A stretch of 64,000 nt of DNA from Halorussus gelatinilyticus (GTDB taxonomy: Archaea; Halobacteriota; Halobacteria; Halobacteriales; Haladaptataceae). Within the stretch, counting starts at the first letter, position 1, and every line of letters begins with the position of its first letter. Positions 1 through 64,000 of the stretch are shown here, piece after piece. Location of the stretch: contig NZ_CP096658.1 of NCBI RefSeq assembly GCF_023238445.1, forward strand, positions 620,001-684,000. The letters run 5' to 3'. The position numbers were made by a program, and so were the translations under genes. The notes under the pieces are model-generated. The model made no database searches. It was given only the letters and a program-made list of their open reading frames with translations, and was not told where the DNA came from.

Positions 1-344
1 CCGGTGGTCGTGAACCCGCTCATCGACTCGAACAGCGCGTTGACCGGCTGAGCGACGGTCCCCTGCCCCGCGATGACGTACGGCGCGGCCCCGATTATCG
101 ACACCGCGAGCCACGTCAGCGCGACCATCAGGAACCCCTCGCGTGCCCCGAGGTCCGGGTCGTCGTCCAACCGTTCGAGACCCCACCCGATGCCGACCGC
201 CAGCGCCATCGACGCGACGAACGTCGTCACGCCGTCGCCGTAGAACACCGCCAGCGCGAGCGGAAACGCCATCGCCACCGCCAGCCACTTGACCACGGTG
301 CCGACGAGGCTCACGCTCGCTCGCCAGTCTACGCGTAGGTTCAT
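1..344 (-). CDS. trkH: TrkH-type potassium transporter subunit, N-terminal part (cut by window edge)
   Basis: The reading frame begins with ATG at 344 and runs off the left edge after 114 codons. The visible part is hydrophobic with several membrane helices and ends in the pore motif ESMSGFTTTG, the first selectivity-filter loop of the TrkH/KtrB family. TrkH is the membrane pore of the Trk K+ uptake system and is gated by TrkA. It lies 85 bp downstream of trkA on the same strand, which fits an operon and supports the call. The C-terminal three quarters cannot be seen. K+ uptake is central to the salt-in strategy of haloarchaea. Confidence 0.9.
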   Translation of the reverse strand, partial: MNLRVDWRASVSLVGTVVKWLAVAMAFPLALAVFYGDGVTTFVASMALAVGIGWGLERLDDDPDLGAREGFLMVALTWLAVSIIGAAPYVIAGQGTVAQPVNALFESMSGFTTT

Positions 345-429
345 CGCCGACTCACCCGTCGCCGACCGCTCTCTTCCCGACTCGCTCGTCGCGTCATGGC
401 TACGATTTCGCTCCTGTCATGATTTCCAG

Positions 430-1773
430 TTACAATCGTTCGGAGACCGCTTCGAGCGCGTCTCGACCGACGAACGCGACGACGTGGTCGCCGGGTTCGA
501 TAATCGTGTCCCCGCGCGGCACGACGAACCGCTCGTCGCGCGTGATGGCACCGATGACGAACTCCTCGGGGAGGTCCGCGACCGCCTCGCGGATGGGCCG
601 GCCGACCAGAATCGAGTCGCCGTCCACCTCGACTTCGAGGACCTCGGCCCTGTCGTTCTCGATGAGCGCGACGTTCTCGGTGTGGAGTTCCCGCGTGAAC
701 CGCGTAATCTCTTCGGCGGTCACCTCGCGGGGGTTGACGCCCACGTCCACGCCGACCGTCTCGAAGACGTCGACGTAGTCGCCGCTCTCGACCACCGCGA
801 CGGTCCGGCGCGCGCCCAACTGCTTCGCCAGCACCGAGACCAGCAGGTTCCGCTCGTCGCTGTCGAGGGCCGCGACCACCGCGTCGGCCTCGTTCACGTG
901 TTCGCGCGCGAGGAACTCGGCGTCCGTCGGGTCGTTCTCCATGACGACGGTGTCGGGCAACTCCTCGGCGAGTTGCCGGGCGCGCTCGTGGTCCTGCTCG
1001 ATGAGTCGCGGATGGAGGCCCCGCTCCTCCAAGAGTCGCGCGGTGTGGTAGCCGATATCGCTCCCGCCGATGATGACCAAGTCCTCGTTCCGGGAGAGCG
1101 TCTCCCTCGGCGCGATTTCGCGGGCGAACCCCTGCACGCTCTCGGGGCTTCCGATGACGACCACCTTGTCCGACGCGCGGATGACCGTCTCCCCGCGCGG
1201 TATCTCGACGTCGCCGTCCCGCAGGAGCGCGGCGAACGTCAGCGAGTCGAAGCGGTCGGCCTCCCGGACCGTCTGGTCGGCGACCGGACTCTCCGGGCCG
1301 ACCTCGAACTCCGCCATCTGGACCCGACCGCCGACGAACGGGTCCACGTCGCGGGCCGCGGGGAGACCGATGACCCGAACGATGTCCTCGGCGGTCAGCA
1401 GGTTCGTACAGACCATGAAGTCCACGCCGAAGGCCGTCCTGTCCTCGGCGTGTTGCCACGTTTCGAGGTAATCGACGTTCTTGACCCGCGCGATGGTGAA
1501 CGGGTCGTCCACGGTCTTGGCCGTCCCGCAGGCGACCAGATTCGTCTCGTCGCGGTCCGTACTGGCGATTATCATGTCGGTCCGCTCGACGCCCGCCTCT
1601 TCGAGGGTGTCGAGCGAGGTGCCGTCGCCCTGGATGGCGAGCACGTCGAGCGAGTAGGTCAGCGCGTCCACTCGCTCGCCGTCCATGTCCACGACGACGA
1701 CCTCGTGAGTGTCGGCCAGACTCGCCGCGATAGAGGACCCGACCTCACCTGCCCCGATGATGATGATGTGCAT
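430..1773 (-). CDS. trkA: Trk potassium uptake regulatory subunit TrkA
   Basis: This 447-aa protein has the two-copy TrkA layout RCK_N, RCK_C, RCK_N, RCK_C. The first Rossmann fold starts at residue 2 with GAGEVGS, the NAD-binding glycine loop, followed by an acidic VVDMD strand end. The second starts near residue 218 with GGSDIG, a weaker glycine loop. The C-terminal RCK_C part ends with a typical PGDHVVAF segment. TrkA sits on the cytoplasmic face of TrkH and couples nucleotide binding to K+ flux. trkH follows directly. A TATA-like element lies 26-34 nt upstream of the ATG, so the transcript is probably leaderless. Confidence 0.93.
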   Translation of the reverse strand: MHIIIIGAGEVGSSIAASLADTHEVVVVDMDGERVDALTYSLDVLAIQGDGTSLDTLEEAGVERTDMIIASTDRDETNLVACGTAKTVDDPFTIARVKNVDYLETWQHAEDRTAFGVDFMVCTNLLTAEDIVRVIGLPAARDVDPFVGGRVQMAEFEVGPESPVADQTVREADRFDSLTFAALLRDGDVEIPRGETVIRASDKVVVIGSPESVQGFAREIAPRETLSRNEDLVIIGGSDIGYHTARLLEERGLHPRLIEQDHERARQLAEELPDTVVMENDPTDAEFLAREHVNEADAVVAALDSDERNLLVSVLAKQLGARRTVAVVESGDYVDVFETVGVDVGVNPREVTAEEITRFTRELHTENVALIENDRAEVLEVEVDGDSILVGRPIREAVADLPEEFVIGAITRDERFVVPRGDTIIEPGDHVVAFVGRDALEAVSERL

Positions 1774-1798
1774 CAGTAGCCTCCCTCATTATTGACGG

Positions 1799-1807
1799 TT
1801 TTTATGG
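1799..1807 (-). promoter_or_regulatory. TATA box for trkA
   Basis: Read on the minus strand the element is CCATAAAAA, 26-34 nt before the trkA start. This is the usual place for a haloarchaeal TATA box when transcription starts at or just before the start codon. Confidence 0.6.
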
Positions 1808-1841
1808 GGCGCACCGTATCACTATTTCCGTTCGGCGACGA

Positions 1842-1869
1842 GCGCGGCCCGGCCGCGGCCGGGCCGCGC
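1842..1869. repeat. 28-bp perfect palindrome of G and C only
   Basis: All 14 base pairs match with no central spacer (left half GCGCGGCCCGGCCG). It lies upstream of the trkA TATA box and downstream of the gene ending at 2018. It could form a cruciform or RNA hairpin. No T-run follows on either strand, so it is not a standard terminator. Confidence 0.8.
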
Positions 1870-1945
1870 GGCCGCTGAGAAACAGTCGTGATGTTCCAGA
1901 AACCCACAGACCCATTTTAGAACGGTTCAGGCTTCCACGTCTGTT

Positions 1946-1980
1946 CGGCGCGGTCCGCTCAGCACGAGCGGACCGCGCCG
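1946..1980. repeat. Stem-loop, 15-bp perfect stem with 5-nt loop
   Basis: The left arm is CGGCGCGGTCCGCTC, the loop AGCAC, and the right arm the exact reverse complement. It lies 38 bp beyond the stop codon of the gene ending at 2018 and may mark its transcript end. It belongs with the other GC-rich intergenic hairpins of this window. Confidence 0.8.
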
Positions 1981-2017
1981 AGGTCGCCCGACTCGCGCGC
2001 TCCGCGGCAGATTCGGT

Positions 2018-2818
2018 CTACGAGACGCGCTTGGCGACCGAGGTCGGAAGCCGAAGCGTCTCGCCGTCCACCACGAGATTGTCGTAGTACACGTCCAGCG
2101 TCGCGGGGTTCACCGCGTCGCCGTGGCCGACGCCGACGCGGACGAGGCGCGCCTCCGCGCCGAAGCGCGCGACCGCGTCGCTGAAGTTCCGGCCGTCGTA
2201 GCCCGATTCGAGGTCGGTGTACTCGAACCAGTTACCGCCGGCGAGACGGGCGGCCACGTCGAAGGTCCGCCACGACTCGCTCGGCGGGTCGCTCCCGTCG
2301 TCGCTGGTCAGGTACATCCCGTGTCGCCCGTCGTCGTTCTCGACCACCAGAAACGTCTCGTCGGGCGCGAGGCCGCCGCTCGGGTCGTCCGAGTTGACGT
2401 TGTTCGGACCCTCGTAGTAGTCGTAGCGGAGTTCGCCCAGACTCCCCAGCGTCGGTTCGCCGCTCGGCGCGACTATCGACGCCGCGTAATCGACCGTCGA
2501 GTTCCCGCTCGACGTGACGTGAATCGGGTTCGGATGAGAGCCGTCCTGCACGTCGGTCCCGCTCTCGACCGTCGCGGTGTACGACCCGTCGCCGTTGAGG
2601 TCGAACAGCGTGACCCCCGGCGGAAGCTCCGTGTTCACCTGCTGGAGCGCCTCCCGTTCGATTCGGTCGGCGTTCCGTCGGCTCCGCGCCGCGTCGTTCG
2701 CGCCCGGCGCGTCCGATTCGCCGCGCTCGGCCGCCCCGCTCCCGACGACCGCCCCGCTCCCGACCGCACCCACTGCGGCGGCCATCCATCGGAGGACCGC
2801 CCGTCGCTCCCGGTTCAT
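2018..2818 (-). CDS. Tat-exported protein of unknown function
   Basis: The 266-aa product starts MNRERRAVLRW and continues with an Ala/Gly-rich hydrophobic stretch, a twin-arginine signal. The mature part is acidic and contains DLNGDGSYT near residue 85, resembling a calcium-binding loop. Aromatic-rich beta segments follow and it ends DNLVVDGETLRL, like a jelly-roll or lectin-type sandwich; that fold is only a guess. I chose ATG 2818 over an in-frame ATG at 2839 because a TATA box at 2841-2850 is 23-32 nt from 2818 but touches 2839. It is followed by GC-rich hairpins. No family recognised. Confidence 0.75.
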   Translation of the reverse strand: MNRERRAVLRWMAAAVGAVGSGAVVGSGAAERGESDAPGANDAARSRRNADRIEREALQQVNTELPPGVTLFDLNGDGSYTATVESGTDVQDGSHPNPIHVTSSGNSTVDYAASIVAPSGEPTLGSLGELRYDYYEGPNNVNSDDPSGGLAPDETFLVVENDDGRHGMYLTSDDGSDPPSESWRTFDVAARLAGGNWFEYTDLESGYDGRNFSDAVARFGAEARLVRVGVGHGDAVNPATLDVYYDNLVVDGETLRLPTSVAKRVS

Positions 2819-2840
2819 GCCGTTCGACACGACTCCCATC

Positions 2841-2850
2841 CGTTTATGTC
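2841..2850 (-). promoter_or_regulatory. TATA box that decides the start of the exported protein gene
   Basis: On the minus strand it reads GACATAAACG, 23-32 nt before ATG 2818. It overlaps the region just before the alternative start at 2839, which makes that longer start unlikely. Confidence 0.55.
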
Positions 2851-2903
2851 TACTTCCCGATTCTCCCGTCGGTCCGACGACGAGGAGCGACTCCGAGTCA
2901 CGG

Positions 2904-3581
2904 TCAGTCGCCGCCGATGCGGAGGGTCACTTCGAGCGGCCCGTCCGACCGGTCGAACGCCAGCGACCCCGAGTACCGGAAGTCGTCGCGCGCCTCGCCG
3001 CCGACCGCGCCCCGGACCGTGTTGCCGTCGATGTCGTCGCCGTCGTCCGCGAGGTCGCCCTTCTCGACGCGACCGCTCACGCGGAACTTGTACTCGACCG
3101 ACTCGCCTCTCGCCCGAATCGTGACGGTGTTCGGGAGGTCGCGCTCGTCTTCCGTCGTGTCCTCGAAGAGGTCGCCGTCCACGTACACCTTCCCCGGCCC
3201 GTCGAGTTGCAGGTCGGTCGGGTCGCCGGTGAACAGCCAACTGTCGCACCGCCCGTCGCCGACCGCGCCGCGCGCGGTGTTCTCGTCCACGAGGTCGTCC
3301 CCGGCGTCGCTCTCGTAGGTCCCGCCGCGCTTCACCCGCCCGCTGACGCTGACCTCGTAGGAGAAGGTCGCCTCGCCCGCCGCACAGAAGGTAATCTCGC
3401 GCCACCCGGTCGCGCCCGCGGTCCCGGCGACCCCGGCACCCGCGAGGCCCGCGGCCGCGGTCCCCTTCAGGAGCGTCCGTCGGTCGAGGCTCCCGGTCGG
3501 TGTCGCGCGTCGGTCGTCGGTCCCGTGAGTCTTCCCGCCCGCCTCGGGCGTCGGTTCCTCGCCGGTCGATAGGTTGGTCAT
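2904..3581 (-). CDS. Tat-exported protein with two copies of a beta-rich domain
   Basis: From ATG 3581 the product is 225 aa. Residues near 31-57 hold LDRRTLLKGTAAAG, a clear Tat signal after an unusually long polar N-region. The mature protein is an internal duplication. One copy runs through VSGRVKRG, then ENTARGAVG, then TDLQLDGPGKVYVDG. The second runs through VSGRVEKG, then GNTVRGAVG, then a similar closing strand. The repeated NTxRGAVG motif suggests a shared structural turn or ligand site. A longer start at 3626 is possible but would push the Tat motif further in. Function unknown; the neighbour at 2018 is also exported. Confidence 0.75.
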   Translation of the reverse strand: MTNLSTGEEPTPEAGGKTHGTDDRRATPTGSLDRRTLLKGTAAAGLAGAGVAGTAGATGWREITFCAAGEATFSYEVSVSGRVKRGGTYESDAGDDLVDENTARGAVGDGRCDSWLFTGDPTDLQLDGPGKVYVDGDLFEDTTEDERDLPNTVTIRARGESVEYKFRVSGRVEKGDLADDGDDIDGNTVRGAVGGEARDDFRYSGSLAFDRSDGPLEVTLRIGGD

Positions 3582-3843
3582 TGCTCGCACACCCCAGTTC
3601 GACTGCTGGACCGCGAACGGTATCAATCCGGACGCTCCTCAAGTCGGATTCGGTCGCCTTGGGGGCGAGTTAACGCAGATTCATCGAGATTCGCGCGCGA
3701 AACCCGAGGTTTCCGAAATCAACTCCGGATGGACCCCGCGACACGCCCGGTTTCTCCGCACGTCAGTGCCTCCCTCGCGTGTCGGACGCGGTAGGTGCGG
3801 CGGGTGCGAGGGGTGCGGCGCACCGACGCCGCGCCCGCCGCGC

Positions 3844-4656
3844 TCAGGTCCCGTCGAACGAGAGCGGCTCTGCGGCCTCCCAGCGCGGCGCGAACGTCTC
3901 GCGGACGCCCGCCGCGAACTCGGGGTCCTTCATGTCTATCATGGCGAACGCCTCGCCCGGATTCAGGGGGTTGGCCACCTCGATGCAGACCTCCACGTCG
4001 TCGATGAGGTTGAAGGTGCCCTGCAGGTCCTCGGCGGTCCGGACCTTGAACTGCGGGTGGTCGGCGAACGTCTCGGTGTAGCGCCGGCCGACGCTCGGGG
4101 GGAGCGTCTCCACCAGACCGGGCGTCATCAGGAGCGAGATTTCGACGCCGCGGTCGAGCGCAGATTCGAGGTGCTGGGAGACGAGTTCGCCCACGTCGCC
4201 GATGTCGAACTGCGCGGAGGAGTCGCCCGCGACCATGACTATCTGGTCGTCGGCCGCGTCGAGGCGTTCGACCAGCAGGTCCGTGGACTCCTCGGGACCG
4301 ACGGCCGCGGTCCAGAACCCCTCCTCGACCGGTTCGCCCGCGTCGAGTTCCTCGGTCAACTCCTCGACGATGGCCTCGTACTGCTCGGCCTGCTCCTCTA
4401 ACTCGTCGAGTTTGTCGTCGAGCAGACGGTTCAGCGCGGTCTCGGGTTCGACTGCGACGTACTTCTTGGGCCGACTCGCGCTCTGGGAGCGCGCGAGATT
4501 GTGGGTCTCCAGACTGCTCAGCACGTCGTAGATGCGGCCCATCGGTACCTCGCTCGCGCGCGACAACTCTTTCGCGGTGGTCGGTCCGGCGTCCAACAGC
4601 GCCCGGTACGCTCGCGCCTCGTACTCCGAGAGGCCGAGGTCTCGTAGACTCGCCAT
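3844..4656 (-). CDS. TrmB-family transcriptional regulator
   Basis: The 270-aa protein begins with a winged helix at residues 5-70 (GLSEYEARAYRALL, then TTAKELSRASEVPMGRIYDVL), the TrmB signature in which the recognition helix follows SEVP. A coiled-coil linker at about 80-105 precedes a C-terminal domain of about 160 aa like the TrmB effector domain. TrmB proteins in archaea control sugar uptake and central carbon genes. No transporter or sugar gene lies beside it, so its regulon is not shown by context. A minus-strand TATA box at 4678-4686 fits a leaderless transcript. Confidence 0.88.
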   Translation of the reverse strand: MASLRDLGLSEYEARAYRALLDAGPTTAKELSRASEVPMGRIYDVLSSLETHNLARSQSASRPKKYVAVEPETALNRLLDDKLDELEEQAEQYEAIVEELTEELDAGEPVEEGFWTAAVGPEESTDLLVERLDAADDQIVMVAGDSSAQFDIGDVGELVSQHLESALDRGVEISLLMTPGLVETLPPSVGRRYTETFADHPQFKVRTAEDLQGTFNLIDDVEVCIEVANPLNPGEAFAMIDMKDPEFAAGVRETFAPRWEAAEPLSFDGT

Positions 4657-4677
4657 GTAGGGGGCAGACGCTCACCG

Positions 4678-4686
4678 CCTATAAAC
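4678..4686 (-). promoter_or_regulatory. TATA box for the TrmB-like regulator
   Basis: The minus strand reads GTTTATAGG, 22-30 nt before ATG 4656. Confidence 0.6.
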
Positions 4687-4783
4687 TCTCGGACTGTTGC
4701 AAGTTGAAACGGAGGGACGACGAAAATCACTCGGTCGCCCGACCGTCACCCGGTCGGCGGAATGCCACTCGGTCGCTGGAACT

Positions 4784-4996
4784 TCACTCGGGTCGGTCGC
4801 CGTTCAAGTCCGGGTCGAACAGGTCTTCGATGTTGCAGTCGAAGTAGTCGGCCAACTTGAACGCGAGTTCGATGGAGGGGTCGTATCGCTCGCGCTCGAT
4901 GGCGTTTATCGTCTGGCGCGTCACCCCGACCGCCGCCGCGAGGTCGGCCTGACTGATGCCTTCGGCGTCCCGACGGTCTCGAATCGTGTTCTTCAT
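4784..4996 (-). CDS. Small XRE/Cro-type HTH regulator
   Basis: The 70-aa protein is a single helix-turn-helix domain: ISQADLAAAVGVTRQTINAI is the classic Cro/C1 HTH, followed by a short FDCNIEDLF tail typical of YozG-like regulators. Its ATG overlaps the stop of the upstream membrane protein gene (ATGA at 4993-4996), so the two are co-transcribed and translationally coupled. Regulators of this size usually bind short palindromes as dimers. Two perfect palindromes sit just upstream of the operon promoter at 5450-5482, so autoregulation is the natural inference. Confidence 0.9.
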   Translation of the reverse strand: MKNTIRDRRDAEGISQADLAAAVGVTRQTINAIERERYDPSIELAFKLADYFDCNIEDLFDPDLNGDRPE

Positions 4997-5412
4997 GAGC
5001 GATACCTGAGAGCGCCGTAGACGACCGCGAACAGCACGTAGACGACGATGAAGCCGTAGAGGACGGGCCAGACCATGTCGGGGAGCGCGTAGTCGCTGAC
5101 CTGCGGGAGGAGACGGCCCACCGACGCGGTAATCGCCAGTATCGGCGCGAGTATCGTGAGCGTCCACCTGCTCGCTCGCTCTTCGAGCGCCCGGTCGCGC
5201 TCGTCGAACAGCGTCACCGAGGAACCGAACAGGACGGCGAAGAACCCGATGACCGCGACCCAGTAGACGGCTTCGCTGACCAGCGGGTAGCCCAGCACTT
5301 CTCTGAGCAGGAGCGCGACGGCGACGCCTCCGAGGAGGACGCCGTACATCAGGCGACGGTACTTGCGTTGCTTCGAGAGGGGATTCGAGTCGGATGTGGG
5401 GGTCTGTGTCAT
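4993..5412 (-). CDS. DUF2178-like membrane protein paired with HTH regulator
   Basis: The 139-aa protein has four probable membrane helices: about residues 23-40, 46-65, 83-103 and 113-133. The segment FDERDRALEERASRWT between helices two and three is characteristic of DUF2178-type proteins, which in many bacteria and archaea are encoded directly before a small XRE regulator, as here. The role is unknown. Such pairs are often proposed to sense membrane state and hold the regulator. The start at 5412 is supported by GGTTTACACC on the minus strand 19-28 nt upstream and by the double operator just beyond it. Confidence 0.82.
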   Translation of the reverse strand: MTQTPTSDSNPLSKQRKYRRLMYGVLLGGVAVALLLREVLGYPLVSEAVYWVAVIGFFAVLFGSSVTLFDERDRALEERASRWTLTILAPILAITASVGRLLPQVSDYALPDMVWPVLYGFIVVYVLFAVVYGALRYRS

Positions 5413-5449
5413 GGTTTCTGGATGCGCCGCGGTGTAAACCGAGCCTGTC

Positions 5450-5482
5450 GTAAAGTTCTCTTTACAGTAAAGAAGGCTTTAC
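5450..5482 (-). promoter_or_regulatory. Two tandem perfect palindromes, probable operator of the HTH/membrane pair
   Basis: Positions 5450-5465 read GTAAAG TTCT CTTTAC and 5467-5482 read GTAAAG AAGG CTTTAC. Each is a perfect 6+6 inverted repeat with a 4-nt spacer, and the two are separated by one base, giving a 17-bp period. They lie 38-70 nt upstream of ATG 5412, just upstream of its TATA-like sequence. The arms are identical while the spacers differ, which is what a protein-bound site looks like. The only gene reading away from it nearby is the operon 5412-4784. Confidence 0.75.
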
Positions 5483-5568
5483 ACAACCACTTAAACCTGA
5501 CGTTGACCGGAAACATCGACTTCAGTGGCTTCTATCGCCCGAAAATGAGAGAATGGAGGTCGAGACGG

Positions 5569-7326
5569 CTACTCGGTCAGTTCGGCCACGCGCTCGCTCA
5601 GTTCCTCGGGCGTCGTCACCGGGTCCGAACGCTCGCCGTCCACGACGACCACGGCGCTCCCCGCACCGAACTCCTCGCGTACCGCGTCGGCGTCCGGAAC
5701 CACGACCTTCTCGTGGTCGGCGATTCGCATCGCGGCGCGGTGGAGGTCCGACCCGGCCTCGTCGGCGACTTCCACGACGAGGGGGTCCCGGCAGAGTCGC
5801 GCCGCGGCGGTGGCGTAGGACGCGACCTGCACGCCCAAGCGGTCGGCGGCGTCGGCGAACGCCGCTATGGCCTCCTCGGCGACCTCTCGGTAGCGGTCCT
5901 CGCCCGTGAGGAGCGCGAGGTCGGCCAGCGCGTCCGCGAGTTCGGCGTTGTGGTCCAGCGGGCGCAGGGGTCGGTCGAGCAGACCCGGTCCCTCGCGGGG
6001 ACCGTCCACGAACGCGCCGGACGGCGACGAATCGCCGTCCTCGCCGTCCTCGCCGCTCTCGCGCAACGCTTCGAGCGCGTAGTCGGCCACCTCGCGCGCC
6101 GCGTCGAGGTACCGCTCGTCGCCCGTGACCTGCCGGGCGGTCGTGAGCGCGCCGAGCAGGTGGGCGTGGTCGGCGAGCAGTCCGGACTCGCTCTCGTCGC
6201 CGGTCTCGCTGGCGTCGAAGTGTGTGACCTCGCCGTCCTCGACCAGTTCGGTCAGGACGTACTCCAGCGCGCGCTCGGCGTAGTTGCGGGCGCGCTCGTC
6301 GTCGGTGTAGGCGTGGTAGGTGAGCAGCGCGTCGGCCGCCATCGCGTTCCAGTCGGCGAAGGCCGTCGGGTCCACCGCAGGCGGGTCGGCCGCCTCGCGG
6401 TCGCTCGGCGCGAGGTCGTAGTAGCCGGGTTCGTCGGTTTCGTCGGATTCCGCGTCCCCGTCGTCGCCGCCCTCGGGCACGTCCGGCGAGTCGCCGGGGG
6501 CCTGACTCCCCGCGAAGGCGTCGGTGGCGCCGTTCCAGAGGGTCGTGGTCAGGTACTCGATGGCGCGCTCGGCCGGGTCGCGGTACTCGTCGTCGCCGGT
6601 GTAGAGGTAGGCGTTGGCGAACGCCCGGACCAGCGCGGCGTTGGTCGAGAGCAGTTTCTCGTGGTGGACCTCTGTCCAGTCGCGGCTCTCCGCGAACCGG
6701 AAGAAGCCGCCGTCGTAGTCGTCGGCGAGGTGGCGCTCGACCGCGGTGAGGGTGGCCAGCGCCTGCTCGCGCTCGCGCTTCAGCGCGAACTCGATCGTGC
6801 GCGGGAGCGGGAACTTCTCGCTGTCGCCCCACCCGCCCCACTGCTCGTCGAACTTCTCGCCCAACTGCCCGGCGACCAACTGCTCGATTTCGGGCGAGAG
6901 TTCGCCCGCGGGCGGGTCCTCGCGGAGGATCCGCGGGATGCGCGCGGCGTCCTCGCCCTTGTGACTCCAGAGGTCTCGCACGCGCTGGACGACCTGCCGC
7001 ATCCCGTCGACGCCGAGGTAGGTCGCGCCCGTCAGGAGGTCGCCGTCCGGCGTGCAGAAGACGGTCGAGGGGAACCCGCCGACGTTGTACCGCTCGCGGA
7101 CCCGCGGCTGGCGGTCGATGTCCACGCGAACCGGCACGAACGAGTCGTTGACGTTCGCGGCGACCATCGGGTTGCTGTACGCCTCGCGGTCCATCTCGTG
7201 ACACCACGAACACCACGTCGCCGACAGCGAGAGCAGGACCGGTTTGTCCTCGTCGCGGGCCTCCTCGAAGGCGGCCGCGCCCCACTCGCGCCACTCGACT
7301 TTGGTCTCCTCGGCGCTTTCGTTCAT
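5569..7326 (-). CDS. Thioredoxin-fold protein of the YyaL/SSP411 (DUF255) family
   Basis: From ATG 7326 the product is 585 aa. Residues 1-150 form the DUF255 thioredoxin-like domain, with the redox motif ATWCSWCHEM near residue 42 and GGFPSTVF near 98. The rest is an alpha/alpha-barrel region resembling N-acylglucosamine 2-epimerase-type proteins, with many YLTTTLW and ADNAEL-like helices. The family occurs in all domains of life (human SPATA20), but its reaction is not established. An acidic insertion near residues 285-320 rich in D, E and G is a halophilic extra. A longer open frame upstream to 7965 is antisense shadow. Confidence 0.85.
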   Translation of the reverse strand: MNESAEETKVEWREWGAAAFEEARDEDKPVLLSLSATWCSWCHEMDREAYSNPMVAANVNDSFVPVRVDIDRQPRVRERYNVGGFPSTVFCTPDGDLLTGATYLGVDGMRQVVQRVRDLWSHKGEDAARIPRILREDPPAGELSPEIEQLVAGQLGEKFDEQWGGWGDSEKFPLPRTIEFALKREREQALATLTAVERHLADDYDGGFFRFAESRDWTEVHHEKLLSTNAALVRAFANAYLYTGDDEYRDPAERAIEYLTTTLWNGATDAFAGSQAPGDSPDVPEGGDDGDAESDETDEPGYYDLAPSDREAADPPAVDPTAFADWNAMAADALLTYHAYTDDERARNYAERALEYVLTELVEDGEVTHFDASETGDESESGLLADHAHLLGALTTARQVTGDERYLDAAREVADYALEALRESGEDGEDGDSSPSGAFVDGPREGPGLLDRPLRPLDHNAELADALADLALLTGEDRYREVAEEAIAAFADAADRLGVQVASYATAAARLCRDPLVVEVADEAGSDLHRAAMRIADHEKVVVPDADAVREEFGAGSAVVVVDGERSDPVTTPEELSERVAELTE

Positions 7327-7482
7327 GCGTCGGCGTTGGGAGCGGGCCGGGATGGGTCTTGCTATGTCGGCGCTTCGGGGTGGGTTTCGTGATCGGTTTG
7401 GACCGTCTCTTACACGACCTCCCCCGCCGAGCGAATCGCCCCGAGCGAGACGCTTACGGTCCCCCGCCACGAAGACCGACGC

Positions 7483-8043
7483 GTGAAACGGGAGCCGCTC
7501 CTGTTCGGGCTGGCGGCCGTCCTCGCGGGCATCGCCACGCTCGAATTCGTGCTGGCGTTCGTCTACACGCCCGCGCTGTTCGCCATCGCGGTGCCGTTCG
7601 GCGTGGCCGCCTACCTCGTCTGGTACCACGCGAGCGGTCGGCTCCACGAGCGCGTCGTAAGCGGTCGCGCCGGGAGCTACCGCCGCGCCGACCCGGAGAC
7701 CGGCGGGTTCGGTGCCGGGCCGCGCGATTCGTTCACGGGTCGCCGTGGCTTCGACGCCGACGGCGGATTCGACGGCCGTGAGGCCCGCGACCGACGCGCT
7801 CGCGGTGCTGCGGGCGGGCGGGGCGGACGGGGCAGACGGCGCGCCCAGACGGTCGGCGACACCGGACCGACGCCCGCGGAGGCCTATCGCGTCCTCGGAC
7901 TCGACGGGGACGCCGACGCCGACGACGTGCGGCAGGCCTACCGCCAGAAGGTCAAGTCGGTCCACCCCGACCGCGAGTCCGGCGACGAAGAGCAGTTCAA
8001 GCGCGTGAAAGAGGCCTACGAAGTCCTGAACGACCGGAACTGA
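7483..8043 (+). CDS. Membrane-anchored J-domain protein
   Basis: The gene starts with GTG at 7483 and encodes 186 aa. Two membrane helices occupy about residues 5-26 and 29-46 (LLFGLAAVLAG and FAIAVPFGVAAYLVW). A Gly/Arg/Asp-rich linker follows, and a C-terminal J-domain starts near residue 125 with AYRVLGL and carries the HPD tripeptide near residue 165 (SVHPDRES). The J-domain would recruit DnaK to the membrane. The C-terminal position of the J-domain and lack of Gly/Phe and zinc-finger regions make it a type III J-protein, not DnaJ. Client unknown. Confidence 0.87.
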   Translation: MKREPLLFGLAAVLAGIATLEFVLAFVYTPALFAIAVPFGVAAYLVWYHASGRLHERVVSGRAGSYRRADPETGGFGAGPRDSFTGRRGFDADGGFDGREARDRRARGAAGGRGGRGRRRAQTVGDTGPTPAEAYRVLGLDGDADADDVRQAYRQKVKSVHPDRESGDEEQFKRVKEAYEVLNDRN

Positions 8044-8113
8044 GTCTCTCGGTCCGGAATCGGCCCCTTCTCCACTCGAAACCCCGCGACGGAATCGGCA
8101 CGGCGTTCACCAG

Positions 8114-8127
8114 TCGGATTTATTACG
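8114..8127 (+). promoter_or_regulatory. BRE/TATA element of the PGF-CTERM protein gene
   Basis: The sequence TCGGATTTATTACG ends 36 nt before ATG 8164. The identical 14-mer recurs at 42464-42477 before carB, which supports a shared core promoter element. Transcription would start about 14 nt before the ATG. Confidence 0.65.
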
Positions 8128-8163
8128 GATGGGTCACAACACGTCGCTAACTTTCGCTCCGCC

Positions 8164-9633
8164 ATGTCAGCGAACTCCCCGCAGTCCCGCGTCGTCGCCC
8201 TCGTCGCAGTCCTGCTCGTCGCCAGCGTCGCCCCGGCGCTCGCCCCGATTTCCGCCGGAACCGCCAGCGCGGCGAGCGCGGCGAGCGCGTCGTTCACGCC
8301 GAACGTCGTCTACGAGGAGCGCGGCGACGTGGCGAACATCACGGTGAAGACCAACGGCGGCGGCTTCGTCAACATCGGGTCCCCGTCGGACGCGTTCTGG
8401 TTGCGACTGAAAGTCGGCGGCGGAACGAACAAGATTACGTTGAACACGTATCGCGCGGGGATGGCGAAGAGCCGCGCGGGGATGGAGAAGGCCGTCTCCG
8501 GCGGCACGCTGATGGATTTCGGCGTCTCGGAACTGAACCAGCCGCTCGGTGCCGCCAAGTACTCGATGAACGTCACGAGGAACGGCAACGAAGTCGGAGT
8601 CGGCGCGCTCGTCATCGAAAAGCGGAAAACGTTCGGCTTGTCCAAGCAGATCGCGCCCACGGGCGTCGGTGTGAAGAAACTCACCTCGAAGAAGGGCTTG
8701 GAGAAACACGCGGTCGCGCCCGGCGGCACGGTCGCTCACGACGACTGGTTGCTCGTCCGCGTCAACGCGACCGGAGTCAAGGGTGCGCTCGGTCCGGCCA
8801 CGCTAGGCGGGAACGACGACGTGATGCGCGTGCGTTTCGCCCAGACGAACCCGCCGCTGAACGACGACCCCAACCGGTTCTACGGCGCGTCGGTCGAGCG
8901 CGTCTTCACTCTCGCCGACCGTGAAGGGTTCTACCTCGCAGTGGACACGAGTAGCCACGCCATCGAACCCGGCGACGCGTACCGCGTCGAGTTCGTCGTT
9001 CCGAAGGAGAGTCCGCTGACGAAGAAGCGCGAGAACGTCTCGACCGAAATCAAGGTCGTGGGCCGCCGAGTGGACGTAAAGCGTAACGGACCGGGCGAGA
9101 AGGTCGTCGTGGACGGAAAGACGACGATTCGCGGAAACACGTCGCTGACGCCCGGTTCGACCATCAACATCTCGGCGCGCGACGACGACGTCCCGCCGTT
9201 CCACATGGGTCGGACCGTCACGGTCACGAACGAGCGGACGTTTGCGACGACGTTCGACTTCTCGGACGTCGAACCCGGCCGCGAGTTCGAGATTCGGCTG
9301 GAGGACCAGAAGCGCACGATTCCGGCGATAGCCGCCATCCAGGCGACTCCGACCGCGACCACCACGACCGCGCCCGACCCGACGACGCGGACCACGACCC
9401 GGACGACGACCACGCCGCCGACGACCGAGACGACGAAGACGACCGCGGCGGGCCTGACCCAAGCCCCCGTGGACGGCACCCCGAAACCGCTGACTCAAGT
9501 GGCGAGCAAGAACGCGAGCGACGGCGACGATGGCGGCGGGGGCGGCGGTCTCGTCCCGGTCCCCGGATTCGGTCCCCTCGCCGGACTCCTCGCACTACTG
9601 GCGGGCGGCGTCCTCGCCGCCCGCCGGAGGTAG
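8164..9633 (+). CDS. Surface glycoprotein-like protein with PGF-CTERM sorting signal
   Basis: The 489-aa protein has a Sec signal peptide at residues 1-40 ending near GTASAASA, a long beta-rich ectodomain, and a Thr/Pro linker at about 395-425 that would be O-glycosylated. The C-terminus holds PGFGPLAGLLALLAGG followed by RRR. That tripartite tail (PGF, hydrophobic helix, basic end) is the PGF-CTERM signal processed and lipid-anchored by archaeosortase A. The ectodomain resembles haloarchaeal BGTF-type surface domains (family recalled, not searched). N-glycosylation sequons are scattered through it. It sits outside the cell, attached to membrane lipid. Not the major S-layer protein by length. 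Confidence 0.85.
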   Translation: MSANSPQSRVVALVAVLLVASVAPALAPISAGTASAASAASASFTPNVVYEERGDVANITVKTNGGGFVNIGSPSDAFWLRLKVGGGTNKITLNTYRAGMAKSRAGMEKAVSGGTLMDFGVSELNQPLGAAKYSMNVTRNGNEVGVGALVIEKRKTFGLSKQIAPTGVGVKKLTSKKGLEKHAVAPGGTVAHDDWLLVRVNATGVKGALGPATLGGNDDVMRVRFAQTNPPLNDDPNRFYGASVERVFTLADREGFYLAVDTSSHAIEPGDAYRVEFVVPKESPLTKKRENVSTEIKVVGRRVDVKRNGPGEKVVVDGKTTIRGNTSLTPGSTINISARDDDVPPFHMGRTVTVTNERTFATTFDFSDVEPGREFEIRLEDQKRTIPAIAAIQATPTATTTTAPDPTTRTTTRTTTTPPTTETTKTTAAGLTQAPVDGTPKPLTQVASKNASDGDDGGGGGGLVPVPGFGPLAGLLALLAGGVLAARRR

Positions 9634-9641
9634 GCGATGTT

Positions 9642-9649
9642 TTTTATAC
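9642..9649 (+). promoter_or_regulatory. TATA box for the Mrr-like membrane protein
   Basis: TTTTATAC lies 48-55 nt before ATG 9697, so a leader of roughly 20-25 nt is expected. That leader contains GGTGA at 9686-9690, a plausible ribosome-binding site 6 nt from the ATG. The run of T also follows the stop codon of the previous gene and may end its transcript. Confidence 0.5.
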
Positions 9650-9696
9650 GGGGGCTGAGGATATGAAGTCGAACACGCTTCCCCCGCGGTGAAATC

Positions 9697-10731
9697 ATGT
9701 TGCAGGGAATGGACCAGTCTGAGTTCGGGCAGTTCGTTGCGGCCCTCTGGGAGCGCCAAGGCTGGCAGACGCAGGTCAAGAACGACGACGGCAGGACCTT
9801 CGTCGCGGTCCAGCGACCGAACGGCGGCGAAGAGGGCCTGTTGTGGGCGATTCCCGACGGCGAAGTCGGTGGGCAGCAGGTCCAGCAGTTCGCCAAGTTG
9901 TGCCAGCAGTACGAGGTCTCGGAGTCGGCCATCGTCACTGCGGGGACCGTCTCGGACCACGCAGAGAAGGTCTCGCAGGGGTCGGGCGTCGAACTCCTCG
10001 ACGGCGAGGGCGTCGCCCGCATCCTGAAGCAAAAAGAGTGGACCGACCTCGCCGAGGAGTACGGCGACGGCGGTGCGAACGCCGAAGCGGAAACCGGCGG
10101 TGCGACGAGCGACGGCGACGGGTCGCCGCTCGACCAGTTGCGGGCGGTCGGCGACCGACTCGGGTCGAAACTCTCGGCCGCGCTCGGCGGCACCTCCGTC
10201 CCGGCGAAACCCGCCGTCGCGGTCGTCCTCGTTGTCGCGCTACTGGCCGCCGGCGTCCTCTCGGGCGTCTCGATTCCGTTCCTCGGCGGCGGTGGCGGCC
10301 CGGTCTCCGCCGAGTCGGTCTCGCCGGCGAACAGTACGACGACGCTCAGCGTCGCGTGGAACGCCCGCGTCACCGACACCATCGACCCCGACGAGAGCGA
10401 CGGGAAGGCGTACCCCGCACCGCGGGGCAAGCAGTTCGTCCTCGTCAAGATGCGCATCAACAACACCGGCGACGCGAAGACCCCACTGAAGAAGTCGGCG
10501 TTCAAGCTCCGGACCGCCAACCGGACATACGGTCACCAACCGCTGGCCGAACACGAGGGCTTCATCGACTTCCCCATCTCGCCGAACCAGCGCTACGTCG
10601 GCTGGTTGGCGTTCGCGGTGCCCGAGGGGTCGTCCGGGACGCTGATATACGACCAGAACGCGACCGGCACCCCCGTCACCGTGGAGTTCACCCGCGATTC
10701 GAGCATCGACGTGAACGTCTCTCAGCGGTGA
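9697..10731 (+). CDS. Membrane protein with Mrr-like N-domain and DUF4352-like C-domain
   Basis: The 344-aa protein has three parts. Residues 1-115 resemble the Mrr/restriction-endonuclease fold: FGQFVAALWERQGWQTQV, then VGGQQVQQFAKL and a closing VELLDGEGVARIL. The catalytic Asp and the QxK pair of active Mrr enzymes are not visible, so this copy probably binds rather than cuts. One membrane helix follows at about 170-190. Residues 205-340 form an extracellular domain (QFVLVKMRINNTG, then TYGHQPL) like DUF4352. A cytoplasmic nuclease-like sensor joined to an outside domain is an odd architecture. ATG 9709 is an alternative start. Confidence 0.72.
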   Translation: MLQGMDQSEFGQFVAALWERQGWQTQVKNDDGRTFVAVQRPNGGEEGLLWAIPDGEVGGQQVQQFAKLCQQYEVSESAIVTAGTVSDHAEKVSQGSGVELLDGEGVARILKQKEWTDLAEEYGDGGANAEAETGGATSDGDGSPLDQLRAVGDRLGSKLSAALGGTSVPAKPAVAVVLVVALLAAGVLSGVSIPFLGGGGGPVSAESVSPANSTTTLSVAWNARVTDTIDPDESDGKAYPAPRGKQFVLVKMRINNTGDAKTPLKKSAFKLRTANRTYGHQPLAEHEGFIDFPISPNQRYVGWLAFAVPEGSSGTLIYDQNATGTPVTVEFTRDSSIDVNVSQR

Positions 10732-10854
10732 TATTTTCCGGTGGCTCCGAGCCGTAAACCAATCCTGAGATGACCGGATTCGCCGGATAACGTGGGTAAC
10801 GTAGACGTACGAACGCGGGCAAGGCTTTTGATGACTCCGCTCTAATCCCGTCAC

Positions 10855-12528
10855 ATGTGCCCGAACAGGGCCGCGTTGCAGCAGGCCCTCGAACGCGGCG
10901 AACAGGAGGGCGGCAGCGTCGAGTTCAAAGAGCGACTCACTCGGGAACTGCACCTCGCCGACGGCCGGATGGAGAGTCTGGCGGCCCAACTCCGCCACCG
11001 GGTCCTCTCCGGCGACGGCGAAGCGACCTACGTCGTGGGCGTGACCGACGACGGCGGCATCGCGGGAATCAGCCACGACGATTTCTCGGAGTCGATGGAC
11101 GTACTGAGCCTGCTCGCGGAGGAGGCCGGCGCGCACATCGAGGACGTCCAGACGTGGGGCATCACCGACGGGACCGTCACCACGGAGGGCGAGGCCGAGG
11201 GACTCGTCGGCGTCGCCACGGTCCGGGAGGGCGCGATGCTCGACACCGACAGCGAACACATCGTCGTCGGGACCGCGGGCCACGTGGACCACGGCAAGTC
11301 CACGCTGGTCGGGTCGCTCGTGACCGGGCAACCCGACGACGGCGAGGGCGGCACGCGGGGGTTCCTCGACGTGCAACCCCACGAGGTCGAGCGCGGTCTC
11401 TCGGCGGACCTCTCGTACGCCGTCTACGGCTTCGACGGCGAGGGACCGGTCCGGATGGACAACCCCCACCGGAAGACCGACCGCGCTCGCGTGGTCGAGG
11501 AGTCCGACAAACTGGTCTCGTTCGTGGACACCGTGGGCCACGAGCCGTGGCTCCGGACCACGATTCGAGGGCTGGTCGGCCAGAAACTCGACTACGGCCT
11601 GCTGACCGTGGCCGCCGACGACGGGCCGACGAAGACGACCCGCGAGCATCTCGGCGTCCTGCTCGCCACCGAACTCCCGACCGTCGTCGCCATCACGAAG
11701 GCCGACGCCGTGACCGACGAGCGCGTCGCCGAAGTCGAGCGCGAGGTCGAGCGCCTGCTCCGGGACGTGGACAAGACCCCCCTGCTGGTGGGCCGCCACG
11801 GCGTGGACGCCGCCGTCGAGGAGATAAGCGAGAACGTCGTCCCGGTGCTGACGACCAGCGCGGTCACGATGGAGGGACTGGACGCGCTGGACGAACTGTT
11901 CGAGCGCCTGCCCAAGACGACCGCCCAGTCCGGACCCTTCCGGATGTACATCGACCGGACCTACTCGGTGACCGGGGTCGGCGCGGTCGCCTCCGGCACC
12001 ATCATGTCCGGCGAGGTCGAGGCGGGCGACGAACTCCTGCTCGGCCCGATGGCCGACGGGTCGTTCCGCGAGGTCGAAGTCCGGTCCATCGAGATGCACT
12101 ACCACCGCGTGGACGAGGCCAAGGCGGGCCGCATCGTCGGCATCGCGCTGAAGGGCGTCCGCGAGGCGGACATCGAGCGCGGGATGGTCCTCCTGCCGGC
12201 GGACGCCGACCCCGAACCGGTCCGGGAGTTCGAGGCCGAGGTCGTCGTCCTCAACCACCCGACCAGAATCGACGACGGCTACGAACCGGTCGTCCACCTC
12301 GAAACCATCAGCGAGGCCGCGACGTTCCACCCCGAGGGCGGCCAGCTCCTGCCGGGCGACTCGGGTTCGACGACGGTCCGGTTCAAGTTCCGGCCCTACC
12401 TCGTGGAGGAGGGCCAGCGCTTCGTCTTCCGCGAGGGCCAGAGCAAGGGCGTCGGCACCGTGACCGACGTGAACCCCGGTGACGACTCGAAGGCAGACCC
12501 GGACGCCGACTCCGGCGAGACCGAGTAG
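10855..12528 (+). CDS. GTPBP1-family translational GTPase
   Basis: The 557-aa protein carries an EF-Tu-type GTPase domain: G1 GTAGHVDHGKS near residue 139, G3 DTVGH near 225, G4 TKAD near 280 and G5 TSA near 340, followed by two beta-barrel domains. The first 130 aa (SVEFKERLT, then YVVGVTDDG) match the N-terminal extension of GTPBP1/GTPBP2 proteins rather than EF-1A or SelB. Eukaryotic relatives act in mRNA turnover and ribosome rescue; the archaeal role is unproven. The next small membrane gene starts 4 nt after the stop and may share its transcript. Confidence 0.88.
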   Translation: MCPNRAALQQALERGEQEGGSVEFKERLTRELHLADGRMESLAAQLRHRVLSGDGEATYVVGVTDDGGIAGISHDDFSESMDVLSLLAEEAGAHIEDVQTWGITDGTVTTEGEAEGLVGVATVREGAMLDTDSEHIVVGTAGHVDHGKSTLVGSLVTGQPDDGEGGTRGFLDVQPHEVERGLSADLSYAVYGFDGEGPVRMDNPHRKTDRARVVEESDKLVSFVDTVGHEPWLRTTIRGLVGQKLDYGLLTVAADDGPTKTTREHLGVLLATELPTVVAITKADAVTDERVAEVEREVERLLRDVDKTPLLVGRHGVDAAVEEISENVVPVLTTSAVTMEGLDALDELFERLPKTTAQSGPFRMYIDRTYSVTGVGAVASGTIMSGEVEAGDELLLGPMADGSFREVEVRSIEMHYHRVDEAKAGRIVGIALKGVREADIERGMVLLPADADPEPVREFEAEVVVLNHPTRIDDGYEPVVHLETISEAATFHPEGGQLLPGDSGSTTVRFKFRPYLVEEGQRFVFREGQSKGVGTVTDVNPGDDSKADPDADSGETE

Positions 12529-12532
12529 GAAC

Positions 12533-12853
12533 GTGGACCGGAACCGACTCGTCACCCTCGCCACGAAGGCGTTCGCCGCGGCCCTGTTCGTCCTCAGCGC
12601 GCTCGGTCTCGTCGTCGCCGTCCGGACCGGCGATGGAATCGTCTCGGCTGGGTTCGCGGTCTACCTGACCGCGCTCCTGCTCGGTGGCGTCCTTCGGGAT
12701 ACGATGGACACGCGCAACTGGCAAGTGGCCTTCTTCGGCGGCGTCGCCCTGTGGGGCGGCTACGAGTACGCCACCGCGGGCGACCTGTTCTCGTTACTCC
12801 TCGCGGTGTTGGGCGTCGTGATGGTCGCGGCGAACCTGCTGGAGCTTCGGTAA
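12533..12853 (+). CDS. Small membrane protein, first of a tandem paralogous pair
   Basis: The likely start is GTG 12533, four bases after the previous stop; the frame is open further upstream but inside the GTPase gene. The 106-aa product has three to four membrane helices. It shares the core GVLRDTMDTRNWQVAFFGGV with GVLRDATDTRRWRVAFFGGV in the next gene, so the pair arose by duplication. Between helices lies the conserved RD-x2-DTR loop, the only polar signature. No function known. Position suggests co-transcription with the GTPase. Confidence 0.75.
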   Translation: MDRNRLVTLATKAFAAALFVLSALGLVVAVRTGDGIVSAGFAVYLTALLLGGVLRDTMDTRNWQVAFFGGVALWGGYEYATAGDLFSLLLAVLGVVMVAANLLELR

Positions 12854-12895
12854 CGACCGCCGACGTTTTTCAGGCCGGAGCGCCCACTCCACGTC

Positions 12896-13246
12896 GTGAC
12901 TCGACGGTCGACCTCCCGAGCGCGGTTCGACGTGACGCTCGTCTCCAAAGTGGTCGTCTCGCTCCTCTTTCTGGTCGCGCTGGCGGCCGCCGCGATGTCG
13001 GTTCGCGCGGACGGCTTCGACTCGCTGGCGACCACCGCGGGCAGTCTCTACGTCACCGGGGCGCTCGCGGTCGGCGTCCTCCGCGACGCGACCGACACGC
13101 GCCGCTGGCGAGTGGCGTTCTTCGGCGGCGTGGCCGTCTTCGGACTGGCCGAGTACGCGGCGTCGTCCGAGTGGTTCGACCTGCTTCTGGCCGCGGCGGG
13201 CGCGGCGATGCTCGCGGGGGACGCGTTCGACCGGTTCTCCGGGTGA
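12896..13246 (+). CDS. Small membrane protein, second of a tandem paralogous pair
   Basis: The gene starts at GTG 12896, 43 bases after the first copy. The 116-aa product has a short basic N-terminus (TRRSTSRAR) and three to four helices. It aligns with its neighbour through the second half, including the RDATDTRRW loop and the FFGGVAVFGLAEYA helix. The two copies have diverged at many positions, so the duplication is not recent. A T-rich stretch just before it may serve as a weak TATA element (GACGTTTTTC near 12862). Function unknown. Confidence 0.75.
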   Translation: MTRRSTSRARFDVTLVSKVVVSLLFLVALAAAAMSVRADGFDSLATTAGSLYVTGALAVGVLRDATDTRRWRVAFFGGVAVFGLAEYAASSEWFDLLLAAAGAAMLAGDAFDRFSG

Positions 13247-13254
13247 ACCGCAGT

Positions 13255-13677
13255 TCAGACGATGGCGACCCGGACGTAGTAGAACTCGCCGCGGTACGTC
13301 ACGACCTCGATTCGGTCCTCGTCGTGGAACGAGAAGGCGTTCTGGTTCACGTTGCAGTCACAGCGGAGCGCGCGCTCGAACAGTTTCTGCCGTCGGTCCG
13401 ATAGGTTCGAGAATTCGGCCCGACTGTTCGCGTCGTACTTCATCGCGGTCTCCTCGTCGATTCTGACGACCGACAGGAGTTGGTCGCCTTTCTCCGGGTC
13501 GGCGTCGGTCGTGGTCCACGCTTCGGTCGTGGTCGTCGCGGTCTCCGTCGCGGTCTCGGCGTCCGCCGTGGTCGGCGTGTCGGTCGCGGTCGGTTCCCCG
13601 GTCGGAACGACGCCGGCGCAACCGGCGAGGAGGACGGCCAGCGCGAGCGTTCCGATGAGGGCGGCGTTCGGTCGCAT
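13255..13677 (-). CDS. Small secreted lipoprotein
   Basis: From ATG 13677 the product is 140 aa: MRPNAALIGTLALAVLLAGC is a signal peptide with the lipobox LAGC, so the Cys becomes the lipid-modified N-terminus. A Thr/Ala-rich linker follows (about residues 25-60), then a folded domain of about 75 aa holding SNLSDRRQKLFERAL, the pair CDC, and a beta-rich close EVVTYRGEFYYVRV. Haloarchaea have many such short lipoproteins of unknown role. The in-frame ATG at 13710 would place a polar stretch before the signal, so 13677 is preferred. The gene converges on the small membrane gene at 13246 with only 8 bases between. Confidence 0.78.
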   Translation of the reverse strand: MRPNAALIGTLALAVLLAGCAGVVPTGEPTATDTPTTADAETATETATTTTEAWTTTDADPEKGDQLLSVVRIDEETAMKYDANSRAEFSNLSDRRQKLFERALRCDCNVNQNAFSFHDEDRIEVVTYRGEFYYVRVAIV

Positions 13678-13740
13678 CTTCGAAGTCGTTTGCGGTCCCC
13701 CGGTAAACATCTTCTGTTGGAACCGGCCAAACGCGGGCGG

Positions 13741-14487
13741 TCAGTCCGAGCGCGCCCACTCCCGCAGCGACGACAGCGAGTGGTGTGGCTCCGGGTCGGG
13801 ACTCGGCGTTCGGTCGTCCGCCGTGGGAACCCAGACCGACCGCAGGCCCGCGGCGTGGGCACCCGCCACGTCCGACGACAGGGAGTTGCCGACGTGGACC
13901 GCGCGGTCGCGCTCGACGCCCAACTCCGAGAGCGCGACCTCGAAGGGTTCCGGGTCGGGCTTGGCGGCCGCGTCGTGGCCCGCGAAGACGACCGCCTCGA
14001 AGCGTTCCGCGAGACCGGCCGACTCCAGCTTCGTGGCCTGCATCTCGGGCGGGCCGTTGGTCACGACGCCGAGCGCGTGGTCGGCCGCGAGCGCGTCTAG
14101 CGCTGCGGTCGCGCCGGGCAGGCACTCGACGCGAGCGTGGTCGCGTTCCGCCCGGAAGGCCTCGGCGACCGCCCGGCCGCGCTCGGGGTCCAAGCCCCGG
14201 TCCGCGGCGATGGCGGCGAAGCAGTTCGCGCGCCCCTCCGCGATGGAGACGCCGGGCGCGAGGTGGTCCTCGAATCGGTCGAAGTACTCCGCGACGTCGA
14301 AGAACGGTTCGACGCCCGCCGACTCGAAGGCGAGCGCGAGCAGTTGGCCGGGCGACCGTTCGTACTCCACGAGGGTCCCGTCGAGGTCGAACAGGACGCC
14401 CTCCGCGTCGGCGAGCGCGGAATCCTCGGCGAATGCAGCGTCATCGGCGAGCGCGGCGTCGTCTGCGAGCGCACTGTCGTCGGACAT
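13741..14487 (-). CDS. HAD-family hydrolase (phosphatase-like) with repeat-built N-terminus
   Basis: The 248-aa protein has all four HAD motifs: motif I FDLDGTLV near residue 33 (Asp nucleophile), motif II TNGP near 140, motif III Lys in AAKPDPEPF near 170, and motif IV GNSLSSDV near 196. It would dephosphorylate a small metabolite; the substrate cannot be read from sequence. The first 27 residues are a degenerate repeat (SALADD, AALADD, AAFAED, SALADA), matched by repeats in the DNA at 14407-14483. The true start may therefore lie just before motif I in relatives. Confidence 0.87.
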   Translation of the reverse strand: MSDDSALADDAALADDAAFAEDSALADAEGVLFDLDGTLVEYERSPGQLLALAFESAGVEPFFDVAEYFDRFEDHLAPGVSIAEGRANCFAAIAADRGLDPERGRAVAEAFRAERDHARVECLPGATAALDALAADHALGVVTNGPPEMQATKLESAGLAERFEAVVFAGHDAAAKPDPEPFEVALSELGVERDRAVHVGNSLSSDVAGAHAAGLRSVWVPTADDRTPSPDPEPHHSLSSLREWARSD

Positions 14488-14677
14488 CTCTCGATAGCGC
14501 CGTGAACCGCGGACGGAAAAATCGTATCGGTCGCGCGAGGGGTGGTCGAAGCGAGTCGGACCGCGCCGGAGCCGCGTCGATTCGACGGATTGGAATCCGT
14601 CTCGGGGGTGTCAGCGGCGGAACGTTTGTCGTGCGGGAGGCCAAGCATTAAGTCGGGGCTGTGAGAATTCCGACCGA

Positions 14678-15580
14678 ATGGCTGGCGAAGATGTCGGCGA
14701 GCCGTCTGGAGCGGACGACTCGCTGGAGGGGTGGCTCGACGCGAAGGCCGAGGAGTTGGGCGTGAACCGCGAGGAACTGCTCGCGCGACTCCGGAACGGC
14801 GACGCGCCCGAGGCCGTAGACGGCGAGGCGTTCGCGGCGCTCCAGCGAGAGTTCGGCGAGCGCCTGTCGGCGACCCGCGAGGAGTTCGAGACCCAACTCG
14901 CCGAAGTCGAGGCCGACCTCGCCGACGCCGAGCGCGAGTTCGACGAGAAGATTCAGGACGTGCGCGAGCGGGTCGTGCAGGTCAAACGCGAGACCGACGG
15001 GAAGGCACCCGCAGACCACGACCATCCGGACCTGCGCGAGCGGACCGCGACCGTGGCCGACCGCGCCGACCGCCTCGCCGACGAACTCGACGCGCTCGCC
15101 GAGACGGTCGAGGAACTGGACGAGCAGGTCCAGACTGGCTTCGAGAACTACGAGGACGTGCTGGAGTACCTGACCGACGCGACCGACGACCTCGAAACCA
15201 GACTCGCCACGCTCGCGGAGGTCACCGTCGAGTTGCGCGACCAGACCCAGACGCTGACCGCGCGCCACGCCGCCCGCGCTGCCGCCGACGAACTCGCGCA
15301 TCTGGCCAACCGCCGGGGCGTCGAATCGGCCAAGTGCGGCCACTGCGGCGAGACGGTCCACGTCGGCCTGCTCGCCGAACCGAAGTGTCCCCACTGCGCC
15401 AGCACGTTCAACGACGTGGAACCCAAGCAGGGACTGTTCGGGTCGGCGAAACTCGTCGTCGGCGACCCGCCCGCGCTGGAGGGCGAGCGCGCCGACTGGG
15501 ACCTCGGGAGCGTGACCGACGCCGAGAGTCCGGACGTCGAGGACGCCCTCGACGACGTTCTCGGGGAGGACGACGGATGA
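14678..15580 (+). CDS. Coiled-coil protein with C4 zinc finger, first of a coupled pair
   Basis: The 300-aa acidic protein has a long heptad-rich coiled coil at about 55-105 and 115-200. A four-cysteine zinc ribbon follows, with C220, C223, C237 and C240 (KCGHCGE and KCPHCAS). A short acidic tail ends LDDVLGEDDG. The N-terminal WLDAKAEELGVNREELLARL looks like a small helical DNA- or protein-binding module. Its stop overlaps the next start (ATGA at 15577), so the two proteins are made together and probably interact. No characterised family is recognised. No membrane segment, so cytoplasmic. Confidence 0.8.
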   Translation: MAGEDVGEPSGADDSLEGWLDAKAEELGVNREELLARLRNGDAPEAVDGEAFAALQREFGERLSATREEFETQLAEVEADLADAEREFDEKIQDVRERVVQVKRETDGKAPADHDHPDLRERTATVADRADRLADELDALAETVEELDEQVQTGFENYEDVLEYLTDATDDLETRLATLAEVTVELRDQTQTLTARHAARAAADELAHLANRRGVESAKCGHCGETVHVGLLAEPKCPHCASTFNDVEPKQGLFGSAKLVVGDPPALEGERADWDLGSVTDAESPDVEDALDDVLGEDDG

Positions 15581-16374
15581 GCGACGAGCGCGACGAGCGG
15601 AGCGATTCGGAGCGCGACGGTCAGCGCGATTCGAAGCCCGACGACGGTGAGCGACCGACGCGGCGCGACGGCGACCCCGACGAACCGCTCGCGGACCTCG
15701 CCGCGGAGGTCCGCGAGCGGACGGGCGAGCGGCGCGACGGTGAGCGTCGGCACGGCCGCGGAGAACGCCACGGAGAACGTGACGAGCGCCGTGACGAACG
15801 AACCGACCGCTCGGAGCGCGAGGGACCGCTGGCCGACGTTGCCGCGGCGGTGGACGAGCGCCGGACCCGGAAGCGCGACGACGCCGACGCCTTCGAGTCG
15901 GTCGAGGTGGGCGAGGTAGACGGCGAACGACTCTGGGAGCAGTTGGCCGCCGGCGAGACCGACGGGACCGCCGGGGTCCCGACCGAGCAGTCCGGCGACG
16001 CGGCAGTCCCGACCGGGGAGAGCGACGCGGCGGACTGGAGTTCGGAGGCGGACTCGGCGGGTTCGAGCGGGGCGGGTTCGACGACGGACGCCACCGCCGA
16101 CTGGGTGGCGGACGCGACCGACCGCGCCGCCGGCCGCGACGTGCGGACGATTCCGAAGACGACGTGTCACGGCTGTCCGCACTTCGGCGACCCGCCGGAA
16201 CTCCACTGCACGCACGAGAGCACCGATATTCTGGCGATGGTGGACTCCGAGCGCTTCCGCGTCGCCGACTGTCCGATAGTGGTGGACGGCGAGGAGGACA
16301 TCGGCTCCATCGCGGTCGAGGGCGGCGACGCGGGCGGGGGCGGCGACGTGAGCGACGGCGAAGGCGACGAGTGA
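15577..16374 (+). CDS. Charged linker protein with C-terminal four-Cys site, second of the pair
   Basis: The gene starts inside the previous stop codon and encodes 265 aa. Most of it is disordered: an Arg/Asp/Glu/Gly region (residues 1-100) and a Ser/Ala/Asp/Gly region (125-185). Two short matching motifs, PLADLAAEVRER near 37 and PLADVAAAVDER near 84, flank the charged stretch. The only folded-looking part is residues 190-235, with C197, C200, C211 and C232 spaced C-x2-C-x10-C-x20-C, able to hold zinc or an iron-sulfur cluster. Translational coupling to the zinc-finger coiled-coil protein suggests one complex. Function unknown. Confidence 0.78.
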   Translation: MSDERDERSDSERDGQRDSKPDDGERPTRRDGDPDEPLADLAAEVRERTGERRDGERRHGRGERHGERDERRDERTDRSEREGPLADVAAAVDERRTRKRDDADAFESVEVGEVDGERLWEQLAAGETDGTAGVPTEQSGDAAVPTGESDAADWSSEADSAGSSGAGSTTDATADWVADATDRAAGRDVRTIPKTTCHGCPHFGDPPELHCTHESTDILAMVDSERFRVADCPIVVDGEEDIGSIAVEGGDAGGGGDVSDGEGDE

Positions 16375-16435
16375 CGAGCGACCGCGGGCCGCGCTCGGCC
16401 GACCGGGTTATCTGCTCGGGGCGCGAACTCCGACC

Positions 16436-16951
16436 GTGTTCCAGCATCTCGGGGAGACGGCGCTCCGGCTGGTCGAGCAGTACGGCTACCTCGCGGTCGC
16501 GCTGTTCACGTTTCTGGAGGCGTCGATGCTGTTCCCGCTGTTGCCGAGCGAGGTAGTCGTGCCCGGCGCGGCCGCGCTCCTCGTCGGCGGGCCGGTGACG
16601 TTCGCGCTGTTCGTCGCCGCGGTGGTCGTCGGCACGACGGTCGGGAGCCTGTTCGCGTACCACGTCTTCGGCGAGCGCGGGCGCTCGGCGCTGGCGTCCC
16701 ACGGCGGGTGGCTCCGGGTCTCGGAGGACCGACTGGAGCGGGCGACCGCGTGGTTCCGACGCTGGGGCGAGCATTCGGTCCTCTGGGGCCGCCTGCTCCC
16801 GATTCTGCGGTCGCTGGTCTCGGTTCCGGCGGGTCTCTCGGGGATGGCGCGCTGGAAGTTCACGCTCTACTCGGCGGTCGGCTCGCTCGCGTTCGCGGTG
16901 GTCGTGGCGACGGCCGTCGAAACGGGATTGAATCTAATCGGCATCGCGTGA
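16436..16951 (+). CDS. DedA-family membrane protein
   Basis: The GTG start at 16436 gives 171 aa. The sequence shows the DedA/SNARE-associated (VTT) pattern: FLEASMLFPLLPSEVVVPGA in the re-entrant first half, and GRLLPILRSLVSVPAGLSGM in the second, with the conserved Arg of the R-x3-S-x3-G signature. Members translocate or flip lipids and support membrane homeostasis. TTATC lies about 23 nt upstream of the start and could be the TATA box of a leaderless transcript. The protein is slightly shorter than bacterial DedA (about 200 aa). Confidence 0.88.
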   Translation: MFQHLGETALRLVEQYGYLAVALFTFLEASMLFPLLPSEVVVPGAAALLVGGPVTFALFVAAVVVGTTVGSLFAYHVFGERGRSALASHGGWLRVSEDRLERATAWFRRWGEHSVLWGRLLPILRSLVSVPAGLSGMARWKFTLYSAVGSLAFAVVVATAVETGLNLIGIA

Positions 16952-17221
16952 GAAACCGGTGACTTCTCCGGACTCGGTTTCGCTCCCTTTCCGGTTCCTC
17001 GGCGGTGCGGCGGCGGTGGCGGTGCCGTGCGGTCGCGGTAACTCCGAGGCTCGAGCCTAAAGCTACTGTCTCTCACTTCTCACTCGTCGTCGCTCCGAGA
17101 ACCCGGAGGCATCCCTCTCGAATCCGACGCGACCCCTCGAAAACCGCCGCCAGCGAGTCGAAATAGCGACGGAGAGAAATCGAGCGTGGCGCTTATCAGG
17201 AACCGCCGACTACCACCGGTT

Positions 17222-17551
17222 ATGCAATTCTGCGACGAATGCGGCTCCATGATGAAGTCGATGGGGTCGAAGATGGTCTGTGCGAACGACGACTGTCAGG
17301 GCACCACCGACAAGGACGAGGAGGTGGCCGCCGAGTTCGTCTCGACCGAGGAGCAGAGCGGCGACGAGGTCATCGAGACCTCCGAGGACGCCAACTTCGA
17401 GGGGAAGCCGACCGCCGACGACGTGACCTGCGAGGAGTGCGGCCACGGCAAGGCGTGGTACACCATCAAGCAGACCGGCGCGGCCGACGAACCGCCGACG
17501 CGCTTCTTCAAGTGCCAGGAGTGCGGCCACCGCTGGCGCGAGTACAGCTAA
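17222..17551 (+). CDS. Transcription factor S (TFIIS/RPA12-like cleavage factor)
   Basis: From ATG 17222 the product is 109 aa. An N-terminal zinc ribbon has C4, C7, C20 and C25 (FCDECGSMM, VCANDDC). A C-terminal TFIIS-type ribbon has CEECGHG and KCQECGHRW, with the acidic hairpin AADEPPTRFF. The Asp-Glu pair enters the RNA polymerase active site to stimulate cleavage of backtracked RNA. In many relatives the residues before DE are RSA or ASA; here they are GAA, a minor change. An in-frame ATG at 17186 would add a basic tail absent from the family. The 270-bp spacer before it holds no gene. Confidence 0.93.
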   Translation: MQFCDECGSMMKSMGSKMVCANDDCQGTTDKDEEVAAEFVSTEEQSGDEVIETSEDANFEGKPTADDVTCEECGHGKAWYTIKQTGAADEPPTRFFKCQECGHRWREYS

Positions 17552-17589
17552 CCGCGGTCACTCGCCGACGGCGAGACGGCGACGAAACG

Positions 17590-17976
17590 TCAGTTCTCGC
17601 GCTCGGCGTCCCTCGCGGGCGGCGTCTTCGACACCACCGACCCCAGTTCGCCCCGGTGGTCCGCGACCGCCCGATACGCCGACTCGCGCAACTCCTCGTA
17701 GTCTGCGAAGTTCCGGAGGAATCCGACCAACGGGCCGAGTTCGTCGGCGACGTCCGACCGCACCAGCGCTTGTTCCAGCGACTCGCCGCAGGAGTAGACC
17801 TCGCCGTCGGCCAGCAGGTGCGAACACGTCTCGTAGTCGTCGGGCAGGCGCGTGCGCTGGTCGTCGGTCAGTTCCGAGAACCCGACGACCTCGAGGTCCG
17901 AGCGCCGTTCGAAGAAGTCGGCCCACCACGTGCAGAACCCGCAGTCGTCGTCGTAGACGAGCGTCGCGTCACTCAT
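17590..17976 (-). CDS. DCC-family thiol-disulfide oxidoreductase-like protein (DUF393)
   Basis: From ATG 17976 the product is 128 aa. It opens with LVYDDDCGFCTWW, the DxDCxxC motif that names the DCC family, a thioredoxin-like fold with a predicted redox-active CxxC. Further on, TCSHLLADGEVYSCGESL contains two more Cys. Reported relatives are small soluble proteins whose partners are mostly unknown. The gene converges on transcription factor S with 38 bases between the stops. An ATG at 18000 is possible, but the family normally starts right before the first strand. Confidence 0.85.
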   Translation of the reverse strand: MSDATLVYDDDCGFCTWWADFFERRSDLEVVGFSELTDDQRTRLPDDYETCSHLLADGEVYSCGESLEQALVRSDVADELGPLVGFLRNFADYEELRESAYRAVADHRGELGSVVSKTPPARDAEREN

Positions 17977-18130
17977 GGCGGGGACGACGGCGGTCGGCAA
18001 CTAATTCCTACTGGATTCCGCCACTCGGCCGTCGGCGATACCGGGTGCCGAACGGCGGAGTGCCCCCGGCTTGCGACGGCAATAACTCGCGTCGCCCCCG
18101 TCCCGGCCGTCGAATCGACGCCCGACCCCT

Positions 18131-18158
18131 GTTTGCAGCAAACACCAAAGTATAAATA
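18131..18158 (+). promoter_or_regulatory. Palindrome plus BRE/TATA before the terpene-synthase-like gene
   Basis: Positions 18131-18143 read GTTTGC A GCAAAC, a perfect 6+6 inverted repeat around one base. It is followed by ACCAAAG (BRE-like) and then TATAAATA at 18151-18158. Transcription would begin around 18178-18182, at or a few bases before the start codon. A palindrome touching the BRE is well placed for a repressor or activator. Confidence 0.65.
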
Positions 18159-18187
18159 TCATCGCTGGCTGTCTGACAGTGGATACA

Positions 18188-19189
18188 ATGGGTGCGGACG
18201 TGACGGAGATCGTCGAGGCAGTGAAATCAGGTGACAGCACTGCCGACGTGGAGGCAATCGCCGACCACGACCTCCCACCGGAAGTCACGGAACTCGTCGA
18301 GGAGTACGAGCGCTTCGACGGCACCCGCGACCCGTTCCTCTGGAAGTGGTTTCACTGGCTGACGCCCCAGTTCACCTTCTCGTTCGTGCCCGACGAACAC
18401 GTCGCCGACGCGCGGACGGCGAAGATGCTCGCGGGCGTCTTCATCACCATCGTAGACGACTTCCTCGAAAAGGACCACGACCGCGAGACGTTCGACGAGG
18501 CGGTGAAGATTCCCCACGCGGTCTACGAGATGGACGCCGACCGCGAAGGGGTTCAGACGCGCCAACTCGAACTCGTCCGCGACGTGTGGACGACCCTGCT
18601 GGACGTGCTGGAGCGCGCCCCGAGCTCGGAGGAGTACCTCCCGCTGTTGCGGTTCGACACCGAACAGGCGACCAACGCGGTCCACTACTCGTACCTGCTC
18701 GACAGCTACCCCGAACTCGCCAACACCCGAGAGCTGACGGTCCACGAGTCGCACAACATCATGATGTTCGCGTACGCCGACGTGGACCTGATGTTCGGCC
18801 CGACCTTTCCGCGCTCGGACCTCGCCACGCTCCGCCAGATGGTGTGGCAGGCCCAGATGATGGCCCGCATCGGCAACTGGATAGCCACGTGGGAGCGCGA
18901 GCTGCACGAGACCGACTTCAGTTCCGGCCCGGTCGTCCACGCGCTGGAGTCGGGCCTGCTCGATTACGAGGACCTCGACAGACTCCGGACCGACCAGGAG
19001 TTTCGCGAGGCGGTCATCGAGGACCTCAGAGAGGCCGGCGTCGAGGCCGTCTTCTTCGAGCAGTGGCAGAGCCACTACGAGGAACTCGAGCGCCTCGCTG
19101 CGAACCTCTCGACCATCGACGCGACCTCGTACGCCGAGGGGATGGAGACGGTTCTCCAGTACTTCTTGCGAGCGAAGGGCAAAATCTGA
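18188..19189 (+). CDS. Putative class I terpene synthase-like protein
   Basis: The 333-aa protein is almost all alpha-helical and shows the three active-site marks of class I terpene cyclases in order and spacing. These are an Asp-rich motif VDDFLEKD (D90, D91, E94), an Arg in NTRELTVHE (R181) where the pyrophosphate sensor sits, and NWIATWERE (N230, T234, E238), matching the NSE triad Nx3[ST]x3E. Motif spacing of 140 residues is as in bacterial enzymes. The usual Asp after N230 is Trp. It would bind a prenyl diphosphate with Mg2+; the product is unknown. GTG 18179 is an alternative start. A strong TATA box precedes it. Alternatively it is a non-catalytic isoprenoid-synthase fold. Confidence 0.62.
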   Translation: MGADVTEIVEAVKSGDSTADVEAIADHDLPPEVTELVEEYERFDGTRDPFLWKWFHWLTPQFTFSFVPDEHVADARTAKMLAGVFITIVDDFLEKDHDRETFDEAVKIPHAVYEMDADREGVQTRQLELVRDVWTTLLDVLERAPSSEEYLPLLRFDTEQATNAVHYSYLLDSYPELANTRELTVHESHNIMMFAYADVDLMFGPTFPRSDLATLRQMVWQAQMMARIGNWIATWERELHETDFSSGPVVHALESGLLDYEDLDRLRTDQEFREAVIEDLREAGVEAVFFEQWQSHYEELERLAANLSTIDATSYAEGMETVLQYFLRAKGKI

Positions 19190-19244
19190 GTCGGCGAGCG
19201 TCGCCGTCGCGTCGCCCGGCGAACTGCTTCCCGGACAGGACGAC

Positions 19245-20768
19245 CTACTTCGTGGACCGCACGACCCGGACGTAGGGCGCTTCGTCCACGTGGTCCACGA
19301 TGCCCATCGACTTCGTGGTCTCGGAGATGGACTTCTCGACCTGCACGTACTGGATGCCGTTCTCGTGTTTCCACGTCCGGAACATGTGCTGGGCGTCGTA
19401 GACGAAGAACTCCGCGAGGTTGGTCCCCATCGTGTCGGGGTTGTGGATGTACATCGCGGTGTCGTCGTCGAACGCGATGTCCTCGCGCGCCCAGTAGTAA
19501 ATTTCTCGGACCTGCGAGGGTTCGAACCACCGGAGGAGCGCCTCGGTGTAAACCAGCGCCATCACGGGCAGGTCGCGCCGCTCGGTGATGTCGGCCAGCA
19601 CGCGCTTGACGAAGTTCATCGATAGCGTCCTGCTCTTGGCGACCAGTCGGCTGAGCAGTCCGCTCGACGAGACGGTGTAGACGTTCCGGTGGTCGCCGTA
19701 GGCGTTCCACGCGTTGAACGAGTCGAGGACGAACAGCGCGTTCGAGTCCAGCAGGTCGCGGATGTCCGAATCGAGCGGGAGCATCGACTCGAAGCGGTCG
19801 GGCGTCAGTGACGGCGAGGGGACGAGCCAGATGCCCATCCCGGCGTCGAGCGCGCTGGCGGCCATGCCGACCACGAGTCCGTCCACGAAGGCGCGCCCGT
19901 CGTGTTCGAAGAGGGCACCGCTGCCTTTGGTGATGCCGCCGCTGATGACGTCGAGTCCTTCGAAGCCGGTGGACAGCACCTCGTCGCTGCCGGCACCGAG
20001 GTCGTGGGTCCGGTTCTGGGGCGTGAGGAACACGCCGCTCTCGTCGATGCCGAGTTCGTACTCGCGGGTATCGTGGTCGATGCCCCGCATCTTGAGGACC
20101 CGGAGGAACCGCCGGGGGTTGCCCTCGATCTGATTCCGGCGGAGTCGAACGACGCCGTGGGTCGAGAACTCCAGGACCGCGTGGGGCGCGGGACGGTCGC
20201 TCGACTCGTCGCCGGACCCGTGGACGCTCGACTCGGCCGTCAGCAGCGAGGTCGCGCCGAAGTCGTCGGTGAACAGGCGCACGAGGTCGAGAATCGCCCG
20301 CTGGAAGAAGTGGGAGTCGCTCTCGATGCCAGCGAGACTCGCCGTGCTGTCGAACACCACGCGGTCGCAGGGCCCGAACCGCGAGAGGTACTCCTCGATG
20401 TACTGCATCTCGAAGGGGGCCGAGTAGCCCTCGCCCAACACCTCCTCGTCGGTCGACGTCTGCATCGTCAGGTTCTGTTCGCCCTCTTCGAGGGTCCGGC
20501 CGGTCCGCGCGTGGACGTGGATGAGCGTCAGGTTCGGGTGGTCCAACTCGAAGTCGAACCCCTCGAACGCCGAGCGCAACTCGCCGGCGGTCTGCTCGGT
20601 CGAGACGTAGAGACACTCCTCGCCCTCGTCCAGTCCCTGCTGGAGGAACTGCATGGCGAGCGTACTCTTGCCGACTCCCGGCCCGCCGGAGACCAGAATC
20701 GAACGGTTCTCCGGAAACCCACCGTCGAGGATTCGGTCCAACACGTCGCTCCCCGTAGAGACTGGCAT
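19245..20768 (-). CDS. KaiC/RecA-like ATPase with degenerate second domain
   Basis: The 507-aa protein resembles a double-domain KaiC. Domain one (residues 1-240) has TGSDVLDRILDGG, Walker A GGPGVGKST at 28, and a Walker B-like DRVVFDST near 137. Domain two begins near 270 with LSTGFEGLDVISGGITKGS, the hallmark KaiC entry, but where Walker A should follow it reads ALFEHDGRAFVDGL, so ATP binding there is lost. Haloarchaea have many RAD55/KaiC-like ATPases with unclear roles in signalling or gas-vesicle-like regulation. It converges on the terpene-synthase-like gene with 55 bases between. A minus-strand TATA-like AGTATTAAG lies at 20801-20809. Confidence 0.8.
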   Translation of the reverse strand: MPVSTGSDVLDRILDGGFPENRSILVSGGPGVGKSTLAMQFLQQGLDEGEECLYVSTEQTAGELRSAFEGFDFELDHPNLTLIHVHARTGRTLEEGEQNLTMQTSTDEEVLGEGYSAPFEMQYIEEYLSRFGPCDRVVFDSTASLAGIESDSHFFQRAILDLVRLFTDDFGATSLLTAESSVHGSGDESSDRPAPHAVLEFSTHGVVRLRRNQIEGNPRRFLRVLKMRGIDHDTREYELGIDESGVFLTPQNRTHDLGAGSDEVLSTGFEGLDVISGGITKGSGALFEHDGRAFVDGLVVGMAASALDAGMGIWLVPSPSLTPDRFESMLPLDSDIRDLLDSNALFVLDSFNAWNAYGDHRNVYTVSSSGLLSRLVAKSRTLSMNFVKRVLADITERRDLPVMALVYTEALLRWFEPSQVREIYYWAREDIAFDDDTAMYIHNPDTMGTNLAEFFVYDAQHMFRTWKHENGIQYVQVEKSISETTKSMGIVDHVDEAPYVRVVRSTK

Positions 20769-20986
20769 TTGTCGTGGGTTCTCCTCGTCCCGACTTGAAC
20801 TTAATACTTTACTTCGGTCGATTCACGGGAAAACTTCGATTAAATTGAAAGTGAGATTATAAACTATATCTGATACGCAGACAGCGCGTCGCGGCTCTCC
20901 GGCGGCCGAAAACGATTTACTCGACTTCGAGTGGCAAATTTCACGGCTTCCCGACGTTTTAGCCCTCGTAGCGCGTAGGGCGTGGT

Positions 20987-23722
20987 ATGCAACTCCACGC
21001 CAGAGACGTGCGTCGGGACGTCCGGGAACTCGGCGCGCTTCTCGGAGACGTACTCGAAGCCCAGACCTCCGCGGAGGCGTTCGAGATAGTCGAATCCGTC
21101 CGGACCGAGGCCATCGACTATCGACGCGGCGACGCCGAGAGCCGCGACGACCTGCGCGCGGACCTCGCCGACCTGCCGCCCGAGCGCGCCGGGGTCGTGG
21201 CGCGCGCGTTCGCCACCTACTTCGAACTCATCAACCTCGCCGAGGAGCGCGAGCGCGTCCGGGCCGTCCGCGAGGGGAGCCAAGAGGGCACCCTCGCCGA
21301 CAGCGCGGCCGAGGCCGCCGAGATACTCGCCGACGAGGGGGCCGACTCGGCGGAGGTCCAGCAGGTCTTGGACGACGTGCTGGTCGAACCGACCTTCACT
21401 GCCCACCCGACCGAGGCCCGCCGGAAGACGGTGAAGGCGAAGCTCCGGTCGGTCGCCGAGGCCATCGAAACGCTGGACGAGCGCAGGCTGACCGACCGCG
21501 AAGCGGAACTTGTCGAGCGCGACCTCGAAGCCGAGGTGACGAGCCTCTGGCAGACCCCGCAGGTCCGCGAGCGCAGGCCGGAGGTCACCGACGAGGCACT
21601 GAACGTCCAGTGGTACCTCGAAAACACGCTGTTCGACGTGGTGGGCGACGCCTACGACGAACTGGAGCGCGCGCTCGGCGAGGAGTTCGAGGACGTCGAG
21701 GTGCCGAAGCTCTTCGAGTTCCGGTCGTGGGCCGGGAGCGACCGGGACGGCAACCCCTACGTCACGCCGGACGTGACCGCCGAGACGCTCGAACGCCAGC
21801 GCGAGGTCGTCGTCTCGCGCTACCGCGAGGAGTGCAAGCGCCTCTCGGGCGTCCTGAGCCAAGACGACCGGAGCGCCGCGGTCGCCGACGATTTGCGAGA
21901 GCGACTGGAGGCGGACCGCGAGCGCCTGCCGGGCGTCGCCGAGGAAGCCCGCGAGCGCTACCCCGACGAACCCTACCGCCAGAAGCTGCGGCTGATGCGC
22001 GAGCGCCTCGACCGCGTGGGCGACGTGCGCCCCGGCGGCTACGACGACGCCGACGAACTGCTGGCCGACGTGGACGCCTTAGCCGAGAGCCTGCGCGAGA
22101 ACGGCGCGGAGACGGTCGCGGAGGCCCGCGTGGACCCGCTCCGGCGGCGCGTCGCCACCTTCGGGCTCTCGCTGGCGAGCCTCGACCTGCGCGACCACCA
22201 GCAGAACCACACCGAAGCCGTCACCGAGGCGCTGGCCCGCGAGGGCATCGACTACGGCGCGATGGACGAAGACGAGCGCGTCGAGACCCTGACCGAGGCC
22301 ATCCTGCAGGACGAGCCGATACTCGACCTGACCGACGGCGAGGGCCTCTCGGACACGTCCGAGCGCGTCCTCACGCTCTTCGACCGCACCGCCGACTGGC
22401 AGCGCGAGTACGGCACCGAAGCCATCGACACCTACTGCATCAGCATGACCGAGGAGCCGAGCCACGTCCTCGAAGTCCTCTTCCTCGCCGACCAAGCCGG
22501 CGTCGTGGACCTGCCGGGCCACTCGGGACTCGACGTGGTGCCCCTGCTCGAAACCGAGTCGGCGCTCTCGGGCGCCCGGCGCATCATGGGCACGCTCTTC
22601 GAGAACGAGGCGTACGCCGCCGCCGTCGAGGCCCGCGGGGGAACGCAGGAAATCATGCTGGGCTACTCCGACTCGAACAAGGAGAACGGCTTCCTCGCGG
22701 CCAACTGGAGCCTCTACCGCAACCAGAAGCGCCTCGCGGACATCTGCGACGACCACGACGTGCGCCTGCGCCTGTTCCACGGCCGCGGCGGGTCCATCTC
22801 GCGGGGCGGCGGCCCGATGAACGACGCCCTACTCGCGCTCCCGAACGAGACGGTCACGGGCGCGGTCAAGTTCACCGAGCAGGGCGAGGCCATCGCCGAG
22901 AAGTACGCCAACCCCAAAATCGCCGAGCGGAACCTCGAACAGATGCTCAACGCCCAGATTCGGGCGCGTCACGAGGCCGTCCGCGAACCCGTCGAGGCGG
23001 TCCCCGACGAGTGGGACGAGGCGATGGAGACCGCCGCCGACGCCGCCCGCGAGGCGTACCGCAATCTGCTGGAGACCGAGGGGTTCGTCTCCTACTTCGA
23101 GGACGCGACCCCCATCGAGGTCATCGAGGAGCTGAATCTCGGGTCGCGTCCGGCCTCGCGGTCGGGCGAGCGCACGGTCGAGGACCTGCGGGCGATTCCG
23201 TGGGTGTTCTCGTGGACCCAAGCCCGGTGCATCCTGCCGGGGTGGTACTCGCTGGCCGCCGGGCTGGACGCGTACCTCGACGGCGAGGCGCAGGGCGCCT
23301 CGGATGCGAGCGGTGAAACCGCGAGCGGCGGCGACGTGGAGACTCTCCGCGAGATGTACGACGAGTGGCCGTTCTTCCGGACGATGGTGGACAACGCCGC
23401 CTTGGCGCTCGCCCGGACCGACCTCGACATCGCCGCGGAGTACGCCAACCTCGCGCCCGCCGACCGCCGCGAGCAGTTCTTCCCCCGAATCGAGTCGGAG
23501 TACGAGCGCGCGGTCGAACTCGTCACGGGAATCGCCGAGCGCGACGGCCTGCTGACCCGCGAGTGGTTGGAGGAGAGTCTGGAGCGCCGGAACCCCTACG
23601 TGGACCCGCTGAACCTGCTCCAGACGAAACTGCTCGCCCAGTCGCACCTGACCCCTGAGGAGGAGCGCACCCTCCGGTTGACGGTGAAGGGCATCGCGGC
23701 CGGGATGAAGAACACGGGGTAG
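20987..23722 (+). CDS. ppc: Phosphoenolpyruvate carboxylase
   Basis: The 911-aa protein carries the full PEPC signature. FTAHPTEARRKTV near residue 136 holds the catalytic His. GSDRDGNPYVT lies near 247, GYSDSNKENGF near 560, FHGRGGSISRGGGP near 597 and LGSRPASR near 714. It fixes bicarbonate onto phosphoenolpyruvate to give oxaloacetate and refills the TCA cycle. The length is close to the bacterial-type enzyme rather than the short archaeal PEPC, as is usual in haloarchaea. A GTTTTAG element about 24-32 nt upstream is the likely TATA box. The acidic insertion near residues 765-785 is probably a surface loop. Confidence 0.96.
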   Translation: MQLHARDVRRDVRELGALLGDVLEAQTSAEAFEIVESVRTEAIDYRRGDAESRDDLRADLADLPPERAGVVARAFATYFELINLAEERERVRAVREGSQEGTLADSAAEAAEILADEGADSAEVQQVLDDVLVEPTFTAHPTEARRKTVKAKLRSVAEAIETLDERRLTDREAELVERDLEAEVTSLWQTPQVRERRPEVTDEALNVQWYLENTLFDVVGDAYDELERALGEEFEDVEVPKLFEFRSWAGSDRDGNPYVTPDVTAETLERQREVVVSRYREECKRLSGVLSQDDRSAAVADDLRERLEADRERLPGVAEEARERYPDEPYRQKLRLMRERLDRVGDVRPGGYDDADELLADVDALAESLRENGAETVAEARVDPLRRRVATFGLSLASLDLRDHQQNHTEAVTEALAREGIDYGAMDEDERVETLTEAILQDEPILDLTDGEGLSDTSERVLTLFDRTADWQREYGTEAIDTYCISMTEEPSHVLEVLFLADQAGVVDLPGHSGLDVVPLLETESALSGARRIMGTLFENEAYAAAVEARGGTQEIMLGYSDSNKENGFLAANWSLYRNQKRLADICDDHDVRLRLFHGRGGSISRGGGPMNDALLALPNETVTGAVKFTEQGEAIAEKYANPKIAERNLEQMLNAQIRARHEAVREPVEAVPDEWDEAMETAADAAREAYRNLLETEGFVSYFEDATPIEVIEELNLGSRPASRSGERTVEDLRAIPWVFSWTQARCILPGWYSLAAGLDAYLDGEAQGASDASGETASGGDVETLREMYDEWPFFRTMVDNAALALARTDLDIAAEYANLAPADRREQFFPRIESEYERAVELVTGIAERDGLLTREWLEESLERRNPYVDPLNLLQTKLLAQSHLTPEEERTLRLTVKGIAAGMKNTG

Positions 23723-24186
23723 TCGGCGACGCGAAATTCCCCGGCGACGGTCGTTGCTGACGTTGCGGCGACGGTCGTTGTTACGGATGCAGTAGTGGTC
23801 GCTGACGCGGATGCGGTGGCGGTCGCTGACGTGGATACAGTTTTCAGCGGCGCAACGATAGCGGCAGTCGCCGGTGCTGTCGGGAAGTCCTAGGTGAGGG
23901 TCGCGGTCACGAAACCTACAGCTTCGACACCGTATCGTCGAGGTCGGTTATCATCATCACCTGCTCCTCGGTCGCGGCGGCGATGTTCGAGGTGAGAAAA
24001 TCGCGGGTCGTGAATGCAGTACGGGGCCGACGGCTACGGCGCGCTCGTCCAACGGCGAACGCGTCCCGCGGCCGGCGGTTTTCGTCCTATCGCCCGTCTA
24101 CGAACGGCGTGGCGGGAGTCGGCGTCTCCGGCGACGGCAACAACCGTTACGGGCGTCGATGACGTCTTTCGAAGACAGGTGGGGAA
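23723..24186 (+). other. 464-bp spacer with imperfect repeats and no supported gene
   Basis: The first half is a run of imperfect repeats of GTCGCTGACG and GACGGTCGTTG type (23746-23870). The frame of ppc stays open for about 54 further codons after its stop, giving a low-complexity Ala/Val/Asp/Thr string. I take this as repeat expansion, not a gene. The second half contains a possible remnant of a transducer gene (23916-24017, minus strand). No promoter stands out except the region just before 24187. Confidence 0.6.
23916..24017 (-). pseudogene. Possible C-terminal remnant of a haloarchaeal chemotaxis/transducer gene
   Basis: Reading the minus strand to the stop at 23916 gives a 33-residue end containing SNIAAATEEQVMMITDLDD then TVSKL. 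The NIAAATEEQ pattern matches the repeating heptads at the end of methyl-accepting and Htr transducer signalling domains. Upstream of about 24017 the similarity stops and no start codon or longer frame supports a living gene. The match is short and could be chance. Confidence 0.3.
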
Positions 24187-24807
24187 ATGACCGACGAACG
24201 AAATTTAGACCTCGACAGACGCAGTTTTCTCAAGCACAGCGCGGTCGGCGCGTTCGGCATCGGCGGTGTCGCGAATAGCCTGACCGCCGGCGCGCGAGCG
24301 CAGGACGGAGACGGTCAAGGGGGCGACGACGGCGGGAGCGACCCGGAAACGTCGTTCTACGGGCGGCGGATGGTGTTCCCGTACCCGGAGCGTCTGAACG
24401 CCGATCTCCGTCAGCAGATAATCATCATGACCGACCAGAAGGACCAACGCCCCGACCAGTTAAAGGGCGTAGACCAGAACGAGGTCGATCAGTGCAACTT
24501 CGGCGAGGAGTGGCCGCCACAGAACCTCAACGTCTGGGAGGGCATCATCGTGGACTGGAAGAACGCGGGTCGGACGATCGGCTTCTACGGCCGGAATCCG
24601 ACCGTGGAGGCGACGCAACTGGTCGAGCGCAACACGATTTTCGTGGACGCGCTACCGACGGACATCCCGCTCGGCACGCCGTTCGTGGTCTCGCGCACCG
24701 ACCGGTGTCCGGGCGACCTGATAGGCGTCGAGGCGATCAAAGTACCGGGCATCGAGGTCCAGACGGGACCGGGCGAGAGCACCGGCGAAAGCACGGGGAA
24801 CAACTGA
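24187..24807 (+). CDS. Tat-exported protein of unknown function
   Basis: The 206-aa product begins with a polar segment and then DRRSFLKHSAVGAFGIGG, a strong twin-arginine signal ending near residue 38 (AGARA-QDG). The mature protein is acidic, holds two Cys (VDQCNFG and DRCPGD) that could form a disulfide, and ends in a Gly/Glu/Ser/Thr tail (GPGESTGESTGNN). Aromatic beta segments such as ETSFYGRRMVFPYPERL suggest a small folded extracellular domain. GGTGGGG just before the ATG resembles a ribosome-binding site. No family recognised. It stands alone between gene-poor spacers. Confidence 0.78.
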   Translation: MTDERNLDLDRRSFLKHSAVGAFGIGGVANSLTAGARAQDGDGQGGDDGGSDPETSFYGRRMVFPYPERLNADLRQQIIIMTDQKDQRPDQLKGVDQNEVDQCNFGEEWPPQNLNVWEGIIVDWKNAGRTIGFYGRNPTVEATQLVERNTIFVDALPTDIPLGTPFVVSRTDRCPGDLIGVEAIKVPGIEVQTGPGESTGESTGNN

Positions 24808-24936
24808 CTCCGGTTTCGGGGTCCGAATCGGCGGACGCACCGTCGTCTTCGATTCGCCGTCCGCTCTCCCGAGCGTTCAAGCAGGAGTTGGCCCGCCAGA
24901 AAGCCACGATACTCCGGCCAAACGGCGCGCTCGGCT

Positions 24937-25395
24937 TTACTCTAGTTCTCCGCCGCTCCCGGCTTGGCGGTGGACCGCGAAGAAGCCCAAGAGCAACGCG
25001 CCGAGCAACAGCGCGTAAACGCCGGCGATGGTGATGGCCTCCGTCGGGGAGTACTCGTCGGGCTTGAAGATGATTATCTGGCGGACGACGGCGATGAGGC
25101 CCGCGTGAATGACCGCGATGACGACGCTCTGTGCCTCGACGTAGGCCACGACGGTCTTGTAGAGTTCCACGACGACGAACAGGTAGAGCACGATGTCGAT
25201 GGCCGACCGGATGAGCGAGACGACGCCGGAGGACTCGGTCGCGCCGAACATCGTCAGCGACGCGACGATGGTGATGCCGAGGTTGACTACGCCCAACAGG
25301 AGCAAGACGACCAGAAACGCCGCGATGACCGTCTGGAGGAACGTCACCGACCCCTCCAGCCAGTTCGTGACGCGCGTTGCTTCCAACCGGTCCAT
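24937..25395 (-). CDS. PsiE-family membrane protein (phosphate-starvation-inducible type)
   Basis: The 152-aa protein has four membrane helices. It contains the conserved PsiE core VVVELYKTVVAYVEAQSVVI followed by HAGLIAVVRQIIIFKP and a final helix GVYALLLGALLLGFF. In E. coli psiE is induced by phosphate limitation, but the molecular function is unknown and induction here cannot be inferred. The gene has no obvious TATA box close to its start. The PhoX-like gene, another phosphate-related family, lies far away at the right end of the window. Confidence 0.85.
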   Translation of the reverse strand: MDRLEATRVTNWLEGSVTFLQTVIAAFLVVLLLLGVVNLGITIVASLTMFGATESSGVVSLIRSAIDIVLYLFVVVELYKTVVAYVEAQSVVIAVIHAGLIAVVRQIIIFKPDEYSPTEAITIAGVYALLLGALLLGFFAVHRQAGSGGELE

Positions 25396-25949
25396 TAGCG
25401 TCTGTAACTCGTTCGCCCGGCAGAAGTGCGTTCTGCCCCCGAACCGCGGAGGAGACTCCGGAGACTCTCGTCGGGGCGGTCGCGTCGTAGCCAGTATAGA
25501 ACGATAGAGCAGTCCTTGAAGTGGTCGTACATTTTTATTCTAATCATAGAAATTTCTGAACGGTGAGGCCGGCGTTCGTCGCCAAAGTTCAAGTACGGAA
25601 GCGGGACCACCTTCGCCCGGACGCTTCGCGCGGTCGGCCGGAGTCGAGGCCGGACGACCGCCAGTCCGACTAACCTGAGAGAGGGCCGAGCCAAACAATC
25701 GCACGAGTGGCGTCGCTGGAGATTGGAGCGGCGTCTCCGGCGGTCGAGTTGTATCGCTGGAGGTCAATCGGTTACGGACGAACCACGTCTCCCGAGCCGT
25801 GCTTCGTCACTCAGCACGACCTCGTGCGGTGGGCGCGGCGCTCGTGAGCGCCGCGCCCGCACGTGCCGCACCGGAAATCGGGAGAGCGCGCGACACTGGG
25901 AGCGGCGGCGCTACGCGAAGTCGCGTCGAAAGCCAGTGACTCCGCCTTC
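25396..25949. other. 554-bp spacer with AT-rich patch and a dispersed repeat
   Basis: Two things stand out. An A+T-rich patch at 25529-25558 contains ATTTTTATTC and TAGAAATTTC, and could be a promoter facing either way. A hairpin repeat occupies 25816-25857. Short open frames here have poor codon logic and no recognisable products, so I call no gene. Confidence 0.5.
25816..25857 (+). repeat. 42-bp dispersed repeat with hairpin, copy 1
   Basis: This stretch matches 38465-38506 on the opposite strand at 41 of 42 bases. It contains a near loop-free hairpin: arm GGGCGCGGCGCTC at 25831-25843, loop GT, reverse-complement arm ending at 25858. A second small hairpin, GCACGA CC TCGTGC, precedes it at 25814-25827. 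Both copies are intergenic, like bacterial REP elements. Confidence 0.8.
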
Positions 25950-26267
25950 TTAGGACGGGAGCGGGCAGAGACTCGCGGTCAGTACCGCGCGCTCGTCGGT
26001 GTCGTTGCGTGCGCCGTGGACTTCGCCGCGCTCGTGGAGGACGACGCCGGGGGCCTCGACGGTCTCCTCGGTGTCGCCCTGAATCACCGTCACCGTGCCT
26101 TCGAGGACGTGGAAGACGTTGGTCGCGTCGGCGTGGTCGTGGGGCGACAGCTCCGCGCCGGGGCCGAGCGCGAACGCCTTCACGAGTACGTCGTCGGTCA
26201 CGGCCAGTTCCGTATCGAGGACCTGTCCCTGCTCGGGGTCGAGGTCGGGATAGCGGTCGAGTCCCAT
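25950..26267 (-). CDS. Single-domain cupin protein
   Basis: From ATG 26267 the product is 105 aa and forms one double-stranded beta-helix. The first cupin motif is SPHDHADATNVFHVLEGTV (residues 41-59), and the second is GVVLHERGEVHGARN near 75-89. The His residues H43, H45 and H84 and an acidic residue suggest a metal site. Small cupins serve as dioxygenases, isomerases or sugar-binding sensors, and the substrate is not clear. A minus-strand TATA box at 26291-26300 fixes the start and implies a leaderless transcript. The frame stays open far upstream, but that part is antisense-like and not protein-like. Confidence 0.87.
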   Translation of the reverse strand: MGLDRYPDLDPEQGQVLDTELAVTDDVLVKAFALGPGAELSPHDHADATNVFHVLEGTVTVIQGDTEETVEAPGVVLHERGEVHGARNDTDERAVLTASLCPLPS

Positions 26268-26290
26268 GCGGTGAGAGACGGCGGGACGGG

Positions 26291-26300
26291 TCTTAAAAAC
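26291..26300 (-). promoter_or_regulatory. TATA box for the cupin gene
   Basis: The minus strand reads GTTTTTAAGA, 24-33 nt before ATG 26267. It supports the short cupin start. Confidence 0.65.
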
Positions 26301-26887
26301 CGGTCCGACGGTCGGTCGCTGCCGTCCGTCTCCGAAAAGCGGGGCGGGCGGACGAGTCCGGTGGCGCAGTCGTGCTGGGTGCGGCCAAGTCGCGGTTCGG
26401 CCGGGTGGTACGGCCGAGTGCCGTCGCGGCCGGGTGGCGGGACGCGGCCGCGCGGAGGGCAAATCGGAGAGTGCGGCGGTCGATGGGTGCGGATTCGTGT
26501 GCCTCTCGAAGACGAGCAGCGGCGAGCGGTCGGCCGTCGCGTTGGCGGAAAACCGGGCCGGTGGGCGGAGCGGCCCGGCCGGGTGTGTTCGTCGCCGCTC
26601 GTCGTGCCGGGATGTGCGGTTGCGGTCGTCGTCGCACTGCCGGGAGCGGACGGCAGTGCGCCGGTCGCAATGACCGCACTCGTCCCTATGTGAGCCTCCC
26701 ACTTCAACCGCGAGGACCGTCCAGATGGTTCAGGCTCGTTCACCGCCGTAGTGAACGGTTTTGAACTGTTCAACGGCGGCGTAGGGCGCTCGAGCGACTG
26801 TCGAGCGGCGTCGTAATTCGACGGTCGAGAAACGAGACGACCGTTCGGCGACGGCCGGACCGCGCGATGGTCCGACCGAGGCGGCGA
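26301..26887. other. 587-bp spacer, no supported gene
   Basis: Several frames are open because the DNA is so GC-rich, but their products are Arg/Pro-rich and unlike haloarchaeal proteins. There are scattered near-repeats (GGCCGGGTGG at several places near 26400-26450) and a 7-bp inverted repeat CGTTCAC / GTGAACG at 26737-26757. A degraded gene is possible but not demonstrable. Confidence 0.5.
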
Positions 26888-27106
26888 CTACGTGCGATGC
26901 TCGCCGACGAATCCGGTCGAGAACGCTATCCACGCCAGCACGCTCACGAACAGGATGGGCGGCAGGATAGCGAATCCCCAGAGCGGGTCGATACCCCACG
27001 CCAGCAGTAGGACGACGTCGAGGAGTCCCAACGTCAGAAAGGGCAGGACGGCCAGCGCGGCCCGCTTGCGGTCTACCGACCCCGAGGACGGAAAGCGGTT
27101 CTCCAT
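26888..27106 (-). CDS. Small two-helix membrane protein
   Basis: From ATG 27106 the product is 72 aa: a polar basic N-terminus (SVDRKRAA), two membrane helices (AVLPFLTLGLLDVVLLLAWG and FAILPPILFVSVLAWIAFST), and a short tail FVGEHRT. The turn between the helices holds IDPLWG. No family recognised. A CTTTTT element about 26-32 nt upstream on the minus strand could be the TATA box. It is divergent from the metallo-hydrolase gene, with the two starts 142 bp apart. Confidence 0.7.
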   Translation of the reverse strand: MENRFPSSGSVDRKRAALAVLPFLTLGLLDVVLLLAWGIDPLWGFAILPPILFVSVLAWIAFSTGFVGEHRT

Positions 27107-27248
27107 GTCCGAACGAGGGGTCCCCACGGACAAAAAGCGTCCGTTCGGCGACGGCACCCTCAGTCGGCCGACGCCGACGCGCGAGCGTCGTCCGCCGAGG
27201 AGTTCCGCGGGGGACAGGGCTTTGAGGTATGCTGTCGTGTCTCTCGAC

Positions 27249-27944
27249 ATGGCGACTGCGACCCAACTCGAAGCCGAACCCGGCACCGAAGCGGGCGTCT
27301 GGTGGCTCGACCTCGGCGGCGTCAACGCCTACCTCGCCGACGACGACGGCGACCTCGTGCTGGTGGACGCCGGCACGCCGCGGGACGCCGCCGACTTGCG
27401 CGACGGCATCCGCGAGGCGGGCTATCGGGTCTCGGACGTCGCCCGCGTCCTCGTCACCCACTACGACGTAGACCACGTCGGCGGACTCTCGAAACTCGGA
27501 CTGGACGCGCCCGTCTACGTCGGTCGCGCGGACGCCGAGATACTGGCGGGACAGCGCAAGCCGAGCGCTCGCAACCACAAGGGTTTGCTCCAGCGCGTGA
27601 CGAACCCCCTCGTCTCGGTTCCCGACCTCTCCATCCGACCGGTCGAGGACGGCGACGAAATCGGGAGTTTCACCGCGTACCACACGCCGGGCCACTCGCC
27701 GGGCCACACCGTCTACGTCGCCGACTCGCCGAGCGTGGCGTTCCTCGGCGACCTCGTGCGCGAGGCCGACGGTAGACTGGAGGCCTCGCCGTGGGTCACG
27801 AGCTACGACACCGACGAGGTTGCCCGGAGCATCCGACAGTTGGCCGACGACGCGCCCGACTTCGAGATGGCCGCGATGGGCCACGGGACGCCCATCATGC
27901 GCCGCGGGAGCGAGCGACTCCGGGAGTTGGCCGACCGGCTGTAA
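27249..27944 (+). CDS. Metallo-beta-lactamase-fold hydrolase
   Basis: From ATG 27249 the product is 231 aa with the full metal-binding set. THYDVDHVGG near residue 76 is the H-x-D-x-DH signature with Tyr in place of the second position. HTPGHSPGHTVY follows near 150, the FLGD Asp near 170, and the C-terminal GHGTPI near 213. It is a single-domain hydrolase of the glyoxalase-II-like group; likely substrates are thioesters or lactones, but this is not shown. GTG 27237 is an alternative start four codons earlier. No partner gene is apparent. Confidence 0.88.
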   Translation: MATATQLEAEPGTEAGVWWLDLGGVNAYLADDDGDLVLVDAGTPRDAADLRDGIREAGYRVSDVARVLVTHYDVDHVGGLSKLGLDAPVYVGRADAEILAGQRKPSARNHKGLLQRVTNPLVSVPDLSIRPVEDGDEIGSFTAYHTPGHSPGHTVYVADSPSVAFLGDLVREADGRLEASPWVTSYDTDEVARSIRQLADDAPDFEMAAMGHGTPIMRRGSERLRELADRL

Positions 27945-27992
27945 CGGCTGACGCCGAACGGTATAACTTCGGGCCGTGCATTCGAAAAATCG

Positions 27993-29168
27993 ATGGTCGG
28001 CTCCTCGCGTCTCCGCCAGGGACCGAACTGGGCGCACGTCGTCTCGGCGCTGGGACTCCTGTACGTCGTCCTCGCCGTCGGTCGGTTCGCGGCGGTCGTG
28101 GCGTCGGGCGACTCGCTCGCGGAGGCGCTCCTGAACGTCGTGCAGGTCGGCGGTCCCGGCGCGATGCTCCTCTACGGCGGGCTTCGACTCCCGGCGACCG
28201 AACTCCGGCCCGAGGCGTACCCCCGCGTCGTGACGTGGTGTCTCGGCGGGGCCGCGGTGTTGCTCGGGATAGTCGGACTACTCTTCCTCGACCCAGACGT
28301 GAACGTCAACCACCCGCTGTGGTCGGTCGTCCTCGCCGCGGCCGTCGGCAACCTCGGCGGCTTCGCCATCGGAACGAACGAGGCGCGGGCCATCTCCCGT
28401 GCCCGCGACGCCGAGGACCACGAGCGCGAGTTACAGCGCCAGAACGAGCGGCTCGAATCGTTCGCCAGCATGCTCGCCCACGAACTCCGCAACCCGCTGA
28501 ACATCGCCCAAATCTACCTCCCGCAGGCCACGGCGGGCGACGAGGCCGCCGCCGCCGAGGTCGAATCGGCCCACGAGCGCATCGAGGAGATGATAGATGT
28601 TCTGCTCATCACGGCCCGGAGTACCGATTCAAGCGTCGAGACCGGGCGCGCGTCGCTCGGCGAGGTCGCCGCGGAGGCGTGGGAGGGCCTGCCGGTCGAG
28701 CGCGCGAACCTCGTCGTGGAGACCGACAGGACCGTCCCGGCCGACCCGGTTCACCTTCGGCACCTGCTCGAAAACCTGTTCAAGAATGCCGTGGAGCACG
28801 GCTCCACGAGCAGTCGGCCGTCGGCCGACGACGCTGTCGAACACGGTTCGACAACCAGTCGCCCTGCGGACGACGACGCCGTGGAACACGCCGACGAGAG
28901 CGTGACCGTTCGTGTCGGCGACCTCCCCTCCGGCTTCTACGTCGCCGACGACGGGCCGGGCATCCCGGCCGACGAGCGCGCGGCCGTCTTCGACGCCGGG
29001 TACACTACGGACGCCGACGGCATCGGTCTCGGGTTGACGTTCATCTCGCAACTGGCCGAGACGTACGGCTGGGACTGCACCCTCACCGAGAGCGAGGCGG
29101 GCGGCGCGCGCTTCGAGTTCCGGAACGTCGAGACGGAGACCGAGAAGCGACGGGCGGACCGCGCGTAG
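27993..29168 (+). CDS. Membrane sensor histidine kinase with four-helix sensor and duplicated N-box segment
   Basis: The 391-aa protein has four membrane helices (about residues 15-35, 45-62, 78-98 and 105-125), like the 4TM sensor of archaeal kinases. A short coiled coil leads to the H-box LAHELRNPLN (His near 164). The N-box reads NLFKNAVEHGS near 266, and DDGPGIP plus GIGLGLTF form the ATP lid. Just after the N-box a 15-codon unit is repeated (28788-28832, 28833-28877, then a partial copy), repeating AVEHGST. No response regulator is next door, so it is an orphan kinase. TATAAC at 27961-27967 gives a leaderless start. Confidence 0.88.
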   Translation: MVGSSRLRQGPNWAHVVSALGLLYVVLAVGRFAAVVASGDSLAEALLNVVQVGGPGAMLLYGGLRLPATELRPEAYPRVVTWCLGGAAVLLGIVGLLFLDPDVNVNHPLWSVVLAAAVGNLGGFAIGTNEARAISRARDAEDHERELQRQNERLESFASMLAHELRNPLNIAQIYLPQATAGDEAAAAEVESAHERIEEMIDVLLITARSTDSSVETGRASLGEVAAEAWEGLPVERANLVVETDRTVPADPVHLRHLLENLFKNAVEHGSTSSRPSADDAVEHGSTTSRPADDDAVEHADESVTVRVGDLPSGFYVADDGPGIPADERAAVFDAGYTTDADGIGLGLTFISQLAETYGWDCTLTESEAGGARFEFRNVETETEKRRADRA

Positions 29169-29257
29169 CCGAACCGCTCGTCGGTCGGAGCGATGGGTTG
29201 CCACTTCGGCCCACACTCCCCCGAGACTTACGTTCACCGAACGAGTTCACCGACGCG

Positions 29258-29881
29258 ATGAGCGACAGAGACGCCGTTCGCCGGGCCTACGACGCGATGG
29301 CCGAGACGTACGCCGACGAGCGGTCCGCGGAGGGCCGCGGGACGGAGATTCTGACCGAGTTCCTCGACGCGCTCCCCGAGCGCCCGCGCGTCCTCGACGC
29401 GGGGTGCGGACAGGGCACGCCGGTCCTCGAACGACTCGCCGCGGTCGGCGACCCGGTGGGTCTGGACTTCTCGCGCCAACAGTTGCGACTCGCCCGCGAG
29501 ACCGTTCCCGGCGCGCCGCTCGTCCGCGGCGACATGACCGCGCTCCCGTTCGAGAGCGACGCCTTCGACGCCGTGACCGCCTTCCACTCGCTGATTCACG
29601 TGCCGTCGGACGACCACGAGACGGTCCTCGCGGAGTTCGCGCGCGTCCTCCGGCCCGGCGGGCGCGTCCTCCTGACGGAGGGGTGCGAGGAGTGGTCCGG
29701 CGAGAACCCCGATTGGCTCGACAGCGGCGTCGAGATGCAGTGGGACATCGCCGGAATCGAGACGACGAAGAAGCAGTTGGAGCGCGCCGGATTCGCCGTC
29801 GAAGACGAGTGGCTGGTAGTCGATAAACTGGCCGACGACGAGGTGCAGAAACCGTTTCTCGAAGCGCGGTTGGCGGAGTGA
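29258..29881 (+). CDS. Class I SAM-dependent methyltransferase
   Basis: The 207-aa protein has motif I VLDAGCGQGTPVLE near residue 45, an acidic end of strand two (GLDFSRQQL), motif II MTALPFESDAFDAVTAF near 92, and motif III LRPGGRVLLTEG near 130. This is the UbiE/methyltransf_11 type that methylates small molecules. YDAMAETYADER near the start is typical of the group. The substrate is not indicated by the neighbours, a histidine kinase upstream and the pyrG operon converging from the other side. Its stop is 8 bases from the stop of the minus-strand gene. Confidence 0.88.
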   Translation: MSDRDAVRRAYDAMAETYADERSAEGRGTEILTEFLDALPERPRVLDAGCGQGTPVLERLAAVGDPVGLDFSRQQLRLARETVPGAPLVRGDMTALPFESDAFDAVTAFHSLIHVPSDDHETVLAEFARVLRPGGRVLLTEGCEEWSGENPDWLDSGVEMQWDIAGIETTKKQLERAGFAVEDEWLVVDKLADDEVQKPFLEARLAE

Positions 29882-29889
29882 GGAACAGC

Positions 29890-30210
29890 TCAGGCCGCCA
29901 GTTCCTCGGCCACCGCGTCGGCCGAGAGCAGTTGCGGGTCCACGATGAAGTCGGCCTGCCCGCGGGCGAAGTCCGGCAGGTCGTCGGCGGTGTAGACGAC
30001 GACGCGCAGGTCGTCGTTGATGTCCTTGGCGACCGAGATGGCGGTCGCGCCCTCGGTCTCGGTCAGGACGAGCGCGTCGGCCTCGGTGACGCCTGCCTCT
30101 TCGAGCGCCGGGCGGTTGGCCACGGCGTCGATGCGCGTCAACTCGACGCCCTCGGCTTCGAGGGCGTCGCCCAGTCCGTCTCGGTCGGGTCCGACGAGAA
30201 TCGCCTTCAT
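29890..30210 (-). CDS. Small Rossmann-like protein at the end of the pyrG-guaAB operon
   Basis: The 106-aa protein looks like an isolated TrkA-N/NAD-binding half-domain: MKAILVGPDRDGLGDALEAE opens a strand-loop-helix, then ADALVLTETEGATAISVAKD and RVVVYTADDLPDFA. It lacks the GxGxxG loop, so nucleotide binding is doubtful. One base separates it from guaAB, so it is surely in the same operon. The link to GTP and CTP synthesis suggests a regulator of nucleotide balance, but that is inference. I recall haloarchaeal relatives being annotated only as a domain of unknown function. Confidence 0.8.
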   Translation of the reverse strand: MKAILVGPDRDGLGDALEAEGVELTRIDAVANRPALEEAGVTEADALVLTETEGATAISVAKDINDDLRVVVYTADDLPDFARGQADFIVDPQLLSADAVAEELAA

Positions 30211-30211
30211 C

Positions 30212-31129
30212 TCACTCGTACTCGATGGTCGCGGGCGGTTTGTGGGTCACGTCGTAGACGACCCGCGAGACGTTGTCGTTCTGTCCCGTGATGCGACTCT
30301 GGATGCGCTGGAGCGTTTCCCAGTCGATTTCCTGGGCGCGGGCGGTCATCCCGTCGCGGCTCTCGACCGACCGGACCGCGACGACGTAGCCGTGGACGCG
30401 GTTGTCGCCCTTGACGCCGGTGGCCTTGCCGAGGACCGCGGCGAACGCCTGCCACGGGTCGTATTCGTCCAGTTCCTCCTCGACGACGTGGGTCGCCTCG
30501 CGGGCGACCTCCAGTTTCTCCTCGGTGACCTCCCCGAGGATGCGGACCGCGAGGCCCGGACCGGGGAACGGCATGCGCTCGGCGATTATCTCTTCGAGGT
30601 CGAGCGCGCGGGCGACCTCCCGGACCTCGTCCTTGTAGAGGTCGCGCATCGGTTCGACGATGCCCTCGAAGTCCACCACGTCCGGCAGACCGCCGACGTT
30701 GTGGTGGGACTTGATGGTGCCCTCGCTCTCGATGCGGTCGGGGTAGATGGTCCCCTGCACCAGATAGTCGGCCTGCGTCTCCTCGGCGACCGTCTCGAAC
30801 TCCCGGATGAACTGCTCGCCGATGGCGTGGCGCTTCTCCTCGGGGTCGGTGACGTCCGCGAGCGCGTCGAGGAATCGGTCCTTGGCGTCCACGATGCGGA
30901 GGCTGTCCATGTAGTCGAACGTCTCCCGAATCTCGTCGGTCTCGCCCTTCCGCATCAGGCCGGTATCGACGTAGACCGGGGTGAGTTGGTCGCCCAGCGC
31001 CTCGTAGGCCAGCGCGGCGGCCGTCGAGGAGTCCACCCCGCCCGACAGCGCGATGACGGCGTTCGCGTCGCCGACGTCGTTGCGAATCTCTGCGACCTTC
31101 TCGTCGATGAATTCGTCGGTGTTGACCAT
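30212..31129 (-). CDS. guaAB: GMP synthase subunit B (ATP pyrophosphatase subunit)
   Basis: From ATG 31129 the product is 305 aa. [20 protein letters not shown] at residue 26 is the PP-loop that binds ATP and activates [14 protein letters not shown] near 165 and [11 protein letters not shown] near 215 are GMP-synthase signatures, as is the end [19 protein letters not shown]. In archaea the glutaminase subunit is a separate protein, and no such gene is in the window. The ATG overlaps the pyrG stop (ATGA at 31128-31131), so GTP and CTP synthesis genes are translationally coupled here. Both enzymes are amidotransferases using glutamine nitrogen. Confidence 0.95.
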
Positions 31130-32799
31130 CAGGCTTCGACCTCCTCGGGCGTCTCGGTGTTCGCGTCGGTTCCGTCCTCGGACTCGTCGAGCACGGCCTC
31201 CAGCAGGCCGACGAACGGCGGACTCGCGCGGGTCGGCCGCGACCGGAACTCGGGGTGGAACTGCGTGCCGAGGAAGTACGGGTGGTCGGCCAGTTCCAGA
31301 ATCTCCATCCGGTTGCCCGACTGCCCAGAGAACACGAGGTCCGTCTCCTCGAACTGGTCGAAGTACTCGGGGTTGACCTCGTAGCGGTGGCGGTGGCGCT
31401 CGGTGCAGGAGGTGCCGCCGTAGATGCGCTCGGCAAGCGTGCCCGGTTCGATGTCGGTCTCGTGGGCACCCAGTCGCATCGTCCCGCCGAGGTCTTCGAG
31501 GTCGTACTGCTCGGGCAGGAGGTCGATGACCGGGTGGGGCGTGTCGGCCTCGATTTCCGCGGAGTGAGCGCCCTCGAGTCCGAGGACGTTCCGGGCGTAC
31601 TCCACGACGGCGAGTTGGAACCCGAGACAGAGACCGAGGTAGGGCACGCCGTTCTCGCGGGCGTACCGGATGGCCTCGATTTTCCCTCGCGTTCCGCGGG
31701 AACCGAACCCGCCGGGGACGACGATGCCGTCGGCCTCGTAGAGGCGCTCCTCGTGGTCCTCGGCCATCTTCTCGGAGTCCACCCACCGGACGTTCACGTC
31801 CACGTTCTTCTCCAGTCCGGCGTGCTTGAGCGCCTCGTTGACCGACATGTAGGCGTCTTCGAGGTCGTACTTTCCGACCAGCGCGATTTCGACTTCGCCG
31901 TGGGTGTCTTGGGTGACGAGGTTTCGCCACGTGTTGTCCCGGTCTGCGGGCGGCAGGGCTTCGTCGGCGAGGTCGAATCGCTCCATCACGTACTCGTCCA
32001 GCCCTTCCTCCTCGACCATCAGCGGGACGTGGTAGATGTCTTCGACGTCGGGGTTCGAGAACACGGCGTCGGTCGGCACGTCGCAGAACAGCGCGATCTT
32101 CTCCTTGGTCGAGGGGTCGAGTTCGTCCTCGCAGCGCCCGACGAGGATGTCGGGCTGAAGCCCGATGGAACGCAGTTCCTTCACGGAGTGTTGGGTCGGC
32201 TTGGTCTTCTGCTCGCCGTTCTTCGAGTAGGGAACCAAGGTGACGTGAGTCAGCAGGAAGTCCTCTTCGTCCTCCTCGTGGGCGAACTGCCGGAGCGCCT
32301 CCAAGAAGGGCATCCCCTCGATGTCGCCCACCGTGCCCCCGACCTCCACGATACAGACGTCGTGGCCCTCGGCGGCCTCCCGAATCCGGCGCTTGATGTC
32401 GTCGGTGACGTGCGGAATGATTTGGACCGTCTTGCCCAAGTAGTCGCCCGCGCGCTCCTTCTCGATGACGTGCTGGTAGGTCTTTCCCGTGGTGACGTTG
32501 TGGTCGAACGTCATGTCCACGTCGAGGAACCGCTCGTAGTTCCCCAAGTCCAAGTCCACCTCGCCGCCGTCCTTGAGGACGTACACCTCGCCGTGCTGGA
32601 AGGGGTTCATCGTCCCCGCGTCCACGTTGAGATAGGGGTCGATTTTGACCGCGGTCACGTCGAACCCGGCGTTGGCCAGCAGACGGCCGGTGCTGGCGGC
32701 AGTGATGCCCTTGCCGAGTCCCGACATGACGCCCCCGGTGACGAAAATGAACTTGTTCCCGAGGGAGGGGTCGTAATCGGTTTCCGGTTCTGTCGGCAT
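31129..32799 (-). CDS. pyrG: CTP synthase
   Basis: From ATG 32799 the product is 556 aa. The synthetase half has the P-loop [14 protein letters not shown] at residue 19, the [19 protein letters not shown] block and [12 protein letters not shown]. The C-terminal glutaminase half has GLCLGFQ (Cys nucleophile) near 385 and a closing HPEF His-Glu pair near 520. It makes CTP from UTP, ATP and glutamine. The last 25 residues are an acidic, non-conserved tail ([19 protein letters not shown]). It is first in the operon; TTTTGAAC about 22-30 nt upstream may be its TATA box. Confidence 0.96.
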
Positions 32800-32885
32800 A
32801 CTGGGTGTCGGCGGGCGCTGTTCAAAACGATTTCGGAGCGCGCAAGGAGCGTCAGTGGGTGTCACGATTGGCGGCCCTCCGTCGG

Positions 32886-32957
32886 CGGCTTCCCTCCCGC
32901 CTGCGGCTACCCCCGCGTCGGCAACTCCCCTCGCGTCCACGGCTACCCTCCCGCCGG
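32886..32957. repeat. Four degenerate tandem copies of an 18-bp unit
   Basis: The copies are CGGCTTCCCTCCCGCCTG, CGGCTACCCCCGCGTCGG, CAACTCCCCTCGCGTCCA and CGGCTACCCTCCCGCCGG, end to end. They lie between the divergent pyrG and HtrA-like genes. The 18-bp period could be protein-binding or slippage-derived. No hairpin dominates. Confidence 0.75.
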
Positions 32958-33019
32958 TAGCCACACAGTTCTCGGGCGCTATCCCAACCTTCTTTGTCGA
33001 ATAGTGGGACGGCAAACCG

Positions 33020-34147
33020 ATGGAACCGACTCGCAGACGCGTCCTCGGCGCACTGGCGACCGCGGCGACCGCCGGCGTCGCCGGGTGTTCGAGCGACACG
33101 GCCCCGAGCGCGGACAGTTCCGACGACCGGACCGGCGCGGGCAACACCGAGACGACCGCGGGCACGGACGAGCGACCCGTCCGGAACGCCTCCGGGACGA
33201 CCGCGGCCGACGCCGACAGCGTCTACACTCGCGTCTACCGCGAGACCTCCGAGTCGGTCGCGCTGATTCGCACGCCCCGCGGCTCGCAGGGGTCGGGGTT
33301 CCTCTACGACGAGCGCCACTTCGTCACCAACTACCACGTCGTCGGCGAGTCCGACCGCGTGAGCGTCCAGTTCGACGACACCGTCTCGCGCGTCGGCCGG
33401 GTCGTCGGCCGCGACCCGCGGAGCGACCTCGCGGTAATCGAGGTGGACGTGCCCGACGGCATCGCGCCGCTCGACCTCATCGACTCCGAGCCGGCCATCG
33501 GCACCCGCGTCGCGGTCGTCGGAAGCCCGTACGGACTCCGGGGGTCGCTGACCTCCGGCATCGTCAGCGGCGTGGACCGACAGGTGCCGAGTCCGGTCGG
33601 CGACTACCAGATTCCCAACGCCATCCAGACCGACGCGCCCGTCAACCCCGGCAACTCCGGAGGACCGCTCGTCAACCTCTCGGGGAAGGTGCTGGGCGTC
33701 GTCAACTCCGGCGGCGGCGACAACATCGCGTTCGCCATCTCGGCCGCGCTGGTCCGGCGCGTCGTCCCCGCGCTCCTCGCGGACGGCGAGTACGACCACC
33801 CCTATCTCGGTGCCCGGACCGCGACCGTCACGGAACTGGTCGCGCGGGCGAACGGCTTCCCGAACGCCGAGGGCGTCATCGTCGTGAACGTTCCCTCCGA
33901 CGTCCCGGCCGCGGGCCAACTCCGGCCGTGTACGAGCGTCGAGCGCGTCGAGGGGTTCCGCGTCCCGGTCGGCGGCGACGCCATCCTCGCCGTCGAAGGC
34001 ACCTCGATTCGCTCCGACAAGGACCTCCACGCCTACCTCGCGCTCGAAGCGAGCCCCGACGACACGCTCTCGGTGCGGGTGCGCCGGGACGGCGCGGTGA
34101 CGACGGTTCCGGTCGAAATCGGTGCGCGACCCGAACTGGTGGCGTGA
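33020..34147 (+). CDS. HtrA/DegP-like serine protease, lipoprotein
   Basis: The 375-aa protein starts [20 protein letters not shown], a twin-arginine signal with lipobox VAGC, so it is exported folded and lipid-anchored. A disordered Ser/Thr/Asp linker precedes the trypsin-like domain with catalytic His in TNYHVVG (about residue 104), Asp in [10 protein letters not shown] (about 135) and Ser in GNSGGPLVN (about 214). One PDZ domain follows (about residues 260-370). It should degrade or refold damaged proteins outside the cell. Divergent from pyrG. A PDZ-containing, single-protease layout matches DegS/HtrA-type archaeal proteins. Confidence 0.92.
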
Positions 34148-34155
34148 GGCCGCCC

Positions 34156-34782
34156 TCAGAGTTCCCGAATCAGGAACTCGCCCACTGCGTCGGCCACCTT
34201 CCCGTGCTGGCCGACGAAGAAGTGGTCGGCGCTCATCTCGACCGTCTCGCGGCCCGACGCTTCCGCCCGCTGGACCAGCGGCTTCCAGTCGGCCGTGTCG
34301 TCGCGCGTCCCGTAGACGACCAGTAGCGGCCCCGTCACGTCCGCCAGCGCCTCGGCGGCGTCCAAGTCGTCGGCCAGCCGTGAGGCGGGCGCGAGCAGTG
34401 CCACGGCGTCGGGCTGCGGGTCGGTCGTCGCGGCCGCGAGCGTTGCGATGGCACCGCCGAAACTGAACCCGAATATGCCGACGCGGTCGTAGCGTTCGCG
34501 CGCCCACCGGAGGGCGTTTCGGGCGTCCTCGCGCTCGCCGTACCCCTCGTCCCAGTCGCCGTAGTCGAACCGCAGGCAGGCGATTCCGGCCTCATTGAGG
34601 GCCTCGCTGACGGCGACGAGGCGCTTGTCGCCGCGGTGCCCGCGGTGCTGGGGATGGGGCGGACAGGCGACGACGACTGCTTCGGGGTCGGCGGACTCGG
34701 GGGCGTCCGGGTCGTCGTCGGGCGTGTCGAGGGTGGCGCGCACGTCTCGCGCGCCGGGAATCGGTAGGTCCTCGGAGTTCAT
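34156..34782 (-). CDS. Alpha/beta hydrolase
   Basis: From ATG 34782 the product is 208 aa. The fold shows VVVACPPHPQHRGHRGD in the oxyanion strand, GFSFGG near residue 105 (Ser nucleophile in GxSxG), GPLLVVYGTRDD near 155 (acid) and SADHFFVGQHGK near 182 (His). PHPxxGG-type starts occur in dienelactone-hydrolase and CocE/NonD-like relatives. Substrate unknown. The gene converges on the HtrA-like protease with 8 bases between stops. An ATG at 34821 is possible, but CTTATC on the minus strand about 26-33 nt before 34782 suits the shorter form. Confidence 0.85.
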   Translation of the reverse strand: MNSEDLPIPGARDVRATLDTPDDDPDAPESADPEAVVVACPPHPQHRGHRGDKRLVAVSEALNEAGIACLRFDYGDWDEGYGEREDARNALRWARERYDRVGIFGFSFGGAIATLAAATTDPQPDAVALLAPASRLADDLDAAEALADVTGPLLVVYGTRDDTADWKPLVQRAEASGRETVEMSADHFFVGQHGKVADAVGEFLIREL

Positions 34783-34908
34783 GTGCGTCTCCTTGTCCGA
34801 GCGTTCTGATAAGGGTTGCAAATCCGTCGTTCGAGTCGGACCGGGAACGGTCGGCCAGCGGAAGCCGAAACGTCACTCGCACGTCAGACGACTGTTGGGG
34901 AGGTGAGG

Positions 34909-34916
34909 ATTTTAAG
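34909..34916 (+). promoter_or_regulatory. TATA box for the PspA-like gene
   Basis: ATTTTAAG lies 25-32 nt before ATG 34941. GGGTGAT directly precedes the ATG and could act as a ribosome-binding site if the transcript starts a little earlier. Confidence 0.6.
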
Positions 34917-34940
34917 GGTCAGGTCACGAAAGAGGGTGAT

Positions 34941-35777
34941 ATGGGAGTGCTTTCACGCCTGTCGTACGTCGTCCGGTCGAAGATCAACGCCGCGCTCAAT
35001 CGGGCCGAAGACCCCTCGGAGACGCTCGATTACTCCTACGAGCAGATGCGCGACGAGTTGCAGGAGGTCAAGCAGGGTATCGCGGACCTCACCACCCAGA
35101 AGAAGCGACTCGAGATGCAGAAGCGCCGCCTCGAAGAGAACGTCGAGAAACACAACGAGCAGGCCCGTGAGGCCGTGAATCAGGACCGCGAGGACCTCGC
35201 CCGACGCGCGCTGGAGAAGAAGAAACAGAAGATGAACCAGATCGAGGACCTGGAGGGCCAGATAGCCAGTCTCCAGGACACGCAGGACAACCTCGTCGAG
35301 AAGAAAGACCAACTCCAGAACCGCATCGAGGAGTTCCGGACCAAGAAGGAGAGCATGAAGGCGCGCTACGAGGCCGCCGAGGCCCAGACGCGCGTCTCGG
35401 AGGCCATGACGGGGGCCGGCGACGAGATGGAGGACGTGGGTCGCGCCATCGAGCGCGCCGAGGAGCGCACCGAGGACATGGAGGCCCGCTCGGAGGCGAT
35501 GGACGAACTGCAGGACTCGGGCGTCTTCGAGGACGCGCTCTCGGACAAGGACAGCCTCGACCGCGAACTCGAAGAGGTCCGGACCTCCGGCGAGGTGGAC
35601 GCCGAGTTGGAGACCCTCAAGACCGAGATGGGCAAGGGGTCCAGCGACTCCGGCGAGTCGGAGGCCGACTCCGCGGAACTCGACGCAGAACTCGAAACCG
35701 AAGTCGAGAGCGAGAGCGCGGACGAGGACATCGAGGCCGAGTTAGAGGAACTGAAAGACGACGACGAGAGCAGTTAA
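34941..35777 (+). CDS. pspA: PspA/IM30-family membrane-associated coiled-coil protein
   Basis: The 278-aa protein begins MGVLSRLSYVVRSKINAALN, the amphipathic helix that binds membranes in the ESCRT-III-like PspA/Vipp1 family, followed by AEDPSETLDYSYEQMRDEL. Long coiled-coil helices run to about residue 190 (EKKKQKMNQIEDLEGQI and others). The last 80 residues are an acidic tail rich in Asp, Glu and Ser. PspA proteins form scaffolds that repair or shape stressed membranes. No other psp gene is adjacent. Its stop codon overlaps that of the convergent gene (TTAA at 35774-35777). Confidence 0.92.
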   Translation: MGVLSRLSYVVRSKINAALNRAEDPSETLDYSYEQMRDELQEVKQGIADLTTQKKRLEMQKRRLEENVEKHNEQAREAVNQDREDLARRALEKKKQKMNQIEDLEGQIASLQDTQDNLVEKKDQLQNRIEEFRTKKESMKARYEAAEAQTRVSEAMTGAGDEMEDVGRAIERAEERTEDMEARSEAMDELQDSGVFEDALSDKDSLDRELEEVRTSGEVDAELETLKTEMGKGSSDSGESEADSAELDAELETEVESESADEDIEAELEELKDDDESS

Positions 35778-37246
35778 GCCGTCGCGTTCGCTTCTCGCGT
35801 CGAGTCGCGCGCCGCCTCGGTCGTCAGTCTGTTCGCCGATTCGGTCGGGTCGTGCGCCGCTTCGGTCTCCGGCGAGGCGTCGGCCCGCGTCGCTTCGGCG
35901 AGACGCTCGGCGATCCCGGCCACCTCCGCCGCCGTGATGCGGACCGTCGTGCCGTCGCGCGTTATCACGTAGTGCATCCCCGGCGCTTGCTCGCTGGCCG
36001 GGACGAAGATGGTGTCTGAGCCGTCACCGTTCTCGGCACCGTTCGCGTCCAGCATCGCTCGCCACGCCGCGGCGAACTCGCGGGCCTCCGCCTCCGATTC
36101 CCACGTCGTCACCCAGTGGGTCGCCGGTCCGGTCGCGCCCTCGGCGGCGTAGTAGTACATCCGGTCGCCCGCCCACCCGTCGGCGGCCTCGGCCGCGCGA
36201 GCGAACGAGAAACCGTTCATCCGGAGCGCGTGGCGGACCACCAACTCGCCCACCGTGTCGGTGTGGTAGCGCGTCAGGTTGCGGTCGTCGGGGACGTCGG
36301 GGGCGTCGGGCAACCGGACGCGCTCGACCTCCTCGCCGGGGTGGAGGAGTTCGGCGGTGGAGTTCGGCGGTCGCTCGATGGTCGCCGACCGGTCGGCGGG
36401 CGAACTCCCGGCCCGCTCGTAGAACTCGTAGCCGTAGTAGTACGGCGTCCCGGCGACGCTGTGGGGCCACGCCGCCCGCGCCAGCGTCCGGTTGTACTCG
36501 GCGACGGAGTAGTCGCTGTCGTCGTACTCGTCGAAGTACTGCTCGGTGACCCACATCGCGTCGCCCTCCACGATGGCGGTGGTCACGAGTCGCGAGTCGG
36601 TGGTCCACCGGTCGAACTCCGACTGGAACTGCCGGCGCGAGGGCGTCAGCAGGTCGTGCTGGAACTGGAGCGCGTGGACGAACTCGTGAGCCAGCACCGC
36701 CTCTTGGGAGACGTCGTGCTCCGCGAGCGCCTCGTCGTTCAGTAGGTAGATGTGGACCGCGGCCTGCCGCTGGACCGTGTAGCCCAGCGGTTGCCGACAC
36801 TCGGTCGAGGCGTTCGAGTACAACTGCAGGGTCTGTGCGCCGACGGGCCGGATGGCCCCGAACGAGTCGCGCACGTCGTAGGGCGGACCCTCCTCGGCGT
36901 CGTACTCGTGGAGCGTGATGCCCTGCGTGGCCTGTAGCCCCCGGAGTTCTTCGACCCGGCTCAACACCGTCGCCGGGTCGTAGTCGGGGTCGAACCCCTC
37001 GGTCTCGATTTCGACGGACTCGTCGGACTCGGTCGTCGTCGCCTCGGTGTCGTCAGTCGCCTCGGTGTCGTCAGTCGCCCCGGTGCCGGTCGCTCGCGGC
37101 GCGTCGTTCGCGTCCGTCGCCTCCTCCACCCCCGCGACTCCCCCCGCGTCCGCCACGTCTCTCGCGCCTGCGCCCGCTGTCGGGGCCGCGCCCGCGAGGA
37201 CGAGCGCGGCCACGAGCGCGAGGGCGAGTCGGGTCGAATGTGGCAT
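35774..37246 (-). CDS. Secreted zinc-metalloprotease-like surface protein (Hvo_1808-like)
   Basis: From ATG 37246 the product is 490 aa. It has a Sec signal (LALALVAALVLAGAAPTAGAG), a Thr/Asp/Ala-rich linker, and a folded domain with LAHEFVHALQFQHD near residue 190. That HEFVH is an HExxH zinc site with a likely third ligand in EGDAMWVTEQYFDE, 50 residues later. The rest is helical and aromatic. The C-terminal 50 residues are a low-complexity Ala/Thr/Glu tail with no PGF-CTERM. I recall haloarchaeal relatives being called Hvo_1808 family surface proteins. Function unproven; peptidase activity is inferred from HExxH only. The stop overlaps the pspA stop. Confidence 0.8.
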   Translation of the reverse strand: MPHSTRLALALVAALVLAGAAPTAGAGARDVADAGGVAGVEEATDANDAPRATGTGATDDTEATDDTEATTTESDESVEIETEGFDPDYDPATVLSRVEELRGLQATQGITLHEYDAEEGPPYDVRDSFGAIRPVGAQTLQLYSNASTECRQPLGYTVQRQAAVHIYLLNDEALAEHDVSQEAVLAHEFVHALQFQHDLLTPSRRQFQSEFDRWTTDSRLVTTAIVEGDAMWVTEQYFDEYDDSDYSVAEYNRTLARAAWPHSVAGTPYYYGYEFYERAGSSPADRSATIERPPNSTAELLHPGEEVERVRLPDAPDVPDDRNLTRYHTDTVGELVVRHALRMNGFSFARAAEAADGWAGDRMYYYAAEGATGPATHWVTTWESEAEAREFAAAWRAMLDANGAENGDGSDTIFVPASEQAPGMHYVITRDGTTVRITAAEVAGIAERLAEATRADASPETEAAHDPTESANRLTTEAARDSTREANATA

Positions 37247-37318
37247 GCCAGCACACACGGGGGCGAGCGGCAAAAGGCCCGCGGGTGTTTTCCGTGGCGG
37301 GCGCGTAGGCGAACGCAC

Positions 37319-38422
37319 ATGTCGGATAGCGGAACGGCGGGGGACGCCGGGCCGAAGAGCGACGGCGGGTCGGGGAGTATCGGGTCCGACGACGACGACT
37401 CCCAGCCCAGCGATACGATGCGGGCGCGGGCCGACGAGAGCAGTTGGAAGCTCTGGCTCCTGATGGAGGCAAATCGGTGGGTCGTCGCGAGCGTGTTGCT
37501 CGTCGGCGTGTTCGTCGCGTTGGTTGCCATCGGCGTACTCGACCCCTCGCCGCTCCAGCGGTCGGTCGCTCAGTCCGACCCGACCGAGACGCTGTTCCAG
37601 GCGTTCGTGACCGTCATCATCACGGGCGTCACGCTGGTCGTGACGCTGAACCAGTTGGTCCTCTCCCAAGAACTCGGGCCGGTCGGCGACCAGCGCGGCC
37701 GGATGGAGGGTGCGATGGAGTTCCGACAGGACGTAGAGGAAGTCCTCGACAGTCCCGTCAGTCCGCCCGAACCTGCCTCCTTCCTACAGGCGCTCATCGA
37801 CGAGACCCGCTCGCGGGCCAACGAACTCGCCGACGCGGTGAGCGACAGTCGCGACGAAGACCTGCGAGACGTCGTCGAGGACTACGTGGACGCGCTCGAA
37901 GAGAACGCCAACGAGGTCAGCGACCAACTGGACGAGGCGGAGTTCGGGAGCTACGACCTGCTCTCGGCGGTGCTGGACTTCAACTACTCGTGGAAGATTT
38001 TCGTCGCGCGCCGCCTCCACAACGAACAGGGCGACGCGCTGACCGACGAGACCGAGGACGCCTTCGACGACTTGGTGGAGGTTCTGTCGTTCTTCGGCCC
38101 GGCGCGCGAACACTTCAAGACGCTCTACTTCCAGTGGGAACTGGTCAACCTCTCGCGGGCGATGCTCTACTCGGCGGTCCCGGCGCTGGTCGTGGCCGCC
38201 TCGATGATAATCTACTACGACGCCGAGGCGCTGCCGGGCGCGACGCTGGGCATCAGCAACGACATCCTCGTGACGAGTTTCGCCACCACCGTCGCTATCG
38301 TGCCGTTCATGCTCCTGCTGTCGTACATCCTCCGCATCGCCACGGTCGCCAAGCGGACGCTCTCCATCGGCCCGTTCGTCCTCCGCGGCGTAGACCGGAG
38401 CGACGAGTTGGACTTCGAGTAG
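37319..38422 (+). CDS. Four-helix membrane protein with large coiled-coil domain, paralog A
   Basis: From ATG 37319 the product is 367 aa. After a disordered acidic N-terminus come two membrane helices (about 60-82 and 98-120). A cytoplasmic helical region of about 150 aa follows (DQRGRMEGAMEFRQDVEEV to FGPAREHFKTLY), then two more helices (about 285-305 and 320-345) and a short tail. NYSWKIFVARRLHNEQG and the surrounding region align well with the protein at 53307-54698 (DYSWQLHVARRFKRKYG), showing the two are paralogs. No catalytic motif is visible. The architecture suggests a channel-like or sensor protein, but this is a guess. Confidence 0.8.
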   Translation: MSDSGTAGDAGPKSDGGSGSIGSDDDDSQPSDTMRARADESSWKLWLLMEANRWVVASVLLVGVFVALVAIGVLDPSPLQRSVAQSDPTETLFQAFVTVIITGVTLVVTLNQLVLSQELGPVGDQRGRMEGAMEFRQDVEEVLDSPVSPPEPASFLQALIDETRSRANELADAVSDSRDEDLRDVVEDYVDALEENANEVSDQLDEAEFGSYDLLSAVLDFNYSWKIFVARRLHNEQGDALTDETEDAFDDLVEVLSFFGPAREHFKTLYFQWELVNLSRAMLYSAVPALVVAASMIIYYDAEALPGATLGISNDILVTSFATTVAIVPFMLLLSYILRIATVAKRTLSIGPFVLRGVDRSDELDFE

Positions 38423-38464
38423 CGCACACGCGGATTCTTCGTTCGAGCGCGTTCTTCGACTTCC

Positions 38465-38506
38465 GGCGCGGCGCTCACGAGCGCCGCGCCCACCGCGCGA
38501 GGTCGT
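38465..38506 (-). repeat. 42-bp dispersed repeat with hairpin, copy 2
   Basis: The reverse complement matches 25816-25857 at 41 of 42 bases. The hairpin arm is GGCGCGGCGCTC at 38465-38476 with loop AC and a perfect second arm to 38490. It sits 43 bp after the stop of the membrane protein gene and before the JAMM gene. Weak similarity to copy 1 continues outside the core. Confidence 0.8.
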
Positions 38507-38577
38507 CGCGGTCCGACTCCCGAAAACCCACGAGCCAGCACTTTTACCCGCAGAACCCCAACTCGCGCCCGACACCC

Positions 38578-39003
38578 GTGCCGACGCTCCGAATCCCCGA
38601 GACGGTCCGCGACGAACTCCTCGCTCACGCACGCGAGGGCGCACCCGAGGAAATCTGTGGCGTCCTCGCGGGAGAGCGCGACGAGGAAACTCATCGCGTC
38701 GAGACCCGTCATCCCGCCGAGAACGTCGCCGGGACCCCCGAAACCCGGTACGAAATCGACGCGCGCGAGCAACTCGACCTGATGGAGCGCATCGAGGACG
38801 CCGACCGCGAAGTCGTGGGGTTCTACCACTCCCATCCCCGCGGTCCGGCCGAACCGAGCGCGACCGACGCCGAACTGGCGACGTGGCCGGGTCGGTCCTA
38901 TCTCATTCTCTCTTTAGCTGGTGGCGCTCCTCGGCTCACGTCGTGGCGGTGGACCGGCGACGAGTTCGTCGCGGAGGACGTGCGAGTCGTCGCCGACCGG
39001 TAG
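38578..39003 (+). CDS. JAMM/MPN+ metalloprotease, probable desampylase
   Basis: The GTG start at 38578 gives 141 aa. EEICGVLAGE near residue 21 supplies the catalytic Glu, and HSHPRGPAEPSATD near 82 is the JAMM H-x-H-x7-S-x2-D zinc site. Small archaeal JAMM proteins of this size (HvJAMM1 type) cleave ubiquitin-like SAMP proteins from their targets. A SAMP1 homolog is encoded in this window at 54865-55137, which fits. The frame is open far upstream but is a shadow of the membrane protein gene. CTTTTACC at 38541-38548 is a likely TATA box. Confidence 0.9.
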   Translation: MPTLRIPETVRDELLAHAREGAPEEICGVLAGERDEETHRVETRHPAENVAGTPETRYEIDAREQLDLMERIEDADREVVGFYHSHPRGPAEPSATDAELATWPGRSYLILSLAGGAPRLTSWRWTGDEFVAEDVRVVADR

Positions 39004-39056
39004 CTCGCTCGCCGCGTCGAGGAACAGTTTTACCCCGCGAAGCCTACCTGTCGGGT

Positions 39057-40103
39057 ATGAAGGCCGTCCAGTTCAGCGACCACGGGGACCGGAGCGTCAT
39101 CGACTACGGCGAGTTCCCTGACCCGACGCCGGACCGCGACGAGGTACTGGTGGACGTGAAGGCGGGCGCGCTCAACCACCTCGACGTGTGGACGCGCAAG
39201 GGCCTGCCGGGAGTAGAGTTAGAGATGCCACACGTGCCGGGGAGCGACGGCGCGGGCGTCGTCCTCGAAGTCGGCGAGGACGTGACCCGGTTCGAGCCGG
39301 GCGACCGCGTGGCCGTCTCGGCGGGCGTTTACTGCGGCAAGTGCGAGTACTGCCGCCACGGGGAGTACTCGATGTGCGTCAACTACCACATCATCGGCGA
39401 ACACGTCCGGGGCGTCCACAGCGAGCGCGCCGCGGTGCCCGAGGACAACCTCGTCGAGGTCCCCTCGGGCGTCGAGTGGGAGACCGCCGCGGCCGCGCCG
39501 CTGGTGTTCCAGACCGCGTGGCGGATGCTCCTGACGCGGGGGAACGTCTCGCCCGGCGAGGACGTGTTGGTTCTCGGAGCCTCGGGCGGCGTCGGTCACG
39601 CCGCGGTGCAAATCGCCGACTACGCCGGCGCAAACGTCTACGCGACCGCCTCTTCCGAGGAGAAGTTGGAGTACGCCGAGGAGGTCGGGGCCGACTACAC
39701 CATCGACTACGAGGCCGAGGACTTCGCGTCCCGGATTCGAGACCTGACCGGCAAGCGCGGCGTGGACGTGGTGGTTGACCACGTCGGCGCGGCGACGTGG
39801 CGCGACTCGCTGGCGAGTCTGGCCAAGGGCGGCCGGGTCCTGACCTGCGGCGCGACCACGGGCGGCACCCCCGAGACGGACATCAATCGCATCTTCTGGA
39901 ACCAGTTGAAAGTCATCGGCTCCACGATGGCGAACCCCGGCGAGGTGGACGACGTGCTGGAACTGGTCTGGGACGGCACCTTCGAGCCGCGCATCCGGGA
40001 GACCCTGCCGATGAGCGAGACGGCGCGCGCCCACGAGATGCTCGAAGAGCGCGAGGGCTTCGGGAAGGTCGTGGTCGTGCCCGACAGCGAGTACGACGGA
40101 TGA
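39057..40103 (+). CDS. Zinc-type medium-chain alcohol dehydrogenase/quinone reductase
   Basis: The 348-aa protein has the MDR layout. The GroES-like part shows PGSDGAGVVLEVGEDV near residue 62, and CGKCEYCRHGEYSMC near 92 binds the structural zinc. The Rossmann part has VLGASGGVGHAAVQIA near 171 with the GxGxxG loop. It oxidises an alcohol or reduces a carbonyl using NAD(P)H; substrate unknown. GVYCGKCEYC gives three of the four structural Cys at usual spacing, and the fourth is SMC. GTTTTACC at 39027-39034 is a TATA box. The next gene overlaps its stop (ATGA). Confidence 0.9.
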   Translation: MKAVQFSDHGDRSVIDYGEFPDPTPDRDEVLVDVKAGALNHLDVWTRKGLPGVELEMPHVPGSDGAGVVLEVGEDVTRFEPGDRVAVSAGVYCGKCEYCRHGEYSMCVNYHIIGEHVRGVHSERAAVPEDNLVEVPSGVEWETAAAAPLVFQTAWRMLLTRGNVSPGEDVLVLGASGGVGHAAVQIADYAGANVYATASSEEKLEYAEEVGADYTIDYEAEDFASRIRDLTGKRGVDVVVDHVGAATWRDSLASLAKGGRVLTCGATTGGTPETDINRIFWNQLKVIGSTMANPGEVDDVLELVWDGTFEPRIRETLPMSETARAHEMLEEREGFGKVVVVPDSEYDG

Positions 40104-40447
40104 CCGAAGACACCTACACCCACCGACCCGGAAGCGTCGAGGACGAGCGCCAGCGCGACCGGAGCGGTGGGGGCGACGACGGTGCGAGTGCCGGCGAGAA
40201 CCCCGACCGGCCCTACGACGGCGACCCCGACCACCCCGGCGCGCCGGTCGAGCGCGGAACGGAGGAGTGGGACTGGCGCGGGTGGGTGCTGGTCGGCGTC
40301 ATGACGCTATGTTTCCTCGTGATTCCCGCGACGATTTGGGTCCTACCGCCGGTCCGGCCGTTCCGGTTCGCCTACCTCGTCCTGCCGCTAATTCCGGCGC
40401 TGCTGCTCGGCGCGACCGCCGTCTGGTCGGCCCAGCGGTCGGGCTGA
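40100..40447 (+). CDS. Small two-helix membrane protein coupled to the dehydrogenase
   Basis: The ATG at 40100 overlaps the dehydrogenase stop. The 115-aa product has a polar, acidic N-terminal half (residues 1-55, with repeated DRPYDGDPDHPGAP) and two membrane helices (WVLVGVMTLCFLVIPATIWV and FAYLVLPLIPALLLGATAVW). WDWRGW precedes the first helix at the membrane surface. No family recognised. Translational coupling suggests a joint function or an anchor for the enzyme, though small overlapping genes can also be passengers. A strong stem-loop follows at 40540-40569. Confidence 0.78.
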   Translation: MTEDTYTHRPGSVEDERQRDRSGGGDDGASAGENPDRPYDGDPDHPGAPVERGTEEWDWRGWVLVGVMTLCFLVIPATIWVLPPVRPFRFAYLVLPLIPALLLGATAVWSAQRSG

Positions 40448-40539
40448 GAGCGGGCGAGGCGGTGGAGGCCGTTTTCGTATTTCTCTCCGAAGAGTAGCTG
40501 TTCCTTTGCGGACGCTATCCTGACCGTTCGGGTCTGCGA

Positions 40540-40569
40540 GCGGTCGCGCCGCGAGCGCGGCGCGACCGC
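40540..40569. repeat. Stem-loop, 13-bp perfect stem with 4-nt loop
   Basis: The left arm GCGGTCGCGCCGC, loop GAGC and exact reverse complement lie 92 bp after the end of the small membrane gene. It may end that operon's transcript or belong to the dispersed hairpin set. No T-run follows. Confidence 0.75.
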
Positions 40570-40657
40570 CGGAACCGACGGGACGAAATCGACAGAAACC
40601 CGGAAGGAATCGCGATGCCGGCGTTGATTTAAGTCCCCGTCTGCCAAATACTCCCAC

Positions 40658-41302
40658 ATGGTCGATTTCCAGTCACGCGACACGCGGCGACACGACGACG
40701 AGGACGACGACGAGAGCCACGCCGACCGGACGAGCGAGGACGCGACGCCGACGGACGAGACGGGTCACGACGACTCCCGCGACGAGCACGGCCACGACTC
40801 TCACGACCACCACGCTCACGACGTGGAGTCGCTCGGCGCGGCGGTCGTGACGGTCTCGTCCTCTCGGAGCCTCTCGAACGACCCGTCGGGCGACGCCATC
40901 GTCGCGGGCCTCGAAGACGCGGGCCACAAGGTCGTGAGCCGCGACCTCATCGGCGACGACTACGACGGCGTGCAGGGGTCGGTGGACGCGCTGGTCGGCC
41001 GCGACGACGTGGACGCGGTGGTGACGACCGGCGGGACCGGCGTGACGCCCGACGACGTGACAATCGAGGCGGTCGAACCGCTCTTCGACAAGAAACTGCC
41101 GGGCTTCGGCGAACTGTTCCGCCTGCTCTCCCACGAGGACATCGGGACCAAGGTCGTCGGCACGCGCGCGACGGCGGGCGTCGTGGACGGCGCGGTCGTC
41201 TTCTGCCTGCCGGGGAGCGAGGACGCCGCAGAGCTTGGGGTGGAGCGGATTATCGTCGAGGAAGCGGGGCACCTCGCGGGACTGGCGGGGCGCGAGGAGT
41301 AG
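40658..41302 (+). CDS. moaB: MoaB/Mog-type molybdenum cofactor biosynthesis protein
   Basis: The 214-aa protein has a MogA/MoaB domain at residues 60-214: [19 protein letters not shown] near 61, [20 protein letters not shown] near 128, FGELFR near 155 and [20 protein letters not shown] near 170. It adenylylates molybdopterin before metal insertion. The first 55 residues are a His/Asp/Glu-rich extension ([14 protein letters not shown]), which could bind metal and is not usual for the family. TTGATTTAAG about 24-33 nt upstream may be the TATA region. Confidence 0.92.
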
Positions 41303-41328
41303 CCGCGAAACGCGGTTCGGTTCCGCGC

Positions 41329-41916
41329 TTACTCGAAGTCGCGGCGCATCGCGATCTCGAACCACGGGCAGAGGCGCAACTGCCGATACCACTCGGGATG
41401 CTCGTGCAGGCGCTCGTAGGGCACCCACATCAGGCCCGCGACCTCCTCCTCGTTCGGGTCGAGCGACAGGTCGTCCAGCGTCAGCTTCAGCACGGCACAC
41501 ACCTCGTGTTCGACGCCCGCGTTCTCGAAGTATCGCTTGTACTCGAAGCGGTCGGTCACGCGCAGGTCGTCGTACTGGTCGGGCGAGATGCCCAGTTCGT
41601 CGTCCAACCGCTGGCGCGTGGCTTCCTCCTGCGTCTGGCCTTCGATAGGGTGGGAGGCCACGGTGCCGTCCCACCACGTCCCCCAGAGGCGCTTGTCCGG
41701 CGCGCGCTGGGCGAGCAGGATGTTGCCGTCGCCGTCGAACACGAGCGACGTGAACGCCCGGTGGCGGATGCCGTCGCCGGTGTGGGCGTCGAGGCGGTTG
41801 ACGGTCTCCTCGGGATTGTCGTCGGCATCGACTGCGACGACGTGCTGGCGTGCGTTTGCATGACGGTCTTCTGGGGTCGGCGTGCTGGCGTCAGCCGCCG
41901 TGTCGTCGGCGCTCAT
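41329..41916 (-). CDS. Nudix protein of the type I isopentenyl-diphosphate isomerase family, catalytic Cys missing
   Basis: The 195-aa protein aligns along its whole length with type I IDI. The metal ligands His45 and His52 are in DAHTGDGIRHRAF, His89 is in ASHP, and Glu136/Glu138 are in VEHEVC. Trp164 lies near the end. But the position of the catalytic Cys (CGHP in E. coli) is Ala87 (ASHP). IDI converts IPP to DMAPP, and this change should remove the protonating thiol. It may use another residue, or be a non-isomerase Nudix protein. GGTTTTACC on the minus strand about 24-32 nt upstream is the likely TATA box. Archaea usually rely on type II IDI, not seen here. Confidence 0.75.
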   Translation of the reverse strand: MSADDTAADASTPTPEDRHANARQHVVAVDADDNPEETVNRLDAHTGDGIRHRAFTSLVFDGDGNILLAQRAPDKRLWGTWWDGTVASHPIEGQTQEEATRQRLDDELGISPDQYDDLRVTDRFEYKRYFENAGVEHEVCAVLKLTLDDLSLDPNEEEVAGLMWVPYERLHEHPEWYRQLRLCPWFEIAMRRDFE

Positions 41917-42104
41917 TGGCCTCTGGTTGTCGGGGATGGGTAAAACCGTCTTCGATAATTCGTGGCGTAGGGACGACCGGCGTTTCCGAGCGAATCACCG
42001 CCGAGAGCGTCGTGGAGACGGCTTCGAGAGCCCCCGCCCGCCACGAGACGTAATCTCCGTGGAATCGGTTACGAGGACGGCAGAGAAGACCGTTTAGAAA
42101 GCCC

Positions 42105-42207
42105 CCGCCCGCTCGCGGTCGCTCCGCGAGATATTTCTGCGCTCTCCGCACCGCCCGCGCAGAAATAGTAGCCCGCGGAAACGACCACGTTGCACGCGAG
42201 CGGGCGG
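42105..42207. repeat. Nested, partly exclusive inverted repeats
   Basis: The outer stem pairs CCGCCCGCTCGC (42105-42116) with its complement at 42196-42207. Inside lie CTCGCGG / CCGCGAG (42112-42118 with 42124-42130), which shares bases with the outer stem, and TATTTCTGCGC / GCGCAGAAATA (42132-42142 with 42157-42167). The structure could switch between forms if transcribed, or be a mobile-repeat remnant. Confidence 0.7.
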
Positions 42208-42416
42208 CCCCTTTCGATCCACCCAGACGAGTGGTTCGGGTGGGCGAGCGTTCGCAGGTGGGTCGTGTCACCGAGCGCGGTTCCGACGAACGGTCCACCG
42301 AGCGCGACCCCGGCGGCTGATTCTGCGAGCGCACGGGCGCTGGCGCGCAGGACTGTACGCCAGCGCCCTCCGAGGTCGAAATACGACGCTGGCGTCCGGA
42401 GTCCGACCTTCCGACA

Positions 42417-42447
42417 CCGAAATACGAATTTCGAAATTCGATTTCGG
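42417..42447 (+). promoter_or_regulatory. 31-bp near-perfect palindrome upstream of the carB promoter
   Basis: The centre, 42425-42440, is a perfect 16-bp palindrome (CGAATTTCGAAATTCG). Outside it, CCGAAAT on the left and ATTTCGG on the right continue the symmetry, broken by one extra A. A further copy of the left half CGAAATACGA lies at 42377-42386. It ends 22 bases before the carB TATA box, a good operator position. Confidence 0.65.
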
Positions 42448-42463
42448 AACTCGTAATTCATCG

Positions 42464-42477
42464 TCGGATTTATTACG
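42464..42477 (+). promoter_or_regulatory. BRE/TATA element of carB
   Basis: TCGGATTTATTACG, identical to the element before the PGF-CTERM gene. The TATA core is 29-35 nt before ATG 42504, so the leader is absent or very short. Confidence 0.7.
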
Positions 42478-42503
42478 ATGAGCGAACTTTCTCCTACCAA
42501 CAG

Positions 42504-45500
42504 ATGACCGACGACACCGCAGGCGACGGACGGACCATCCTGCTCATCGGTAGCGGACCGATACAGATCGGACAGGCCGCAGAGTTCGACTACTCCGGCG
42601 CGCAGGCCTGCCGCGCGCTACAGGAGGAGGGCGCGCGAGTCGTGCTGGTCAACTCCAACCCCGCGACCATCATGACCGACCCGGAGATGGCCGACGAGGT
42701 GTACATCGAACCCATCACGACCGAGGCCATCGCCGAAATCATCCGGAAGGAGAACCCGGACGGCGTCATCGCGGGCCTCGGGGGCCAGACCGGGCTGAAC
42801 GTCACGGCGGAACTCTCCGAGGAGGGCGTCCTCGAAGAGTACGACGTGGACATCATGGGCACGCCGCTGGACACCATCTACGCGACCGAGGACCGGGACC
42901 TCTTCCGCCAGCGGATGCGCGAGTTGGGCCAACCCGTCGCGCGCTCGACCACCATCACGCTGGACGACGACGAGGAAGTCTCGGCCATCACCGAGGAGGA
43001 CCTCGAAGAGCGCGTCGAGGCCGCGGTCGAAGAGGTCGGCGGTCTCCCCGTCATCGCCCGCACCACCTACACCCTCGGCGGGTCGGGGTCGGGCGTGGTC
43101 GAAGACATGGACGAACTCCTCGTTCGCGTCCGGAAGGGCCTGCGCCTCTCGCGCAACGGCGAGGTCCTCATCACCGAATCCATCTCCGGGTGGGTCGAAC
43201 TGGAGTACGAGGTCATGCGCGACGCCGGGGACTCCTGCATCATCATCTGCAACATGGAGAACATCGACCCGATGGGCATCCACACCGGCGAATCGACGGT
43301 CGTGACGCCCTCGCAGGTCATCCCCGACGACGGCCACCAGGAGATGCGCGACGCCGCGCTCGAAGTCATCCGCGACCTCGGAATTCAGGGCGGCTGTAAC
43401 ATCCAGTTCGCGTGGCGCGACGACGGCACTCCCGGCGGCGAGTACCGCGTCGTGGAGGTCAACCCCCGCGTCTCGCGCTCCTCGGCGCTCGCCTCGAAGG
43501 CGACGGGCTACCCCATCGCCCGCGTGACCGCGAAGGTCGCGCTGGGCAAGCGCCTCCACGAGATAGAGAACGAGATTACGGGTCAGACCACCGCGGCCTT
43601 CGAGCCGGCCATCGACTACGTGGTCACGAAGGTCCCGCGCTGGCCCAAGGACAAGTTCGACGACGTGGACTTCGAGTTGGGCACCGCGATGAAATCGACC
43701 GGCGAGGCGATGGCCATCGGCCGGACCTTCGAGGAGAGCCTGCTGAAGGCGCTTCGCTCCTCGGAGTACGACCCCGACGTGGACTGGGCCGCGGTCGACG
43801 ACGACACGCTCGAAACCGACTACCTCCAATCGCCGACGCCCGACCGCCCCTACGCGATGTTCGAGGCGTTCGACCGCGGCTACACCGTCGAGGAGGTCGT
43901 GGAACTGACCGACATCGAAGAGTGGTACGTCGAGCGGTTCGGGAACGTCGCCGACGCCGCGGTCGCCGCGCAGGACGGCGACTTCGAGGCCGCCGCCGAG
44001 CGCGGCTTCACCGACCACGAAATCACCGCCATCGCGGGCGGCGAGTTCGACGACACCCACGCCTCGTGGATTCCCGACGAGAGCGCGGGCGGCACGGCGT
44101 CGGCCGACGCGGCCGACGCCCCGAAAAAATCGACCGACGGCGCGGGCGTCGCAATCGAGGACGTGGAGTCGAGCGCGCCCGACCGCGATTTCAAGCAGGT
44201 GGACACCTGCGCCGGCGAGTTCGCGGCCTCGACGCCGTACTACTACTCCTCGCGGCGGCCCGGCGCGGGACTCGGCCGCGACGAGGTGCAAGTAGACCGC
44301 GACGTGGAGAGCGTCGTCGTGGTCGGCGGCGGCCCCATCCGCATCGGGCAGGGCGTCGAGTTCGACTACTGCTCGGTCCACGCGGTCCGTGCGCTCCGCG
44401 AGCAGGGCATCGAGGCCCACGTCGTGAACAACAACCCCGAGACGGTCTCGACCGACTACGACACCTCCGACGGCCTGTTCTTCGAGCCGATTACCGCCGA
44501 GGAGGTCGCGGACGTCATCGAGACGACGAACGCCGACGGCGTGATGGTCCAGTTCGGCGGCCAGACCTCCGTGGACATCGGCGAACCGCTCGAAGCCGAA
44601 CTCGAGCGCCGCGGACTCGACTGCGAGATTCTGGGCACCGCGGTCGAGGCGATGGACCTCGCGGAGGACCGCGACCGGTTCAACCGCCTGATGGACGAGA
44701 TGGGCATCAGCCAACCCGAAGGCGGCTCCGCGACCAGCGAGGCCGAGGCGCTCGACCTCGCCCACGACATCGGCTACCCGGTCCTCGTCCGGCCGTCCTA
44801 CGTCCTCGGCGGGCGCGCGATGGACGTGGTGTACGACGACGAGGAACTGAAGGAGTACATCGAGGAGGCGGTCCGCGTCTCGCCCGACAAGCCGATTCTC
44901 GTGGACGAGTTCCTCGCCGACGCGGTGGAACTCGACGTGGACGCCGTGTCGGACGGTGAAGACGTGCTGATCGGTGGAATCATGGAACACGTCGAGTCGG
45001 CGGGCGTCCACTCCGGGGACTCCGCCTGCATGATTCCGACCCGCGCGCTCGACGACGACACCCTCGCCAGAGTCCGCGAGGTCGTCGAAGACATCGCGGT
45101 CGGCCTCGACACGGTGGGGCTGCTGAACGTCCAGTTGGCGGTGCAGGACGGCGAAGTGTACGTCCTCGAAGCCAACCCGCGCTCCTCGCGCACCGTCCCC
45201 TTCGTCTCGAAGGCGACCGGCGTCCCCATCGCCAAACTCGCCGCGAAGGTGATGGCCGGCGAGTCGCTGGCCGACCTGGACGCCGACGAGCAGGTGCCCG
45301 AGCAGGTCAGCGTCAAGGAGGTCGTCCTCCCGTTCGACCGCCTGCCGGGGAGCGACCCGCGCCTCGGCCCGGAGATGAAATCGACCGGCGAGGTCATGGG
45401 CACCGCCGACACCTTCGGGAAGGCCTACGACAAGGCCCAGGACTCGACCGGCAAGCCGATTCCCGACGCGGGCACCGCCCTGGTGGACCTCACCGACGAC

Positions 45501-45818
45501 TTCGGCGAGTACTTCAGCACCGCGGAGTTCGCCGACTACTTCGAGGTCGTCACGCCCGACGAGTTCGAGACGGACGACGAGGCCGGGGACGAGGAATGGG
45601 CCGACCACGCGGAGCGGGCGGTCTTAGAGGGCGACATCGACGTCATCGTCTCGCGCAACCGCGACCTGCTGGAGACCGCGGTCGAGGAGGAGATAACCTA
45701 CTTCTCGACCGAGGCGAGCGCCGCGGCCGCGCTGGAGGCACTCGACACGAGAGACCAACCCCTCGACGTGGAACCGGTCGGCGACCGGGCCAAGCGTACC
45801 CGCGAGTGGGGCGAGTAG
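42504..45818 (+). CDS. carB: Carbamoyl-phosphate synthase large subunit
   Basis: The 1104-aa protein has the doubled ATP-grasp layout. The first half has LLIGSGPIQIGQAAEFDYSG at residue 10, GLGGQTGLNV and MENIDPMGIHTGES. The second half starts near 608 with VVVGGGPIRIGQGVEFDYC, then VQFGGQTSVDIGEPL, and ends with the MGS-like allosteric domain. It makes carbamoyl phosphate for arginine and pyrimidines, using ammonia from CarA, whose gene is not here. A low-complexity Ala/Asp/Ser linker near residues 530-555 joins the halves. Standing alone, it is probably controlled by the palindrome upstream. Confidence 0.96.
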   Translation: MTDDTAGDGRTILLIGSGPIQIGQAAEFDYSGAQACRALQEEGARVVLVNSNPATIMTDPEMADEVYIEPITTEAIAEIIRKENPDGVIAGLGGQTGLNVTAELSEEGVLEEYDVDIMGTPLDTIYATEDRDLFRQRMRELGQPVARSTTITLDDDEEVSAITEEDLEERVEAAVEEVGGLPVIARTTYTLGGSGSGVVEDMDELLVRVRKGLRLSRNGEVLITESISGWVELEYEVMRDAGDSCIIICNMENIDPMGIHTGESTVVTPSQVIPDDGHQEMRDAALEVIRDLGIQGGCNIQFAWRDDGTPGGEYRVVEVNPRVSRSSALASKATGYPIARVTAKVALGKRLHEIENEITGQTTAAFEPAIDYVVTKVPRWPKDKFDDVDFELGTAMKSTGEAMAIGRTFEESLLKALRSSEYDPDVDWAAVDDDTLETDYLQSPTPDRPYAMFEAFDRGYTVEEVVELTDIEEWYVERFGNVADAAVAAQDGDFEAAAERGFTDHEITAIAGGEFDDTHASWIPDESAGGTASADAADAPKKSTDGAGVAIEDVESSAPDRDFKQVDTCAGEFAASTPYYYSSRRPGAGLGRDEVQVDRDVESVVVVGGGPIRIGQGVEFDYCSVHAVRALREQGIEAHVVNNNPETVSTDYDTSDGLFFEPITAEEVADVIETTNADGVMVQFGGQTSVDIGEPLEAELERRGLDCEILGTAVEAMDLAEDRDRFNRLMDEMGISQPEGGSATSEAEALDLAHDIGYPVLVRPSYVLGGRAMDVVYDDEELKEYIEEAVRVSPDKPILVDEFLADAVELDVDAVSDGEDVLIGGIMEHVESAGVHSGDSACMIPTRALDDDTLARVREVVEDIAVGLDTVGLLNVQLAVQDGEVYVLEANPRSSRTVPFVSKATGVPIAKLAAKVMAGESLADLDADEQVPEQVSVKEVVLPFDRLPGSDPRLGPEMKSTGEVMGTADTFGKAYDKAQDSTGKPIPDAGTALVDLTDDFGEYFSTAEFADYFEVVTPDEFETDDEAGDEEWADHAERAVLEGDIDVIVSRNRDLLETAVEEEITYFSTEASAAAALEALDTRDQPLDVEPVGDRAKRTREWGE

Positions 45819-45827
45819 CGAAGAAAG

Positions 45828-46445
45828 CTATCCGCGACCGAGGAGGTTTTCCTCCGAGACGTTCCAACTGTCACGGAGCCAGAACTCTCCGTAGTCGATG
45901 AAGACGTATCTGTCGTCGAGGACACCGACTTCGGCATCGTCAATCGTCCAATCGTCTCTTTGATTGAACTTCCTCTTGAGAATCTCTATGGCCGGGATTG
46001 GGTCTTCTGGCAGTTTTGCTTTCTCCATCACCAACCACTGGAAGTTCTGACGGTCCCAGTCGGCTATCGGAGCAAATAGTTCCGGATACCCTCTCGAATT
46101 CGCTTCTAGCCAGATTCGTACCTCACCGAATACCTCGTTTCGATAGAATGGACCCCATTCCGTTATTTTGTTGTTCGGCGGGTTGTCTGCTCGACCACCG
46201 CCACGCATCTTGAGAACGTACTCCGAACTACGTTCCTCGACTATTTTGTCCCCCATCGTGCCGGTTTCTGGGAGGAGTACCACGATACTTGACCCGGAAT
46301 CTATCCAATCGAGATCGTGGTATCGCTCTGCGATTTCGTGAAGACGTAAGTTGTCGGTTGTAGTGTTCCTCTGACGTGGTTTGTAAGTTCGTGAACCCAC
46401 GACCGACCATATTCGGTGAGAACACTCTCGGCAGGCGTCGAACAC
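45828..46445 (-). CDS. Unknown protein with kinase-like features and atypical composition
   Basis: From a proposed GTG 46445 the product is about 205 aa; the start is uncertain (GTG 46400 is an alternative, and the open frame reaches 46565). It opens with a Cys pair (FDACRECSH). It then shows pieces resembling a protein-kinase-like fold: SSEYVLKMRGGG (a candidate ATP-binding Lys), NFQWLVMEKAKLPED like a hinge, and VFIDYGEFWL like the DFG metal site. No HRD catalytic loop is clear. The DNA is richer in A+T and uses rarer codons than its neighbours, suggesting transfer from another source. It converges on carB with 9 bases between. Confidence 0.6.
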   Translation of the reverse strand: MFDACRECSHRIWSVVGSRTYKPRQRNTTTDNLRLHEIAERYHDLDWIDSGSSIVVLLPETGTMGDKIVEERSSEYVLKMRGGGRADNPPNNKITEWGPFYRNEVFGEVRIWLEANSRGYPELFAPIADWDRQNFQWLVMEKAKLPEDPIPAIEILKRKFNQRDDWTIDDAEVGVLDDRYVFIDYGEFWLRDSWNVSEENLLGRG

Positions 46446-46507
46446 ATCGTCACAATCACGATTCTCGGTTTCGTTTGAAAATTCGACCGAATTGCGCCGT
46501 AATTCGG

Positions 46508-46783
46508 TCAGACCACGACGAGGACGACCGCACCGCCGACCACCAAGGCCGCCAGCGCGTACCACGGTTCGCGCCGGAGGGTCTGCTGGGCGGCCGGAAT
46601 CTCGCCGGTGTACTTCAGGCCGAGCGCCACCGCGACGAACGTGGCGGCGACGCCGACCGCTACCGTCGTCCGGCCGATGCCGTGAGCGTAGCCGGCGAGG
46701 ACGCCGACGACCGCGCCGAGGATTATGGCGTGGATTTCCGTGTACGTGAGAGCGTTGTCGCTCCCGAAGACGGACGTTCCCAT
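46508..46783 (-). CDS. Small three-helix membrane protein
   Basis: The 91-aa product from ATG 46783 has three membrane helices: ILGAVVGVLAGYAHGIG, TVAVGVAATFVAVALGL and WYALAALVVGGAVVLVVV. Between helices two and three is a polar loop KYTGEIPAAQQTLRREP. No known family is recognised. It lies upstream of the atypical gene ending at 45828 on the same strand but has normal haloarchaeal composition, so the two probably have different histories. Confidence 0.75.
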   Translation of the reverse strand: MGTSVFGSDNALTYTEIHAIILGAVVGVLAGYAHGIGRTTVAVGVAATFVAVALGLKYTGEIPAAQQTLRREPWYALAALVVGGAVVLVVV

Positions 46784-46839
46784 ACGGGAGCGTAGGGGCT
46801 CCTGGCGTTAAATTTGTTTTCGAAAGTGAGAAATTTTAG

Positions 46840-47196
46840 TCACGTCCCGACGCCCGGTAGCTCCGCCTGATACTGGAGGAGTTGGTCGGCGCGCTCGGCT
46901 TTCGCCAGCAGGACCTCCTTGAGCTTCGGCGGGTTCCGGATGTCGGTGTCTTCGAGCAGGTCCTCGGGGAGCGCCAGCGTCCCCTCCGGGACGCCCTCCT
47001 CGCCGGAGACCGCGACGTGGCGGTTGCCAATCTTCATCACGAGGGGGCTGTCGAGACGCTCGATGCCCTCGCCCGAGGCGTAGAGCTGTTCGTTTATCTG
47101 TTCGTGCTGGTCGCGGCGGATGGCCGCACGGTCACCCCCGAACGGTTCGACGTAGAGCCGCCCGAGGTAGTAGCCGCTGGAGAACTCTGCGAACAT
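46840..47196 (-). CDS. DUF5802-type haloarchaeal protein
   Basis: The 118-aa soluble protein reads FSSGYYLGRLYVEPFGGDRA at its start and DIRNPPKLKEVLLAKAERAD near its end. This matches a small family I recall as DUF5802, found mainly in haloarchaea. RDQHEQINEQLYASGEGIERLD in the first half is also conserved in my recollection. No catalytic motif, no membrane segment and no known role. ATATAC lies about 15 nt upstream on the minus strand, and a stronger CTATATAAATC at 47243-47253 could serve as TATA with a short leader. Confidence 0.82.
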   Translation of the reverse strand: MFAEFSSGYYLGRLYVEPFGGDRAAIRRDQHEQINEQLYASGEGIERLDSPLVMKIGNRHVAVSGEEGVPEGTLALPEDLLEDTDIRNPPKLKEVLLAKAERADQLLQYQAELPGVGT

Positions 47197-47477
47197 GTGA
47201 CGAGCTAGCGTATATCCCGCTTACACATGAACTTTTCGCCAAGATTTATATAGTAGTGCAAAACCACTTTTTAATACCCTTCGACTTCTCCACGTCGTCC
47301 GCGTCGAGGTGTCACTTTCTGGCGTCCGACTTCCGGCGTCCGGCACTCGGCGACCTCCGACAACCCTCGGCGACCCTGTACCTCCCGCAACTTCCGGCGA
47401 CCTCCCGCAACCCCCGACGACCCCGACGTTCGGTCGGTCTGAGAAGACTGAAGAGCGTGGCGCTCCGGTCTGCCCGT

Positions 47478-48125
47478 ATGAGAAGTCCGGAGCGGGTCGC
47501 GCGGCAGTTCCTCGAAGACGGACCGAACCTCGCGTGGCTTATCGCAGTGAACGTGCTGGCGACGCTGGTCGGGGTCCAGTTCTACGTCGAGACCCTGCCC
47601 GACGTTCCGGTGTACCTCTGGCCGTTCTACGCCGACTCGCCCGCCGCGCTGTTCCTCGTCACGCTCTCGCTGACGACGCTCCTGCCGAATCTGGGGCGTC
47701 GCGCCGCCGCCGCACCTCGGAACCGCGCGCTGGCGTACCTCCACACGCTGGCGTTCGCGTGGCTGGTCAAGTACGGCCTCTGGACGTTCGTCTCGCTGAA
47801 CCTCGGCTTCTCGGCGTACTTCGGCCCGCCGTGGAGTCCGGACGCCTTCTGGGCCTACTGGTTCATCGTCGTGACCCACCTCGGGTTCGTGGTCGAGGCC
47901 GCGCTCCTGCCGTACTACGGCGCGACGACCCGCGGTGCGCTGGCGACCGCGCTCGCGGCCCTGCTGGCGAACGACGCCATCGACTACGTGCTGGGACTCC
48001 ACCCGCCGCTCCGGTACGAACCGGACCTGCTGTTGCCCGTCCTGACCGTCGCCCTCTCGATTCTGGCGGTCGGGGTCGCCGCTCGGTCCTTCGACCGGCT
48101 TTCGGGGTTCTCTCGACACTCGTAG
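47478..48125 (+). CDS. DUF1405-family membrane protein
   Basis: From ATG 47478 the product is 215 aa with about six membrane helices. It has the DUF1405 pattern: LIAVNVLATLVGVQFYVETL in helix one, YLWPFYADSPAALFLV after it, WLVKYGLWTF in the middle, and HLGFVVEAALLPYY. The short polar motif WPFYADSP between helices one and two is the family hallmark. Function unknown, with some bacterial relatives near cytochrome genes. The 220 bp before it are a run of CCTCCCGCAAC- and CTTCCGGCG-type repeats with no gene. Confidence 0.82.
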   Translation: MRSPERVARQFLEDGPNLAWLIAVNVLATLVGVQFYVETLPDVPVYLWPFYADSPAALFLVTLSLTTLLPNLGRRAAAAPRNRALAYLHTLAFAWLVKYGLWTFVSLNLGFSAYFGPPWSPDAFWAYWFIVVTHLGFVVEAALLPYYGATTRGALATALAALLANDAIDYVLGLHPPLRYEPDLLLPVLTVALSILAVGVAARSFDRLSGFSRHS

Positions 48126-48208
48126 AGCGCTTCTCGTCCGCTTTTAAACTCTAAGGATGGTTTTACGGGCCCGAAATCGGCTCGTGAACAGAACGAACGA
48201 ATGTCGGC

Positions 48209-48217
48209 CTTTTTAAG
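48209..48217 (+). promoter_or_regulatory. TATA box of the GN-repeat protein gene
   Basis: CTTTTTAAG lies 24-32 nt before ATG 48241, giving a leaderless transcript. Confidence 0.65.
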
Positions 48218-48240
48218 CTGGGACCCTAAACGACGAATCA

Positions 48241-49329
48241 ATGAGTCTCTACCGAGTCGCCTTGGTGGCGCTGTTCGTCGTCAGCGGTGCGCTGGTCGTC
48301 GCCGTTCCCGCCGGCGCGACGGCGTCCGGCCCCGAAGCGACGACCGCCGGAGCCGCCGCGCCGACCCCCGGAGTCGGTCTCGCGGACGCCCGACCCGCCG
48401 TCCCGGCCGCGGCCGCCCCGAACAACACGACCGCTAACTCGTCGCTGGGGACGGACATCTCGTCGTTCATGCAGTCGAGCGCCGCCGAGGTCGGCGGCGC
48501 GGTCGAGACCGGCATGTGGACCGCGGCGTTCAACGGGACGGAGAACCAGTCGGTTCGCGTCGAACTGGTCGAGACCCGGACGTCGCAACTCCGCAAGGAA
48601 CTGGCCGACCTCCGCCAGCGCCGGGCGGAACTCGTCGCCCAACGCAAGGCGGGCAACATCAGCCGGACCGCGTACAAGGCGAAGATGAGCCGGCTGGTCG
48701 GGGAAATCGACGCCCTCCGGTCGGCCATCGACACGACGACCAACCGCGCGGAGCAAGTGAACGCGAACGTCGAGGCGCTCGGGAACCTCCGGAGCGAGAC
48801 CAAGAACCTGACCGGCCCCGAAATCGCCGCGGTCGCACGGAACGTGACCGGAGTCGGCGTCGGTGAGGGCGAGCGCGGCCCGCCGAACGGCGTGGGCGAA
48901 GGCAACGGAAACGGTGTCAGTAAAGGCAACGGAAGCGGCGTCGGCGAGGGCAACGGAAACGGAAACGGCAACGCCGCGAACGCCGCTGGGGAGGGCGCAA
49001 ACGGTACGATGCCCGGTAACGCAGGAAACGGTAACGGTGTCGCCGGCGAGGGGAACCGAAGCGGTGTCGGAAACGGCGAGGGTCTCGCGGACGCCGGGAA
49101 CGAATCCGGCGTCGGCAACGGTCCCGTGGGCAACGTGACCGGCAACGGAACCGGTATCGGCGTCGGAAACGGCACCGACCCCGGCAACGCCACGAACGGC
49201 ACCCGCGGCCCGCCGAGCGACGCCGGTAGCGCGACGCTGACGACGCCGGACCTCATCGACGGCGTCTCCACGGCGCTCGTCGCGGGCGTCGGTCGGTTCG
49301 CCGGCGGCGACTTCTTCGCGGCCCGATAG
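48241..49329 (+). CDS. Exported protein with coiled coil and Gly-Asn repeat region
   Basis: The 362-aa protein has a Sec signal at residues 1-28. A helical domain at about 85-200 includes LRKELADLRQRRAELVAQRK, a coiled coil, and ISRTAYKAKMSRLVGEIDAL. From about 205 to 325 it is a Gly/Asn-rich region built from GNGNG, GVGEGN and GNGTG units, with many Asn-x-Ser/Thr sites that could be glycosylated. The last 35 residues form a small hydrophobic-ended tail without a PGF motif. The helical part resembles a haloarchaeal domain seen in other exported proteins. Probably a cell-surface or extracellular structural protein; function unknown. Confidence 0.78.
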   Translation: MSLYRVALVALFVVSGALVVAVPAGATASGPEATTAGAAAPTPGVGLADARPAVPAAAAPNNTTANSSLGTDISSFMQSSAAEVGGAVETGMWTAAFNGTENQSVRVELVETRTSQLRKELADLRQRRAELVAQRKAGNISRTAYKAKMSRLVGEIDALRSAIDTTTNRAEQVNANVEALGNLRSETKNLTGPEIAAVARNVTGVGVGEGERGPPNGVGEGNGNGVSKGNGSGVGEGNGNGNGNAANAAGEGANGTMPGNAGNGNGVAGEGNRSGVGNGEGLADAGNESGVGNGPVGNVTGNGTGIGVGNGTDPGNATNGTRGPPSDAGSATLTTPDLIDGVSTALVAGVGRFAGGDFFAAR

Positions 49330-49439
49330 TATCCAGCGGTGCGACCCGGCGACGGGCCGCTCTCGGAGGCGTCTCCCGTCGTCGGTTTCCGGACCGAAAG
49401 ACACGCTTTTGAGCGCGCGACGCGTACCCCCGACACCGA

Positions 49440-50228
49440 ATGGACTCCGCCGAGCTACTCGACATCCTCGGGAACGAGAACCGCAGGCGCATCCTCCGTC
49501 TGCTCGCGCGTAAACCCTGCTACGTCACCGAGATTAGCGAGTACCTCGGCGTCAGCCCGAAGGCCGTCATCGACCACCTCCGGAAGCTCGAAGACGCCGG
49601 CCTCGTCGAGAGTCGCACCGACGACCAGCGCCGCAAGTACTTCAGTATCTCCCGCAATCTGCGACTCGAAGTGAACGTCTCGCCCTACGAGTTCGGCGTC
49701 AAGAGCGCCTACCCCGCAAGCGTGAACCTCGACGCGAGCAGGTGGCGCTACGTCTCGCTCAACGTCCAATTCGACACCAAGGGAGAGGACGGCGAGGAGG
49801 GAGCGGAGGAAGAGGACGCCGACGCGACCGATGCCGACGCGACGGACGCCGGTGAGACCGAGGCCGGCGAAATCGAGGCGTCCACCGAGAGCGACGGCGA
49901 CGGCGAGACGGCCGCTCGCGCCGCCGAACTCGCCTCGGAACTCGACGAACTCCAGCAGCTCCAGCGCGAACTCTCGCTGGCCCAGCGGTGGGTCCACGGC
50001 CGCCTCGCCGACGTGCAGGACCGACTCGGCGACGCGCTCGACGGCGACGGCGAGAGCCGACTCCTCGCGGAGGTGCTAGCTGCCGTCGCGGGCGGCGCGG
50101 CGACGGTCGGCGACGTGAGCAGCGCGGTCGAGGTCCCCGAGCGCGTCGCGGAGGGCGCGCTGAACGAACTCGCGGAGCGGGGCGTTCTGGAGCGCGGCGA
50201 GGACGGCGAGTGGGAGCTAGCGGAGTAG
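49440..50228 (+). CDS. ArsR-like winged-helix regulator with acidic linker and second wHTH-like end
   Basis: The 262-aa protein opens with an ArsR-type winged helix: LLDILGNENRRRILRLLARK then VTEISEYLGVSPKAVIDHLR as recognition helix and wing (residues 5-75). An acidic linker at about 115-150 is a degenerate repeat of EEDADATDADATDAGE. A coiled coil (LASELDELQQLQREL) leads to a short second helical HTH-like end (SSAVEVPERVAEGALNELAE). It is a DNA-binding regulator, with no metal-binding CxC motif, so it is not an arsenic sensor. Target unknown. CTTTTGAGC about 30-38 nt upstream may be the TATA box. Confidence 0.85.
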   Translation: MDSAELLDILGNENRRRILRLLARKPCYVTEISEYLGVSPKAVIDHLRKLEDAGLVESRTDDQRRKYFSISRNLRLEVNVSPYEFGVKSAYPASVNLDASRWRYVSLNVQFDTKGEDGEEGAEEEDADATDADATDAGETEAGEIEASTESDGDGETAARAAELASELDELQQLQRELSLAQRWVHGRLADVQDRLGDALDGDGESRLLAEVLAAVAGGAATVGDVSSAVEVPERVAEGALNELAERGVLERGEDGEWELAE

Positions 50229-50251
50229 AAGCAGGCGGACGGGGCTCGTTC

Positions 50252-50743
50252 TCAGACGTCCGCGGTCAGTCCGTTTCGCAAGTCGCCGCCGAAGTACGCG
50301 CCGAGCGCGCCGGCCAGCAGGCCGGTGCCAGCGCCGAAGACCGCCAGCGGGACGCCCGCGTCGCCGAACGCCGTCAGCGCGAGGTTACCCAGCAGGGCGG
50401 TCAGTCCCGCCGCGACCGCACCGGCGGCGGCCGATTCGAGGACGGTCGAGCGCTCGACGGCGAGACCGAGGGCGAACGCGCCGGCGAAGACGCCGAGGAG
50501 TCCCGCGAGGTTGTCCAGCACCGGGAGCGGAATGAAGGCGTTCCCGGCGAACATCCCGACGCCGAGCAGACCGAGCGCGACGAGGAAGATTTTGGGCGAG
50601 AAGATGCTCCCGGCGCGGTGCTTGGCGCGCTGGACGAACGACGAGTGAGTCTCCTGCTCGGCGGTCTCGGCGTCGTCTTGGAGGGTCTCGGTGAGGTCGT
50701 CCGCGAACGAGTCGCGGGTGCGCTGGTCGGAGCGCTGGGGCAT
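50252..50743 (-). CDS. Membrane protein of unknown function
   Basis: The 163-aa product has a polar, acidic N-terminal third (residues 1-45) and then four membrane helices: KIFLVALGLLGVGMFAGNAF, LAGLLGVFAGAFALGLAV, AAAGAVAAGLTALLGNLALT and LAVFGAGTGLLAGALGAYFG. The helices are rich in Gly and Ala with repeated GLL-G patterns, like a packed bundle. It ends GGDLRNGLTADV. No family recognised, though similar Gly-rich four-helix proteins are common in haloarchaea. The stop converges on the ArsR-like gene with 23 bases between. Confidence 0.75.
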   Translation of the reverse strand: MPQRSDQRTRDSFADDLTETLQDDAETAEQETHSSFVQRAKHRAGSIFSPKIFLVALGLLGVGMFAGNAFIPLPVLDNLAGLLGVFAGAFALGLAVERSTVLESAAAGAVAAGLTALLGNLALTAFGDAGVPLAVFGAGTGLLAGALGAYFGGDLRNGLTADV

Positions 50744-50910
50744 GGTGGAGTCTGCGGCGTCGGAGGTAATGGGTCTTTCCGTGGCTTCGGAGGAGTTCGA
50801 GACCGAGTACTCTCCGACCGAGCTTCCGCCTCCGAAAACCGGTTCTCGCGGCGAGACTCCCCACGCGCCGAAAAGATGGTTTCAAGTCCGCCCCGCCGGT
50901 ACTCGGAGGT

Positions 50911-52158
50911 ATGAATCCCGGCGACCGCGTCCGCGTCCAGCGGGCCGACCAGACCTACGAGGGCGTACTGCTCCCCTCCTCGACGAGCCAGAACCTCGTC
51001 GTCAAGCTAGAGGGCGGATACAACGTCGGCATCGACCGCGCAGACGCCGACGTGGACGTGCTCGAAAACGACGTGTACGACATCGAGGCGGGCGAGACCG
51101 ACGACGAGTCGGCCGTCGAGTTCGACCCCGACCTGCCGACCGTCTCGCTCATCTCGACCGGCGGCACCATCGCCTCGACGGTGGACTACCGGACCGGCGC
51201 GGTGACGGCGCAGTTCGACGCCGAGGACGTGCTTCGGGCCGTCCCGGACCTCGCGGGCCGGGCGAACTACCGGGGCCGCGTGGTGGCGAACATCCTGTCG
51301 GAGAACATGACGCCCGACGTGTGGGTGGACCTCGCCGAGGCCGTCCACGAGGAGATAGAGGCGGGCGCGGACGGCGTGGTCGTGATGCACGGCACCGACA
51401 CGATGCAGTTCACGGCGTCGGCGCTCTCGTTCATGCTCGACACGCCGGTCCCGGTCGTCTTCACCGGGAGCCAGCGGTCCGCCGACCGACCCTCGTCGGA
51501 CAACGTGATGAACGCGGTCTGCGCCGTCGAGGCCGCCAAATCCGACGCCGCGGAGGTCATGGTCTGCATGCACGCGACCGAGAGCGACGACGTCTGTGCG
51601 CTCCACCGCGGTACGCGCGTCCGGAAGAACCACACCTCGCGCCGGGACGCCTTCGAGACGGTGGGCGCGAAACCGCTCGGCGAGGTGGACTACGACGCGG
51701 GCGACGCCGAAATCTCGTTCCGGCGCGACTACGCCGAGCGTGGCGAGACCGATCTCTCGCTGTCGCCCGACCTCGAATCCGACGTGGAACTGCTGAAGTT
51801 CACGCCCGGCATGGACGAGTCGGCGCTCGACGTGGCGGAGGGGCAGGCCGGTCTCGTCCTCGAAGGCACCGGGCTGGGACACGTCCACTCGGACTGGACC
51901 GACCGCATCGCCGAACTGGTCGATTCGGGAACCACGGTCGTCATGACCAGCCAGTGTCTCGACGGTCGGGTCTGCGACCGGGTGTACGACACCGGTCGGG
52001 ACCTGCTCGACGCGGGCGTCGTGGAGGGCGAGGACATGCTCCCCGGCACCGCGAAGGTGAAACTGATGTGGGCGCTGGCCAACGGCGACGACCCCGAGAC
52101 GACGGTCCGGACCCCCGTCGCGGGCGAGATTACCGACCGGTCGGTACCGTGGGAGTGA
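50911..52158 (+). CDS. gatD: Glu-tRNA(Gln) amidotransferase subunit D
   Basis: The 415-aa protein begins with a small beta domain (NPGDRVRVQRADQTYEGVLLP) followed by an asparaginase-like domain: LISTGGTIAST near residue 78 (first catalytic Thr), MHGTDTMQFTASALSFML near 163 (second Thr and Asp), and FTGSQRSADRPSSDN. GatD works with GatE to turn Glu-tRNA(Gln) into Gln-tRNA(Gln), an archaeal-only route. The preceding domain and length separate it from plain asparaginase. gatE is not in the window. The next gene begins 1 base after its stop, so they form an operon. Confidence 0.95.
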   Translation: MNPGDRVRVQRADQTYEGVLLPSSTSQNLVVKLEGGYNVGIDRADADVDVLENDVYDIEAGETDDESAVEFDPDLPTVSLISTGGTIASTVDYRTGAVTAQFDAEDVLRAVPDLAGRANYRGRVVANILSENMTPDVWVDLAEAVHEEIEAGADGVVVMHGTDTMQFTASALSFMLDTPVPVVFTGSQRSADRPSSDNVMNAVCAVEAAKSDAAEVMVCMHATESDDVCALHRGTRVRKNHTSRRDAFETVGAKPLGEVDYDAGDAEISFRRDYAERGETDLSLSPDLESDVELLKFTPGMDESALDVAEGQAGLVLEGTGLGHVHSDWTDRIAELVDSGTTVVMTSQCLDGRVCDRVYDTGRDLLDAGVVEGEDMLPGTAKVKLMWALANGDDPETTVRTPVAGEITDRSVPWE

Positions 52159-52159
52159 G

Positions 52160-53155
52160 ATGACGGGCGCGAGCGGCGAGCGGTCGGAGACGACCGAGCG
52201 AGCGGGCGTCGAAGTTCGCGAAGCGCGCCACGACGACTACGACGACGTCGCGGCGTTCACGCAGAACACGTGGCCCGAACGCGACGGCGGCGACTACATC
52301 CCGGACGTCTATCACGACTGGATAGAGGGCGAGGACAAGCACACCGCGGTCGCCGTGGCGGACGGCGAGGTCGCCGGACTCGCCCAGACCGTCCTTCTCT
52401 CCGAGTGGGAGGCGTGGAATCAGGGCCTGCGCGTCAACCCCGAGTTCCGGGGCCGGGGCGTCAGCGTCGCCGTCACCGAGTCGCTCTTCGAGTGGGCGCG
52501 CCAGCGGGGCGCGACCGTCGCCAGAAACATGGTGTTCTCGTGGAACGTCGCCGGGTTGGGCCAGTCGCGGGCGACCGGTTACGACCCCGTGACCGAGTTC
52601 CGGTGGGCGCACCCCGACCCGACCGACGCCGACGACCCGGACGACGCTCCGGCGTCGTCCGGGTCGTCAGTGTCCGGGTCGTCCTCGGCCGATTTCGAGG
52701 TGACGAGCGACCCGCGGGCGGCGTGGCGCTACTGGACCGACAGCGAGGCCCGCGACCGACTCCGGGGCCTCGCCTTGGACCCCGAGGAGTCGTGGGCGCT
52801 CTCGGAACTGACCCTCGGCGACCTCCGGGCGGCGGCCGACGACGGCGGCCTGTTCGTCGTGCAGGGCGACGGAACCCGCGGCTTCGCCCACCGAATCCGG
52901 GAGTACGAGCGCGAATCCGACGAAGAAGCGGGCGAAACCGAACAGTGGGTCGAGTACGGCGTCGGCGCGTGGGCCGACGCCGAGAGCGCAGACGCGCTGT
53001 TCGACGCGGTAGCCCGCGACGCCGCCGAACTGGGTGCCGACCGAACGCGCGTGCTGATTCCCGAGTCGCCTCGGTTCGTCAGCGACGCCGCGCTCTGCCG
53101 GGTCGAAGTCGCCGACGAACCCGACTTCGTTCTCGGCGCGGACTTGACCGCGTGA
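52160..53155 (+). CDS. GNAT-type acetyltransferase in operon with gatD
   Basis: The 331-aa protein has a GNAT domain at residues 18-155. The acetyl-CoA loop is GLRVNPEFRGRGVSVAVTES (RGxGV pattern) near 93. A long second half follows (about 175-331) that resembles a second, degenerate GNAT-like fold (TRGFAHRIRE, YGVGAWADAES). A low-complexity Asp/Ser linker joins them. Paired GNAT domains often modify small molecules or proteins; the target is unknown. Its ATG is 1 base after the gatD stop, so co-translation is likely, but a role in tRNA amidation is not implied by sequence. Confidence 0.85.
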   Translation: MTGASGERSETTERAGVEVREARHDDYDDVAAFTQNTWPERDGGDYIPDVYHDWIEGEDKHTAVAVADGEVAGLAQTVLLSEWEAWNQGLRVNPEFRGRGVSVAVTESLFEWARQRGATVARNMVFSWNVAGLGQSRATGYDPVTEFRWAHPDPTDADDPDDAPASSGSSVSGSSSADFEVTSDPRAAWRYWTDSEARDRLRGLALDPEESWALSELTLGDLRAAADDGGLFVVQGDGTRGFAHRIREYERESDEEAGETEQWVEYGVGAWADAESADALFDAVARDAAELGADRTRVLIPESPRFVSDAALCRVEVADEPDFVLGADLTA

Positions 53156-53233
53156 TTCGCGGGCCGACCTGACCGCGTGAGTCGCGGGCGGGGCCGACCG
53201 CACGGAGCGGTTCGATTCGCTGTCTCACCCGGT

Positions 53234-53272
53234 AGCGGTCCGATTCGCGCCGAGAGCGCGAATCGGACCGCT
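53234..53272. repeat. Stem-loop, 17-bp perfect stem with 5-nt loop
   Basis: The left arm AGCGGTCCGATTCGCGC, loop CGAGA and perfect complement lie midway between two convergent genes (stops at 53155 and 53307). It is the longest perfect stem in the window and could serve as a two-way transcript end. Confidence 0.82.
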
Positions 53273-53306
53273 CGGTGGTCCGTCGCTCGCACGGTCGGTC
53301 GTCGGC

Positions 53307-54698
53307 TCAGTCGTCGTCCGCGGGTTTCTCTTCGGACCGTTCCGCTTCGTCGTCGGTCGATTCGTCTTCGTCCCGCGATTCGTCTTCCTCCGACGATTCT
53401 CCCTCGTCCGACGAATCTCCTTCGTCGTCCGTAGTCGGCTCGCCGGACTCGTCGTCCCCGTCGGCGACCTTTTCCTCCGGCGGTTCGTCGTCGCCCTCCG
53501 CGGGCGTGCCCTCGCCCCGGTCGTCCTCCTCGCTCTCGGCGGGCGTCGGGACGCTCGTCTCGGCGACCTCCACGTCGTCGTCCCAGTCGAACTCGTCGAG
53601 TTCGTCGCTCTGGCGCAGGACGAACGGCCCGGACGCCAGCGTCTGGAGCGTCACCGTCATCGCGCGGAGGACGTACGACGTGAGGACGACGTAGGGCGCG
53701 AGCGCGACGGTGTACGAGAACGTAGTGAACAGCGAGAGCGGCGTTATCTTCAGGGGTTGCCAGAACAGCCACACCTCGGGGAAGAGGTCGGTACCGATGA
53801 CCAGCATCACGTACGAGATGTAGACGATGGTCGGAAGCGAGACGTAGAGGAGTCGCGCCGAGAGTCTGGAGAACTCCCGCTTGTAGTACAGCGATTTGAA
53901 GTACTCCCGGCCGGTGGCGAACACCTTCAGCGTCTCCACGAGGTCGTCGATGGCCCGCTGTTGGTCGTCGCCGAGGCAGTGGCCGTACTTGCGCTTGAAT
54001 CGCCGGGCGACGTGGAGTTGCCACGAGTAGTCGTAGTCCAGCCCCGCGAGCAGGACCTTGAACGACCCGAACTTCGCGCCCGAGAGCGTCTCGCCCGCCT
54101 TCTCGGCCTCCTTGCTCACCTCCTCGGAGAAGATTTTGGCCTCCTCGGCGAACTCGTCGCTGTCGGCCCGCTCGGCGATGGACTCGATACCCTCGGCCTG
54201 CCGGTCGATGACCTTCAGAATCGTCCGGAGGAACTCGGCGGGCCGGGCGGGACTCACGTCCGACTCGATGAACTCCTCTATCTGCCCGCGGTAGCGCACC
54301 GAGGCGTCGATGCGCTCGCGCTGGGTCTCGATGTCGGTTATCTCCTCGGAGAGGACGATTGAGTTGATGGAGACGACGATGGAAACCAGCAGGATGGACC
54401 CGCTCAGGAGCGCGCTGAACAGCGTCTGGACCGTGTTCGTGTCTCTGAGAAGCGTCTGGAGGTCCAACGGTCTGACGATAGACCCGCCGACGAGGACGGA
54501 CAGCACGGTGAGCAACAGCGCCGCCGCGACCCACATCCGCTTGCCTCGGAGGAGTACCCACTGGACGACCCGCCGGTGTGGCGAACTCGGCGACTCGCGG
54601 TCGCCCGGAATCAACTCGTCGAGCGAGTGGCCGTCCGAAATTCCCGAATCGCCGCCCCCCAGCGAGTGTCCGTTATCCTCGCCGTCTCCCATTCCCAT
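53307..54698 (-). CDS. Four-helix membrane protein with large coiled-coil domain, paralog B
   Basis: The 463-aa protein matches paralog A at 37319-38422. There are two helices (about 60-80 and 95-118), then a cytoplasmic helical domain with DYSWQLHVARRFKRKYG and DDLVETLKVFATGREYFKSLY. Two more helices follow at about 280-300 and 318-340. It differs by a long, disordered Asp/Glu/Ser tail of about 95 residues with repeated DESxDE units, absent from copy A. The tail would be highly charged and may bind cations or proteins. No enzymatic motif. It is not in an operon; the hairpin at 53234-53272 follows. Confidence 0.8.
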   Translation of the reverse strand: MGMGDGEDNGHSLGGGDSGISDGHSLDELIPGDRESPSSPHRRVVQWVLLRGKRMWVAAALLLTVLSVLVGGSIVRPLDLQTLLRDTNTVQTLFSALLSGSILLVSIVVSINSIVLSEEITDIETQRERIDASVRYRGQIEEFIESDVSPARPAEFLRTILKVIDRQAEGIESIAERADSDEFAEEAKIFSEEVSKEAEKAGETLSGAKFGSFKVLLAGLDYDYSWQLHVARRFKRKYGHCLGDDQQRAIDDLVETLKVFATGREYFKSLYYKREFSRLSARLLYVSLPTIVYISYVMLVIGTDLFPEVWLFWQPLKITPLSLFTTFSYTVALAPYVVLTSYVLRAMTVTLQTLASGPFVLRQSDELDEFDWDDDVEVAETSVPTPAESEEDDRGEGTPAEGDDEPPEEKVADGDDESGEPTTDDEGDSSDEGESSEEDESRDEDESTDDEAERSEEKPADDD

Positions 54699-54767
54699 CG
54701 GAGGTAGGACAAGCCGACGGTAAGGCCTTCTGGCAGGTTCGTGAGCGTCTCCCTACCGGCGCGTAGA

Positions 54768-54853
54768 CGGTACGTGACTGGTTGTGTGGCGGTACGTGAC
54801 TCGTCGCGCCAAGACCGAAAGCGGCGCGTGACTCGTCATGCGGAGACCGAAGG
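54768..54853. repeat. Degenerate tandem repeat, two full 32-bp units plus a partial one
   Basis: Full units occupy 54790-54821 and 54822-54853. Both contain CGTGACTCGTC and AGACCGAA and agree at about 25 of 32 positions. A shorter first unit starts at 54768 (CGGTACGTGACTGG). They lie just past the stop of the SAMP1 gene on its minus-strand transcript. Confidence 0.65.
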
Positions 54854-54864
54854 CGGCGCGGGCG

Positions 54865-55137
54865 CTACCCGCCGCTGACCGGCGGGAATAGCGCGAGTTC
54901 GTCGCCCGCGTCGAGTTCGGTGTCGAGTCCGTCCTCGGCGCGGACGTTCGTCCCGTTCCGGAGGACGTTGATGTGGTCGCGCAGTTCGCCGTCGTCGTAG
55001 ACGCGCTCTTCGAGGTCGGGGCGCGCGGCGACCAGCGCCGCGAGCGCGTCGCCGACCGTCTCGCCGGGGTCGGTCTCGACTTCGACCTCCTTCCCGCCGG
55101 CGATTTCGGCGAGGTCCGCGAACAGCTTCCACTCCAT
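54865..55137 (-). CDS. samp1: Ubiquitin-like small archaeal modifier protein, SAMP1 type
   Basis: The 90-aa protein is a beta-grasp fold that ends VSGG, the diglycine used for isopeptide linkage or thiocarboxylation. MEWKLFADLAEIAGGKEVEV at the start and HINVLRNGTNV in the middle match the H. volcanii SAMP1 I recall, including the final LALFPPVSGG. SAMP1 is conjugated to proteins by the E1-like UbaA and also helps molybdopterin synthesis as MoaD-like sulfur carrier. A likely desampylase (38578-39003) and MoaB (40658-41302) are both in this window, though far apart. Two 32-bp repeats follow the gene. Confidence 0.93.
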   Translation of the reverse strand: MEWKLFADLAEIAGGKEVEVETDPGETVGDALAALVAARPDLEERVYDDGELRDHINVLRNGTNVRAEDGLDTELDAGDELALFPPVSGG

Positions 55138-55260
55138 GCGCGGGGCTTGGTCGCGGGCGGCCTTTGTTCCATCGCTCTCCGGACGTTCTGGACGAGAAGG
55201 TCTTTCGGACCGACGGTGAGTGGGGCGTTCCGAACGCCGGTGAGTGTCGAGGAGAGGTAG

Positions 55261-56544
55261 CTACTGCCGACGCCAGTCCGACCGCATCCCGGCCGTCTCC
55301 TCGTCCGCGGCCGCGCCGCCCGCCGCGGCCTCGACCTTCCGGAGGAGGTCCGGCCGAGCGACCACGTAGAGGGTGTCGTCGGGCGCGAGCAGGCGGTCGT
55401 CGGCGGGAATCGTCTCGATGCCGTTCGGGTCGCGGACCGCGACCACCGTCGCGTCGAGGCTTCCGACCGGCGCGCCGACGAGCGGACTCGCCGCCGAGAG
55501 CGTGACCGCGCCGACCGTCTCGTCGGCCGCCCGGAGGCGCGCGGAGAACTCCCGGTCGGCGCTGGGTTCGGTGGGGAGCGTGACCAGTCGGTAGGCGGCC
55601 TCGGCGTCGAGGTCGGCCGCGGCGTCGGCGTCGAGCGCCAGCGTCGCCACGTCGCCGACCGTCGCCCGGAGTTCCGCGGTGGCGACGCGCTCGGGACCGG
55701 CGTCGTCCGGCGAACTCGCCCCGCTCGGGAGCGCATTCGCGTCGTCTGCGGGTGAGTCTGCGTCGTCTGCGGGCGAGTCGGCGTCGGTCTCCGACGCCGA
55801 CTCGCCGCGCCGCCAGACCTGCACGAGGTCGCCCGCACTGGCGCTGAACGCGGGGTCGGCCCGGACCGCGACGGCGACGGTGCCCGGCGCGAGCGTCGGG
55901 CCGAGACCGACCGCCCGGCCGCCCGCCGCGAGGTACTCGACCGTGCCGTCGTCGGCCAACTCCACGTCCACGTGGCCGACGCCGTAGTCGTCGCGGAGTC
56001 GCTCGACCAGTCGCTCGCGGAGTTCCGCGACCGTCAGCCCGCGCGGGAACCGGAGCGACGCGCCGGTCAGCGACTCGGCGGTCTCCTCGTCGAGCGGTTC
56101 GTAGCCGTCGATGTCGCCGATTTCCTCGGGGAGTTCGACCGTGACGAACCGGCCGACCGACTGGACGAGTCGGCTCACGTCGCCCTCGAACTCGCGGCCG
56201 CCGGCCAGCGAGAAGGCGTCGGCGACGACGCGAGCGCCCGACCGCGCTCCGACCGCGGCCGCGGCGCCCCCGAGCGCGAACGCCGCGACGTTGATCGCCA
56301 CCACGTCGGGCGGCGGGACGGTCTCGCCGGTGCCGAGGAACTGCCGGAGCGCGGTCGTGGTGTTGAGCCACCCGCCGACGACGCCGAGTCCGACAAGCAC
56401 CGCCAGTCCCTCGGGAATCTCCGCGTGGGCGACCGACCGATAGAGGACGCCGGCACCCGTCGCCACGCCGCCCGCGAGGAGCGCGAGACCGACGACGCGG
56501 GCGAGCGCGACCGCCGGGCGCTCGACCGCCGCGAGGAGGCTCAC
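55261..56544 (-). CDS. Membrane protein with TrkA-C-type (RCK_C) domain, second of a pair
   Basis: The 427-aa protein has three membrane helices at the start (about 13-33, 44-60 and 82-102). A middle domain has ELPEEIGDIDGYEPL and LTVAELRERLVERLRDDYGV, and a C-terminal RCK_C-like region has ATVVAVRDPNGIETIPADDR followed by APDDTLYVVARPDLL. A variable linker rich in Ala, Asp and Ser (ESASETDADSPADDADSPA, about 255-290) divides it. RCK_C domains bind ions or nucleotides in K+ transport proteins. It pairs with the related gene at 56594-57895, 49 bases upstream. Confidence 0.85.
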   Translation of the reverse strand: MSLLAAVERPAVALARVVGLALLAGGVATGAGVLYRSVAHAEIPEGLAVLVGLGVVGGWLNTTTALRQFLGTGETVPPPDVVAINVAAFALGGAAAAVGARSGARVVADAFSLAGGREFEGDVSRLVQSVGRFVTVELPEEIGDIDGYEPLDEETAESLTGASLRFPRGLTVAELRERLVERLRDDYGVGHVDVELADDGTVEYLAAGGRAVGLGPTLAPGTVAVAVRADPAFSASAGDLVQVWRRGESASETDADSPADDADSPADDANALPSGASSPDDAGPERVATAELRATVGDVATLALDADAAADLDAEAAYRLVTLPTEPSADREFSARLRAADETVGAVTLSAASPLVGAPVGSLDATVVAVRDPNGIETIPADDRLLAPDDTLYVVARPDLLRKVEAAAGGAAADEETAGMRSDWRRQ

Positions 56545-56593
56545 GCCGCCACCCCCCGGAGGGACGCCGGACCCGGCGCGTTCGGGGAGCGAG

Positions 56594-57895
56594 TCACGCC
56601 GCCACCTCCGCGAACCGGTCGAGCGCGGCGCGGTCGCCGACGACGAACAGCAGGTCCCCGCCCGCGAGACGGGTCGCGCCCCGCGGTGCGACCGTCCACT
56701 CGTCGCCCCGCCGGAGGCCCAGCACCGCCACGCCGTACGCTTCCCGGAGGTTCGTCTCGCCGAGCGCCGCGCCGTCGAGCGGGCCGTCGGCGGCCAGTTC
56801 GACTCGCCGGACGCGCTTGCCGTCCCGGCGCAACAGCGACAGCAGTTCGAACTCCCGGCGGGTCCCGCGGGCGCGGACCCGAACCTCGGCTTCCTCGACG
56901 CCGAGCAGTGTCTCGGCCTCCCGGCGCGGGACCGCGACCGTCACCCGGCCGTCGCCGCCGGTCGCCTGCCCCGCCGCCGCGCTCGCGCCGGAGTGCGAGC
57001 GCGTCGGGTCGGAACCGGTCGCGTCGGTCGTTCGCCCGTCGCTCGCTCGTCCGTCGGGTCTGGCGTCGGTCGCGTCGCCCGCGGAACTCGTCGGGGTCGC
57101 GGCCCTGCTCGACCCCGCCGCGCCCGAACTCCCTGACCGGGCGCTCAGGACGGTCCCGGTCACGTCGCGGCGGGGGGTCGAAACCGTCACCTCGTCCGTC
57201 CGAGCGAGCCCGGTCGGGACCAGCGTCTCGACCGAAACCGCGCGCTCGCCCGCCGGGACGCGCCGCGAGAGCGCGCCGACCGGCGGGGCCGCGTTGACGG
57301 TCGCCCGGCCCCGCGAGTCGATGCTCACCGTGACCGCCGCGAGGTCGTAGTCGGTCCGGAGTCGGTCCGAGAGCCGGGTCTCCAGTTCCGAGAGCGGCAG
57401 GTCGGCGGGGAGGGTCCACTCGCCGTCCCGAATCGTCGTCCGGAGGTCGTCGGGGAGCGGCGGGTACCCCTCCACGTCGCCGACCTCGCCGACCGTCCGG
57501 ATTCGAATCTGGCCGAAGCGCCCGACGCGTTCTATCGCGTCGGCCGACAGGCCGCGCTCCCGAAGCCCGCTGAGCGTGAGTCTCCGGGGGAACTCCGCGC
57601 CCATCCGGTCGCCCTGCGCGTGGGCGTACAGCGTCGCCATCATCACGACCAGCGCCGAGACCAGCGCGGGCGGCGAGGTGACGAACTGGGGGTCCAGCAG
57701 GCCGAGCAGACCGCCCTGCACGCCCGCGATGGCGACCCCGAAGACGAGGACACCGAAGCCGGGAATCGTGACGCCGGTAAAGTACTTGAACGTGAATCCG
57801 AGCGACCACGCGACCAGCGCTGGCACGACCGCGGTCAGCACGCCGACGTAGAGACCGACGAGGAGATCTATCAACAGTGCGGCACCGAGAGCCAT
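56594..57895 (-). CDS. Membrane protein with TrkA-C-type (RCK_C) domain, first of a pair
   Basis: The 433-aa protein has about four membrane helices (residues 5-85, including IPGFGVLVFGVAIAGVQGGL). It then has EVGDVEGYPPL and LPLSELETRLSDRLRTDYDL, which match the same region of its neighbour, and a C-terminal RCK_C-like part ending GGDLLFVVGDRAALDRF. A Ser/Thr/Ala-rich linker (about 255-310) sits between. The pair probably works as a hetero-oligomer. It diverges from the K+ channel gene, with starts 93 bp apart, so one intergenic region controls both. A role in K+ or ion sensing is inferred, not shown. Confidence 0.85.
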   Translation of the reverse strand: MALGAALLIDLLVGLYVGVLTAVVPALVAWSLGFTFKYFTGVTIPGFGVLVFGVAIAGVQGGLLGLLDPQFVTSPPALVSALVVMMATLYAHAQGDRMGAEFPRRLTLSGLRERGLSADAIERVGRFGQIRIRTVGEVGDVEGYPPLPDDLRTTIRDGEWTLPADLPLSELETRLSDRLRTDYDLAAVTVSIDSRGRATVNAAPPVGALSRRVPAGERAVSVETLVPTGLARTDEVTVSTPRRDVTGTVLSARSGSSGAAGSSRAATPTSSAGDATDARPDGRASDGRTTDATGSDPTRSHSGASAAAGQATGGDGRVTVAVPRREAETLLGVEEAEVRVRARGTRREFELLSLLRRDGKRVRRVELAADGPLDGAALGETNLREAYGVAVLGLRRGDEWTVAPRGATRLAGGDLLFVVGDRAALDRFAEVAA

Positions 57896-57988
57896 CGTTG
57901 CTACCTGCCAGCCACGGGACGCCTAAAGAACTACCGACGAGCGACGCACTACCGACGTTTATTTGCGAAGACGGCGACAGATACGGGT

Positions 57989-59155
57989 ATGGAGGTGTCG
58001 TGGCGGGACCGTGTCGGCGTGCGAGTCGTCGTGGCGCTGACGTTCGCGGTCGCAGTGCTGTCGATAGCGACGGGCGTCTCCAGCATCGGGTTCACCGCGG
58101 CGTCGGCCCGGAACCTCTTCGGCGGCGGCATCCCCGAGTGGGCACAGGAGACCGCCGGGTTCACCGGCACGCTGACCGGCTTCCTGATGCTCGCCAGCGC
58201 GTTCGGGATGCGACGGGGGTTGCGTGCGGCGTGGTACTCGACGGTCCTCTTGCTCCCGCTGACCGCGGTGCAGGGGCTGGTCCAGTCGAGTCCCTACTCG
58301 CTCCCGCTGGTCGTCGCTTCGCTGGCGTCGCTCGCCGCGGTCCTGCGGACTCGCCGCCGGTTCGAACGCGACGCGGACCTCACGGCCTCGCAACTGGCCT
58401 CGCTGGCCGCGCTCGTGGGCGTGCAGGTGTACGGCACCGTGGGCACGTACGCGCTCGCGGACCACTTTCCGGAGGTGGAGACGCCGCTGGACGCGTTCTA
58501 CTACACGCTCGTCACGTCGAGCACCGTCGGCTACGGCGACCTCACGCCCGCGACCCAGACCGGCCGCCTGTTCAGTTTGACGGTGGTCGTCCTCGGAACT
58601 GCGAGTTTCGCCGTCGCGCTGGCCTCCCTGCTCGGTCCCGCCATCGAAGCCCGCCTCGCCTCTGCACTCGGAAGAATGACGGAAGCACAACTAGAACTCC
58701 TCGAGGACCACGTCGTCGTCCTCGGTTACGGCGACCTGACCGAACCGATTCTGAACGAACTCGACGGGCAGTCCGACTTCGTCGTCGTGACGCCCGACCC
58801 ACAGCGCGCGACCGAACTCGGCGACAGGGGGTTCAAGGTCCTCAAGGCCGACCCGAGCGACGAGGAACCGCTCCGGCGGGTCGGCATCGACGAGGCCCGC
58901 GCGGTCGTGGCGGCGACCAACAACGACGCCGAGGACGCGCTGGCGGTGCTGACCGCCCGGCAACTCAACCCGGACGTGCGCATCGTCGCGGCCGCGACCG
59001 ACCGCGAGAACGTGGACAAACTCCGGCGGGCGGGCGCGGACTCGGTCATCAGTCCCGCGACCATCGGGGGCCACCTGCTCGTGCGCTCGGCGCTCGGGAG
59101 CGACGGGATGGAGAACGTCGCGGACCGACTCGCCGGGGAGTCGCCGAAGCGCTGA
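57989..59155 (+). CDS. Potassium channel with pore and NAD-binding RCK domain
   Basis: From ATG 57989 the product is 388 aa. About four helices lie before the pore. Then come FYYTLVTSSTVGYGDLTPAT (selectivity filter TVGYGD near residue 177), a last pore helix, and an RCK_N Rossmann fold beginning DHVVVLGYGDLTEPILNEL near 240, with ADPSDEEPLRRVGI. There is no RCK_C in this protein. The two divergent membrane proteins carry RCK_C-like domains instead, which hints that the parts work together. GTTTATTT near 57956 is a TATA box. K+ efflux or influx direction cannot be judged. Confidence 0.92.
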   Translation: MEVSWRDRVGVRVVVALTFAVAVLSIATGVSSIGFTAASARNLFGGGIPEWAQETAGFTGTLTGFLMLASAFGMRRGLRAAWYSTVLLLPLTAVQGLVQSSPYSLPLVVASLASLAAVLRTRRRFERDADLTASQLASLAALVGVQVYGTVGTYALADHFPEVETPLDAFYYTLVTSSTVGYGDLTPATQTGRLFSLTVVVLGTASFAVALASLLGPAIEARLASALGRMTEAQLELLEDHVVVLGYGDLTEPILNELDGQSDFVVVTPDPQRATELGDRGFKVLKADPSDEEPLRRVGIDEARAVVAATNNDAEDALAVLTARQLNPDVRIVAAATDRENVDKLRRAGADSVISPATIGGHLLVRSALGSDGMENVADRLAGESPKR

Positions 59156-59256
59156 GTGCGACCCGCCGCGAGCGCAGTCACCGACGGTACCGCCCGTCGC
59201 GACTCCTCGCGCCGAGTATCCCAAGGTTATTTGAGTCAGAACGGTAGCACCCGGAC

Positions 59257-60627
59257 ATGCGACTCCTCCAAGTTGCCGTGCCCGTCGGAAAGCGCGACCG
59301 CGTCGAGAGCGTGTTGGCGGACGCCGAGGCGGAGTACTTTCTCACCGAGGAGACCTCTCGGCGCGACTACGCGGCGCTCGTGTTCGTCCCCACGGAACCC
59401 GAGAACGTGGAGTCGCTGGTGGAAGAACTCCGGGACGCCGGGGTCCAGCGGAAGGGCTACATCACGGTGGGCAAACTCGAAACCGTCCTGTCCGACAAGT
59501 TCGAGCGCCAGCGACACGGCCGACCGACCGACGAGGACGCCATCGAGGAGACGAACGGTCGAATCGCGCGGGAGGAACTCCGCGCGCGGGCCAGGGAAGT
59601 CGCGTCGGTCACGCCCAACTACGTGGTCTTCACGGTTCTGAGTACCATCATCGCGACGGCGGGCCTCCTGACGAACAGCGCCGCGGTCGTGGTCGGGTCC
59701 ATGGTCATCGCCCCGCTCATCGGACCGGCTATCGCCGCGAGCGTCGGCAGCATCTTCGACGACGAGGACCTCTTCCGAACGAGCGTCAGGGCGCAGTTCG
59801 TCGGCCTGCTCGTCGCGGTCGGAAGCGCCGCCGCGTTCGCCGGACTCCTCCGCGCGACGTTCCTGCCCCACGCCGACATCCGACTCATCCAGCAGGTCGC
59901 CGAGCGAATCAACCCCGGTGGCCTCGCGCTCGTGGTCGCGCTGGGTGCCGGCGTGGCGGGGGCGATGTCGCTCACCAGTACGACGAGCGTCGCGCTGGTC
60001 GGGGTCGCCATCGCGGTCGCGCTCATCCCGCCGGCCGCGACCGTCGGTCTCGGCATCGCCTACGGCGACGTGACCGCCGCGGTGAGCGCCGCCATCCTCG
60101 TCCTCGTCAACGTCCTGTCCATCAACGTCGCCAGCCTCGCCACGCTCTGGGTGCAGGGCTACCGGCCGGAACACTGGTACGCCGAGGAGTCGGCTCGGCG
60201 GGCGGTCGTCCGTCGCGCGGTCCTGCTCGTCGCGGCCGTGCTCGTGCTCTCGTCGGCGCTCGCGGTCACCACGGTCAACATCTCGGAGAACGCGGAGTTC
60301 GAGCGGACGGTCGCCGACATCGCGTCCGAGACGGACGCCCGCGTCCTCTCGGTGGACGTGTCCTACCGGACCGAACTCTTTCTCCGCCATCCCTCCGCGG
60401 TGACGGTCCGGACCGTCGGCGGGTCGGCGAACGCGGCCGACGCCCTCCGGGAGCGCATCGTGGCGCGGACGGAGCAGGACGTGACGGTCGTCGTGATTCG
60501 GGAGGACGGGGACGTCTCGACGGCGCGACAGTTGGGTTCGCCGACCGCGAACGGTGTCGGGCGGAGTCCGGCGACGAGCGCCGGGAGCGGTCTCGGCGGG
60601 CCGCGGCTCCCCGTCGGAGCCGCGTAG
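59257..60627 (+). CDS. DUF389-family membrane protein (TIGR00341 type)
   Basis: The 456-aa protein has a cytoplasmic N-domain of about 110 aa (MRLLQVAVPVGKRDRVESVL) that resembles an ACT-like fold, then about six membrane helices. TPNYVVFTVLSTIIATAGLL, VVVGSMVIAPLIGPAIA and VGVAIAVALIPPAATVGLG are the DUF389 hallmarks. A soluble C-domain (about 350-425) follows, with a low-complexity tail. Members occur widely; the function is not known. A short stem-loop (CGCGGCTCC / GGAGCCGCG at 60602-60624) overlaps the stop codon. GGTTATTTG about 24-32 nt upstream is the likely TATA box. Confidence 0.88.
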   Translation: MRLLQVAVPVGKRDRVESVLADAEAEYFLTEETSRRDYAALVFVPTEPENVESLVEELRDAGVQRKGYITVGKLETVLSDKFERQRHGRPTDEDAIEETNGRIAREELRARAREVASVTPNYVVFTVLSTIIATAGLLTNSAAVVVGSMVIAPLIGPAIAASVGSIFDDEDLFRTSVRAQFVGLLVAVGSAAAFAGLLRATFLPHADIRLIQQVAERINPGGLALVVALGAGVAGAMSLTSTTSVALVGVAIAVALIPPAATVGLGIAYGDVTAAVSAAILVLVNVLSINVASLATLWVQGYRPEHWYAEESARRAVVRRAVLLVAAVLVLSSALAVTTVNISENAEFERTVADIASETDARVLSVDVSYRTELFLRHPSAVTVRTVGGSANAADALRERIVARTEQDVTVVVIREDGDVSTARQLGSPTANGVGRSPATSAGSGLGGPRLPVGAA

Positions 60628-60702
60628 CACGGCTGGGGTCCGGCGGCCGCGGCGCATCGGGAGTATCGCTACGTATTTCCATCTCCGGTCCCGGCGTCCG
60701 AT

Positions 60703-61740
60703 ATGGCAGCACCGGTACGCGAACACCTGTCCCAACACGACGCGCTGGCCGACCTCCCGCTCGTCACCGAGTCCGCGCGCGTCACCGACGTCACGACGAT
60801 GGATCGGGACCGACGGCCAGAGGCCGCGGCCGCGATGACCCGGTGGCTCGAAGAGCGCGGACTCGCCGGGTACGGTCCCGTCGAGGGGTTCGACGACTGG
60901 GAGCGGTTGTCCGCGCGACTCGCCCGCGACGACCGCCCGGCGGTCGCCCGGCGGGTCGCGACGCTCGCCGAGCGCGTCGAGCGACCGAAGCCGATGCTCA
61001 CCAGCGCGCGGTTCCGCACCGAGGCGGACGTCGATTTCCTCGCCGGACAGTACGTCGGGCTCCGATACGACGGCACGTCGCGGGCGTACTCGCTGTCGAG
61101 TTCGCCCACCGAGGACGAACTCGAAATCTGCGTCCGGCGCGTGCCGGGTGGCCGCCTCTCGCCGGAGATCTGCACCGACCTCGCGGTCGGCGACGAGGTG
61201 ACGATTCGCGGCCCGTACGGCGAACTCGTCCTCCAGGACCACTCGCCGCGGGACATGGTGTTCCTCGCGACCGGTACGGGGGTCGCACCGTTCCGGAGCA
61301 TGATAGAGTACGTCTTCGAGACCGGCCGCGACGAGTACGAGGGCGAGAGACGCGACGTGTGGCTGTTCCTCGGGGCGGCGTGGGAGGACGACCTCCCGTA
61401 TCTGGACCGGTTCCGCGAACTCCAGCGGACCCAAGAGAACTTCCACTTCGTCCCCTGTCTGAGCCGCGAGTCCGTCCTCTCGGACTGGGACGGCGAGACC
61501 GACTACGTCCAGCACGCGCTGCTCAAGCACACCGACCCGGCCGCCGTGACCGCCGGACTCGGCGACCGGCTCGAACGCTGGCTGCGGGAGCAACCTCAAT
61601 CAGGAGTCGAGGCCCGCATCGACCCGACGAACAGCGAGGTGTACGCGTGCGGCATCAACGCCATGGTGTACGGTCTCGTGACGGCCGCCGAGCGACTCGG
61701 TATCCCGGCCTCGCGCATCGAGTCCGAGGGGTTCGGGTAG
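60703..61740 (+). CDS. Ferredoxin-NADP reductase-like flavoprotein
   Basis: The 345-aa protein has a leader helix region (residues 1-95, unusual for FNR) followed by the FNR-type FAD domain with RAYSLSSSP near 127. The NAD(P) domain has ATGTGVAPFRSM near 189 and YACGINAMVYGL near 310. No 2Fe-2S ferredoxin domain is present. It moves electrons between NAD(P)H and a partner such as ferredoxin, flavodoxin or an oxygenase. The extra N-terminal helices may bind that partner. No candidate acceptor is encoded nearby. The spacing from the DUF389 gene (75 bp) leaves room for its own promoter. Confidence 0.9.
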   Translation: MAAPVREHLSQHDALADLPLVTESARVTDVTTMDRDRRPEAAAAMTRWLEERGLAGYGPVEGFDDWERLSARLARDDRPAVARRVATLAERVERPKPMLTSARFRTEADVDFLAGQYVGLRYDGTSRAYSLSSSPTEDELEICVRRVPGGRLSPEICTDLAVGDEVTIRGPYGELVLQDHSPRDMVFLATGTGVAPFRSMIEYVFETGRDEYEGERRDVWLFLGAAWEDDLPYLDRFRELQRTQENFHFVPCLSRESVLSDWDGETDYVQHALLKHTDPAAVTAGLGDRLERWLREQPQSGVEARIDPTNSEVYACGINAMVYGLVTAAERLGIPASRIESEGFG

Positions 61741-61858
61741 GTGTCCTGTACGGGGACACGTCGCCGAAAAGTGGTGGTGATGGGTCAGAAACGGCGGCTT
61801 TTCAGAATACGAAACGTCCGTAGTTCGGTGCGCTGGCCGGTAGAGACCGAGTAAACCG

Positions 61859-62095
61859 CTACTCGGTGACGCCGCTGAGACCCGTCATCGGAGTAGCCCC
61901 CGCGACGATGGCTCCCGTCGAGAGAATAGCCGCCGACAGCACGACGAAGTCCCCGCTCGGCGAGAAACCCGCAATTCCGGCCCCCGTCTGCACGATGAAC
62001 ACCGTGACGAAGAAACTCAGCACGGCGAAGACCAACATCACGACTGCCGCGACGATACTACCTACTAGTGCGCCAAACGAATCGAGAATTCCCAT
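61859..62095 (-). CDS. Small two-helix membrane protein
   Basis: The 78-aa product has two membrane helices: LVGSIVAAVVMLVFAVLSFF followed by VTVFIVQTGAGIAG, then a short loop FSPSGDF and a second helix VVLSAAILSTGAIVAG. It ends PMTGLSGVTE. No charged catalytic motif and no family recognised. TTTATCC on the minus strand about 24-32 nt upstream is a likely TATA box, which supports that this short frame is a gene. The nearest neighbours are convergent or far, so no operon partner. Confidence 0.65.
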   Translation of the reverse strand: MGILDSFGALVGSIVAAVVMLVFAVLSFFVTVFIVQTGAGIAGFSPSGDFVVLSAAILSTGAIVAGATPMTGLSGVTE

Positions 62096-62156
62096 TCGAT
62101 TTACTCCTTCTCTTGGAGGGATAAACTGTACACGTATATTATTTGGGTGATAGTCG

Positions 62157-62174
62157 TCCGCAATTTATTGCGGA
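62157..62174. repeat. Inverted repeat TCCGCAA-TTTA-TTGCGGA
   Basis: A perfect 7-bp inverted repeat around TTTA lies 62 bp upstream of the small membrane gene on its minus strand, and 120 bp past the stop of the PhoX-like gene. It is an operator or short terminator candidate. Confidence 0.55.
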
Positions 62175-62293
62175 TTTCCGACACTTGGGCCGACTTCCGG
62201 GGCGTCCCGAAAGCCCCTCGGTCGTGACTGGAGTCGGGCGCGGGACGTGCGGTGCGAACCGAACGGGACGAGCGGGGTGACGGAAGGCGGAGA

Positions 62294-64000
62294 CTACGAC
62301 CCGCTACCTGCGCTCCGTTCGCCCTCGCCGGGGTCGTAGAGCCAGACCATGTTGTTCTCGTGGAACTCGCTGTCCTCGCCGATGACGACCCGGCCGTTCC
62401 CGGTCACGAGCAGGTTGTCGGGGTTGGCGATGGCGTTCTCGGGGTCCACCTGCGCCCGCATCGGGTCGGTCCCGAACAGGGTCGCGCCCGAGGCGTCGGA
62501 GTTAGCGGACTCCTCCTCCTCGCGGGTCGGATTGAACGCGCAGTCCCGACAGACCGTGCTGGCCGAGTCCGGGCGGGCGTCGTAGGGACACCCGCCGCAG
62601 ATGTTGGCGCTCGGGCCGCCGGTCACGACCGGTTCCATCCGGCTCACGTCGAAGTTCTCGCGGAGTTCCATGCGATAGACCGCGCCGTAGTCGTTGCCCT
62701 GCAGCCGGATGGTCCCCTCGCCGTCGGCCATCGTCTCGTTGACCTCCGACATCGCGACGTAGAGGTAGTCGCCGGGTTCCGCTCGGCCCGCCTGCGGGAA
62801 CTTGACGGTGATGCCCTCCATCTTCCGGAACTCGTCGGTCGCGCCCTTCGCGGCCGCGGCCTTCCGGGATTCGAGGAAGGCGACCCGGTCGTCGGGGGCG
62901 TTCCCCTTGGCCCACTGCTGGACCTGCTCGTCGGTGATGTAGTCGGCGTCCGTACTCTCGTCCTGTCCGTCGTACTCGGCTATCCACGACGCGATTTGCT
63001 CCTCGTCGCCGTGGGCCAACTCGACCCATTCGAGGTCGAAGGCGACGTTCGCGGGGTCGTTGCCCCGACCGGGCTTGGCTCTGGCGGCGTACAGCGTGCC
63101 CGACGAGAGGTCGCCCGCAGAGTCCGCCACGAACTTGAACAGGACCGTCCCGGTCCCGTCGTCGCTCATGTAGGCGGTCTTCCGGTCGGGCATCACCACC
63201 GCGTTCTCGTGGGAGAACCGACCCATGGCGAACCGCTTCTCGGGCGTCGGGTCGCTCGATTTGGGTTCGGTTATCTCGACGACGTAGCCGTACCGATACG
63301 GGTTCCCCCAGTAGCCGAGATACTCGGCCATCCGGCCGTCGCCGTTGCCGTAGGTCTCCTGCTCGGGGTCGTACCACACGTCGGCGGGCGGTTCGTACTC
63401 CTCGGAGGACAGCGGCGTGCCCCACGGCGAGACGGTGCCGAAGCAGTTGGTCCACGTCCCCTCGACCGGCCGGAAGTCAACGTTCATCGCGTCGGTGACC
63501 TGCCACGCGGCGGCCCCCGGTCGCCCCCGGCGCTCGACCCGCATCCGGGTCACGAGTCCGGGCGACCGCTCCCAGTTGGTGAACAGGTAGCCCGCCCGGT
63601 CGCCGTCGCGGACGAAGCCGTTGAAGTCGGGCCACATCCCGTCGGTCATCGGTTCGCCCGTCGCGGAGTAGACCACGCCGAAGCCGTCGCCGGAGTTGGG
63701 TACCCGGTCTCCGCCGTTCATCAGCGGCTGGTAGCTCCCGACGGCGGTCCGGACGCGCTCGCGTTCGATTCGGCTGTCCGGCATCTGCACGCTCTCGAAA
63801 TCCGAGGGTAACTCGTCGATTCTGGCCCCGACGAGCGCGCCCACCGTGCCCTCGTCGTAGGGTAGCACGTTGTTCTCGTCGGGGTGCTGGACGTTGAAGA
63901 ACAGTTCCCCGTCGGTCGTCAGAAAGAGGCCGGTTATCTCCGCGCCGAGCGCCGTGGTCGCGAGTCGGTTCAGCGTCGGCCCCGACTCGGCGTCGCTCTC
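62294..64000 (-). CDS. PhoX-like protein (DUF839), N-terminus beyond the window
   Basis: The frame runs off the right edge with the start unseen; 568 residues are visible. Near the edge it reads ITGLFLTTDGELFFNVQHPD, and later GRFSHENAVVMPDRKTAYMS, FKFVADSAGDLSSGTLYAA, and near the end PDNLLVTGNGRVVIGEDSE. These are hallmarks of DUF839/PhoX, an extracellular beta-propeller, some members of which are calcium/iron alkaline phosphatases. A Cys cluster CGGCPYDARPDSASTVCRDC lies near the end and may bind metal. Catalytic activity is not demonstrated. The missing N-terminus would be expected to hold a Tat signal. Confidence 0.85.
   Translation of the reverse strand, partial: ESDAESGPTLNRLATTALGAEITGLFLTTDGELFFNVQHPDENNVLPYDEGTVGALVGARIDELPSDFESVQMPDSRIERERVRTAVGSYQPLMNGGDRVPNSGDGFGVVYSATGEPMTDGMWPDFNGFVRDGDRAGYLFTNWERSPGLVTRMRVERRGRPGAAAWQVTDAMNVDFRPVEGTWTNCFGTVSPWGTPLSSEEYEPPADVWYDPEQETYGNGDGRMAEYLGYWGNPYRYGYVVEITEPKSSDPTPEKRFAMGRFSHENAVVMPDRKTAYMSDDGTGTVLFKFVADSAGDLSSGTLYAARAKPGRGNDPANVAFDLEWVELAHGDEEQIASWIAEYDGQDESTDADYITDEQVQQWAKGNAPDDRVAFLESRKAAAAKGATDEFRKMEGITVKFPQAGRAEPGDYLYVAMSEVNETMADGEGTIRLQGNDYGAVYRMELRENFDVSRMEPVVTGGPSANICGGCPYDARPDSASTVCRDCAFNPTREEEESANSDASGATLFGTDPMRAQVDPENAIANPDNLLVTGNGRVVIGEDSEFHENNMVWLYDPGEGERSAGSGS

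Follow-up and report, generated by a model that had tools for sequence, protein, structure and literature searches.

The gene and its reading frame

The genome of Halorussus gelatinilyticus consists of a single contig of 3.67 Mb. The window, which is the whole stretch of 64,000 nucleotides that was analysed, contained an open reading frame whose product we describe as a putative class I terpene synthase. The following features were located in and directly upstream of the gene.

18151..18160, + strand: TATAAATATC, a TATA-box-like element 37 nt 5' of the ATG, identical in six orthologs of the Halorussus group
18170..18178, + strand: TGTCTGACA, an operator-like palindrome between the TATA box and the start codon, identical in six orthologs
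18188..19189, + strand: putative class I terpene synthase gene, a stand-alone open reading frame of 333 amino acids
18455..18469, + strand: DDFLE (residues 90–94), aspartate-rich metal-binding motif at the C-terminal end of helix 69–94
18728..18730, + strand: R181, previously claimed as the pyrophosphate sensor; not conserved
18746..18748, + strand: E187, in the slot expected for the sensor Arg, 43 residues before N230 and immediately ahead of the break in the helix at 192
18875..18901, + strand: NWIATWERE, NSE-type triad N230/T234/E238 near the end of helix 209–240; W231 is a clade marker

The initial annotation, made from the letters alone, had listed the reading frame with its coordinates and its length of 333 amino acids, DDFLE at residues 90–94, R181 and NWIATWERE at residues 230–238. 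All of these were present as claimed, and the distance from D90 to N230 was indeed 140 residues. The ATG at 18188 was taken as the start codon and the alternative GTG at 18179 was rejected: of six orthologous upstream regions, two had a 1-nt deletion that put the GTG out of frame. The closest named relatives were Halorussus species (68–69% identity), and another genome of the same genus contained a copy with 91% identity. Judged by its nucleotide sequence, the gene is under purifying selection. In comparison with the 91%-identical ortholog, dN was 0.050 and dS 0.402 (dN/dS about 0.12), with most substitutions at third codon positions.

The gene would be transcribed alone, as a unit with a promoter of its own and the operator-like palindrome. 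TGTCTGACA occurred once in the 64-kb window (0.14 copies expected); across the entire genome, two sites combined the TATA box with the palindrome. The palindrome is a possible operator for a regulator.

Metal-binding motifs and their conservation

The protein carried both metal-binding signatures of class I terpene synthases, an aspartate-rich DDxx[DE] motif (DDFLE) and an NSE/DTE triad (in NWIATWERE). In the AlphaFold2 model, both motifs were positioned toward the C-terminal ends of their own helices, as expected for class I enzymes. These two motifs have been reviewed as the conserved sequence features of terpene synthases (PMC10563020). A DDxx[DE] followed at 100–180 residues by Nxxx[ST]xxxE also occurred in 0.4% of shuffled versions of the 333-aa protein, and 10 of 826 other open reading frames (about 1%) had it as well. 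By itself the pair of motifs is weak evidence for a terpene synthase; it exceeds chance because its residues are conserved.

Conservation was determined in three alignments. Set A1 consisted of 21 homologues from a whole-protein search in which the motif was not used. Set A2 comprised 68 sequences, nearly all haloarchaeal, and invariance of the second motif in this set proves nothing, as the sequences were gathered with patterns from that region. In set A3, distant methanogen homologues with 18–36% identity were added. D90, D91, N230, T234 and E238 were invariant among the 21 homologues of A1, and D90 and D91 were invariant in all three sets. D90, D91, N230, W235, E238 and D243 were still invariant after the methanogen homologues had joined the alignment, and T234 was invariant or at least 90% conserved depending on the alignment. 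Residue 94 was Glu in 59 and Asp in nine of the 68 A2 sequences.

The residue after the Asn of the triad distinguished groups within the family. Every intact haloarchaeal copy in the alignments had Trp at position 231; Methanosarcina-like copies had another residue there (NT or NA), as did one other methanogen (NC). This is in line with the earlier suggestion that Trp after the Asn may be the mark of a distinct clade. "Methanosarcina-like" is a label that was assigned from the kinship group of these copies, which were placed on a very long branch.

Profile searches and predicted fold

Profile and structure searches were consistent with a class I terpene synthase. The initial annotation had proposed a profile search, and Pfam PF19086 (Terpene_syn_C_2) did match the 333-aa protein (E = 5e-4), with a score of 20.3 bits that falls below the curated cut-off of 23.7 bits. 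Relatives passed this cut-off: the profile matched 15 of 21 family members (best E = 1.7e-7), and family homologues scored up to 35.5 bits. In a scan of the whole class, PF19086 was above the cut-off in 21 of 145 Halobacteria genomes, and the positions of these matches were those of the family alignment wherever the two were compared. Terpene synthase profiles were the only Pfams matched by the protein and by more than one member of A1. Three A3 members matched M3K_C weakly (E = 0.0069), probably by chance. An NCBIfam search of the family yielded nothing relevant. Assignment as an isoprenyl diphosphate synthase or a squalene/phytoene synthase was considered and rejected, as the protein matched no such profile; the genome encodes these enzymes elsewhere. 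A sequence search of the PDB with the protein gave no match. The PDB profile search reached an E value of about 0.6 at best, with two terpene synthases, Sat1646 and terpenoid synthase 18, whose NSE motifs aligned with NWIATWERE.

The structure prediction that had also been proposed recovered the class I all-helical isoprenoid synthase fold (AlphaFold2, pLDDT 94.8, pTM 0.92). Among the Foldseek matches listed, the best PDB matches were all class I isoprenoid synthases, with terpene synthases first: aristolochene, hydropyrene and BcBOT2 synthases led (E about 1e-4, probability 1.0, TM 0.5–0.61), and FPP synthases were also among the matches listed. The structural likeness was distant, with a TM of about 0.55 and 10–14% identity. 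A model of a Methanohalobium homologue had the same fold and matched mostly terpene synthases. In a viral library, only the two best matches reached probability 1.0; one was a terpenoid synthase of an Orpheovirus, the other a pithovirus protein that is uncharacterised.

Candidate diphosphate contacts

An Arg 43–46 residues before the Asn of the NSE motif acts as pyrophosphate sensor; it is usual in class I terpene synthases, although not defining. The proposal that R181 takes this role was rejected for lack of conservation, as Arg was present at this position in only 11 of 68 homologues. From the spacing and the helix break (at 191/193 in the AlphaFold2 model), we infer that residue 187 is the expected sensor slot. 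In the Halorussus protein this residue is Glu; in A2 (68 sequences) it was Asp in 37, Gly in 15 and Glu in 12, and Arg or Lys was found there only in Methanosarcina-like copies.

With the canonical Arg missing, other basic residues must serve in diphosphate binding, and the conserved candidates on which it may lean are R227, R237, R216 and R47. The likeliest contacts are R227, which precedes N230 by three residues, and R237, directly before E238; other terpene synthases commonly have Arg or Lys at these two positions. According to a review, the diphosphate is usually coordinated by three basic residues (PMC10563020).

Gene neighbourhood and probable regulation

In the window, the synthase gene was flanked by genes for a DCC1-like oxidoreductase and a KaiC-like ATPase, and not by a Bat-like gene. 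The order DCC1-like oxidoreductase, synthase, KaiC-like ATPase and PEP carboxylase was kept in the three relatives with a close ortholog that were checked. Genes typical of a terpene cluster (P450, methyltransferase, prenyltransferase) were not found among the window neighbours examined. A SAM methyltransferase gene was present downstream of one Methanosarcina-like synthase copy (L141:5624-6433, − strand), with no close copy beside the other Methanosarcina-like loci. Three methanogen genomes, all from a single genus, had an FAD oxidoreductase gene beside the synthase (L137:9024-10121, + strand, and also L138 and L148); its product showed a weak likeness, with a score under the cut-off (E = 2e-12), to the geranylgeranyl reductase family. 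In five Halobellus genomes, a gene for a 247-aa protein with no Pfam or NCBIfam match adjoined the synthase (L055:9105-9848, − strand, and L047, L059, L085 and L095).

Across the family, genes for sensor-regulators recurred near the synthase. Of 80 loci, 28 had a Bat-like gene (PAS, GAF, BAT and HTH_10 domains) no more than 1 kb away, and in 17 of these 28 it was upstream on the opposite strand. With 9–30 BAT-domain genes per genome, such a neighbour would be expected by chance in about 1% of loci, an estimate that does not convert into a p-value because the loci share ancestry. The arrangement of the Bat-like gene varied by lineage (divergent, co-directional upstream or downstream). HalOD1-domain proteins were encoded near the synthase in 18 loci, members of a PAS/histidine-kinase cluster in eight, and a gene of the metallo-beta-lactamase fold was divergent to the synthase in 12. 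In seven Methanosarcina-like loci (L140–L146), a PAS-PAS-HisKA_2 histidine kinase gene was located directly upstream on the same strand. In one of them, L143, the gap of about 60 bp between the kinase gene (5396-6862, + strand) and the synthase homologue (6923-7915, + strand) suggests an operon.

In Halobacterium, light and low oxygen are the conditions under which Bat activates the bop operon (PMC3184054). Since genes for PAS/GAF sensor-regulators recur as neighbours across the family, the terpene is probably made conditionally, in response to light, oxygen, redox state or stress, and not as a housekeeping product. For the window gene, whose own surroundings lack such a neighbour, regulation by a sensor would be an extension from its relatives.

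Proposed activity and alternatives

Profile, fold and residue invariance agree independently, and we consider the 333-aa protein very probably a class I terpene synthase; the metal motifs were observed in the sequence and the fold in the predicted model, and catalysis is what we infer from them. The enzyme would be soluble. The substrate, a prenyl diphosphate, would come from elsewhere in the cell, and its diphosphate would be bound by three Mg2+ ions held by D90 and D91 (and possibly E94) and by N230, T234 and E238. Departure of the diphosphate would leave an allylic cation, which would be cyclised or quenched within the helical barrel to give a terpene. GGPP, the precursor of archaeal lipids, is our first guess for the substrate; FPP or GFPP are possible. 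Two polyprenyl synthases that are clear PF00348 enzymes were encoded elsewhere in the genome and presumably supply the precursors.

The protein might have kept the fold and metal site and only hydrolyse its substrate to a linear prenyl alcohol, or bind a prenyl diphosphate as the sensor partner of adjacent PAS/GAF regulators. The empty sensor Arg slot and the recurrence of sensor genes as neighbours are consistent with such a role. We consider it improbable, since all metal ligands were kept over very deep divergence, which would be needless for binding alone, and since the neighbour changes between lineages.

An isoprenyl diphosphate synthase or other prenyltransferase, which would couple an allylic diphosphate with IPP or a different acceptor and not ionise and cyclise it, would share the fold and the first Asp motif, and FPP synthases and an N-prenyltransferase were among the fold matches. 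This is very unlikely, because the second motif is of the NSE type (NxxxTxxxE), in contrast to the DDxxD of chain-elongating enzymes, and because PF00348 gave no match, even though two clear PF00348 enzymes are encoded in the genome. The restriction of shared Pfam matches to terpene synthase profiles also speaks against it.

A coincidental motif match in a protein that is not a terpenoid enzyme is hardly credible: the pair does turn up in about 1% of unrelated reading frames, but three independent lines of evidence agree on a terpene synthase and the structure search contradicts coincidence.

Relation to known terpene synthases

The terpene synthase proposed here resembles bacterial and fungal class I terpene synthases of the PF19086 type (hydropyrene, aristolochene and 10-epi-cubebol synthases, Sat1646) in its predicted all-helical class I fold, in a DDxx[DE] motif on a helix end, and in an N-x3-[ST]-x3-E motif with Arg three residues before the Asn and Arg before the last Glu. 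Unlike these enzymes, with which it shares 10–14% identity, it has Asn-Trp in place of their Asn-Asp, haloarchaeal members of the family lack Arg at the sensor slot, and the gene resides in an archaeal host without a biosynthetic cluster among the neighbours examined. With isoprenyl diphosphate synthases (PF00348), it has the class I fold and the first Asp-rich motif in common; it differs from them in the absence of a second DDxxD and of a PF00348 match.

Much is known about the terpene synthases of plants, fungi and bacteria; to our knowledge, archaeal terpene synthases have barely been described. A literature search for the latter found a single preprint citation, that of Samusevich et al. 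(bioRxiv 10.1101/2024.01.29.577750; ref. 48 in PMC12797696), which by its title concerns terpenoid biosynthesis in archaea. Going by the same title, the statement in the initial annotation that haloarchaea are not generally associated with cyclic terpenes was partly out of date. The kind of enzyme is thus already known; as far as our searches show, the features of the clade and its association with sensor genes are undescribed.

If the assignment is correct, archaea, with their isoprenoid membranes, also make specialised terpenes. The altered sensor site would bear on how class I enzymes trigger ionisation, and, with sensor genes accompanying the synthase so repeatedly, a regulatory role can be tested directly. 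In a broader scenario, which is possible but doubtful, an archaeal branch of class I enzymes would have lost the classical pyrophosphate sensor and become wired to sensors of light, oxygen or redox state, and halophiles and methanogens would release condition-dependent terpenes, as signals or protectants, from the lipid precursor pool.

Distribution of the family

The family was detected in 120 of 391 Halobacteria genomes (about a third), representing 39 of 86 genera, and beyond this class in several genomes of methanogens from the same phylum. When plasmids were searched with the DNA sequence, only a short match in a DUF393 gene was retrieved. Six copies of the family were present in named plasmid records, and all six were annotated as "hypothetical protein". 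Four copies (L009, L017, L032 and L023) had in-frame stops or truncations, and the gene is therefore being lost in some lineages. One of the four, from Haladaptatus pallidirubidus, had a stop codon at the position of W231. In Natrialba chahannaoensis, two copies of the synthase gene were arranged in tandem (L069:8001-10275).

Follow-up and report, generated by a model that had tools for sequence, protein, structure and literature searches.

The window analysed here, 64,000 nt of a Halorussus gelatinilyticus contig (NZ_CP096658.1, positions 620,001 to 684,000), contains two 42-nt sequences in inverted orientation (25816-25857 and 38465-38506), which match at 41 of 42 positions (98% complementary) and, according to an inverted-repeat search, are separated by 12607 nt. 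The pair reported in the first-pass annotation is thereby borne out, and it stands out among the 25 inverted pairs shown for the window, since the runner-up by identity measures merely 29 nt at 93%. Codon-usage gene finding places each copy between predicted genes, as had been proposed, and the hairpin said to be preserved is indeed found in both (Table 1). Copy 1 is located 81 nt from the end of a gene which, judging by the sequence pattern of the fold, we take to be cupin-like, while copy 2 starts 41 nt past the stop codon of the gene occupying 37319-38422. Two other features of this neighbourhood deserve mention in their own right: a second repeat of about 120 nt at 25577-25700 (AGTTCAAGTACGG...CCGCCAGTCCGACTAACC...), which is found beside the cupin gene in several genomes of Halorussus and recurs at many other places in that genus, and a histidine-kinase-like ORF (27993-29168) whose C-terminal half contains a stretch repeated in frame (AVEHGSTSSRPSADD/AVEHGSTTSRPADDD).

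Table 1. Features of the two repeat copies and the adjacent gene (window coordinates)
Feature	Position	Strand	Basis
Copy 1, decayed long-form element	25732..25869	- (structured strand; 5' end near 25869, 3' near 25732)	cmsearch R1 65.7 bits; R2 50.9 bits, E 9e-11
D hairpin with outer stem, copy 1	25818..25868	-	sequence; conserved in family alignments A1-A3
Conserved motif GACCTCGTGCG, part of copy 1 D hairpin region	25818-25828	+	
Palindromic D stem, copy 1	25831-25843 / 25846-25858		sequence
End motif CGCACGTGCC, part of copy 1 D hairpin region	25859-25868		
C hairpin, stem CGTGCT/AGCACG (25798-25803 with 25813-25818)	25798..25818	-	sequence; A3 helix 2
Broken B hairpin, left arm now unpaired	25772..25797	-	comparison with family copies
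Copy 2 remnant, D hairpin and GAGGTC motif	38463..38508	+ (structured strand)	sequence, BLAST
Cupin-like gene	25950..26267	-	codon-usage gene finder; conserved in genus

When the 3,668,365-base host genome was searched with the 42-mer, BLAST returned 23 matches at E<=1e-3, which correspond to about 18 distinct places and in some cases are one palindrome counted on both strands; the exact 24-base core occurs three times, its reversed control not at all. The match within the window is not due to chance, since it is the best there by identity and similar sequence occupies these approximately 18 genomic places. Instead of only two copies without counterparts in relatives, 17 of 18 genomes of the genus also gave matches, a count obtained with a longer query than the 42-mer. 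Comparison of oriented family copies revealed that the 42-mer consists of a hairpin, designated D, and a conserved joint, and represents the last hairpin of a larger element with a core of about 140 nt and a full length of about 200 nt. The conserved unit comprises four to five hairpins and is described by covariance models of 139-148 positions. In the orientation of the models, longer copies of the genus read CCTCCCCAACCG, hairpin A, ATCCACC, hairpin B, GAGCC, hairpin C, GACCTCGCGCG, hairpin D and GCACGCGCC, while the opposite, structured strand folds into consecutive hairpins D, outer D, C, B, A and E linked by conserved unpaired motifs, from 5' TGCRGTGGCGCG to 3' CCACGANNGCAG, the ends being defined by a 199-nt stretch common to two loci. 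The weaker similarity that had been noticed outside the 42-nt core proves real for copy 1, a recognisable decayed full element and the only R2 match below E 0.01 in the scan of the window. Copy 2 retains the D hairpin and the adjoining GAGGTC motif only and falls below detection by the covariance models. Both copies are decayed. The site itself is not well conserved in the genus, since a match near the cupin gene, apart from its own locus, was found in at most five of 16 other loci, with mixed orientation.

The family extends far beyond the genus. R1, a covariance model, detected 52 places in the 3.67-Mb host genome (E<=1e-3), with copy 1 as the one situated in the window, and matched 291 of 391 sampled Halobacteria genomes representing 73 of 86 genera, at most eight candidates being scored per genome in this survey. 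R2, a second model derived from 111 class-wide matches, found copies in 36 of 40 genomes, up to 71 per genome; these 40 were chosen by hand (34 had matched before and six had not), with at most 81 candidates scored. In a sample of the phylum 44 of 294 genomes matched, all 44 belonging to the same order, and none of the 11 genomes listed from the rest of the phylum gave a match (230 further non-matching ones are unlisted). Plasmid records contributed six matches out of 72,556, four of them from Halorussus, with no annotated feature beneath a match. Spread by viruses was considered and rejected, phage records being free of family matches and viral contigs giving none with one strict pattern, which is too strict for exclusion. 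A 19-mer tried as a family probe turned out to be too unspecific: scanning of genome contigs yielded 63 stretches, bacterial for the most part, of which the seven Halorussus or "halophilic archaeon" loci are real, all seven matching R2 as compared with none of the 21 bacterial loci given (of 56).

The stems covary strongly. In A2, an unconstrained MAFFT alignment of 23 copies not fitted to any structure, RNAalifold proposed 26 pairs, 13 of which have changes on both sides, and 97.0% of 594 cells are paired, with 86 double-sided cells versus 26.0 in shuffles. In A3, comprising 111 sequences, standard pairs account for 94.2% of 2676 cells versus 71.5% in shuffles and 24-52% with slid partners; double-sided changes affect all 26 pairs, including eight of eight in helix 2 (hairpin C), and 563 double-sided cells are counted versus 153 in shuffles, although A3, unlike A2, was aligned by a model carrying the same structure and leans towards it. 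The two strands are not equivalent. Tips of the hairpins are built as a 2x2 internal loop, two base pairs and a small loop, and in 118 copies 87 of 92 hairpins with such internal loops have GA/GA on one and the same strand, compared with none in shuffled copies and 11 of 454 2x2-loop hairpins in flanking DNA. This strand is opposite to that of the model, minus for copy 1 and plus for copy 2, and in the C hairpin of copy 1 TC/TC on the plus strand corresponds to GA/GA on the structured one. The GA dinucleotides are preceded by a pyrimidine and followed by a purine in 160 of 174 cases, and pyrimidine-GA-purine is known as a context in which sheared tandem G-A pairs are stable in DNA; a literature search on such pairs brought up only papers on DNA hairpins, none relevant. 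Mispairs on the model strand (80 AC versus 28 GT) point to the same structured strand as the GA/GA loops, and the strand of copy 1 was assigned from these two family features. Most of the wobble asymmetry is contributed by helix C, with counts of 23 to 2, and by a single pair in the outer D stem, with 44 to 6; in helix B, at 4 to 5, and in helix D, at 9 to 15, it is absent or reversed. Predicted folding energy of the structured strand as DNA is not exceptional in two of three copies (z -0.5 and -2.5, versus -4.5 for the window copy), and when the window copy is folded as RNA, the complementary strand is predicted to fold better than the structured one.

Such perfect stems might be a purely mutational product of replication template-switching, which corrects imperfect palindromes in the absence of selection, and the very low number of wobble intermediates together with wholesale replacement of hairpins (see below) would suit this mechanism. 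It would leave unexplained, however, why unpaired motifs (GGYTGGGGAGG, CGYGCGAGG and GGCGCGCGC) are kept across the class and why GA/GA mismatches stay uncorrected, always on the same strand, so that we regard this already disfavoured scenario as very improbable.

Genomic context was assessed for 118 copies, of which 30 are from the host genome (out of its 52), six from the genus and 82 from the class. With one exception (117/118) they are located outside predicted genes. Relative to the upstream gene, 57 copies are co-directional and 61 opposite, the four possible arrangements being about equally frequent, and the median distance is 80 nt to gene ends (on the 5' side) versus 129 nt to gene starts, as is expected if promoters are spared. 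A function as 3'-UTR element or terminator, hinted at by both window copies and by one site conserved in another genus (g64, locus L164), is ruled out by this random orientation, and an own small-RNA gene was rejected because neither element end has promoter-like composition, AT-rich or TATA-like blocks being absent upstream of both. Nor is there replication-strand bias among the 52 copies of the host genome (permutation p 0.70). All-against-all comparison of neighbours disclosed no transposase and no linked gene family, the commonest neighbours belonging to diverse housekeeping families at no more than five of about 134 loci.

The same data bear on the possibility that the structured strand acts as RNA, namely as a UTR or read-through motif, bound by protein or affecting stability, in that half of the copies which is transcribed in the correct direction. 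RNA often contains tandem G-A pairs and multi-hairpin junctions, the bias of wobble pairs, where present, favours the structured strand, with G-U type pairs in 80 of 2676 cells (3.0%) versus 1.0% on the other strand, as RNA would also give and as speaks against a DNA reading, and both window copies as well as the L164 site are situated just after the end of a co-directional gene. Against this stand the equal orientations over the 118 copies, the missing promoter signal and the scarcity of wobble pairs if compared to tRNAs from the same loci, where nine genes only gave 16 G-U type pairs out of 207. Rfam 15 likewise offers no family: the window gave no hit reaching the gathering score, and 19 family loci gave none below E 0.1, even though the degree of covariation is comparable to that of Rfam structured RNAs. 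Action through RNA is possible, and on balance rather unlikely. Action at the DNA level is preferred over a transcript because of the lack of promoter, the lack of preferred orientation to genes and the unusually small number of wobble pairs.

Comparison of orthologous sites made it possible to follow individual copies. At L164 the element is present in all six species of g64 in the same orientation, in the long form in three of them and in the other three either in a short form, with A joined directly to D, or with other sets of hairpins; the sequence of hairpin D varies among the species and its pairing is kept. For ten further sites within one genus the joined gene flanks were searched and 50 intergenic regions were fetched from the five other species. 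Nine sites are collinear, and their 45 regions comprise 36 with R2 matches at E<=0.1, four with the 5'-end motif only (L331, L333, L334 and L346, counted as not kept) and five with nothing; the tenth (L298) is non-collinear in four of five species and was left out, its inclusion giving matches in 40 of 50, while at L301 the right flank was located in just two of the five species. Orientation, deduced from match strand versus contig strand, agrees in all 32 single-copy orthologous cases, and an inverted pair of copies at L303 is retained in four of four. Copies thus keep their place and orientation among related species, while stems either undergo compensatory changes or are replaced wholesale, and blocks of hairpins are gained, lost and copied between loci. 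At L299, for instance, species with near-identical flanks differ by a B-/C-type hairpin block placed exactly between GCGAG and GATGAG and also by hairpins inserted in A, and at L305 hairpin D is swapped in three of six species with unchanged joints. In one genome (G307) the complete elements at L296 and L304, about 199 nt long, share 93% identity, which fixes the element ends and demonstrates copying between loci. A clean empty site was not found among the regions compared, the one short region (G267, at the L299 site) having lost flanking sequence too. In its entirety the family is class-wide, structured, strand-polar, modular and mostly vertically inherited.

These observations also delimit how far the family can be equated with an ordinary non-autonomous mobile element (MITE, PATE or REPIN) that a transposase would mobilise in trans, with the requirements of that enzyme accounting for the covariation. 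Dispersed intergenic location in tens of copies, random orientation, a length too small for coding and the full-length 199-nt copy shared at 93% identity by two loci of one genome are what such an element would exhibit, and PATEs of Haloquadratum are likewise palindromic and devoid of coding capacity (PMC3119063). Conservation of sites between species, however, is unlike recent mobility, and the site concerned in the 199-nt sharing also carries the element in other species, which makes gene conversion a sufficient explanation. Nor was a fitting transposase found: no protein of PF01797, the Y1 transposase/RAYT family, is encoded in the host genome (of 14 known genomes used as control, 5 scored positive, Haloferax volcanii among them), recurrent neighbours include no transposase, and an origin as omega-RNA or remnant of a TnpB transposon was rejected, as none of the three TnpB genes of the host lies near an element copy and R2 gave no match below E 0.2 at their loci. 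We consider this explanation improbable. The first-pass annotation had suggested a REP- or MITE-like family, of which a dispersed, multi-copy, intergenic hairpin family of haloarchaea stands, while the 42-mer as its unit does not. The REP label, together with a REP/RAYT system, fails with the absence of PF01797, and the MITE label is left unsupported since no clear terminal inverted repeat, target duplication or transposase with matching ends was found, the ends read from the 199-nt stretch having in common only TGC..GTGGC in inverted order. Judged by the features tested, the family does not qualify as REP and displays no clear defining mark of a MITE or PATE, and rather than a local set of this kind it is far older and wider, with conserved structure and fixed places.

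Sequences of the REP, BIME and REPIN type, which come with RAYT transposases, form many short hairpins between genes, and some of these stand close together as oppositely oriented pairs. The haloarchaeal family resembles them in being composed of many intergenic hairpins with some close inverted pairs (L303) and differs in its unit, which measures about 200 nt and contains four to five different hairpins instead of a single palindrome of 20-40 nt, and in having a host without RAYT. In architecture it is closest to the BOX elements of Streptococcus pneumoniae and S. suis (PMC3049150), no relation at the level of sequence (boxA, boxB, boxC) being expected: both are intergenic repeats scattered through the genome, in which the end modules are fixed and internal hairpin modules occur in optional number, both have strong secondary structure and little recent mobility, and in both the number of modules varies at one site (between strains for BOX). 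BOX is confined to a few streptococci, whereas the present family spans a whole archaeal class, has its hairpins replaced wholesale and bears strand-specific GA/GA loops. Among haloarchaeal repeats the closest are the PATEs of Haloquadratum walsbyi (PMC3119063), palindrome-associated transposable elements derived from ends of IS605-type transposons, which are similarly non-coding and palindromic, with no clear terminal inverted repeats and no target duplication seen; their insertions are strain-specific, unlike the sites conserved between species here, and the present host has neither tnpA (PF01797) nor TnpB near the copies. The family is not described in the available portions of PMC3119063, PMC3049150, PMC3404096 and PMC5496347, and no description of it came up in searches of openly available literature, among them one that used the conserved sequences as text queries.

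Taken together, the evidence moderately favours the view that the 42-mer pair represents two decaying members of a modular, non-coding intergenic family of Halobacteria, which would have spread in the past as a non-autonomous element and in which the folded strand would be under selection at the DNA level. Its present persistence could be ascribed mainly to vertical descent and to recombination or gene conversion between copies, while retention might be due to the folded strand itself serving as a putative binding or processing site. The acting form would then be DNA, with a strand-specific structure, either extruded or single-stranded, to which a putative host protein would bind. Selection is not uniform, since several copies in the genus of the window are decayed and few relatives have a comparable copy at the window site. 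A bolder version, which we put forward tentatively as possible rather than probable, is that the class maintains a "DNA gene" at tens of fixed intergenic sites per genome, its product being a strand-specific folded single strand with tandem G-A hairpins for recognition by a putative host protein, with hairpins as interchangeable cassettes and the joints alone conserved. If the favoured reading is right, intergenic DNA of haloarchaea harbours a previously unlisted class-wide family of structured elements, tens of copies per genome, whose spread is comparable to that of the best-known bacterial repeat families, while it is much older and structurally constrained at fixed sites. Many of the hairpins, GC-rich stretches and intergenic "repeats" that annotations of these genomes treat as terminators or noise would then belong to one family, and genetically tractable haloarchaea would provide a test system for how a structure with exchangeable hairpins is kept.

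Some further peculiarities were noticed in the course of the comparison. Copies at L303 with its orthologs, L124, L150, L152 and L176 occur as close pairs of opposite orientation, in a BIME-like manner. GC-rich extra hairpins (GGGCGC..GCGCCC and GCGGGACC..GGTCCCGC) recur inside hairpin A at different loci and in different species (L290, L305 and L299 orthologs). On the 3' side of the element, a GTGGGACTGAAAGGGGC-like motif with another long hairpin is found at L159, L163, L208, L212, L217, L222 and L229, and this combination, present in several genera, possibly constitutes a further repeat family.
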